Shown piece after piece: positions 1 to 35,697 of a stretch of DNA of 35,697 bases. The notes under the pieces were generated by a model that worked only from the letters and a program-made list of their open reading frames with translations, was not told the origin of the DNA and did no database searches. The position numbers were made by a program, and so were the translations under genes. Source of the stretch: an uncultured Clostridium sp. (lineage in GTDB: Bacteria; Bacillota; Clostridia; Lachnospirales; Lachnospiraceae); NCBI GenBank assembly GCA_900541315.1, contig UQJF01000012.1, forward strand, positions 1 to 35,697. Direction: 5' to 3'. Position 1 is the stretch's first letter. Each line of letters opens with the position of its first letter.

Positions 1-168
1 TGATACAGCTTAGAATTTTAGAATCTTTAGAAATTTATTTGAAATCCTGCTTATACTCAGAATAGCAGTTTTACAGGAAAATGTCCAGAGTTCAAGCGCA
101 AAACTCTCCCCTCCCATACTCAATAATGTTCTCTCGGAATCTTTCTTGGCCTGATTTTATCCATTCCC
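1..168. other. contig left end, no gene recognised
   Basis: This stretch follows the S4 gene in the minus-strand reading direction. In many Firmicutes the next gene there would be the sporulation gene yabP. A 14-codon reading frame begins just after the S4 stop (ATG near 158), but it closes quickly and shows no YabP similarity that I can see. A weak 6-bp inverted repeat lies near 88-109 without a clear T-run. I see no RNA gene or mobile element. The contig simply ends here. Confidence 0.4.
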
Positions 169-408
169 TTATAAATACTCAAACATCTCTTTCGCATCTT
201 CCTTACGGATCGCATCCTGCACGCTTGTGACCTTTACCTTTACAGCCTTGGTGCCAAATGCGATCTCGATCACATCGCCTGCCTTAACCTCTGCGCTGGC
301 TCTTGCCACCTTGTCGTTAAGCATCACACGGCCGCTGTCGCAGGCTTCGTTTGCTACAGTCCTTCTTTTAATGATACGGGATACTTTCAGGTATTTATCT
401 AATCTCAT
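169..408 (-). CDS. S4-domain RNA-binding protein (RqcP/YabO-like)
   Basis: A small basic protein made almost wholly of one S4 domain; it starts MRLDKYLKVSRIIKRRTVA, the classic opening of the Hsp15/RqcP family. In Bacillus, RqcP (YabO) helps add C-terminal alanine tails to nascent chains on obstructed 50S subunits. I assign that role by family and context, not by a specific residue. The reading frame can extend to an ATG at 438, but the start at 408 is preferred: it gives 79 residues, the family length, and has an AAAGGA about 12 bases upstream, whereas the ATG ten residues earlier has no spacing to a ribosome site. HU and MazG lie upstream on the same strand, matching the mazG-hup-yabO cluster of Clostridia. 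A terminator separates it from hup, so it probably relies on read-through or on a promoter in the short gap. Confidence 0.85.
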   Translation of the reverse strand: MRLDKYLKVSRIIKRRTVANEACDSGRVMLNDKVARASAEVKAGDVIEIAFGTKAVKVKVTSVQDAIRKEDAKEMFEYL

Positions 409-497
409 GTTTTTTATCATTCCTTTCGTTTCATTCAAGGCACAAACAAATTATGCAAAATGTTATGCTCCTTCACGCTTTGATCTATATCTGCAAT

Positions 498-545
498 AAA
501 AAAAGTGCCAGCATAGGACTTTTACCTATATCTTAGCACTTTTAA
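498..545 (-). terminator. rho-independent terminator after hup
   Basis: An outer stem (AAAGTGC paired with GCACTTT) encloses an inner stem (ATAGG with CCTAT). Read on the minus strand it is followed by a run of seven T bases. It begins 20 bases after the hup stop codon. Confidence 0.8.
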
Positions 546-564
546 TTGCTTTTAGAAAAATCAA

Positions 565-840
565 TTACTTATTGATCTCGTCCTTTAAAGCCTTACCTGG
601 TTTGAACTTAGGTGTCTTGGAAGCTGCGATGGTCATGGTCTCTCCGGTTCTTGGGTTTCTTCCTTCACGTGCTGGTCTCTCGCTGACTTCGAAGTTACCG
701 AATCCAACTAACTGAACCTTTCCGCCCTTTGCCAGTTCTTCTGCTACTGCATCAGTAAAAGCCTTAACTGCCTTTTCTGCATCCTTTTTAGAAATTTCTG
801 CCTTCTCAGCTACTGCTGCGATTAACTCTGTCTTGTTCAT
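565..840 (-). CDS. hup: HU family DNA-binding protein
   Basis: A 91-residue histone-like protein that bends and compacts DNA in the nucleoid as a dimer. It starts MNKTELIAAVAEKAEISKKD and contains the HU signature GFGNFEVSERPAREGRNPRTG, with the beta-arm proline and arginine residues intact, and ends in the usual lysine-rich helix (FKPGKALKDEIN). A TTG lies directly before the ATG and the frame could begin there (843), but the ATG at 840 gives the canonical MNK start and has a consensus AGGAGG nine bases upstream. The gene has a strong promoter of its own that overlaps the end of mazG, and a terminator just downstream, so it is a one-gene transcription unit suited to high expression. Confidence 0.97.
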   Translation of the reverse strand: MNKTELIAAVAEKAEISKKDAEKAVKAFTDAVAEELAKGGKVQLVGFGNFEVSERPAREGRNPRTGETMTIAASKTPKFKPGKALKDEINK

Positions 841-915
841 CAATGTTTTCCTCCTAAACCGGATCCGAAAAAACAGGCTCGGACCGTCTTTATTCTTGTC
901 AGTGATACCCTATCA

Positions 916-944
916 TTTATATCTGCTTTACTATGATTTGTCAA
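916..944 (-). promoter_or_regulatory. sigma-A promoter of hup
   Basis: On the minus strand a perfect TTGACA (939-944) and a TATAAA (916-921) are separated by exactly 17 bases. The -35 box overlaps the mazG stop codon. The predicted leader is about 70 bases long and includes an imperfect GGTCCG/CGGATCC hairpin. Confidence 0.85.
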
Positions 945-1321
945 GGTTTTTTGGCCTTTTCCTGCATTTTTATCCGGGCCCAGAGAGCCTCTCCTTCTTC
1001 GGCCGAATTTATCTTTTCACCACCGAATACCCATGGGTGTCTGCGCACCATTTTTTCGCAGATCCCACCTATCACATCATCTACAGAAAACAGCCCTTTT
1101 TCCTTTGCGATCTGGCTGTTTAACATCACCTGAAAGAGCACATCTCCCAGTTCTTCACACAGATTTTCCATGTCCTCATTGTCCACTGCCTGAACCGCTT
1201 CCTCTGCCTCTTCCCTCATATATTTTCGCAGGCTCTCAAAAGTCTGTTCCCGGTCCCATGGACAGCCGTCTTCTGCCCGCAGCTTTGCGGTAATTTCTAC
1301 CAGATCTTTAAATGTATACAT
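941..1321 (-). CDS. mazG: MazG nucleotide pyrophosphohydrolase, single-domain form
   Basis: An all-alpha NTP pyrophosphohydrolase that hydrolyses nucleoside triphosphates to monophosphates and pyrophosphate; MazG proteins are thought to clear aberrant nucleotides. The metal-binding EExxE plus ExxD signature is visible: EEAEEAVQAVDNEDMENLC followed by EELGD. The N-terminal LRAEDGCPWDREQT motif is also typical. At 126 residues it is one MazG domain, without the methyltransferase half of B. subtilis YabN or the second MazG repeat of the E. coli protein. I chose the ATG at 1321 because MYTFKDLVEI is the family start and an AAAGGA lies nine bases upstream; the frame extends to 1348. It follows the V-ATPase subunit D gene after about 60 bases with no terminator, so it may be co-transcribed with that operon. 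Confidence 0.93.
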   Translation of the reverse strand: MYTFKDLVEITAKLRAEDGCPWDREQTFESLRKYMREEAEEAVQAVDNEDMENLCEELGDVLFQVMLNSQIAKEKGLFSVDDVIGGICEKMVRRHPWVFGGEKINSAEEGEALWARIKMQEKAKKP

Positions 1322-1382
1322 GATACAATATCCTTTCCCGTATTCCAACGCATCCGGCTATTTTACCATTTTCTGCCTTTCA

Positions 1383-2000
1383 TCACCCGGTCTTCATCCT
1401 CTTAATAACCTTCAACCGGGTAAATTCTTCCCTTTCCTTCTCTTCCAGGGCATTGGAAATGGACCTGGACAGCTCTTCATAATGAGGAATCGTGATGTTC
1501 TTTAAAGCATTGGCGCGCTTCTGGGTCTTCTTAATAGAATTTGCCAGCCGGTACGCAGAATTTTCCACCATAGACAGCTTAATGGTCAGCTCCTTTACCC
1601 GCTCAAACCGTTCTCTGGCAATATCCAGGGCTTCAGAGGTATTGTTAAACCCATAAGCCAGCTCCATAGGCTTTTCCTGGTGCTGGACTAAGGGGATCTC
1701 TGTTCCCATGATACTTCTTGCCTTGATCTTCACTGTATCATCCACAGGAACAGACATTCCGATCTCCTGGACATAATTGATGCCCAGTTCAATATTGGCA
1801 CTCTGCAGCGCTTCATAAGCAGCCTTAAACACAGTGTCGATCTCAGACTGTATCCCCTTTGCCTCATCGATCAGCCCCATAAGCTCACGGATCAGGATAT
1901 TTCTCTTCTTATCCATTAATCCGTAGCCCATAGTTGCCAGTTTCAGGGAGTTTTTCGCAGCAATCAGATTACCTTTTGTGGGAAATGTATTTGGATCCAT
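1383..2000 (-). CDS. V-type ATP synthase/ATPase subunit D
   Basis: Central-shaft subunit of the V-type rotary ATPase (the counterpart of F-type gamma). It sits inside the A3B3 head and turns with the membrane rotor. The 205 residues start MDPNTFPTKGNLIAAKNSLKLA, the conserved subunit-D opening, and run as two long coiled-coil helices (about 10-75 and 120-200) with a short beta section between, including the PLVQHQEKPMELAYGF segment. Length is normal. It is the last ATPase gene, 11 bases after subunit B, and its start has a GAGGTGAGCAGGA ribosome site. No terminator follows before mazG. Confidence 0.95.
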   Translation of the reverse strand: MDPNTFPTKGNLIAAKNSLKLATMGYGLMDKKRNILIRELMGLIDEAKGIQSEIDTVFKAAYEALQSANIELGINYVQEIGMSVPVDDTVKIKARSIMGTEIPLVQHQEKPMELAYGFNNTSEALDIARERFERVKELTIKLSMVENSAYRLANSIKKTQKRANALKNITIPHYEELSRSISNALEEKEREEFTRLKVIKRMKTG

Positions 2001-2011
2001 TCCTGCTCACC

Positions 2012-3385
2012 TCACTCCTCGTAGTACTGATCCAGAACCTTGGTATCAATACGGTCTAATTCCTCTCTTGGAAGCATACGCAAAAGTTTCCAGCCGATCT
2101 CCAGAGTCTCTATAATGGAGCGGTTCTCATGATGTGCCTGGCCAATAAAATGCTCTTCAAATGCTTTACCAAACTCCAGATACTTCTTGTCAATGGCAGA
2201 CAGCTCATCTTCACCAATAACAGATGCCAGCGCCCTGGCGTCACCTACCTTGGCATAACAGGAAAACAGCTGGTTTGCCACATCCTGATGATCTTTTCTC
2301 GTATAGCCTTCACCGATACCATCCTTCATCAGTCGTGAAAGAGATGGAAGCACGCTGATCGGTGGATAAACAGACTGGCTGTTTAACTGTCTGTCCAGGA
2401 CGATCTGTCCCTCTGTAATATAACCAGTCAGGTCCGGGATCGGATGTGTAATATCATCATTTGGCATAGTTAAGATCGGGATCTGGGTAACTGAACCATT
2501 TCTTCCTGCTACAATACCGGCTCTTTCATACAATGATGCCAGATCGCTGTACAGATAACCTGGGAAGCCCTTTCGTGAAGGGATCTCGCCCTTAGAGGAA
2601 GAAACCTCACGCAGCGCCTCTGCATAAGAGGTCATATCTGTTAAAATGACCAGGATGTGCATTCCCTTTTCATAAGCCAGATACTCTGCCAGTGTCAATG
2701 CGATCTTTGGCGTGATAAGCCTCTCTACTACCGGGTCATTTGCCAGATTGATAAACATGGCTACATGTTCGGAAACACCGCTTTCCTCAAAGGTACGGCG
2801 GAAGAAATCAGCCACATCATGCTTTACGCCCATAGCTCCAAAAACGATGGCAAACTTTTCGTCAGAATTATCACCTAATGATGCCTGCTGCACGATCTGG
2901 GCCGCCAGCTGGTCATGAGGAAGGCCATTTCCTGAGAAAATAGGAAGCTTCTGGCCACGGATCAGTGTAGTCAGTCCGTCGATGGCGGAAATTCCTGTAC
3001 GGATATAGTTTCTCGGATACTCACGGGATACCGGGTTTAATGGCTGTCCGTTAATATCCATACGGATATCAGAAATAATGTCCCCCAGTCCGTCAATGGG
3101 CTGTCCGATACCATTAAAGGTACGTCCTAACATTTCCTCAGAAACTGCGATCTCCATTGGATGTCCCGTCAGCCTTGTATGGGTATTTCTAAGAGCCATG
3201 CCGTCTGTTCCCTCAAACACCTGGATAATGGCTTTATCCCCGTAGATCTCAATAATACGTCCGATCTTCTTTGTAGTGCCGCCAACGGTCATTTCCACGA
3301 TCTCATCATAAGCTGCGCCCTGAACGCCCTCTAACACTACCAGAGGACCATTGATCTCACTTAAACCTAAATATTCAACTGCCAT
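2012..3385 (-). CDS. V-type ATP synthase/ATPase subunit B
   Basis: Non-catalytic nucleotide-site subunit of the A3B3 head. The 457 residues match the family length and contain the [21 protein letters not shown] region near 124-138 and ends of the ATPase alpha/beta fold such as the [11 protein letters not shown] and [16 protein letters not shown] segments. Where a catalytic subunit would have a Walker A loop, this one reads [15 protein letters not shown] (about 150-164), so it lacks the P-loop as expected for subunit B. The gene starts 12 bases after subunit A; the stop codon of A sits inside the AAGGAGG ribosome site, which suggests translational coupling and equal output of the two head subunits. 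Confidence 0.97.
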
Positions 3386-3397
3386 TTTAAGTCCTCC

Positions 3398-5164
3398 TTA
3401 TGCGTTACGCTCCAGCACATTCTCATAGAACGCATCAATCTGTTTCTTGTAATCATCAAACATGTCCAAACGGTCATTTGGCACATCATATTTAATAGAA
3501 ATGATCTTATCAAAGATCTTATCTTCTTTTAACACGGACATAGGCATTCCCATAGCGATCAGCGCTTTTGACTTCTTATACAGATATAAAATAATTTCCA
3601 TCATCTTAAACTGCTTGGTAAGAGGCACTGATGTATCGTCCTTGTGGAATGCATTCTGCTGCAGGAAACCTACACGGATGACCTTTGCGATCTCTAAGAC
3701 CAGTTTCTGGTCATCCGGGAGAACATCTGCACCGATCAGCTTTACGATCTCCATCAAACTGCTTTCCTGGGTCAATAACGCCATCAGGCGGTTTCTGTCA
3801 CTTACAAAGTTCTTATCTACGTTATCAATATACCAGGATGACAGATCATTTACATACTCTGAATAACTGGTCAGCCAATGGATAGCCGGGAAATGCCTTG
3901 CATAAGAAAGGTTCTTATCCAGTCCCCAGAAGCAGCGTACAAAACGTTTGGTATTCTGGGTAACAGGCTCAGAGAAATCACCGCCCTGAGGGGAAACTGC
4001 ACCGATAATGGTAACAGAACCTTCTGTACCGTTTAAATTGCGCATCATGCCTGCTCTCTCGTAGAAAGAAGACAGACGGGATGCCAGATAAGCCGGGAAG
4101 CCTTCCTCTGCCGGCATCTCTTCCAGACGGCCGGAAAGCTCACGCAAAGCCTCTGCCCAACGGGAGGTAGAGTCTGCCATGATCGCTACATGATATCCCA
4201 TATCCCTGTAATACTCTGCCAGTGTTACACCGGCATACAGACTTGCTTCACGGGCTGCAACAGGCATATTGGAAGTATTTGCGATCAATGTAGTTCTGTC
4301 CATCAGGAGATTTCCGCTCTTTGGATCGATCAGCTCTGAAAATTCTTCCAGAACCTGGGTCATTTCATTTCCACGCTCACCACAGCCGATATAGATAATA
4401 ACATCCGCATCAGACCATTTTGCGATCTGATGCTGGGTCATGGTCTTTCCTGTACCGAAGCCCCCTGGGATCGCCGCTGTACCTCCCTTTGCCAGTGGGA
4501 ACATAGTATCCAGGATACGCTGTCCAGTGATCAGCGGCCTGGTTGCCGGATAACGCTTTGCAGAGGGTCTTGGCACACGGATAGGCCACTTCTGGGTCAT
4601 GGTCAGCTTCTTTTCTGTTCCATCCAATAACTGCAAAGTAAGAAGAGGCTCATTAATGGTATATTCCCCATCTTCCACTACGTCTAATACATAGCCCTCT
4701 GTATCCGGCGGCACCATTACCTTATGGATAATAGCCCTTGTCTCAGGAACCTCTGCGATAATGGTTCCCGGAAGCACCCGGTCGCCTTTCTTTACTGTCA
4801 TATGTGTTTTCCATTTTTTGGAAGTATCCAGAGAATCTACACTGATGCCACGGCTGATATAGTAGCCGCTGCGCTCTGCGATCTTGCTTAAAGGACGCTC
4901 AATACCGTCAAAAATGTTATTTAAAATACCAGGAGCCAGCGTAACAGAAACCGGTGCTCCTGTTCCTGTTACCACCTCACCAGGCTTTAAACCACTGGTC
5001 TCCTCATACACCTGGATCGTTGTTTTTTCTGAGGTAAGCCCAATGACTTCGCCTACCAGATTTTCCTTACCAACGTACACCATTTCGTTCATCTGAAATC
5101 CGGGATCACCGGCCAGAGAAACTACAGGTCCGTTGATACCGTAGATCACACCTGTCTTAGCCAT
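3398..5164 (-). CDS. V-type ATP synthase/ATPase catalytic subunit A
   Basis: Catalytic subunit of the head. The 588 residues contain an N-terminal beta barrel (1-70), the bulge region that marks subunit A (about 115-190), and the nucleotide-binding domain with Walker A loop GGFGTGKT at 234-241 and the GCGERGNE motif at 261-267 carrying the catalytic glutamate. The GGFGTGKT form, rather than GAFGCGKT, is the version I know from bacterial V-ATPases of Clostridia, Bacteroidetes and Chlamydia. The ATG directly abuts the stop codon of the subunit E gene (zero spacing), with GGAGG inside the final codons of subunit E. Confidence 0.98.
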
Positions 5165-5758
5165 TTACTGCTTACCTCCCAAGTCAAACTTAAATTCATG
5201 GCGCGCTTCTTCCAGTTTTGTCTTAAAGGAACTGTCGATCAGGATATGTTTGGACGGGATCACCGCACGGATGCCTCCGTCAAAGGAATATTCGCTGATC
5301 TTTACAGTTACATTGTGGTGCATGGCCAGTCTGCGGGCCTTGTCCTCATCAGAGGGATCCATGTATACGACCATAGCCTCATCACCTGCAACTGCTTTAG
5401 CTGCTCCGATCTGTTTTTCCAACAGGTCCAGATAGTCTCTTGTCTCCATGAAATTAGCCAGTTTATCTCTTATCTCCACAAACAGCTTATCCTTTAATTC
5501 CTCCTGTCTGTGGCTTACTTCTCTTCTTAAGTCCAGCTGTCCAATGGAAAGCTTTTTGTTACGCTCACGCCCTAACTTTTCCGTCTCAGCCTCTTCCTGC
5601 ATTTTCGCCCGCTTCCTGGCATCTTCTGTATGCTCCTCATAGGCCTTATCAAGAGTTTTTGCGTAATCGTCCAGTATTTTTGCACTTTTTTCCCTTGCAT
5701 CTGTCATACAGATCTCCTGAAAATGCTTCAGCTTTTCCTCTGTTGTCAAGCTCTTCAC
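5165..5758 (-). CDS. V-type ATP synthase/ATPase subunit E
   Basis: Peripheral-stalk subunit; its N-terminal helix pairs with subunit G/H and its C-terminal globular domain binds the top of the A3B3 head. Residues 1-105 are a charged, heptad-like helix rich in Glu, Lys and Arg (for example EEAETEKLGRERNKK); residues 105-197 form a mixed alpha/beta domain ending FDGGIRAVIPSKHILIDSSF, a typical subunit E segment. The start is uncertain. The frame opens with GTG at 5758 without a convincing ribosome site; a TTG at 5749 has AGGTG six bases upstream and gives MTTEEKLKHF; an ATG at 5707 has AGGAG six bases upstream but would trim the helix. Confidence 0.9.
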   Translation of the reverse strand: MKSLTTEEKLKHFQEICMTDAREKSAKILDDYAKTLDKAYEEHTEDARKRAKMQEEAETEKLGRERNKKLSIGQLDLRREVSHRQEELKDKLFVEIRDKLANFMETRDYLDLLEKQIGAAKAVAGDEAMVVYMDPSDEDKARRLAMHHNVTVKISEYSFDGGIRAVIPSKHILIDSSFKTKLEEARHEFKFDLGGKQ

Positions 5759-5765
5759 CTGCTTT

Positions 5766-6074
5766 CTATAGTTTCAATCCAATGGCCTCGTTTACATAAG
5801 AGGTGATAAAGTCCGGCTTGCGGCCGGTTCCATGGCGGTCCGGGATCTCTACGATCAGCGGCAGCTTCCGCTCCAGCTTTACATTGTCGATGATCTCCGG
5901 AAATTCCCTGCCAAACTTTTCAGTTAACAGGATAATGCCAATAGATTTATCGGCCAGAACCTTATCCAGCTCACGTTTCAGTTCGTCCCTCTCATGTACC
6001 ACAGCCCCGTCAACACCTGCCAGGCGCATGCCGGTCCAGGTGTCGATGTTATCGCTGATGAGATACATTTTCAT
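5766..6074 (-). CDS. V-type ATP synthase/ATPase subunit F
   Basis: Small stalk subunit that binds subunit D in the rotor shaft. At 102 residues it has the family length and a Rossmann-like pattern: MKMYLISDNIDTWTGMRLAG at the start, then IGIILLTEKFGREFPEIID (about 47-65) and LPLIVEIPDRHG (74-85). The gene starts one base beyond the subunit K stop region, with AGGTAA about nine bases upstream of the ATG, and subunit E follows after seven bases. The close packing of K, F, E, A and B points to one polycistronic message. Confidence 0.93.
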   Translation of the reverse strand: MKMYLISDNIDTWTGMRLAGVDGAVVHERDELKRELDKVLADKSIGIILLTEKFGREFPEIIDNVKLERKLPLIVEIPDRHGTGRKPDFITSYVNEAIGLKL

Positions 6075-6075
6075 A

Positions 6076-6510
6076 TTAAAGCTTACCTAAGATCATAAAG
6101 GAAATGATCAGACCATACAGGCACACACCTTCGGCAAGACCTACGAAGATAAGGGATTTACCAAGAATAGAGCTGTCTTCACTGATAGCGCCCAGTGCTG
6201 CACTTGCTGCTGCAGATACTGCAATACCACCGCCTAAACAGGAAAGACCGGTTGCAAGAGCCGCTGACAGATAGCCCATTCCAGCTGCGCTGTTAGAAAC
6301 GGCTGCTGCTGTTTCCTCTGCTGCAAATGCATTTCCTGAGAACATGAAAGCTGCTGCTGCGATCATGGTCCCGAAGAATAAAAATACGTTTACACCAAGC
6401 GCTGTTTTATAACGTCCCTTTGTCTTTTCTCCTGCTGCAAATGCTCCAAAAGGTACACCGATGCTTAATACTAATGCTGCGCTTAATGTCATTTTAACTA
6501 ATAAACTCAT
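6076..6510 (-). CDS. V-type ATP synthase/ATPase subunit K (proteolipid rotor)
   Basis: Membrane rotor subunit that carries the transported ion. The 144 residues give four hydrophobic segments (about 7-26, 40-60, 77-103, 118-142). The second hairpin is a classic c-type unit: a glycine-rich helix (LGGGIAVSAAASAALGAISED) and a helix with the ion-binding glutamate E127 in FVGLAEGVCLYGLIISFMIL. The first hairpin lacks an acidic ion site and ends in an AFAAEE signal-like linker, so the protein has one ion site per four helices, as in other V-type K subunits. A strong AGGAG lies nine bases before the ATG, in keeping with the many copies needed per ring. Whether the ion is H+ or Na+ is not settled by the sequence; Gly, not Ser/Thr, follows E127. 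Confidence 0.93.
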   Translation of the reverse strand: MSLLVKMTLSAALVLSIGVPFGAFAAGEKTKGRYKTALGVNVFLFFGTMIAAAAFMFSGNAFAAEETAAAVSNSAAGMGYLSAALATGLSCLGGGIAVSAAASAALGAISEDSSILGKSLIFVGLAEGVCLYGLIISFMILGKL

Positions 6511-6563
6511 GATTGATTTCTCCTTTTTCTCTTGAGATTAAGATATCTGGATCTCCCATGTCT

Positions 6564-6579
6564 GCCTGACCTGCCAGGC
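6564..6579 (-). promoter_or_regulatory. hairpin in the subunit I to subunit K gap
   Basis: A GCCTG/CAGGC stem with a six-base loop lies in the 97-base gap between the I and K genes, the longest gap in the ATPase operon. It has no T-run, so it is not a usual terminator. It may mark a processing site or stabilise the K message, which must be made in excess; this is inference. Confidence 0.4.
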
Positions 6580-6607
6580 GGCACATGTTCCAGGTTCATT
6601 TATTTAT

Positions 6608-8536
6608 CTAATGCTTTCCATAAGGTTCAAATGCCCGTCCACTTCCTCTGTAGAACCGGCTGAACAGCTCATAATATTCCAGACGAAGGACCTGGATACC
6701 TACGATCAGGCCTTCCATACCGCATACAAACAGGTTTCCACCAATAACTACCGCCCAGTTAGGGCTTCCAGCCTCTGCGCCTGCAAGCATTAAAACCACC
6801 TGCATCATAGCTGCATGGCTCACTGCAAAAGCACCTACACGGACGAAGGAAAGTGTATTGGAAAAATAGCTTAAAAGCACTTCAAACAATTCAAATACGC
6901 CCTGGGTAATGAACATTCCCACGCCGCCTTCCATTTTCTGTGCCTTCTTCTCTATTATCGCTGACAATGGTTCCTTAAAGAACATAAGCAGCAACGGAAT
7001 AATAAACAGCACAGTCAGTACAATGGTTGCCGGAAGAGCATTACCACTCATATACAGGACAATAACTGCTGCCAGTGCAAAGTAAAATACAAGTCCGGCA
7101 GCACCGTTGGTGTCAAACCATGTTTTCTCTGTATTATGCTCCTTTACGCTGTTGATGATATTTAAGATCATACACAGCAGGATAATGCCCATACCAATGG
7201 CAATGGCAACTACAAACACTGTATTCAATTTTCCAATAAATGGAAGATCGGTCATAGCTTCCTGTGGTCTTAACCACATTGCGTCAATAATATCTTCAAA
7301 TCCGAACACGCTGCCGAACAGCACTCCGAATATGGTAGAAAAGAATCCGCAACAGGAAATAATGCCCGCCAGACGCATTTTTTTGAATTTATACAGTAAG
7401 AACCCGCCAATAAGAAGACAGAGTCCCTGTCCCGCATCACCAAACATAAAGCCAAACAGAATGGAATAAGTAATACCGATCAGGATCGTAGGATCGATCT
7501 CATTATAAGAAGGCAGACCATACATCTCCACATACATCTCAAATGGCTTAAACAGCCCCGGATTTTTCATTTTTGTAGGCGGAGTGCTCATGATGTTGTT
7601 GTGGTCATCTTCTATAATACAGAACGTGTCTGCATCCGATTCTATCTCTTTTTGAAACTTCTTTGCATCTGTTTCACTCATCCAGCCGCAAAGGATGTAG
7701 AATGTATGATAGCCATGCTTGGTGCAGGCTGCCATCTTTCGCACATCAAAGTTTACAGAAAAACGTTCCAGTCTGGTGCAGGCTGCTGCCAGCTCCTGTT
7801 TATTTTCATCCAGTGTCTGAAGGATCTTTCCTTCAAGCTCCTGTTTTTCTGCTTCCAGTGCCTTGATCTTATCATCTAACACATGCTCTGCTTCCATAGG
7901 AGTGCCTTCGTACTCATCTGGCAGGAAACAGCGTTCAAAATGCATAGACGCATAAATAGCATCGATCTTATCTGCCAGCTTCTCCGGCACAAAATAAACG
8001 ATCCATACATATTCCGCATCTTCCAGACACTTAAACATGACCGTATCAATGGTCTCATACACATAGCTGTTAAACTTGTCAAAGTATTCCCTGGAAATAC
8101 GGCCAAAACGGAACTTGATAAACTGGAATCCCAGGATCTCCTTTACACTGTAATTTAATTCTGTAAATGGTTCTACCTGGTCTTTTGATCGCTTTAATGT
8201 CTGGATCTGCGCCTGAAGCTCCTCTTTCTTATCATTCAGTTCTTTTAAGCGGCTGCTTATATCATCTACGGTTTTTGCTGCCTCTTCCTGGGACGGAAGT
8301 TCTTTCTCAGGAACTGACTGCAGCTGCCCGCCGATCTTTTCTGCCAGTTCCCTGGCAAGATTCAATTTCTCCTTATACGGATTGGTCTCAATATAAGGCC
8401 TTAAGTCTTTTACCGTCTTTAACTCTGACAGAGCATTTTCCAAATGAATCTCATATCTGGAAAGATAGGTATCCACCACCCGGTCAATGTCTGCCTTGGG
8501 GCCGGTAATGCTTAAGAACTTCATTTTCTCTATCAC
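6608..8536 (-). CDS. V-type ATP synthase/ATPase subunit I (a-subunit homologue)
   Basis: Stator membrane subunit that forms the ion half-channels next to the K ring and anchors the peripheral stalks. The N-terminal half (about 1-330) is soluble and rich in coiled-coil helix; the C-terminal half (about 345-630) has seven or eight membrane helices. The conserved arginine that faces the rotor glutamate is seen as R617 in IQVLRLEYYELFSRFY. Length (642) is normal. The start is GTG at 8536, with a GGGGG stretch nine bases upstream and only 14 bases from the subunit C stop; an ATG four codons later lacks a good ribosome site. Confidence 0.96.
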   Translation of the reverse strand: MIEKMKFLSITGPKADIDRVVDTYLSRYEIHLENALSELKTVKDLRPYIETNPYKEKLNLARELAEKIGGQLQSVPEKELPSQEEAAKTVDDISSRLKELNDKKEELQAQIQTLKRSKDQVEPFTELNYSVKEILGFQFIKFRFGRISREYFDKFNSYVYETIDTVMFKCLEDAEYVWIVYFVPEKLADKIDAIYASMHFERCFLPDEYEGTPMEAEHVLDDKIKALEAEKQELEGKILQTLDENKQELAAACTRLERFSVNFDVRKMAACTKHGYHTFYILCGWMSETDAKKFQKEIESDADTFCIIEDDHNNIMSTPPTKMKNPGLFKPFEMYVEMYGLPSYNEIDPTILIGITYSILFGFMFGDAGQGLCLLIGGFLLYKFKKMRLAGIISCCGFFSTIFGVLFGSVFGFEDIIDAMWLRPQEAMTDLPFIGKLNTVFVVAIAIGMGIILLCMILNIINSVKEHNTEKTWFDTNGAAGLVFYFALAAVIVLYMSGNALPATIVLTVLFIIPLLLMFFKEPLSAIIEKKAQKMEGGVGMFITQGVFELFEVLLSYFSNTLSFVRVGAFAVSHAAMMQVVLMLAGAEAGSPNWAVVIGGNLFVCGMEGLIVGIQVLRLEYYELFSRFYRGSGRAFEPYGKH

Positions 8537-8550
8537 TTCACATAACCCCC

Positions 8551-9570
8551 TTAAATCCTTGCTGTCATCCCATAACGTATCTGTTCGATTGTAGTTATGA
8601 TCTGTTCGATCTCTCTTTCTTTAAAATAAAGATAAGAGTTTAGTACTGCTGCTGAATAAGGCTCTTTCCTGCTTGTAAGCTCATAGATCTTATCTGTAAG
8701 CTCCTTTGCCCCGTTTCCAAGGCCATGTTCCATAAGCCCTTCTATATCCTGGCATTTGTACCAGCTGTTTTTGATCACGCCATAAACCTGTTCCATGTTT
8801 TCCGCCTGAGCCATGGTCTGGATTTCTTTTTTGGTAACATGATACTGGATCGGAATGATCAGCGCATAAATATCACCTTCTGACAGGTTATAATATTTTT
8901 TTGCCCGGCATATCCACTGAAAATTCAGCATATCCATTTTCGTGCCAAAGCACTGGGCCAGCATTTTTGCCTCTGCCTTTGAAAGATATTTATCCTTTAT
9001 CTTCCAGATAGTCTTGAAATAAAGCATATCCATAGCCGTTTCACAGGCCGGAAGCGTTGCTTTCCCCTGTTCTAAAAGCTTTTCTAACGGCTCATAGTAA
9101 GCAGAACCTTTTAACCCGCGGATCACATCTTCTATGCTCCTGCACTGGGACAGCTGCACCAGATCCATATCCGAATGTTTATCAAAAAATTCCTTAAACC
9201 CCGAAAGATCCTGGGCACTTTCTCTGTTTCCCGCTGCATTTCTGAGACAGGTTTTTAATATATCGATCTCATAGTGCATGAAATAAAGGTCCAGAAAACG
9301 CCTCTGCCCTACATTTGCAAACCGGTACAGCTTTGCAAAATCATGGTATTTGCTTAAGTTTAACAGCTGCTCGATCTTTCCGCGGTGAAGCTCATCCTCA
9401 GAAGCTTTGGAAAATGCCTTTTCATAAGATGGATTACTCCTTAAGAACTGAACCGCCTCAGGCACAGATCCCAGGTCTGCCATTGCCTCAAATTGCTCCG
9501 GGCGGATCCTGAAACGCTCCATAGCCTTCACCTTGGTGGAAATGCCGCTGTAACTGATCAGGCTTCCCAT
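8551..9570 (-). CDS. V-type ATP synthase/ATPase subunit C
   Basis: Socket subunit (d-like, the AtpC/NtpC family) that links the D-F shaft to the K ring. The 339 residues are almost wholly helical and show the family pattern of three related helical bundles, each starting with a segment like ILKTCLRN or MDMLNFQWICRAKKYYNLS. The C-terminal NSYLYFKEREIEQIITTIEQIRYGM is characteristic: it matches the end of archaeal and bacterial C subunits. It lies four bases after the G/H gene and 14 bases before subunit I. Confidence 0.93.
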   Translation of the reverse strand: MGSLISYSGISTKVKAMERFRIRPEQFEAMADLGSVPEAVQFLRSNPSYEKAFSKASEDELHRGKIEQLLNLSKYHDFAKLYRFANVGQRRFLDLYFMHYEIDILKTCLRNAAGNRESAQDLSGFKEFFDKHSDMDLVQLSQCRSIEDVIRGLKGSAYYEPLEKLLEQGKATLPACETAMDMLYFKTIWKIKDKYLSKAEAKMLAQCFGTKMDMLNFQWICRAKKYYNLSEGDIYALIIPIQYHVTKKEIQTMAQAENMEQVYGVIKNSWYKCQDIEGLMEHGLGNGAKELTDKIYELTSRKEPYSAAVLNSYLYFKEREIEQIITTIEQIRYGMTARI

Positions 9571-9574
9571 GTCC

Positions 9575-9886
9575 TCACTCCTTTATCATGCTTTTAAAGA
9601 GAGCCTGTGCATACTCCTCATGCCGGGCTTCATAGGCCTCTTCCAGCCGCGCCATCACTGCTTTGGCATCCTCTTTCTGCTGTCTTAACTCCTGCTGTAA
9701 TTCCTCTTCCATTTTTCCGCGTATCTGGGAAATGCGATCCTGGGTTTCTTTTTCCAGCCGGGCATCAAACGCCGCCGTTTTCTCTTCCATTTCACGGGCC
9801 ATCTGCTTTTTACGCTCACCGGCACCATCCATAACAGAAACAGCGGCTTTTTCAATATCAGACAGCCGATTGATCACTGTATCCAT
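9575..9886 (-). CDS. V-type ATPase peripheral-stalk subunit (G/H type)
   Basis: First gene of the ATPase operon. The 103 residues form a single long charged helix with heptad spacing (EEKTAAFDARLEKETQDRIS and onward), the form expected of the G/H subunit that pairs with subunit E in the peripheral stalk. Sequence identity in such coiled coils is low, so the call rests on form, length and its place beside subunit C. The ATG has a GGAGG eight bases upstream. A putative promoter with a good -10 box lies about 60 bases before the start. Confidence 0.8.
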   Translation of the reverse strand: MDTVINRLSDIEKAAVSVMDGAGERKKQMAREMEEKTAAFDARLEKETQDRISQIRGKMEEELQQELRQQKEDAKAVMARLEEAYEARHEEYAQALFKSMIKE

Positions 9887-9919
9887 ATCACAGTCCTCCC
9901 TTTCTTTGTTCTTTTTTTA

Positions 9920-9940
9920 ATGCAATTTTGCATTTTGCAT
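9920..9940 (-). repeat. TGCAAAAT-type inverted and direct repeat in the ATPase leader
   Basis: ATGCAA and TTGCAT form an inverted repeat with a two-base centre (9920-9933), and a third TTGCAT copy follows directly (to 9940). It lies just downstream of the likely transcription start, where a repressor could act. I cannot name a regulator. Confidence 0.4.
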
Positions 9941-9946
9941 TTTTTT

Positions 9947-9975
9947 ATCATACTACTTTTTTTGAAAAATAACAG
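9947..9975 (-). promoter_or_regulatory. putative promoter of the V-ATPase operon
   Basis: TATGAT (9947-9952) matches five of six -10 positions. The -35 box 17 bases upstream is poor (CTGTTA at 9970-9975). The region between the previous terminator and the ATPase genes is very AT-rich, so this is the best site but not a certain one. Confidence 0.45.
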
Positions 9976-10028
9976 TGTGAAATTGTACAATAATTTAAAA
10001 TTTAACGATTTTTTTAGTCGTTATGCAC

Positions 10029-10076
10029 AAAAAACAGGGGAACAAGACCTTTTTATAGGTCTCATTCTCCTGTTTT
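10029..10076 (-). terminator. terminator after the DUF4145-SH3 gene
   Basis: Arms AACAGGAGAA and TTCCCCTGTT pair with one mismatch around an inner AGACCT/AGGTCT stem. On the minus strand it is followed by six T bases. The other strand also has a short T-run, so it may work in both directions. Confidence 0.85.
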
Positions 10077-10093
10077 GTACAAATTTCTCACTA

Positions 10094-11218
10094 TTAGTTA
10101 GTTACACTTTCACTTTCAGCGGCTGCTTCTTCCTGTGGCTGTGCATCGGTTTCTGCTTCCTGCTTTGCAATGTACTGGCTGGAAATATAGGCTTCCTGAC
10201 CATCATAGTTGATCACAGTCCAGTCATTATTATAGCGCTTTACATAAACAACTTCTGTTCCGCCTTCTAACTGTACCAGAATACGGCCATTGGCAGACGG
10301 CTCCGTACGCACATTTACTTTATTTCCAGTCACTACATAGGTATCTGCCGGTGGCTGGGTCTCTTCCGGTGTAGGCGCTTCAGGCTCTGTCTGGATCTGC
10401 TCTGTAGTCACTGTCTCCGGCTGGGTCGGATCTGCTTTTTTCTTTCCCGGCATCAAAGTACGGATCGCCACTATCAGGATCACGACCACAAGGAGCGGGA
10501 TCAGGAATTTTAATACCATTTCCACAGGTGATGGTCTGTGTTTTCTTCTGCGGGTCCTTCCGCTTTGGGAAGAACCGCCATAGGAGCGCCTGGTACTTTG
10601 GGGATTTCTCCTTCGGCTGCCTGTATTTGTATTACTTCCTGCTCTGTTACGGCTTCCCCCTGTTCTGGAACGATCAGAAACTCCCTGCAGTTCTGCTCCT
10701 GAGCGGGTGCCGTTTCCTGCACCGGTACCTGTACGCGGTCTTGTCCCGTCTGTCCGGCCGTAAGATGTGCTTCCTGTCCCTGAACTGCCAGCTGCTGCAC
10801 CTGTTCTGGTATTTCGCACCGGTCTTGTTTCGGTCACAGGCACATTAAAGGTTTTGGATACCTGAAAATCATGTGAAAACGCATACACCTGCTTGGTCAG
10901 AAGCTGGTATGCCTGGTTGGCATTATACGCTGTATTGTCATTTTCATGAACCGCTTTATTTCCCAAAATACGGATAGTATGATAATCATCCTTCGTGGTT
11001 TTATCGATCCAGTGTCCCTCATAAAGCTGATCTATGGTATCTGCCAGATCTCCATCTACAAGGCATGCCTTCTCAGCCAGGCAACGGACCATACACTCTA
11101 ATATCTGTCTGGCTTTCACCATAACAAGATTATAGTCTTTGCTGACGATCAGGCGCTCTGCTTCCTTTACCCCCTGCTGGATCTGCTGCCAGCTGGTAGT
11201 GCGTTCAAAGTTTGACAT
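10094..11218 (-). CDS. membrane protein with DUF4145 and SH3b domains
   Basis: A 374-residue protein with three clear parts. Residues 12-115 are a DUF4145-type helical domain (ARQILECMVRCLAEKACL, then IRILGNKAVHEN). Residues 130-230 are a low-complexity Arg/Gly/Ser/Thr linker, strongly basic near the membrane (RTRRRKHR). Residues 232-254 are one transmembrane helix. Residues 262-292 are a Pro/Glu/Thr spacer and 295-351 an SH3b domain (VNVRTEPSANGRILVQLEGG onward), followed by an acidic tail. The charge pattern puts the DUF4145 end in the cytoplasm and the SH3b end outside, where SH3b domains usually bind peptidoglycan. DUF4145 is best known from restriction and defence proteins, so the pairing is odd; the job is unknown. 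The ATG has AGGAGG seven bases upstream; it is a monocistronic gene with its own promoter and terminator. Confidence 0.85.
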   Translation of the reverse strand: MSNFERTTSWQQIQQGVKEAERLIVSKDYNLVMVKARQILECMVRCLAEKACLVDGDLADTIDQLYEGHWIDKTTKDDYHTIRILGNKAVHENDNTAYNANQAYQLLTKQVYAFSHDFQVSKTFNVPVTETRPVRNTRTGAAAGSSGTGSTSYGRTDGTRPRTGTGAGNGTRSGAELQGVSDRSRTGGSRNRAGSNTNTGSRRRNPQSTRRSYGGSSQSGRTRRRKHRPSPVEMVLKFLIPLLVVVILIVAIRTLMPGKKKADPTQPETVTTEQIQTEPEAPTPEETQPPADTYVVTGNKVNVRTEPSANGRILVQLEGGTEVVYVKRYNNDWTVINYDGQEAYISSQYIAKQEAETDAQPQEEAAAESESVTN

Positions 11219-11287
11219 CGCCCTTCCTCCTTTGTATGTAATAAAGCAGTATTTGCGTTTTTAGCTGCTCTTTTATCTGCTAACGTA

Positions 11288-11316
11288 AGTATATCAATTT
11301 TTCCTTTGCCTTGCAA
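11288..11316 (-). promoter_or_regulatory. promoter of the DUF4145-SH3 gene
   Basis: TTGCAA (11311-11316) and TATACT (11288-11293) are 17 bases apart on the minus strand. The predicted start of transcription is about 60 bases before the ATG. Confidence 0.65.
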
Positions 11317-11325
11317 TCACTAAGC

Positions 11326-11383
11326 ACTATATGATATAGTTACTAGCAGATATTTCACTTTCATATTTTCCGCAACTGCGGAA
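11326..11383. repeat. two short perfect palindromes in the divergent gap
   Basis: ACTATAT-G-ATATAGT occupies 11326-11340 and TTCCGCA-AC-TGCGGAA occupies 11368-11383. Both lie between the divergent DUF4145 and trmB genes. The first is just upstream of the DUF4145 -35 box; the second is in the trmB upstream region. Either could be an operator, or the second a 5' hairpin of the trmB message. Confidence 0.5.
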
Positions 11384-11438
11384 GATATCTGTTCACTATC
11401 CAAATCGCATACTATATTTAAGAAAGAGGACAACATCC

Positions 11439-12116
11439 ATGCGTTTAAGACATATACGCGGGGCAGAAGAAACCATTGCAGAAAGCCCCTATGTGATCCA
11501 GGAACCAGAGCTTCATAAAGGCAGCTGGAACCAGGTTTTTGGCAACGATAACCCCATCCAGATTGAAGTAGGTATGGGAAAAGGCCGTTTTATCATGGAA
11601 CTGGCCAAGCAGAATCCTGACATTAACTACATCGGCATTGAACGCTACTCCAGTGTACTTTTAAGAGGGCTTCAAAAACGTGCCCAGTTAGAATTAAACA
11701 ATATCTATTTCATGTGCATTGATGCCAAAAATATGGCAGACTACTTTGCACCAGGAGAAGTAAACAAGATCTACCTTAACTTCTCCGATCCATGGCCAAA
11801 AGACCGCCATGCAAAGCGCCGTCTGACTTCTCCTTATTTTATGGCTGTATACGGCCAGATCTTAGCCGGCCACGGCACCGTAGAATTTAAAACTGACAAT
11901 AAAGGGCTCTTTGATTACTCTCTGGAGGCAATTCCAGAAGCAGGCTGGACTATTACAGCACACACCTTCGACCTGCACCATGATCCAGTTATGTCTGTCG
12001 GAAATGTAATGACAGAATATGAAGAAAAATTTTCTTCTATGGGAAATCCCATCTGCAAGCTGATCGCTATGAGAGAACCGAAAGAGACCACAGAAAATGT
12101 TACAGTTCATCCATGA
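11439..12116 (+). CDS. trmB: tRNA (guanine-N7)-methyltransferase
   Basis: Uses S-adenosylmethionine to methylate guanine 46 in the variable loop of tRNA. The 225 residues contain the cofactor-binding segment IEVGMGKGRF (42-51), the acidic residue of the second strand in YIGIERY (64-70), and the family signature FSDPWPKDRHAKRRL (115-129), followed by the FKTDN substrate motif near 150. The start has an AGAGGA eight bases upstream of the ATG. It is the only plus-strand gene in the window and faces the RND genes tail to tail. A weak promoter (TGTTCA, 17 bases, TATATT) may lie near 11390-11420. Confidence 0.97.
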   Translation: MRLRHIRGAEETIAESPYVIQEPELHKGSWNQVFGNDNPIQIEVGMGKGRFIMELAKQNPDINYIGIERYSSVLLRGLQKRAQLELNNIYFMCIDAKNMADYFAPGEVNKIYLNFSDPWPKDRHAKRRLTSPYFMAVYGQILAGHGTVEFKTDNKGLFDYSLEAIPEAGWTITAHTFDLHHDPVMSVGNVMTEYEEKFSSMGNPICKLIAMREPKETTENVTVHP

Positions 12117-12119
12117 CAT

Positions 12120-12143
12120 CTTCTTGTTTTTATAAATATGGAA
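12120..12143 (+). repeat. half-copy of a dispersed hairpin sequence
   Basis: Starting four bases after the trmB stop codon, 24 bases match 27053-27076 at 22 positions (opening CTTCTTGTTTT, closing AATATGGAA). At 27053 the sequence continues into the other arm of a hairpin; here it does not, so this copy is cut or decayed. Confidence 0.6.
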
Positions 12144-12262
12144 TTTTCCTTTTAACCCTCCTGATACCGGATTGCTGCGTGCTTTGCACTTCCGCAATTC
12201 TAAAAACATTCGTAATCCGCTCATTTTTCTTCAAAAAATGGCTTCTTACTCATGTTTTGGGC

Positions 12263-12325
12263 GGGTCCCAAGTTCACAAATCCTCCTGTAAGCAAGCTTG
12301 CATCGGATTTATGAACTTTTGACCC
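12263..12325. repeat. long imperfect inverted repeat in the trmB/RND convergent gap
   Basis: Two 21-base arms (GGGTC...AAATCC and GGATTT...GACCC) match at 18 positions and surround a 21-base centre that itself holds the palindrome GCAAGCTTGC. There is no T-run, so it is not a typical terminator. Shorter outer arms, TGATACC (12162-12168) and GGTATCA (12327-12333), frame a 172-base unit that has the form of a small non-coding mobile element. Confidence 0.65.
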
Positions 12326-12342
12326 TGGTATCATCTTAATTT

Positions 12343-15300
12343 TTAATCAGAAACCATAGGCACATCTTCCCCAACTGCCTTACGTCCCATATTGTGGACC
12401 AGTCTGTAATAAGTTGGAAGAAGGATCAGTGTCAGGATCGTTGCTGCGATCAGACCACCTACATCTACCAGTGCAAGGCCCTGCATCATGGCACCGGATT
12501 TACCGTAAGCAACCGCGTTAGGAAGCATAGAGATCACGGTTGTTCCTGTTGTCATCAAAATAGGTCTCATACGGATAGCACCAGCTTCTACCAGCGCCTT
12601 ATCCAGAGGCATTTCTGCAAGGAACTGATTTACCGTATCTACATACAAAATACCATTGTTTACTACCGTACCAACTAACATCAGGAAACCTAACATGGAT
12701 ACCATACTGATGGGGCTGTCTGCCAGGAACAGAAGTCCAAAGGATCCTATCAGTGAGAATGGAATGGTCGTCATGATCATCAGTGAGAACTTAGGTGACT
12801 CAAACTGGATAGCCATTACAACGAATACCAGGAAAACGCCGGTTATAAGAGCACCTCCTAAAGCACCGATCTCACTTCCCATGCTCTCATCCATGGCATT
12901 TGGCGCCATTTCTACCTCATTTGGCATATTCCAGTTACGCACAAATTCCTTCACATCTTTTTCAGCTGTTTTCTTATACTCAGACTGTGGCTCCATCGTA
13001 ATAGATACCTGATACTGCTTATTCTTACGCTGGATCTGCTGCGGGCTGTCCTCGTAATGGATAGTTGCCAGATCTTCCAGAGGAAGTGTGGTTCCTGTTG
13101 CTGTGGTGATCATCATCCCCTGAAGCTTATCAATACTGTCATATTTATCTGCTGCAAACTCTACTCTTACATCTGTATCTTCACCGTTTACACGAACAGT
13201 GGTTGCTTTGATACCGCTTAAATTGCTGTAGATCAGAGAACCAATAGAAGCAGGCGTAAGACCTTCTGCCTGTGCTAAAACAGGATCTACATTTACCTTA
13301 ATAACAGGTGCCGCATTTTCAATAGAGGAATGTACCTGCATTACATCTTCTCTCTGGCGAAGCTCTGCCACCAATTCATCAGAAGCCTGTTTTAAAGCAT
13401 TGTAATCCGTACTCTGTAAGTCAACTTCGATCTGATTTGTACTGCTCATAGAGGAAGATGTGGTACTTCCCTGTTCCAGGGTTACAGAAATATCTTTATA
13501 TTTTTCTGTTTCACGGGTCCACTTGTCAATAACCTGGTCTGTGGACATTTTACGGTCATCCTTTAAGTAAGCACTTAAAGTAACACTGCTTCCTCCCATG
13601 GTGCTTAAACCACTAGAACCGTAGGTCAGCAGATAATGATCGACTTCTTCGTCATTTGCCACCATATTTTCAATCTGGGACACTGTGTCATTAACAGCAG
13701 CAACAGAAAGACCCGGTTTTGTTTTAACAGTTACATCTACAATACCTTCATCTGTAGAAACCATCAGCTTTACATCCAGTCTGGAAGCTAAGAAGAAGGA
13801 AAATACAAGCAGTAAAATACTGGCACTGATAACTGTCTTTGTCTTCGGGATAATACCAGGCATGATATTACGGTAAATTTCCTGGCATTTACGTATAAAA
13901 CCGGCAACAGGTGCATTTTCCTTTTCTACCGGATGCCACTGATAATAACACAGCGGTACGATGGTGACCGCAGAGAATAAGGACGCGATCAAACTGAATA
14001 CGATCGTGAAACCTAACTGCTTAAACATCTGACCGGACAGACCGGAAAGCATTGCCAGCGGGATAAATACAACGCAGGTAGTGGCTGTACCACCTACAAT
14101 GGAAGTGATCATAATACGGCTTCCTTCAATAGCCGCATCAAAAAAGTTTCTATGTTCTTTTGCACGGAAACAGCCATCCAATACGTTGATGGAGTTATCT
14201 ACCATCATACCTACACCAAGTACCAGGGATGTCAGTGAGATTACGTTTAAGGAAAATCCCATAAGCGACATGGCGATCAAGGTCAGCATGATTGAAATAG
14301 GGATAGAAGTACCTACAATAACAGAGGCACGGATATCTCCGTAGAACAGCCACAGAATGATCATAGACAAAATGACCGCCATGATCATAGTCTGGAATAC
14401 GTTAGTAATTGATTCGGTGATCATATCACTGGAATCATTGACCACGGTAAATGTAAGTCCCGGATAAGTCTTTTCCAGTACACTTACCTGCTTTAAAACA
14501 TCTTTTGATACATCAATAGCAGTAGAGCTCTGCTGTTTTTTAATGGATACAGATACAATGTCCTGACCATTATAACGGCCAATAGAATCTGCATCTTCCA
14601 AAGCATTGGAAACAGTTGCCACATCAGAAAGATGGATCACATCTCCATTTGCCAGCGGGATCGCTACATTTTTCAGTGCTTCTGTATTGTCAAAATCATT
14701 TCCGACGCTGACAGACAAATTCTGCTTTCCTACGTTTACATCACCTGCAGGAATGGTAAAGTCTGCAGCACCTACAAACTGTGCAATACGTGACATGCTA
14801 AGGCCATACTGCGCTACTTTTTCAGGATCCAGCTTGATGCTGATATATTCTTTCTGGCCACCTGCCAGAGAAACTTCACCAACAGAACCTAATTTTTCCA
14901 GTTCCGGCTTGATATTGTTTTCTACATATGTATAAAGGTTTCCATCTATCTGTCCACCTACAGCCAGTGTGATAACAGGCTGGGAGTTCATATCCATTTC
15001 CATGATATTCGGCTCATTTGCATCATCTGGCAGATCACCCTTAATACCATCAATGGCTTTCTTTAAGTTGATATATGCAGTATCAATATTGGTGCCATAG
15101 TTATACTCAACTAAAACGATAGCTACATTGTCCTGGGAAAAAGAATAAACATTCTTTACATCATCCAGTGACGAAACCGCATCTTCTTCCTTGGTAGCGA
15201 TCAGGTCCTTAATATCATCAGGGCTTGCGCCTGCGTAAACGGTGCTGACAACCAGCATAGGGAATTCCATTTCAGGAGTCAGCTCTACCTTTGTCCCCAA

Positions 15301-15390
15301 AAGGGACTGGATACCAAAATATGCAATGGTGAGCAAACACATGATAATGGTCACAGGCTTGCGTACCGCAAATTTTGTCAGATTTAACAT
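12343..15390 (-). CDS. RND-family efflux transporter (SwrC/YerP-like)
   Basis: Proton-driven multidrug or lipid exporter of the RND superfamily, in the cytoplasmic membrane. The 1015 residues have the usual plan: a membrane helix at 10-30, a large extracytoplasmic loop, six membrane helices (about 330-530), a second loop and a final cluster of helices (about 850-1000). The helix-4 proton-relay aspartate is seen in LGVGMMVDNSINVLDG near residue 396, where AcrB has two aspartates; the lysine of helix 10 is absent (GTVVNNGILYVDT, near 910). Both differences fit the Gram-positive branch. The substrate cannot be told. The gene begins three bases after the adaptor stop, so the two are surely co-expressed. 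A monoderm cell has no TolC, so export ends at the outer face of the membrane. Confidence 0.95.
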   Translation of the reverse strand: MLNLTKFAVRKPVTIIMCLLTIAYFGIQSLLGTKVELTPEMEFPMLVVSTVYAGASPDDIKDLIATKEEDAVSSLDDVKNVYSFSQDNVAIVLVEYNYGTNIDTAYINLKKAIDGIKGDLPDDANEPNIMEMDMNSQPVITLAVGGQIDGNLYTYVENNIKPELEKLGSVGEVSLAGGQKEYISIKLDPEKVAQYGLSMSRIAQFVGAADFTIPAGDVNVGKQNLSVSVGNDFDNTEALKNVAIPLANGDVIHLSDVATVSNALEDADSIGRYNGQDIVSVSIKKQQSSTAIDVSKDVLKQVSVLEKTYPGLTFTVVNDSSDMITESITNVFQTMIMAVILSMIILWLFYGDIRASVIVGTSIPISIMLTLIAMSLMGFSLNVISLTSLVLGVGMMVDNSINVLDGCFRAKEHRNFFDAAIEGSRIMITSIVGGTATTCVVFIPLAMLSGLSGQMFKQLGFTIVFSLIASLFSAVTIVPLCYYQWHPVEKENAPVAGFIRKCQEIYRNIMPGIIPKTKTVISASILLLVFSFFLASRLDVKLMVSTDEGIVDVTVKTKPGLSVAAVNDTVSQIENMVANDEEVDHYLLTYGSSGLSTMGGSSVTLSAYLKDDRKMSTDQVIDKWTRETEKYKDISVTLEQGSTTSSSMSSTNQIEVDLQSTDYNALKQASDELVAELRQREDVMQVHSSIENAAPVIKVNVDPVLAQAEGLTPASIGSLIYSNLSGIKATTVRVNGEDTDVRVEFAADKYDSIDKLQGMMITTATGTTLPLEDLATIHYEDSPQQIQRKNKQYQVSITMEPQSEYKKTAEKDVKEFVRNWNMPNEVEMAPNAMDESMGSEIGALGGALITGVFLVFVVMAIQFESPKFSLMIMTTIPFSLIGSFGLLFLADSPISMVSMLGFLMLVGTVVNNGILYVDTVNQFLAEMPLDKALVEAGAIRMRPILMTTGTTVISMLPNAVAYGKSGAMMQGLALVDVGGLIAATILTLILLPTYYRLVHNMGRKAVGEDVPMVSD

Positions 15391-15393
15391 CTT

Positions 15394-16530
15394 TTATTCA
15401 CCTGCTTTCTGTGTTTCTTCTCCAGCATTTTCTGCAGTGCTCTCTTCCTGGTCTGCATTTTCATTCTGTTCATTGTCACTGTCTAAAAGAACTTCCTGTC
15501 CATCTACCAGTTCATTGCTCCAGGTTGTGATGACCTGGTCACCGGCAGTCAATCCGGACTTGACCTCCATAGTCTGTGCATCATAAATACCGGCTTCTAT
15601 CATAACCTTTTTTGCTGCGCCATTGTCATAGCAGTATACAAATGCCTTTCCATTATCATAATTTACTGCGTCAACAGGAACGGTGAGTACACCCTTTACC
15701 TGATCCATGACCACTGTTAATTTAACTTTTGTTCCGCTTGTTAGACTTTCTGCATTATTTACAAATGCCTTTGCATCATACAGACCGGTCGCAGAGTTTA
15801 CCATGCTTCCAACTTCCGTTACATTTCCATCGTATTCTGTGCCGTTCTTTTCAACCTGTATCGGGTCATTTACCTTTATATTGCGAAGGATCTTTTCTGT
15901 AATGCCAAATTTCACCTGAAGCTGGTCACCGCCGGAGATCACGCAGATTTTGGTATCTGTACCAATATGATCATGTGGCTCTACATTTCTGGATTCGATC
16001 ACACCGCTGATAGGCGCTGTTACTGTAGTATATTTTACCTGCAGGTCATACTGGTTCTTTGCAGATTCATATGCCAGACGGGCGCTGGTAGCAGAAGACT
16101 GGGCCTGGTCAAACTGCTGCTGGGAAATATATCCGGATGCGTACAGAGGCTGGATACGTGCCAGCTCTCTTGCTGCATTGTCTGCTGCTACAGAAGCAGA
16201 CTGCATCTGAAGCTGCAATGCGGTCAATGCGTCAGAATCGATCTTACAAAGCACCTGGCCTGCTTCTACCGGATCACCAGCCTGAAAATTGACTTCCAGA
16301 AGTTCTCCGCCGATTTTGGGCTGTACAACTGCCTTTGAGATCGGTTCAATGGTACCGGTCAGATCTGTATACAGAGTGATATCTCCTGTTTTTGGATTTT
16401 CAACAGCTACTGTTGGCCGTGTTTCGTATTCTTCTTCTTTTTTATTTCCGCCGGCAATACGGACTACGATCCCTGCCGCTACCAAAAGAACTACCGCTCC
16501 CGCGATAAGTCTTTTTACATTCTTTTTCAT
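15394..16530 (-). CDS. RND efflux adaptor (membrane fusion protein)
   Basis: Periplasmic-adaptor-type (HlyD/AcrA family) partner of the RND pump, held to the outer face of the membrane by one N-terminal helix (about 7-26, KRLIAGAVVLLVAAGIVVRIAGG region). After it come the lipoyl/barrel-sandwich strands (VQPKIGGELLEVNFQAGDPVEAGQVL), an alpha hairpin (about 100-160, with YASGYISQQQFDQAQSSA), the second lipoyl half (YTTVTAPISGVIESRNV) and the beta-barrel domain; the tail is acidic and low in complexity. The frame can open with TTG at 16569, but the ATG at 16530 has GGAAGG nine bases upstream and gives a normal start (378 residues). It follows the first TetR gene by 48 bases. Confidence 0.92.
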   Translation of the reverse strand: MKKNVKRLIAGAVVLLVAAGIVVRIAGGNKKEEEYETRPTVAVENPKTGDITLYTDLTGTIEPISKAVVQPKIGGELLEVNFQAGDPVEAGQVLCKIDSDALTALQLQMQSASVAADNAARELARIQPLYASGYISQQQFDQAQSSATSARLAYESAKNQYDLQVKYTTVTAPISGVIESRNVEPHDHIGTDTKICVISGGDQLQVKFGITEKILRNIKVNDPIQVEKNGTEYDGNVTEVGSMVNSATGLYDAKAFVNNAESLTSGTKVKLTVVMDQVKGVLTVPVDAVNYDNGKAFVYCYDNGAAKKVMIEAGIYDAQTMEVKSGLTAGDQVITTWSNELVDGQEVLLDSDNEQNENADQEESTAENAGEETQKAGE

Positions 16531-16578
16531 TTTCCTGTGCCTTCCTTTCTCTTTTTCAAACTTTCTCAAGCCTTCGGA

Positions 16579-17196
16579 TCACCCTCTGATTCCTTTATCT
16601 AATATAATCAGCTGATGCCATGCTGCCTCCTTTAGCTCCGTCAAAGGAGCGTACTGCTCTACATAGCGCATGGAAAGCTGGATCATTGCCAGCAGTCCCA
16701 TATCAACAGCATATGCCAGTTTTTCCGGTGTCAGTCCCGGATATTTACTTTGATCCATATAGCCAAAACAATCTTCTATGGTCTGACGCCATCTGGGGCT
16801 TTCTTTAAACTGAAGAGCTCCCAATTTGCTTTTCTTTGTGAAATCCTCTTCTTCCATGACCCGTTTATAAACTTTCCATACCTCTCTGGAAATATCATTT
16901 TCCAGGGCCTGGCTCATCCAGAACTTCATACTTTCATAATAACTTCCATCTGACTGCTTAAACGCATCTGCCAGTTTCTGTAATATCGCTTCCACCCAGG
17001 ACTCTGCAATACAGTTTAGCAGATCTTCTTTATCATCAAAATACAGATAAAAGCTGGCTCTTGATATTCCCGCTTTTTGGATCAGACTGCTGATACGGAT
17101 CTCGGAATAAGGGATATTCATAAATTCCCTGCACATAGCTGTGAGGATCGTCTTTTTCTTACTGTCTGTAAGATTTATGAACTTTTGTGTTGGCAT
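16579..17196 (-). CDS. TetR/AcrR-family transcriptional regulator (pump-linked)
   Basis: A 205-residue regulator with an N-terminal helix-turn-helix (about 31-60: IRISSLIQKAGISRASFYLYF, then DDKEDLL) and a helical ligand-sensing C-terminal part. It is the first gene of the regulator-adaptor-pump cluster, so it most likely represses its own operon and is released by a pump substrate; that is inference from context. A promoter with a perfect TATAAT lies at 17302-17329 and a palindrome of TetR-operator form lies in the leader at 17239-17255. Confidence 0.9.
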   Translation of the reverse strand: MPTQKFINLTDSKKKTILTAMCREFMNIPYSEIRISSLIQKAGISRASFYLYFDDKEDLLNCIAESWVEAILQKLADAFKQSDGSYYESMKFWMSQALENDISREVWKVYKRVMEEEDFTKKSKLGALQFKESPRWRQTIEDCFGYMDQSKYPGLTPEKLAYAVDMGLLAMIQLSMRYVEQYAPLTELKEAAWHQLIILDKGIRG

Positions 17197-17238
17197 CCTT
17201 CTTCATCTCCTGTTCTTTCCCAGGCTGCTGCTCCACAC

Positions 17239-17255
17239 ACGTATTTTTCATACGT
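17239..17255. promoter_or_regulatory. candidate TetR operator upstream of the pump operon
   Basis: ACGTAT-TTTTC-ATACGT is a 17-base inverted repeat with perfect six-base arms. It lies between the likely promoter and the start of the first TetR gene, a usual place for an autoregulatory site. Confidence 0.55.
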
Positions 17256-17301
17256 AAAATGGGACAGGGGAAATTTTGCCTTCTCTCAGTCACAATTAAT
17301 C

Positions 17302-17329
17302 ATTATATTGATTTTTGTTTAAAGAGCAA
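17302..17329 (-). promoter_or_regulatory. promoter of the TetR-adaptor-pump operon
   Basis: A perfect TATAAT (17302-17307) with TTGCTC 16 bases upstream (17324-17329; three of six -35 matches). It is the only good -10 box in the gap. Confidence 0.55.
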
Positions 17330-17332
17330 TAG

Positions 17333-17370
17333 ACAAAACAAAACCGAATGCACAGTTTTTGTGCATCCGG
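17333..17370 (-). terminator. terminator after the second TetR gene
   Basis: CCGGATGCACA pairs with TGTGCATTCGG around a short A-rich loop, with one G-T-like mismatch, and is followed by TTTTGTTTTG on the minus strand. It ends 40-80 bases after the stop codon. Confidence 0.85.
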
Positions 17371-17410
17371 TCATCAAATGTACTAAATTGTTATTTTTTT
17401 ATCATTTTTA

Positions 17411-17989
17411 TCAATTCCGGGAGCGATTCGCACTTCTCTCTAAGGCCCGTTCTAATCCGCCGCCAAAAAGATAATTGGCACGCATCAAAATATCTGACAA
17501 TGACTTTTTGTCTGTCTTTTCTCTGCTTAACCACTCATACATGATCCCCTGGACTGCATGCTGGCACATAGCACAGATCATCTCTCTGTCTTCCGGCTCT
17601 GAATTAATACCTTCTCCCACGCTGTCAACCACATAACGGAAAAAACGGCTGGAACCGTCATCTAATATTTTCCTCACCTCTTCACTTTTTACAGAACGCA
17701 GAAGATTTTCAAAAATTGTTCTGTGATTCTCCAGATATTCTACTGCCTTTTCGCAGATATGATCCTGGTCTTTTTCTTTTTCCTGCTGCAGAAATTTGAA
17801 TATCTCATTAAGGGAATAATCTATATATGCCTGAAAAACCTGGTAAATATCCTGATAATGATAGTAGAAAGTATTGCGGGAGATACCACATTTGTCTGTA
17901 ATATCTTTTACCGTTATCTTATCTAATTGCTTAAAAGCCAGCAATTCTTCAAATACCCTCATGATCACGATTTTCGTAAATACCGCCAT
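17411..17989 (-). CDS. TetR/AcrR-family transcriptional regulator
   Basis: A 192-residue regulator with the helix-turn-helix at about 24-46 (ITVKDITDKCGISRNTFYYH) and a helical C-terminal domain resembling the TetR_C-type regulators near sugar or dihydroxyacetone kinases (for example DhaS). The ATG has AAGGAG nine bases upstream. It has its own near-consensus promoter and its own terminator, so it is a separate unit from the pump operon just downstream, and its target is unknown: it may control the pump, itself, or distant genes. The C-terminal end is rich in arginine (ERALERSANRSRN). Confidence 0.9.
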   Translation of the reverse strand: MAVFTKIVIMRVFEELLAFKQLDKITVKDITDKCGISRNTFYYHYQDIYQVFQAYIDYSLNEIFKFLQQEKEKDQDHICEKAVEYLENHRTIFENLLRSVKSEEVRKILDDGSSRFFRYVVDSVGEGINSEPEDREMICAMCQHAVQGIMYEWLSREKTDKKSLSDILMRANYLFGGGLERALERSANRSRN

Positions 17990-18041
17990 TTCACGCCGCT
18001 CCTTCTGTGCCCAAAGTGTAAACCTGATATACCAGAGTTTT

Positions 18042-18070
18042 ATTATACATTAGCACCGCTGATATGGCAA
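18042..18070 (-). promoter_or_regulatory. promoter of the second TetR gene
   Basis: TTGCCA (18065-18070) and a perfect TATAAT (18042-18047) with 17-base spacing. An imperfect CTGATATACCAG palindrome at 18024-18035 overlaps the likely transcription start and could serve autoregulation. Confidence 0.8.
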
Positions 18071-18102
18071 TAGACAGATTCTGGGGTTTTGTCACTCACT
18101 TG

Positions 18103-18136
18103 TAAAAATGCCCCGTCCGGCTGCCGGACGAGGCAT
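18103..18136 (-). terminator. terminator of the gltBD operon
   Basis: A 13-base stem (ATGCCTCGTCCGG with its near-perfect complement, one mismatch) and a three-base loop, followed by five T bases on the minus strand. It lies about 20 bases after the gltD stop codon. Confidence 0.92.
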
Positions 18137-18157
18137 ATATTTTCTGCCAGATTTTCC

Positions 18158-19645
18158 TTAGTGCAGATTTGTATACCCCATAAGGTCACGGTCCACCTGG
18201 CTGGCTACTTCTCTTCCTTCCCTGATAGCCCAGACAACCAGCGACTGGCCTCTGTGCATATCTCCAGCTACAAAGACTTTGTCCACATTGGTCTTATAGC
18301 TTCCTGCCTCTGTAGCTACGTTGGTACGTGCATTGCGTTCTACCCCAAATGCATCAGCCACATAATCCTGACAGCCTAAAAAACCGGCTGCGATCAGTAC
18401 CAGATCTGCAGGCACCTCTTTTTCACTGCCTTCTATCGGCACCATCATGGTACGGCCTGTTTCCGGATCCTTCTGTGATGTAAGGCTTACTAAGATCACC
18501 TTGCACAGCTTTCCTTCCCCATCCTTTACAAACTCTTTTACAGTCGTCTGGTAAACACGGGGATCAGAACCAAATACGCTGATGGCTTCTTCCTGGCCGT
18601 AGTCAGTCTTTAAAATACGCGGCCACTCCGGCCATGTATTGTTCTCTGCTCTCTTTACAGGAGGCTTTGGCATCATCTCTAACTGGGTCACAGAAGCGCA
18701 GCCCTGACGGATAGATGTTCCCACACAGTCATTTCCTGTATCGCCGCCACCAATAACGATCACATGTTTGTCTTTGGCAGAAATATAGTTTCCGTCCTCT
18801 AAACCAGAATCCAGAAGGCTCTTTGTATTTGCCTTTAAAAAGTCTACTGCAAAATAGATCCCAGCTGCATCTCTTCCAGGAACATCAATATTTCTCGGGT
18901 TAGAGGCGCCGCATGCAAGGATGATGCTGTCAAAATCCCGGAGAATCTTAGCTGCTTTGTAGTTTCTGCCTACATCTGCATTAGTAATAAAGGTTATTCC
19001 CTCTTCCTTCATTACATTTACTTTTCGGTCAATGACCCATTTTTCCAGTTTCATATTTGGAATACCATACATTAACAGGCCGCCTATACGGTCACTGCGC
19101 TCAAATACAGTTACGCTGTGTCCCCTTTTATTTAACTGGTCTGCTGCTGCCAGTCCTGAAGGTCCTGAACCGATCACTGCCACTTTCTTGCCAGTACGCA
19201 CTGTAGGTGGTTTTACCTTTGCATAGCCTTCTTCATATGCCTTTTCAATAATAGCGTGCTCATTTTCCTTAATAGATACCGGATCGCCATTTAAACCGCA
19301 GGTACATGCAGCTTCACATGGTGCCGGGCATACTCTGGAGGTAAATTCCGGAAAACAGTTGGTCTTTTTTAAACGGTTAAATGCCTGCTGCCAGTTTCCT
19401 GTATATACAAGATCATTCCACTCCGGGATCAGGTTATTTAAAGGACAGCCGCTGACCATGCCGCACATCATCACGCCGGACTGGCAGAAGGGAACGCCGC
19501 AGTCCATGCAGCGTGCACCCTGTAATTTCTGTTCCTCTTCACTTAATGGAATGTGGAATTCATTCCAGTTTTTAATGCGCTCCTTTGGTGGAAGCGCCTT
19601 TCCAGTTTTGCGTTCATAATCTAAGAATCCTGTAATCTTTCCCAT
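18158..19645 (-). CDS. gltD: glutamate synthase small (beta) subunit
   Basis: NADPH-oxidising subunit of glutamate synthase; it passes electrons through flavin and iron-sulphur clusters to the large subunit, which makes two glutamates from glutamine and 2-oxoglutarate. The 495 residues show the N-terminal cluster cysteines (C46, C49, C54, C67, and C106, C110, C114, C116), the FAD loop [15 protein letters not shown] (157-171), and the second nucleotide loop [12 protein letters not shown] (298-309) for NADPH; the C-terminal [17 protein letters not shown] is the usual FAD-binding end. It starts 13 bases after gltB, so the two make one operon. Confidence 0.97.
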
Positions 19646-19658
19646 TTTTGACGCCTCC

Positions 19659-22600
19659 TTAACCTCTGATGTTTACATAAAATGCTTCAATCTGTGCCTG
19701 CTCACTGTTTAAGCCCTTTTCTTCCATCTGCACAATGGCATTCATCATGCGGCGGTAGTCGTGAGGTACGATTTTCTTAAACTTAGGCAGATACTCGCTG
19801 AAATGGTCTAAGATACGCTTTCCTTTTTCGGAGTTGGTGTATGCCACATGCTCCTGGATCAGGCCTTTCAGCTCTAATACATCATATTTATTGGAGACGT
19901 CTTCAAAGGAAACCAGTTCCTTGTTCAAACGCTTGTAAAAGCTTCTATCTTCATCTAATACATAGGCAATACCGCCGCTCATACCAGCTGCAAAATTCTT
20001 TCCTGTAGGTCCAAGGACTACTACGCAGCCGCCGGTCATATATTCACAGCCATGATCACCTGTTCCTTCTACTACTGCAGTAGCTCCGGAGTTGCGGACA
20101 CAGAAACGTTCACCGGCAATCCCGTTGATAAATGCCTTGCCGCTGGTAGCACCATAAAGTGCAACGTTTCCTATTATAATGTTATCCTCTGCCTTAAACT
20201 GCACACCCTGGGGCGGATATACGATCAACTTGCCGCCGGATAAGCCTTTTCCGAAATAGTCATTGGAATCACCGGTCAGTTCCAGAGTCAGGCCCTTAGG
20301 GATAAATGCACCGAAGCTCTGGCCGCCGCTGCCGTTGCAGCTGATGGTAAAGGTGTCTTCCGGCAGACCATCCGGATACTTTCTGGTGATCTCAGAACCG
20401 AAAATAGTACCTAAAGTACGGTTTACATTACTTACATCCAGCTGAATGCTCTTTTTCTGGCCATTATTTAAAGCGCTCTTTAACTTCTTTAATAAAATGC
20501 TTTCGTCTACTGTCTCATCTAACTTAAAGTCATAGACCTCTTTTTCGTTATAACCAGCCAGCTTTACGCCCTCATATGGGTTATCCAGGATACGGCTTAA
20601 ATCCACTTCTTTTGCACGGCTGTATGGGATATCATCTTTTCTCTTTAACAGTTCAGTACGGCCTACCAGTTCATCTACAGTACGCACACCCAGTTTTGCC
20701 ATATATTCACGGAGTTCTTCTGCAATGAATTTCATAAAGTTTACAACATACTCCGGTTTACCCTTGAAACGCTTGCGAAGTTCCGGATTCTGGGTTGCAA
20801 TACCCATTGGGCATGTATCCAGATTACATACACGCATCATAACGCAGCCCATGGTTACAAGAGGAGCCGTTGCAAATCCAAATTCCTCCGCACCTAACAT
20901 ACAGGCAATAGCAACATCACGGCCGGTCATCAGCTTACCATCTGTCTCCAGGACCACTCTGTCACGAAGTCCATTCATGATCAGGGACTGATGTGCCTCT
21001 GCAACACCAAGCTCCCATGGAAGACCTGCATTGTAGATAGAGTTTCTTGGAGCTGCACCAGTACCACCGTCATAGGCAGAGATCAGGATAACCTGTGCAC
21101 CTGCTTTTGCAACACCTGCTGCAACCGTGCCAACACCAGCTTCAGAAACCAGCTTTACAGAAATCCTTGCTCTTGTATTAGAGTTCTTTAAGTCATAGAT
21201 CAGCTGTGCCAGATCCTCGATGGAATAAATATCGTGATGAGGCGGCGGGGAGATCAGGCTTACACCAGTAGTTGAATGTCTTGTCTTTGCAACCCACGGG
21301 TATACCTTCTTTCCAGGAAGCTGTCCTCCTTCACCAGGTTTTGCGCCCTGAGCCATCTTGATCTGGATCTCCTGGGCACTTACCAGATAACGGCTGGTAA
21401 CACCGAAACGGCCGGAAGCTACCTGCTTGATCGCAGAACAGCGGTTGTGGTCAGAAGGTCCCGGTACCAGACGATCCAGGCTTTCACCACCTTCACCTGT
21501 ATTTGACTTGCCATGGATCCGGTTCATGGCGATTGCCAGTGTCTCATGTGCTTCCTGGGAAATAGAACCATAAGACATAGCACCAGTCTTAAAACGGCGT
21601 ACAATAGAATCTACGCTTTCTACCTGATCGATAGGAATACCGCCATCTTCCGGATAATTAAAGTCCATAAGGTTTCTCAGATGGTAGGTCTTGCCCTGAT
21701 CGTCCAACGTAGCAGTATACTGCTTGAAAATGCTGTAATCGCCTCTTCTGGTTGCTTCCTGAAGGAGATGGATAGTTAGAGGATTGTATAAATGCTCTTC
21801 CTGTCCTGAACGTGACTTATGGCTTCCTACACTGTCCAAAGTCAGGTCTACATCCAGTCCTAACGGGTCAAAAGCTGCAGAATGAAGCACATCCACATCA
21901 TTTTCAATATCCTTTAATGTAACACCGCCAACACGGCTTACAGTATCCGTAAAATACTTATCTACTACTTCCTTTGAAATACCAATTGCTTCAAAGATCT
22001 GGGATCCCTGATAAGACTGGATGGTGGAAATACCCATCTTGGATGCGATCTTTACAATGCCGTGAAGCACTGCCAGATCGTAGTCTTTTACTGCTGCATA
22101 ATAATCTTTGTTTAACATACCAGTCTCAATGAGATAATGGATGGACTCATGAGCCAGATACGGGTTGATAGCACAGGCGCCGTAACCTAACAAAGTTGCA
22201 AAATGATGAACCTCTCTTGGCTCGCCGCTCTCTAAGATCAACGCTACACTTGTACGCTTCTTGGTGCGTACCAGATACTGCTGAAGGGCAGAAACAGCCA
22301 GTAAGGATGGGATCGGCACATGGTTTTCATCAATATCACGGTCAGAAAGGATGATGATATTGGCACCGTCCTTATGTGCACGGTCTACCTCTAAGAACAG
22401 GCGGTCAATGGCCTTTTCAAGGGAAGTGTTCTTATAATAGGTAATAGGGATCACTTCTACCTTAAAACCAGGTTTTTTCATATTTTTGATCTTCAGCAGG
22501 TCAGTTTCTGTAAGGATCGGATTTTCCACACGCAGGATCTTGCAGTTTTCCGGTGTTTCTTCCAGGATATTGCCCTCTTCACCTACATATACAGTAGTGG

Positions 22601-24200
22601 AAGTAACGATCTCTTCACGGATAGAGTCAATAGGCGGGTTCGTAACCTGTGCAAACAGCTGCTTAAAATAGTTAAATAATGGCTGATGCTTCTTAGAAAG
22701 CACTGCTAAAGGAGAATCAACACCCATGGCTGATACTGCTTCTGCTCCATTTAATGCCATTGGAAGGATCATGGTGCGGTACTGTTCGTAAGTATAACCA
22801 TAGGTCTTCTGTAAACGGAGGCGCTGTTCTTTGGCAAGTACAGGAGCAGCCTGGTTTGGCACTTTCAGGTCTTCTAACTCTACCAGATTGGAATCCAGCC
22901 ATTCACCATATGGATTCTTTTCTGCATATCGCAGCTTCAGCTCTTCATCGCTGATCATCTTGCCTTCTACTGTATCTACCAGCAGCATTTTTCCCGGACG
23001 GAGACGGTCTTTTTTCACGATCTTCGTCTGGTCGATATCAATAGCACCAACCTCAGAAGAAAGGATCATATAGCCATCATCTGTAATATAATAACGGGAA
23101 GGACGCAAACCATTCCGGTCAAGGACTGCGCCAACCATATCGCCATCTGTAAACAGGATAGATGCAGGTCCGTCCCATGGCTCCATCATCGTTGCATAAT
23201 AACGGTAGAAGTCCTTGATCTCTGAATCCATGTATTTATCATGTTCCCATGGAGCAGGGATCGTTACCATAACAGCAAGAGGCAGATCCATACCACTCAT
23301 GACCATAAATTCCAGAGCATTGTCCAGCATGGCGGAGTCAGAGCCTTCCTGATTAATAATAGGAAGGACTTTATGCATATCGTACTTGAAATACTCTGAT
23401 TCCATGTTCTCTTCACGGGCTACCATTTTATCTACATTGCCGCGGATCGTATTGATCTCTCCGTTGTGAACGATAAAACGATAAGGATGAGCTCTCATCC
23501 AACTTGGATTGGTATTGGTACTGAAACGGGAATGTACAATGGCGATCGCTGATTCATAATCCTTGTCCTGAAGGTCTGCAAAGAACAGCCGCAGCTCACC
23601 TACAAGGAACATTCCTTTATATACGATAGTTCTGCTGCTTAATGATACTACATAGGTATCTTCATTACTCTGTTCAAATACACGGCGGACTACATACAGC
23701 TTTCTGTCAAAATCCAGACCTTTCTTTACATTGTCCGGTTTTGCCACAAAGCCCTGGGCGATATAAGGCATAACGTCTACTGCCTTTTTGCCTAATACTT
23801 CCGGCGCAGTTGGAACCTTTCTCCAGCCAAGGAAGGTAAGACCCTCTTTCTTGACGATGATCTCAAACATCTTCATGGCCTGTTTTCTGGCAAGTTCATC
23901 CTGTGGAAAAAAGAACATACCAATACCGTACTCTCTCTCATCTCCCAAGGTAATACCAGCCTGGGAAGCTGCTTTCTTGAAGAAACGGTGGGAGATCTGG
24001 AGCATGATCCCCACACCATCACCGGTCTTTCCTTCTGCATCCTTACCTGCTCTGTGCTCTAAGTTTTCTACAATGTGGAGTGCCTGGTCAACTGTTTTAT
24101 GTGTTTTGATACCTTTGATGTTGGCAACTGCGCCAATACCGCAGTTGTCATGCTCAAAACGAGGGTCATACAGTCCCGGCAGTTTCTGTTTGGGGTCCAT
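19659..24200 (-). CDS. gltB: glutamate synthase large (alpha) subunit
   Basis: Catalytic subunit of glutamate synthase in ammonia assimilation. The 1513 residues match the bacterial family. The N-terminal class II amidotransferase domain (about 20-430) has its nucleophile at C20 (HDNCGIGAVA); the first 19 residues would be removed on maturation. A central domain, an FMN-binding synthase barrel (about 850-1200) and a C-terminal right-handed beta helix of GxxGxxxG repeats (about 1260-1480, GGQSFGAFIPKGL, YGATSGKAFINGIAG) follow. The 3Fe-4S cysteines are in GCVMMRVCNLDTCPMG near 1115-1127. GGAAG lies six bases before the ATG. A strong promoter and a folded leader precede it, which suggests control at the RNA level. 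Confidence 0.98.
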   Translation of the reverse strand: MDPKQKLPGLYDPRFEHDNCGIGAVANIKGIKTHKTVDQALHIVENLEHRAGKDAEGKTGDGVGIMLQISHRFFKKAASQAGITLGDEREYGIGMFFFPQDELARKQAMKMFEIIVKKEGLTFLGWRKVPTAPEVLGKKAVDVMPYIAQGFVAKPDNVKKGLDFDRKLYVVRRVFEQSNEDTYVVSLSSRTIVYKGMFLVGELRLFFADLQDKDYESAIAIVHSRFSTNTNPSWMRAHPYRFIVHNGEINTIRGNVDKMVAREENMESEYFKYDMHKVLPIINQEGSDSAMLDNALEFMVMSGMDLPLAVMVTIPAPWEHDKYMDSEIKDFYRYYATMMEPWDGPASILFTDGDMVGAVLDRNGLRPSRYYITDDGYMILSSEVGAIDIDQTKIVKKDRLRPGKMLLVDTVEGKMISDEELKLRYAEKNPYGEWLDSNLVELEDLKVPNQAAPVLAKEQRLRLQKTYGYTYEQYRTMILPMALNGAEAVSAMGVDSPLAVLSKKHQPLFNYFKQLFAQVTNPPIDSIREEIVTSTTVYVGEEGNILEETPENCKILRVENPILTETDLLKIKNMKKPGFKVEVIPITYYKNTSLEKAIDRLFLEVDRAHKDGANIIILSDRDIDENHVPIPSLLAVSALQQYLVRTKKRTSVALILESGEPREVHHFATLLGYGACAINPYLAHESIHYLIETGMLNKDYYAAVKDYDLAVLHGIVKIASKMGISTIQSYQGSQIFEAIGISKEVVDKYFTDTVSRVGGVTLKDIENDVDVLHSAAFDPLGLDVDLTLDSVGSHKSRSGQEEHLYNPLTIHLLQEATRRGDYSIFKQYTATLDDQGKTYHLRNLMDFNYPEDGGIPIDQVESVDSIVRRFKTGAMSYGSISQEAHETLAIAMNRIHGKSNTGEGGESLDRLVPGPSDHNRCSAIKQVASGRFGVTSRYLVSAQEIQIKMAQGAKPGEGGQLPGKKVYPWVAKTRHSTTGVSLISPPPHHDIYSIEDLAQLIYDLKNSNTRARISVKLVSEAGVGTVAAGVAKAGAQVILISAYDGGTGAAPRNSIYNAGLPWELGVAEAHQSLIMNGLRDRVVLETDGKLMTGRDVAIACMLGAEEFGFATAPLVTMGCVMMRVCNLDTCPMGIATQNPELRKRFKGKPEYVVNFMKFIAEELREYMAKLGVRTVDELVGRTELLKRKDDIPYSRAKEVDLSRILDNPYEGVKLAGYNEKEVYDFKLDETVDESILLKKLKSALNNGQKKSIQLDVSNVNRTLGTIFGSEITRKYPDGLPEDTFTISCNGSGGQSFGAFIPKGLTLELTGDSNDYFGKGLSGGKLIVYPPQGVQFKAEDNIIIGNVALYGATSGKAFINGIAGERFCVRNSGATAVVEGTGDHGCEYMTGGCVVVLGPTGKNFAAGMSGGIAYVLDEDRSFYKRLNKELVSFEDVSNKYDVLELKGLIQEHVAYTNSEKGKRILDHFSEYLPKFKKIVPHDYRRMMNAIVQMEEKGLNSEQAQIEAFYVNIRG

Positions 24201-24220
24201 AGTGTTCTTCCTTTCTTTAC

Positions 24221-24319
24221 GTGCCTTGGAAAATAAGATTTCCTTTTAGCTTTAGTCACAGGAAAGGACTATATGGGGGGATCCTTTCACAGTTGGGGTA
24301 TGACTTACAAGCATCGCAC
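24221..24319 (-). promoter_or_regulatory. structured leader RNA of gltB (candidate cis-regulator)
   Basis: In the roughly 130-base leader four stems can be drawn by eye. A closing stem pairs GTGC...CTTG (24316-24319 and 24308-24311) with CAAGGCAC (24221-24228). Inside it AGTCA pairs with TGACT (24301-24305 with 24254-24258), extended by a perfect seven-base GAAAGGA/TCCTTTC hairpin (24282-24288 with 24262-24268) whose loop holds six C bases. A third short stem (GAAA/TTTC, 24229-24242) lies beside the closing stem. This is a three-way junction ending just before the ribosome site. I do not recognise a known riboswitch class. Confidence 0.5.
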
Positions 24320-24334
24320 TTTTTTATTGAGCAG

Positions 24335-24363
24335 ATAATACTACGATTTTTTTCATTTGTAAA
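24335..24363 (-). promoter_or_regulatory. promoter of the gltBD operon
   Basis: TTTACA (24358-24363) and TATTAT (24335-24340), each five of six consensus positions, with exactly 17 bases between. The leader to the ATG is about 128 bases. Confidence 0.75.
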
Positions 24364-24553
24364 TAATTGATTTTTGGATTATTGTCTGATAATTAGTTTT
24401 TTATATGTTTTGTGTTTATTTATCTGAATATTATAGAATTTATTTCTTTTATTTTTTGTATTATTTGTGCAATTCAAACCGTTTCGCGCACTTTATTTTC
24501 TTAATTTTTCACTTTCATATCTTAAGTATAGCGGAGGGGCACCATTTTAACAT
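24364..24553. other. AT-rich gene-free stretch upstream of gltBD
   Basis: Part of the 434-base interval between gltB and the HPr gene. It is strongly AT-rich, with long T-runs. The long plus-strand reading frame that crosses it continues antisense into the HPr gene and is not a gene. I see no RNA gene or repeat here. It may hold upstream promoter elements or a regulator site for gltBD, none of which I can point to. Confidence 0.6.
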
Positions 24554-24586
24554 AAAAAAGCCACCCCCAACACCAGGAGTGGCTCC
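24554..24586 (-). terminator. terminator after the HPr gene
   Basis: AGCCAC pairs with GTGGCT, extended inward by CC/GG pairs across mismatches, followed by six T bases on the minus strand. It starts about 50 bases after the HPr stop. Confidence 0.85.
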
Positions 24587-24634
24587 TTCATATTATTTCT
24601 TAGTTATTTTAATTACTACTTCAAAAAGCAGGGA

Positions 24635-24901
24635 TTACATCTCACCTAAGCCGCTCTCGATTGCCTGGCTGACAGTCTTCATAGCCTCTTCTTCATCCTC
24701 ACCATCGCAAATCAGAGTGATCTCTGTTCCGCACTTGATACCAGCTGCCATTACGTTTAATACGCTTTTTGCAACGATCTTCTTCTCACCTGATACGATA
24801 GTGATGTCACTTTTAAACTTCATAGCTGTCTGGGATAAAACACCTGCTGGTCTTAAATGTAAACCGGATGGATTAACTACTGTTAAATTCTTGCTGATCA
24901 T
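24635..24901 (-). CDS. ptsH: HPr phosphocarrier protein
   Basis: Phosphocarrier of the sugar phosphotransferase system: it takes phosphate from enzyme I at a histidine and passes it to sugar-specific enzymes II. The 88 residues match the family. Histidine 15 lies in PSGLHLRPAG, with R17 conserved, and serine 46 in AKSVLNVMAAG is the site phosphorylated by HPr kinase in Firmicutes, so the protein can also take part in carbon catabolite control; it is therefore a true HPr rather than a Crh type, which lacks the histidine. The ATG has AAGGAG nine bases upstream. It stands apart from a ptsI gene in this window and is followed by its own terminator. It may be read from a start in the queH gap or with queH. 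Confidence 0.95.
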   Translation of the reverse strand: MISKNLTVVNPSGLHLRPAGVLSQTAMKFKSDITIVSGEKKIVAKSVLNVMAAGIKCGTEITLICDGEDEEEAMKTVSQAIESGLGEM

Positions 24902-24934
24902 AATTATACTCTCCTTATCGCATTTTTATACGCC

Positions 24935-24958
24935 AGATCCAGGCTTTTCGCCGGATCT
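24935..24958 (-). promoter_or_regulatory. hairpin between queH and the HPr gene
   Basis: AGATCC-GGC pairs with GCC-T-GGATCT around a GAAAA loop. There is no T-run on either strand, so it is not an ordinary terminator; it lies some 35 bases before the HPr start codon. Confidence 0.45.
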
Positions 24959-24963
24959 TATGA

Positions 24964-25641
24964 TTAAATTTTATTACATCTGAGTGGTGATGTCAAGTTA
25001 ATACTATCCCGCAGTTTTGCTTCCCTTTTTGAAAATACACAGCCGCAATAATCCTGCCTGTACAGATGATGTTCTGCAGACAGTTCCACAGACCGCTTAT
25101 ATCCATTCTTTTTCTTGAAATCCGACATAAGATAAGCTATACCGTATTCTTTTGCCAGACGTATACCGATCTCGTTTAACTTCTGGGCATTCTTTAAAGG
25201 ACTGATAGAAAGTGTAGTGGTAAAATAATCGAAATTGCCCATTTTTGCTGCTTCTGCAGCTTCACGCAGGCGCATTTCATAGCATAAAAAGCAGCGTTCT
25301 CCCCCTTCTTTATCATTTTCATGTCCTTTTGCCATTTCATAAAAATCTTCCGGAACATAGTTTCCTTCTAAGAAGCTTACCGGATAAGTAAAATCCATTT
25401 CCCCGATCAGGCGTTTCTGTTCCCTTACTCTGGCTTCATACTCCTCTTTTGGAGAAATATTGGGGTTATAGTACAATACTGTGATCTTAAAATATTCAGA
25501 AAGATATTCCAGCACATAGCTGCTGCATGGTGCACAGCAGCTATGCAGCAGAAGGCTTGGCACTTTTCCTTCTTTTCCAAGCTGTTCTATCGTCTTATCC
25601 AGTATCCTCTGATAATTTTCTTTCTGCTGCTGTACTGCCAT
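24964..25641 (-). CDS. queH: epoxyqueuosine reductase QueH
   Basis: Catalyses the last step of queuosine synthesis, the reduction of epoxyqueuosine to queuosine in the wobble position of tRNA. QueH is the iron-sulphur enzyme that replaces the cobalamin-dependent QueG in many Firmicutes. The 225 residues carry the metal-binding cysteines in HSCCAPC (C35, C36, C39), in GGERCFLCYEMRL (C117, C120) and in YCGC (C199, C201), plus the family phrase YYNPNISPKEEYEAR near 57-71. The ATG has GGAGG upstream (eight bases). Transcription probably starts in the short gap after the rpoD terminator. Confidence 0.95.
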   Translation of the reverse strand: MAVQQQKENYQRILDKTIEQLGKEGKVPSLLLHSCCAPCSSYVLEYLSEYFKITVLYYNPNISPKEEYEARVREQKRLIGEMDFTYPVSFLEGNYVPEDFYEMAKGHENDKEGGERCFLCYEMRLREAAEAAKMGNFDYFTTTLSISPLKNAQKLNEIGIRLAKEYGIAYLMSDFKKKNGYKRSVELSAEHHLYRQDYCGCVFSKREAKLRDSINLTSPLRCNKI

Positions 25642-25667
25642 TTTTGCCCTCCTGTATCCTGCGTGAT

Positions 25668-25697
25668 TAGTACAGTTATTTACGAAACGATGTACTA
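25668..25697. repeat. inverted repeat upstream of queH
   Basis: Perfect seven-base arms TAGTACA and TGTACTA with a 16-base centre, between the rpoD terminator and queH. The wide spacing fits a protein-binding dyad better than a hairpin. Confidence 0.45.
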
Positions 25698-25698
25698 G

Positions 25699-25730
25699 AA
25701 AAAGGACCGCTCCTTAAAGCCGCCCTTTTA
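25699..25730 (-). terminator. terminator after rpoD
   Basis: AAAAGG pairs with CCTTTTT, and inside it GCT pairs with AGC across a symmetric internal loop. The far arm supplies five T bases on the minus strand. It lies about 65 bases after the rpoD stop. Confidence 0.7.
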
Positions 25731-25794
25731 CTATTCTTTTTATTTAACGCCCTGCTGCCTGCTATGGTATCAGGATCTTCAGCAATAGCCATCT

Positions 25795-26937
25795 CTATAA
25801 GAAATCACGGATCCTCTTGCTTCTTACCGGATTGCGAAGTTTGCGCAGTGCTTTGGCTTCGATCTGACGGATACGCTCTCTTGTTACGTTAAATTCTTTT
25901 CCAACCTCTTCCAGTGTTCTTGGATGTCCGTCTTCCAGACCAAAACGAAGTACGATTACCTGACGTTCTCTCTCTTTCAGATCTCCTAAAAGTGCATCAA
26001 TGTGTTCCCTTAACATAACAGACTCTACATTTCCCTCAGGAGTCACTACATTGCTGTCAGCAACAAAATCACCAAGGTTGGAATCATCTTCCTCACCGAT
26101 AGGTGTCTCCAGGGAAGCTGGCTCTCTGGCGATCTGCATGATCTCCATAACCTTATCCTCTGTCATATCAAGTGCCTCTGCCAGTTCTGCAACAGATGGC
26201 TCATAGCCCAGTTCCAGTGTCAGCTTACGCTGCATCTTTGACATCTTATTAATGGTCTCTACCATATGCACTGGTACACGGATCGTTCTTGCCTGATCAG
26301 CTAACGCTCTGGTCACTGACTGACGGATCCACCATGTTGCATATGTACTTAACTTATAGCCTTTTGTATAATCAAACTTTTCAACGCCCTTGATCAGTCC
26401 CAGGTTTCCTTCCTGGACCAGATCCAGAAAGCTCATTCCACGGCCTGTATAACGCTTTGCAATGCTGACAACCAGACGCAGGTTTGCCTCGATCAGTCTT
26501 TCTTTGGCAGCTTCATCCCCATCTGCCTTGCGCTGTGCAAGCTCCAGTTCTTCGTCTGCTGTAAGAAGAGGTACTGTACCGATCTCTTTTAAATACATAC
26601 GTACCGGATCTTCTGTTCCGATACCCTCTAAAAGATCTACGGCATCCAGATCGATATCCTCATCTTCCGCATCCTTCATAAAGCTGTCATCATCCAAGTC
26701 AAGATCAAGATCAATATCATCCAGGGCAGGATCTGCATTCAACATCGCTTCGTCCAGTACGGGAACCACGTCAATATTACGGTTCTCCAGATAACTGTAA
26801 ATCTGATCCATCTGCTCTGGTGTCAGGTTATCTCCTACAAAGAAATCGTTGATTTCACCTGCATCCACAGTGTTATGCTTGGATTTTGCATGGGCAACCA
26901 GCTTTTCCAGCTTTTTTAAAAAATCGTCCTTTTCCAA
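25795..26937 (-). CDS. rpoD: primary sigma factor RpoD/SigA
   Basis: The housekeeping sigma factor that guides RNA polymerase to -35/-10 promoters like those in this window. The 380 residues show an N-terminal region with a strongly acidic stretch (62-104, [13 protein letters not shown]), region 1.2 (about 107-139), region 2 (143-215: [21 protein letters not shown] and [19 protein letters not shown]), region 3 (about 224-300) and region 4 with the -35 helix-turn-helix (about 340-365, [20 protein letters not shown]). The start is TTG at 26937: an AAAGGA lies nine bases upstream and no ATG occurs in frame before residue 43. In many Firmicutes dnaG precedes rpoD; here it does not, and rpoD has its own strong promoter and terminator. 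Confidence 0.98.
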
Positions 26938-26989
26938 TGATAAACGTCCTTTCGCTTAAAGGTAAACGTGGATACTCCCACAACTTATC

Positions 26990-27018
26990 ATTATATACCA
27001 GTTTTTATTTTTTTTCAA
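26990..27018 (-). promoter_or_regulatory. promoter of rpoD
   Basis: TTGAAA (27013-27018) and a perfect TATAAT (26990-26995) separated by 17 bases with an A-rich spacer. The leader is about 45 bases. Confidence 0.9.
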
Positions 27019-27052
27019 CATTAATCGACAAGTTTTTCAACTATTAGCCATG

Positions 27053-27084
27053 CTTCTTGTTTTCATGAATATGGAAACAAGAAG
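27053..27084. repeat. intergenic hairpin repeat (full copy)
   Basis: CTTCTTGTTT and AAACAAGAAG are perfect ten-base arms, with a mismatch and then CAT/ATG around a four-base loop. It follows the lipid kinase gene and precedes the rpoD promoter. There is no T-run on the minus strand. The first 24 bases recur, with two changes, at 12120-12143. Confidence 0.65.
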
Positions 27085-27116
27085 ATGTATGCTGGCTGAA
27101 CTGCAACACGGTTTAA

Positions 27117-28013
27117 TTACATTTTAGACGAAAGAATAATAGGGATCCTTTCTTTCAGGTTTTCGATCTCTACCTCTGTCCTGGCACCGCCGTATTCTCC
27201 ATCTAAGACCCAGTCCACACTGTTTTCCGAGAAGAACCGGATAGAAGAAGCCTTGAATTTATATACATAGTCATTTGGGGCTTCCACAAGGAACATATAT
27301 GAAATAATGTTGCTTAAGTCTGCCGGTGTCTTTGGCATACGGATCAGGAGCACTTCAAATACGCCGTCATTTAACGATACCGACTGATTCACCAGCCCTT
27401 TAAATCCGCCTACGCTTCTTGTATTAGTCACCATTCCAAATACAAAATCCTCTTCCAGCACATTATTATCCCATTCTACCCGCATATGATAAGGCTTAAT
27501 GGATGCCAGGCTTTTTACGCTTTCTAACATATATGCCTGATGTCCCAAAAGATTCTTCTTATCCTGAGGGGTCTGGTAAGATATTTCTGTAAATGCCCCA
27601 AAAGCTGCAATATAAATAAAACTCCGGTCCACACAGAACTGTCCCGCATCCACAAGGACTGGCACGCCAGTCACAATGGACTGTGCCGCTTTTTCCATAT
27701 TTTTAGGGATCTTCAGACTGGAGGCAAAATCATTCGTGGAGCCAGCCGGGATATAGCCTAAAAGAGGGGTCTTTTTTAGTTTAAGCATTCCGGATATGGT
27801 CTCATTTAAAGTTCCGTCACCGCCGCTGCAGACGATCACGTCTACGTTTTTTCCCTGATGTTCCACTGTTTTCTGGGCGTCTTTGGAGCACTGGGTCACA
27901 TGTACCCGGATATCATACCCTGCTTTTGAAAAAATATCCAGGATCCGCAGCAGATGTCCTTTGATCTGCTCCTTTCCGGAACGTGGATTAAAAAGAAACA
28001 GCATTTTCTTCAC
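27117..28013 (-). CDS. diacylglycerol kinase-type lipid kinase (DgkB/YegS family)
   Basis: A soluble, membrane-associated kinase that transfers phosphate from ATP to diacylglycerol or a related lipid, returning it to phospholipid synthesis. The 298 residues start with the ATP-site motif LFNPRSGK (7-14) and have the catalytic glycine-rich loop CSGGDGTLNE (62-71); the C-terminal beta-rich domain (about 135-298) includes VDAGQF and WVLDGEYGG, as in DgkB and YegS. The start is taken as GTG at 28013, which gives the family start MKKMLFLFNP; an ATG at 28004 is a close second, and the ribosome site is weak for both. It lies 41 bases after mutY. Confidence 0.93.
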   Translation of the reverse strand: MKKMLFLFNPRSGKEQIKGHLLRILDIFSKAGYDIRVHVTQCSKDAQKTVEHQGKNVDVIVCSGGDGTLNETISGMLKLKKTPLLGYIPAGSTNDFASSLKIPKNMEKAAQSIVTGVPVLVDAGQFCVDRSFIYIAAFGAFTEISYQTPQDKKNLLGHQAYMLESVKSLASIKPYHMRVEWDNNVLEEDFVFGMVTNTRSVGGFKGLVNQSVSLNDGVFEVLLIRMPKTPADLSNIISYMFLVEAPNDYVYKFKASSIRFFSENSVDWVLDGEYGGARTEVEIENLKERIPIILSSKM

Positions 28014-28054
28014 CCTGCATCCCTCGCTTTCATTGTGTCCATATTCTCTGTGTT

Positions 28055-29347
28055 TTATCCAAGGAGTCTTATATAGGCGCCAAAGGCAGATGGAACAGAA
28101 TATTCTTCCTTTAACGCTGTCTTATCAACCATAAAAAAATGTTCATTCTCTGAAATGTTTTCCAAAAGTTCCTCTGTATTCCCGTTATTTTCACAAAGGA
28201 TCTTCACTCTGTATCCCACCATATCCCACTGAACATGGGAAAATACATGTTTTGCCACGCCTATTGGTTCTGCCACGACCTGCAGAGCCTTCATATGAGC
28301 CATTATTGCAGCGTATCCGCCCTGATCTTCTGGTCCTGTCTGCATTTTGTCACAGATCCATTTTTTCACCTGCCAGACTGCCTCATCTGCCGTTAAATGT
28401 CCTTCTGTATTTGGAAGCTCATATAACGAAGCCAGAAGCCCCTTGGGCGGACGTTTATGGATAGCTGCTTTCTCATTCCATTCTACCAAAAATACGGTCT
28501 TTTCTTCCATGCGTCTTGGCTTAGGCGCTGATCTTACAGGTATTTCTTTCCAAAGTCCCCTTTTCTTTGTAATGCACAAAGATGCCAGAGGACATTCACT
28601 GCATTTTGGCTCGCCGCCGGGAATGCACACCAATGCGCCAATCTCGATCAGCCCCTGATTATAACTGCTGGCTGCATTTTCCGGCATTACTTCTGCAATC
28701 TCCTGTTCCATAACTGCTTTTACAGAAGCCTTTTTAATATCAGAAGTATCACCCCAGAGTCTTGAAAGCACCCGGAGTACATTTCCGTCTACAGCCGGGT
28801 TTGGGACTCCGTAAGCAATTGAAGAAATAGCGCCTGCTGTATAACTGCCGATCCCAGGAAGCTTTAAAAGTTCTTCTTTTTCTGCCGGGATCTGACCGCA
28901 AAATTCTTCCATGACCATGATCGCCGCAGCCTTTAAGTTTCTCGCCCGGTTATAATAGCCCAACCCCTCCCACATTTTCATGAGATAGTCATCATCTGCT
29001 TCTGCCAGCGCCTTTATGTCCGGAAACGCAGCCATAAACCGTTCGAAATATGGTTTTACCGCCTCTACCCTGGTCTGCTGGAGCATGATCTCAGAGATCC
29101 ACACTCTGTATGGTTTTGGATCATCTCTCCAGGGAAGACTTCTAGCTCTGGAATGATACCAGGCAAGGAGAGGCTTTTCCACTGCTTTCAGACGTTCTGC
29201 CCTGTTTAAAGGCTCATCCTCATGTTCTATTATCTGCAGATCATCATAAAAATGCAGACCCTGGGAATGTGTTTTTTCTGTGTGATGCTGCGAAGCTTTA
29301 TACATATCCATAGATTCCCCGCACAGATACTTCTCCTGAAAGGACAT
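28055..29347 (-). CDS. mutY: A/G-specific adenine glycosylase MutY
   Basis: Removes adenine mispaired with 8-oxoguanine in base-excision repair. The 430 residues have the catalytic glutamate E86 (WISEIMLQQTRV), the helix-hairpin-helix LPGIGSYTAGAI (163-174), the catalytic aspartate D187 (NPAVDGNVLRVLSR), the iron-sulphur cysteines C241, C249, C252 and C258, and a C-terminal NUDIX-like domain (about 285-430) for 8-oxoguanine recognition. The first cysteine spacing is seven residues, one more than in the E. coli enzyme. The protein has about 55 residues before the usual start, and this part overlaps the end of birA: the ATG at 29347 has GGGGA eight bases upstream; ATGs at 29311 and 29305 are alternatives. 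Confidence 0.94.
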   Translation of the reverse strand: MSFQEKYLCGESMDMYKASQHHTEKTHSQGLHFYDDLQIIEHEDEPLNRAERLKAVEKPLLAWYHSRARSLPWRDDPKPYRVWISEIMLQQTRVEAVKPYFERFMAAFPDIKALAEADDDYLMKMWEGLGYYNRARNLKAAAIMVMEEFCGQIPAEKEELLKLPGIGSYTAGAISSIAYGVPNPAVDGNVLRVLSRLWGDTSDIKKASVKAVMEQEIAEVMPENAASSYNQGLIEIGALVCIPGGEPKCSECPLASLCITKKRGLWKEIPVRSAPKPRRMEEKTVFLVEWNEKAAIHKRPPKGLLASLYELPNTEGHLTADEAVWQVKKWICDKMQTGPEDQGGYAAIMAHMKALQVVAEPIGVAKHVFSHVQWDMVGYRVKILCENNGNTEELLENISENEHFFMVDKTALKEEYSVPSAFGAYIRLLG

Positions 29348-30278
29348 GGATCAATTCCCCATTTTCTTTTTCTACTAAAAGACAGCCCTCTTCATCGATC
29401 CCCAAGGCTTTTCCCCGGTATTCTCCCCTGGGATCCAGTACACAAACCTCTTTATCCATATTTGCCAGCATTTCATTGTATGCAGCCTGAAGCCCTGACA
29501 TATCACAGGTCTTTTCATAAACTGCATAATATTCTTCAAAGCTTTCAGCCACAGCCTGGATGACTTCACTTCTTTTTACGCTTCTTCCCAGTTCCAGTTT
29601 CAAAGAAGTTGCCTTATCCCTGATCTCTTCCGGAAACTCTCTGGCATTTACATTGATGCCGATCCCTACAACCACATAACGGATGGTATCTTCTTCTGTA
29701 CTCATCTCTGTTAAAATACCGCAGATCTTTTTTCCATTTACCACAGCGTCATTTGGCCATTTGATCATAGCATTCAGCCCGGTGGCTTTCTGTACGCCTT
29801 TTACGACTGCCATTCCTGCTACTAAAGTCAGCATGGACGCCTGGGACGGTCCAAATGACGGACGCATGAGAAAACTCATAAAAATATCGGTTCCATGCGG
29901 AGAATTCCACACTCTGCCTCTGCGTCCCTTTCCTGCTGTCTGGCTGTCTGCTACTGCAAGATAGCCATGAGAAGCTCCTTTTTCTGCTGCATCCCTTGCA
30001 CGGTTGTTAGTAGAATCTGTTTCGTAAAAATAATCTACTTCCTGTCCAAGCCACTTTGTATCAAGAACAGAACGCAGTTCGGCTACTGTAAGCACATCAG
30101 CATCTTCTACCAGACGGTAGCCTTTATTGCGCACTGCTTCTATTACATATCCTTCTTCTTCCAGCTGGCGGATAGCTTTCCACACAGCAGTCCGGGACAC
30201 GCCTAACTGTTCACACAACTGCTGACCGGATACATATCCCTCTGCTTTTTTTAATATTTTTAATATCTCTGCTTTCAT
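29298..30278 (-). CDS. birA: biotin-protein ligase with DNA-binding domain
   Basis: Activates biotin as biotinyl-AMP and attaches it to a lysine of carboxyl-carrier proteins. The 326 residues include an N-terminal winged helix (1-55: VSGQQLCEQLGVSRTAVWKA and then EEEGYVIEAVRNKGY), so it may also act as the biotin-operon repressor. The ligase domain carries the biotin/AMP loop GKGRRGRVW (116-124) and KWPNDAVVNGKKICGI (173-188), and ends in a short SH3-like domain with LVEKENGELIHVLSGEVSVRG. It is the first gene of a birA-mutY-kinase cluster. A TATAAT lies at 30339-30344 with a poor -35 box, and a TGTAC-N5-GTACA repeat at 30301-30315 in the leader. Confidence 0.96.
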   Translation of the reverse strand: MKAEILKILKKAEGYVSGQQLCEQLGVSRTAVWKAIRQLEEEGYVIEAVRNKGYRLVEDADVLTVAELRSVLDTKWLGQEVDYFYETDSTNNRARDAAEKGASHGYLAVADSQTAGKGRRGRVWNSPHGTDIFMSFLMRPSFGPSQASMLTLVAGMAVVKGVQKATGLNAMIKWPNDAVVNGKKICGILTEMSTEEDTIRYVVVGIGINVNAREFPEEIRDKATSLKLELGRSVKRSEVIQAVAESFEEYYAVYEKTCDMSGLQAAYNEMLANMDKEVCVLDPRGEYRGKALGIDEEGCLLVEKENGELIHVLSGEVSVRGIYGYV

Positions 30279-30300
30279 TACGTTTAATTTTCCTTAATCC

Positions 30301-30315
30301 TGTACGTCATGTACA
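30301..30315. repeat. TGTAC-N5-GTACA palindrome before birA
   Basis: Perfect five-base arms around five bases, about 25 bases upstream of the birA start codon and downstream of a possible -10 box. It does not resemble the TTGTTAAC-type BirA box, so if it is an operator it belongs to another regulator. Confidence 0.35.
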
Positions 30316-30366
30316 TGTAATCTCAAATATGATCTTAAATTATAATCTTAGAGGACATTAAAGCCT

Positions 30367-30669
30367 TTAAATCCATAAACTGAGAGCGCTTAACACGCCA
30401 ATAAGCCCAAGGCCTGCACACAGTACCAACTGAAACACTCCCATACGGAAACGTTTCTTATCCCTGCCGCAGGTCTTAAGCTCAAAGACTCCGTTTATTC
30501 CATTTAACAAGGCTGCCAGTAAAAATACCAGAGGGAAAAGCATCTCATTTCCCTCTGGATCAAAAAATGACAGCACTGCAAAGATCACAATTGCGATTCC
30601 CAGGATCAAGTGCGCCACATCCAGAAAAACCCCGGCCCGGCGCTCATTTCTTCCTCTCTGGCCCTGCAT
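30367..30669 (-). CDS. small three-helix membrane protein, function unknown
   Basis: I do not recognise this 100-residue protein. It has a charged start (MQGQRGRNERRAG), three hydrophobic segments (about 17-37, 43-61, 76-98) and a charged cytoplasmic loop (ELKTCGRDKKRFRMG) between the second and third. It carries the marks of a real gene: an AGGAG eight bases before the ATG, and a place 38 bases after the ornithine carbamoyltransferase gene with no terminator between. The ribosome site falls in a small hairpin. Co-transcription with argF says little about its job; it may be a passenger membrane protein specific to this family of bacteria. Confidence 0.75.
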   Translation of the reverse strand: MQGQRGRNERRAGVFLDVAHLILGIAIVIFAVLSFFDPEGNEMLFPLVFLLAALLNGINGVFELKTCGRDKKRFRMGVFQLVLCAGLGLIGVLSALSLWI

Positions 30670-30678
30670 ATCCCAATC

Positions 30679-30693
30679 TCCTGTTTTCCAGGA
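30679..30693 (-). promoter_or_regulatory. hairpin covering the ribosome site of the small membrane gene
   Basis: TCCTG-GAAAA-CAGGA pairs the core of the ribosome site (AGGA of AGGAG) in a five-base stem with a GAAAA loop. It could lower translation unless upstream ribosomes open it. Confidence 0.4.
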
Positions 30694-30707
30694 TGCTTCT
30701 TTCAGTG

Positions 30708-31697
30708 TTATTCGCTTAAAGTAGCCAACATAACTGCCTTGATGGTGTGCATCCTGTTCTCAGCCTCATCAAATACAACTGACTGGCTGGATTCAAATAC
30801 TTCATCTGTTACTTCCAGTTCTGATACACCAAAACGTTCTCCCATTTCCTTACCGATCTTGGTCTTTAAATCATGGAAAGATGGCAGACAGTGAAGGAAA
30901 ATGGCCTGTGGACCAGCTGCATCCATTACTTCTTTTGTTACCTTGTAAGGAGTCAGGTCTTTAATACGTTCTGCCCATACTTCATCCGGCTCACCCATGG
31001 ATACCCATACGTCTGTATCAATAACATCTGCTCCCTTAACAGCCTCTGCCACATCTTCAGTAAGAGTAATGGTAGCACCGCTGACAGCTGCAAATTCCTG
31101 GCATTCTTTTACTAACGCTTCATCAGGGAAATACTTCTTTGGAGCGCAGGCAACAAAATGCATACCCATTTTTGCACAGGCGATCATCAGGGAGTTACCC
31201 ATATTATAACGCGCATCGCCCATATACACAAGCTTAACTCCCTTAAGGTGTCCTAAATGCTCTCGGATAGTTAAAAGGTCAGCTAACATCTGGGTTGGGT
31301 GATCCTCGTTCGTCAGACCGTTCCATACAGGTACACCTGCATATTTAGCCAGCTCTTCTACGATCTCCTGTTCAAAGCCTCTGTACTCAATTCCTTCATA
31401 CATACGACCTAACACCCTTGCTGTATCAGCGATGCTTTCTTTTTTACCGATCTGGGAGCCTGAAGGATCCAGATAAGTAGAACCCATTCCCAGATCATGG
31501 GCTGCTACTTCAAAGGCACATCTTGTTCTGGTACTGGTCTTTTCAAAGATAAGAGCTACATTTTTGCCCTTTAAGGTATCTACTAAAATTCCTTTTTTCT
31601 TCTTTTCCTTAAGTTCTGCAGCCAGATCTAAAAGATATGTGATTTCTTCTTCTGTATAATCTTTCAGTGTCAAAAAATTTCTTCCCTTTAAATTCAT
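30708..31697 (-). CDS. argF: ornithine carbamoyltransferase
   Basis: Joins carbamoyl phosphate and ornithine to make citrulline in arginine synthesis, or runs in reverse in arginine breakdown. The 329 residues contain the carbamoyl-phosphate site STRTR (55-59), HPTQ (133-136), the ornithine loop DVWVSMGEP (229-237), and the catalytic HCLP (269-272), all intact. The frame extends to 31763, but the ATG at 31697 gives the family start [11 protein letters not shown] and has GAGG eight bases upstream. No other arginine gene lies nearby. The promoter overlaps an ArgR-like operator, which speaks for a biosynthetic, arginine-repressed gene; the deiminase-pathway role (arcB) cannot be excluded. Confidence 0.96.
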
Positions 31698-31745
31698 AAT
31701 TTTTTCCTCTTTTGAAGTGTTTTTTAATGTTTGTAGATTAATATT

Positions 31746-31764
31746 TATGCAACTTTTATGCATA
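31746..31764. promoter_or_regulatory. candidate ArgR operator (ARG box) at argF
   Basis: TATGCA-N7-TGCATA is a 19-base dyad with an AT-rich centre, close in form to the ArgR site (TGAATA-type half sites). It touches the -10 box and covers the likely transcription start, where ArgR-arginine would block polymerase. The regulator gene is not in the window. Confidence 0.6.
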
Positions 31765-31792
31765 ATATACCACTCGTGTTTTTATCTGTCAA
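31764..31792 (-). promoter_or_regulatory. promoter of argF
   Basis: A perfect TTGACA (31787-31792) and TATATT (31764-31769) with 17 bases between. The -35 box lies inside the last codons of the upstream patatin gene. Confidence 0.85.
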
Positions 31793-32942
31793 GAAAAATC
31801 CTTTTTCTTTTTCTCTGAATAATAAGAAGCAGCTCCTGAGGGGTATAAATTTTAAAACGGCTGATCTTATATTGTCTTGCCAGGTGCTCTAAAAGACTTA
31901 AATATAACTCCTTATAATCCCAGTCATCTTTTAAATGCAATGCCCTTGCCAGCTTGGGAAACCACTCTTCTGTATATCTGCGGCAGGAGGCCATCTGGGC
32001 CGTAAAAAGCTCTGTTTCTGAAAGTTCCGGCCAGATATCTGCCAGTAATTCCGGGGCCTCTGCTAAAAGCCGGTTAAAATAATAGATCTCGCTTTCCGGG
32101 GCATCCAGATAAAAAGCCCTTCCTTCCAGACCGTAAAGCATCCGTTTAGCATCAAAATAGCCAAGGACCATGTTTTTCCTCGCCCGTCTTCTGTCAAACT
32201 CCAAAAGTCCGCCTAAATCCTGTCTGGGTGCTACATGGTAAAGATGGATGTCATCAGGAACTTTTAAATGACGTTCTGTATCAACACCATATCCGTAAAT
32301 GCGGAAGACCAGGATATCCTTGTACCCCTTTTCCATAAGCACATCTATGGGTACATTATTTACTCCGCCACCGTCCATATAATACTTGCCTGCCAGTTTT
32401 TCCCGCCTGAAGCCGATCAAATAAGCACTTGCCATAAGCATATCTGCGATCTCGCCTTCCGGCACTTCTTTTACATTAACTACCATAGGCTTTCTGTCAC
32501 TTAAAGAATAGGTAACTACATACAGCTCTTTTTCGGAATTTCGTATTTTTTCTTCATCTACTACTTCTTCAATAAGACTGCGCAGCGGCCCAATGTCAAA
32601 GCCTCTGTCTTTTAATACTTTTTTTGCAGCCGGGATCAGTTCAGAAAGCCCTAAAACCGCAATATCCTTTAATCCGGATGTTTTTAACTGCTCCATCAGG
32701 TCATCATCCACATCCATAACCCTGGAATAGCGGATGGTCTCCCATATTTTTTCCGCCTTTTCAAAGTCATCCATTGCGATAAGGGCACCATTTAAAGCTC
32801 CTACAGAGGTTCCGGCGATCCCTTTTATGTGGATACCTGCCTCCTTCAATGCCTTCCATGCACCGATCTGGTAAGCGCCTTTGGCTCCCCCTCCCTCTAA
32901 TACCAGGCCATATTCTATATTAATATCCAGCTTTAATTCCAT
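31782..32942 (-). CDS. patatin-like phospholipase family protein
   Basis: A serine acyl-hydrolase that would act on membrane lipids or other esters. The 386 residues have all parts of the Ser-Asp dyad fold: the oxyanion loop EGGGAKGAYQ (16-25), the nucleophile elbow GTSVG with Ser46, and the catalytic aspartate D190 in YMDGGGVNNVP. The C-terminal 150 residues are helical and do not match a family I can name; there is no signal peptide or membrane helix, so it is probably cytoplasmic. The start overlaps the end of the NfeD-like gene by ten bases. I infer a membrane-lipid role shared with that partner. Confidence 0.93.
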   Translation of the reverse strand: MELKLDINIEYGLVLEGGGAKGAYQIGAWKALKEAGIHIKGIAGTSVGALNGALIAMDDFEKAEKIWETIRYSRVMDVDDDLMEQLKTSGLKDIAVLGLSELIPAAKKVLKDRGFDIGPLRSLIEEVVDEEKIRNSEKELYVVTYSLSDRKPMVVNVKEVPEGEIADMLMASAYLIGFRREKLAGKYYMDGGGVNNVPIDVLMEKGYKDILVFRIYGYGVDTERHLKVPDDIHLYHVAPRQDLGGLLEFDRRRARKNMVLGYFDAKRMLYGLEGRAFYLDAPESEIYYFNRLLAEAPELLADIWPELSETELFTAQMASCRRYTEEWFPKLARALHLKDDWDYKELYLSLLEHLARQYKISRFKIYTPQELLLIIQRKRKRIFLDR

Positions 32943-33223
32943 GGTTGCTCACCTTCTTTCCGGTTTTTGTGAAAAAATCCTCTGTTTGCAAAAAATTTTC
33001 CAGGAGATCTTCCCAGAAATGCAATGGGCCTGATAAGCAGAAATGCAGCCAGAGATGACAGGAGAAAAACAAGCAGCTGTTCTTCTGCCTCCATTCCCAT
33101 AACAGCACATACAAAGGCAGCAAATGCTCCCAAAACAAACCACAGGGAGACCAGACATCTGCAGATACATTCTGCACCTAAAAAAAAGAGAAATGCAAGA
33201 AACCATCCACAGATACCTGTCAT
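32933..33223 (-). CDS. short NfeD-like membrane protein
   Basis: A 96-residue protein with three hydrophobic segments (about 4-21, 24-44, 48-66) in the pattern of the membrane part of NfeD proteins: a short first helix, an acidic residue (AEC), a phrase like LVSLWFVLGAFAAFVCAVMG, and a third helix ending FLLIRPIAFLG. Full NfeD proteins continue into an OB-fold domain, which here is missing; the tail (KFFANRGFFHKNRKEGEQPWN) is short and basic. GGAGG lies nine bases before the ATG. Two other reading frames cross the region but only this one has a ribosome site and the NfeD pattern. It overlaps the patatin start by ten bases. Confidence 0.7.
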   Translation of the reverse strand: MTGICGWFLAFLFFLGAECICRCLVSLWFVLGAFAAFVCAVMGMEAEEQLLVFLLSSLAAFLLIRPIAFLGRSPGKFFANRGFFHKNRKEGEQPWN

Positions 33224-33285
33224 TTTCCTGCACCTCCCTTCTTTAAATATGCTTTTTTAATATGTTCTCCCGGAATCTATATTCT

Positions 33286-34071
33286 TTATACGTTCCGTCT
33301 CTGCCTTGCCGCTTCAAACATTAAAACAGAGGAAGCCACCGCTGCATTTAAGGACTCCACCCGTCCTGCCATGGGGATCTTAATATAGGTGTCAGCAATT
33401 GCTGCCATCTCATCTGTCAGTCCCTTGGCTTCGTTTCCAATAAGGAAACCTGTAGCTTTAGTATAGTCTTCCTGGTCATAATTATGCATGCCTTTTAAAT
33501 GGGCTGCATACAAACGGATCCCCGCCTTTTTCATCTGCCCACAGGCTTCTTTCAGGTCAGGTGCATATACAAAAGGCACTCGCAGCACAGATCCCATGGT
33601 AGAACGAATCACCTTTGGATTGTAAATATCTGCTGTATCACTGCTCATGACCACACCGGTAATGCCCGCTCCTTCTCCTGCACGGATAATGGTTCCCAGA
33701 TTTCCCGGATCCTGGATATTTTCCAGGATCATGATCAGCTTAGGTGTACTGGTCTTCTTTAAAATGTCTTCCATAGTACACTTTTTCTGCTTTGCAACAG
33801 CTAAAACCCCCTGGGGAGTCTTTGTATCTGCCATATAATGCATCACTTCGTCTGTAACGATCTCGAATTTAAAGCCCCTGAGCCACTTTTTATTTTCTTC
33901 CTGCTTTCCAAAGCTTTCTGTGATATATAAAATCTCCACATCATCTGGCTTATATTCCCTGCACATGCGCAGTCCCTCAGCCACATATACGCCTTCTTCC
34001 CTGCGGGCTTTAGCCTTATCTCTCAGGTTTGACACCCGTTTCACCTGCTTATTTGAAGTGCTGTTTATCAT
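33286..34071 (-). CDS. TrmH/SpoU-family RNA 2'-O-methyltransferase
   Basis: Methylates a ribose in rRNA (23S, RlmB or TsnR type) or tRNA using S-adenosylmethionine; the exact nucleotide cannot be told. The 261 residues have an N-terminal substrate-binding domain (1-100, with GVYVAEGLRM) and the knotted SPOUT domain with its three motifs: ENIQDPGNLGTIIRAGEGAG (117-136), TGFLIGNEAKGL (207-218) and IPMAGRVESLNAAVASSVL (232-250). It starts one base beyond the nadE stop region, with GGGAG nine bases before the ATG inside the end of nadE, so translation is coupled. Confidence 0.93.
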   Translation of the reverse strand: MINSTSNKQVKRVSNLRDKAKARREEGVYVAEGLRMCREYKPDDVEILYITESFGKQEENKKWLRGFKFEIVTDEVMHYMADTKTPQGVLAVAKQKKCTMEDILKKTSTPKLIMILENIQDPGNLGTIIRAGEGAGITGVVMSSDTADIYNPKVIRSTMGSVLRVPFVYAPDLKEACGQMKKAGIRLYAAHLKGMHNYDQEDYTKATGFLIGNEAKGLTDEMAAIADTYIKIPMAGRVESLNAAVASSVLMFEAARQRRNV

Positions 34072-34072
34072 A

Positions 34073-35672
34073 TTATCTTTCTCCCTTTTCTATCATCTCC
34101 AGCTCTTTTAACCACAGGCGGCTGCAGGCATCACTTGGCATACGAAGATCACCTCTTGGTGAAACAGCCACAGAACCTACCTTTGGACCATCTGGCAAAC
34201 AGGAACGCTTAAACTGCTGTGCAAAGAATCTGCGGTAAAATGTTTTCAGCCACTTTAAAATAGTCTCCCTGTTATAGCTTCCTTCAAAAGCCTGAACAGT
34301 CAGGCGGAATATCTTTGCCGGACTGTAACCGAAGCGGAGCACATAGTACAGATAGAAGTCATGTAACTCATAAGGTCCAACCAGATCTTCTGTTTTCTGG
34401 GAAATTTTTCCATCTTCAGGCGGCAGAAGCTCCGGACTTACCGGTGTATCAAGAACATCTAAAAGCACATCGGAAAGCTCCTTTTCTCCACAGGTGTCTG
34501 CGTAATAACGCACCAGATGACGGACTAATGTTTTCGGCACAGATGCATTGACGCCGTACATAGACATATGATCCCCATTATAGGTTGCCCAGCCTAATGC
34601 CAGCTCTGACATATCACCTGTACCAATGACCATACCGCCTACTTCATTGGCAATATCCATTAATATCTGTGTACGCTCTCTCGCCTGGCCATTTTCGTAA
34701 GTTACGTCATGTTTTTCCATATCATGGGCAATATCTTTAAAATGGCCAGTAACAGCATCACGGATATTGATCTCTGTTAAAGAAGCTCCGGTTTTCTTTG
34801 CCATGGTGCAGGCATTTGTATAAGTACGGTCTGTAGTACCGAAACACGGCATGGTAATGCAGTGGATATTCTCTCTTGGGATCCGAAGCATGTCAAAGGC
34901 ACGGATCGTTACTAAAAGTGCCAGTGTAGAATCCAGACCGCCGGAAAGACCGATCACTGCATGTTTGCAGTTTGTATGTGCCAGACGCTTTTTCAATCCC
35001 ATTGCCTGGATAGAAAGGATCTCTTCGCAGCGGCGCTCTCTCTGTCCTGCATCATGAGGCACAAATGGAGCCGGATCAATGTAGCGGAGTATCTCATCAT
35101 TCTTCTGGCCTGCTTTTTTGCTGTCCTTCTTTGTAATATCCTCTGTATTTAATTCAAAATAAACTGTTTCATAAGAAGAAGCCTTATTTTCTTCATCCTT
35201 AAATGTAGTCATACGGCGGCGTTCGCTGATGATTCTTCCAAGATCCATATCTGCACAGATGCAGGCATTTTTAAACCGGTCGGACTGTACCAGGCAGGTA
35301 CCATTTTCTGCAATAATATTCTGACCTCCAAATACCAGATCCTGGGTAGACTCTCCTTCTCCTGCATTTGCATAAATATAACCGCACACCAATCTTGCAG
35401 ACTGTCCGCAGATCAGATCATAGCGATAACGGTCCTTTCCTGTAGTTTCATCGCTGGCAGAGCAGTTGGCGATCACAGTTGCTCCTGCCAATGCATGAGA
35501 AATGCTTGGCGGACATGGAACCCACACATCTTCACAAAGCTCTGCTGCCAAAACCAGCTCCGGCATGGTACGGCATGAAAACAGCAGCTTCATACCCATA
35601 GGGATCTGAAGTCCTTCCCATTCTGTCATCTCCACTTTTTCCATTCCCGGTGTAAAGTGGCGCAGCTCATAA
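34073..35672 (-). CDS. nadE: glutamine-dependent NAD+ synthetase, 5' truncated
   Basis: Makes NAD+ from nicotinate adenine dinucleotide, ATP and the ammonia released from glutamine. What is left has the end of the glutaminase (nitrilase-like) domain, including the nucleophile cysteine in AAELCEDVWVP (35 kDa-type NadE), and the whole synthetase domain with the ATP loop LSGGLDSTLAL and the motifs FGTTDRTYTNA, GTGDMSELALGW and SYNRETILKWL. Full enzymes have about 640 residues; roughly the first 110, with the catalytic Glu and Lys of the glutaminase, lie beyond the contig end. The frame appears to begin at an ATG at 35689, but that ATG and the residues MCIRD are adapter sequence; true codons begin at 35671. 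The next gene is coupled to its stop. Confidence 0.95.
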
Positions 35673-35697
35673 CTGTCTCTTATACACATCTGACGCT
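35673..35697. other. Nextera/Tn5 sequencing-adapter remnant
   Basis: The last 25 bases read CTGTCTCTTATACACATCT followed by GACGCT. This is the reverse complement of the Tn5 mosaic end plus the start of the Nextera read-1 adapter, so it is library sequence left at the contig end and not genomic DNA. Confidence 0.97.

Follow-up and report, generated by a model that had tools for sequence, protein, structure and literature searches.

Features at the window end

The window, the whole stretch of 35,697 nucleotides that was analysed, ends inside nadE, which is read on the minus strand, and its last bases are those of a sequencing adapter (Table 1). Downstream of nadE, Pfam places a SpoU-type rRNA methylase (33286-34071) and a patatin-like phospholipase (31782-32942). 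Elsewhere in the window, the list of open reading frames (ORFs), inspected by eye, includes what we take to be A/V-type ATPase subunit genes (1383-9570), gltD/gltB-like genes (18158-24200) and an rpoD-like gene (25795-26937).

Table 1. Features of nadE and of the adapter sequence at the end of the window
Feature	Position	Strand	Evidence
Genuine portion of nadE (glutamine-dependent NAD(+) synthetase), lacking its 5' end; 532 codons and a stop	34073..35671	-	NF002730 profile; comparison with P0001
Remnant of the Nextera adapter Tn5ME-A (25 of its 33 bases)	35673..35697	-	Exact match; oligo as printed in PMC4248319
Tn5 mosaic end, 19 bases, within the adapter remnant	35673..35691	-	Sole match, 0 mismatches; 0 of 100 shuffles
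AGCGTC, the Read 1 arm's final 6 bases, adjoining the mosaic end	35692..35697	-	Distinguishes library adapter from transposon end
False ATG start codon, from the adapter	35687..35689	-	Window sequence; ORF list

The genuine nadE product scores 708.8 bits with the NAD(+) synthase profile NF002730 (cut-off 473), its residues 1-528 aligning with positions 132-674 of 677. The closest full-length relative, P0001 (656 aa, 95% identity), contains both a CN_hydrolase domain, at residues 7-273 in Pfam, and an NAD_synthase domain. The junction between adapter and genome falls at Tyr125 of P0001, with 124 residues preceding it. As this tyrosine corresponds to the first genuine residue of the window's protein, about 124 N-terminal residues are missing, and the apparently complete NadE is 5' truncated, as had been claimed from the sequence alone. 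The truncation leaves the CN_hydrolase domain incomplete; in the window fragment Pfam reported NAD_synthase only, with no CN_hydrolase match at E 0.001. The underlying gene encodes an ordinary NadE with the CN_hydrolase plus NAD_synthase architecture.

The plus strand of the window terminates in CTGTCTCTTATACACATCTGACGCT. These 25 bases match, with zero mismatches, the reverse complement of the 3' portion of Tn5ME-A, which is the oligo on the Nextera Read 1 side, and comprise the 19-base mosaic end followed by AGCGTC. The original prediction had described them as Nextera transposase read-through sequence; the alignment bears this out at 25 of 25 positions and refines it, the arm being specifically that of the Read 1 side oligo. 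The match points inward and extends to the final base of the window. The text of Tn5ME-A printed in PMC4248319 and PMC7402673 agrees with the window bases, and the plus-strand orientation is the read-through form that is trimmed by pipelines; the strings trimmed in PMC6460022 include CTGTCTCTTATACACATCTGACGCTGCCGACGA. The minus-strand sequence of the window opens with AGCGTCAGATGTGTATAAGAGACAG up to the junction and continues with TTATGAGCTGCGCC. The mosaic end has a single match in the window at up to three mismatches, and none was found in 100 shuffles; for any given exact 25-mer, about 6e-11 occurrences are expected in the window under uniform base composition. A chance match was rejected on these grounds. 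At the opposite end of the window no mosaic end was found at up to three mismatches.

The false start of nadE

The minus-strand ORF at 34073-35689 opens with ATG TGT ATA AGA GAC AGT, which encodes MCIRDS. As originally proposed, the ATG and the residues MCIRD are supplied by the adapter, the adapter bases of the window translating as RQMCIRD. The judgement that this start is false also stands, with the refinement that the codon for S (35674-35672) is a hybrid, with AG derived from the adapter and the third base, T, from the genome. Since two-thirds of this codon is adapter, the fully genuine protein starts at Y (35671). It is because the adapter codons and the hybrid codon are in frame that the ORF list contains a “complete” NadE of 538 aa, beginning MCIRDSYELRHF, of which 532 residues are genuine. 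In the relevant frame the Read 1 oligo translates as RRQRQMCIRD followed by AG, and the Read 2 oligo, in the same phase, as LVGSEMCIRD, again followed by AG. The adapter is thus open in the nadE frame and contains an ATG, so ORF callers can assign a false complete start.

The start had further been called a well-known artefact. It is an artefact; the epithet found no backing, as PMC text searches returned no paper on MCIRD or related adapter peptides. Likewise, no paper on adapter-made protein starts or on adapters at contig ends appeared in the results of the literature search.

Library adapter or transposon end

A mosaic end may also be a genuine part of a genome. It is conceivable, if highly improbable, that an engineered mini-Tn5 lies in nadE and that the contig is broken inside the transposon. 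The 19-base mosaic end is common to the window and mini-Tn5, and engineered insertions with this sequence exist, for example in E. coli MG-phbCAB-3-6; however, the cargo-side bases before both mosaic ends of that strain read ...GGTTG rather than the Nextera arm. The cargo side in the window reads AGCGTC, identical to the Read 1 arm at six of six bases, and not as transposon cargo. The mini-Tn5 insertion was rejected on account of this arm. It has been reported that the mosaic end replaced the wild-type IS50 ends in vitro (PMC4248319), and natural Tn5 is therefore not expected to carry it. An engineered Tn5 construct in the source nadE, with a flank coincidentally equal to the Nextera arm, is more improbable still.

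The two mosaic ends of E. coli MG-phbCAB-3-6 (L201:706-724 and 5001-5019) lie around phbCAB, one adjoining a truncated tdh and the other a truncated yhhH. Their 9-base flanks differ and, together with the truncated genes, this means that simple insertion with target duplication may not account for L201. In 5426 E. coli genomes searched at E up to 1, the query matched in just two, this strain and a sister of it. In the E. coli, plasmid and phage records the 125-base query met pieces of the adapter and was nowhere covered to 80%; those records hence hold no homologue of its genomic part.

nadE upstream of the junction in relatives

The original prediction proposed that homologues be searched for a continuation of nadE upstream of the codons for YELRHFTPG, and such a continuation was found in both proteins and genomes. 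The protein relatives analysed were the 120 listed of 7986 found. At least 100 residues lie upstream of the junction in 116 of these 120, the exceptions being P0003, P0005, P0023 and P0050. In the 117 usable proteins among those listed, the residue before the junction is Phe (116) or Tyr (1), preceded by Glu in every case, and a Lys stands ten residues before the junction in all 117. It probably serves as the catalytic Lys in the glutaminase triad known from the M. tuberculosis enzyme. By eye, the first ~210 residues of P0002 are strongly unlike those of P0001 and the remainder is nearly identical; judged from its sequence, P0002 is possibly a chimeric assembly or a recombinant nadE.

The genome relatives were the best 80 of 591 confirmed stretches, many of them titled Lachnospiraceae, with a best identity of 74% among those kept. 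The junction was placed by tblastn coordinates in all 80 loci; for L051 and L080 this meant extrapolating without gaps from query residues 22 and 23, which makes the upstream residues of these two unreliable. Upstream of the junction, 78 of the 80 kept loci keep the frame open over 100 codons or more, or 76 of 78 without L051 and L080; in L042 a stop is met 26 codons upstream, and L044 reaches its contig end 2 codons upstream. Directly before the Tyr position, Glu-Phe is present in 76 of the 80 loci and Glu-Tyr in two, the other two being the unreliable pair. Column identity between the window and its relatives, measured in the 76 usable loci (L026, L051 and L080 were dropped since their match does not begin at residue 1, and L044 for its edge), is 24.1% over the 25 adapter columns, about the level of random bases, and 69.2% over the next 21 columns. 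The exact mosaic end is present in none of the 80 kept loci. A native short NadE truly starting at MCIRDS, the least probable reading of all, has in its favour an ORF that is open with an ATG and a stop, but it was rejected, as it would require an adapter 25-mer to arise against the chance expectation given above, relatives are only 24% identical in the adapter columns and continue the frame upstream, and it would be without the Lys kept in all usable listed proteins.

The same adapter in other records

The mosaic end recurs at the ends of numerous unrelated contigs. A scan of viral contigs gave at least 120 stretches with a mosaic end, and all 120 were analysed; the ends of these stretches are not necessarily contig ends. 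In 125 of their 127 matches, at most 100 bases lie outside the mosaic end, the exceptions being L200 (101 bases) and the internal match of L085. By the longer exact suffix, 55 of the 127 matches look like the Read 1 arm, 67 look like that of Read 2, and five have no outside base. At least six bases fit a Nextera arm in 106 of the 110 matches with six or more outside bases, and 5 of the 122 matches with any outside base misfit over all bases compared. For 62 whole viral contigs, hand-picked by stretch length from 80 listed stretches, 65 of 66 matches are no more than 100 bases from the end. The viral contig L085 (2141-2186) contains the Read 1 Nextera oligo mid-contig at 2154-2186, 11 bases past a pair of Ns, which is probably the product of a bad scaffold join.

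A match to the query was also present in 40 phage records, with query base 29 or an earlier one as the end of the match in 17 of the 20 listed rows, and in 10 plasmid records, where this holds for all ten rows. Query base 29 is within four bases of the adapter's end. Phage records with the 25-base adapter include LR597636.1 (46650-46675), KY883634.1 (131943-131967) and MK373775.1 (149749-149773), and some of the phage-record adapters lie under annotated hypothetical proteins. Internal adapter sequence of 24 or 25 bases was seen in plasmid records such as NZ_CP073907.1 (39964-39988) and NZ_CP072739.1 (16-39), some of these plasmids being large.

Origin, significance and comparison with known sequences

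We consider it practically certain that the end of the window is an ordinary assembly artefact, in which leftover Nextera adapter gives a cut-off nadE a false start. Four marks of Nextera contamination are present: an exact mosaic end, an adjoining arm that agrees in AGCGTC at each of six bases, an inward-pointing position at the end of the sequence and absence from the 80 homologous loci kept. The identity of the 25 bases, the junction and the upstream continuation of nadE in relatives are direct observations, and the history of read-through and trimming is inferred. A tagmentation library fragment would have ended within nadE, and sequencing would have passed beyond the insert and entered the Read 1 side adapter, an oligo presumably encountered at the end of Read 2 or of a merged read. 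Trimming would then have failed to remove the adapter, and the assembler would have retained 25 of its bases as the contig terminus.

The adapter-made start matters only as a warning on data quality. It makes a truncated nadE appear complete and, as the fragment has no CN_hydrolase match at the threshold used, the artefact would mislead domain annotation. The glutaminase (CN_hydrolase) half is hidden from Pfam, and the enzyme could appear to be ammonia-dependent. An N-terminal MCIRDS or MCIRDR, or GSEMCIRD where the other arm is involved, can serve as a cheap flag for adapter-made truncations.

Compared with known NadE structures, the window fragment resembles PDB 3dla, with residues 1-525 aligning with 132-674 of the chain, and differs from both 3dla and NF002730 in the absence of ~124 N-terminal residues. 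A second NadE fragment, P0023, stands alone among the 120 listed protein relatives in having MCIRD within its first 20 residues, and it may have the same artefact at another position of nadE. Its N-terminus, which begins MGSEMCIRDRNIIAENG, has MCIRD in the same frame and fits a Nextera adapter as that of the window does; judged from the protein alone, it fits the Read 2 oligo with its GTG as the start. P0023 differs from the window in bearing the Read 2 arm (MGSEMCIRDR) and in that its genuine sequence starts 117 residues deeper in the protein. With Nextera Tn5ME-A read-through the window shares the same 25 bases, pointing into the insert and placed at the end of the sequence, and differs from the full oligo in that the outer 8 of its 33 bases are missing.
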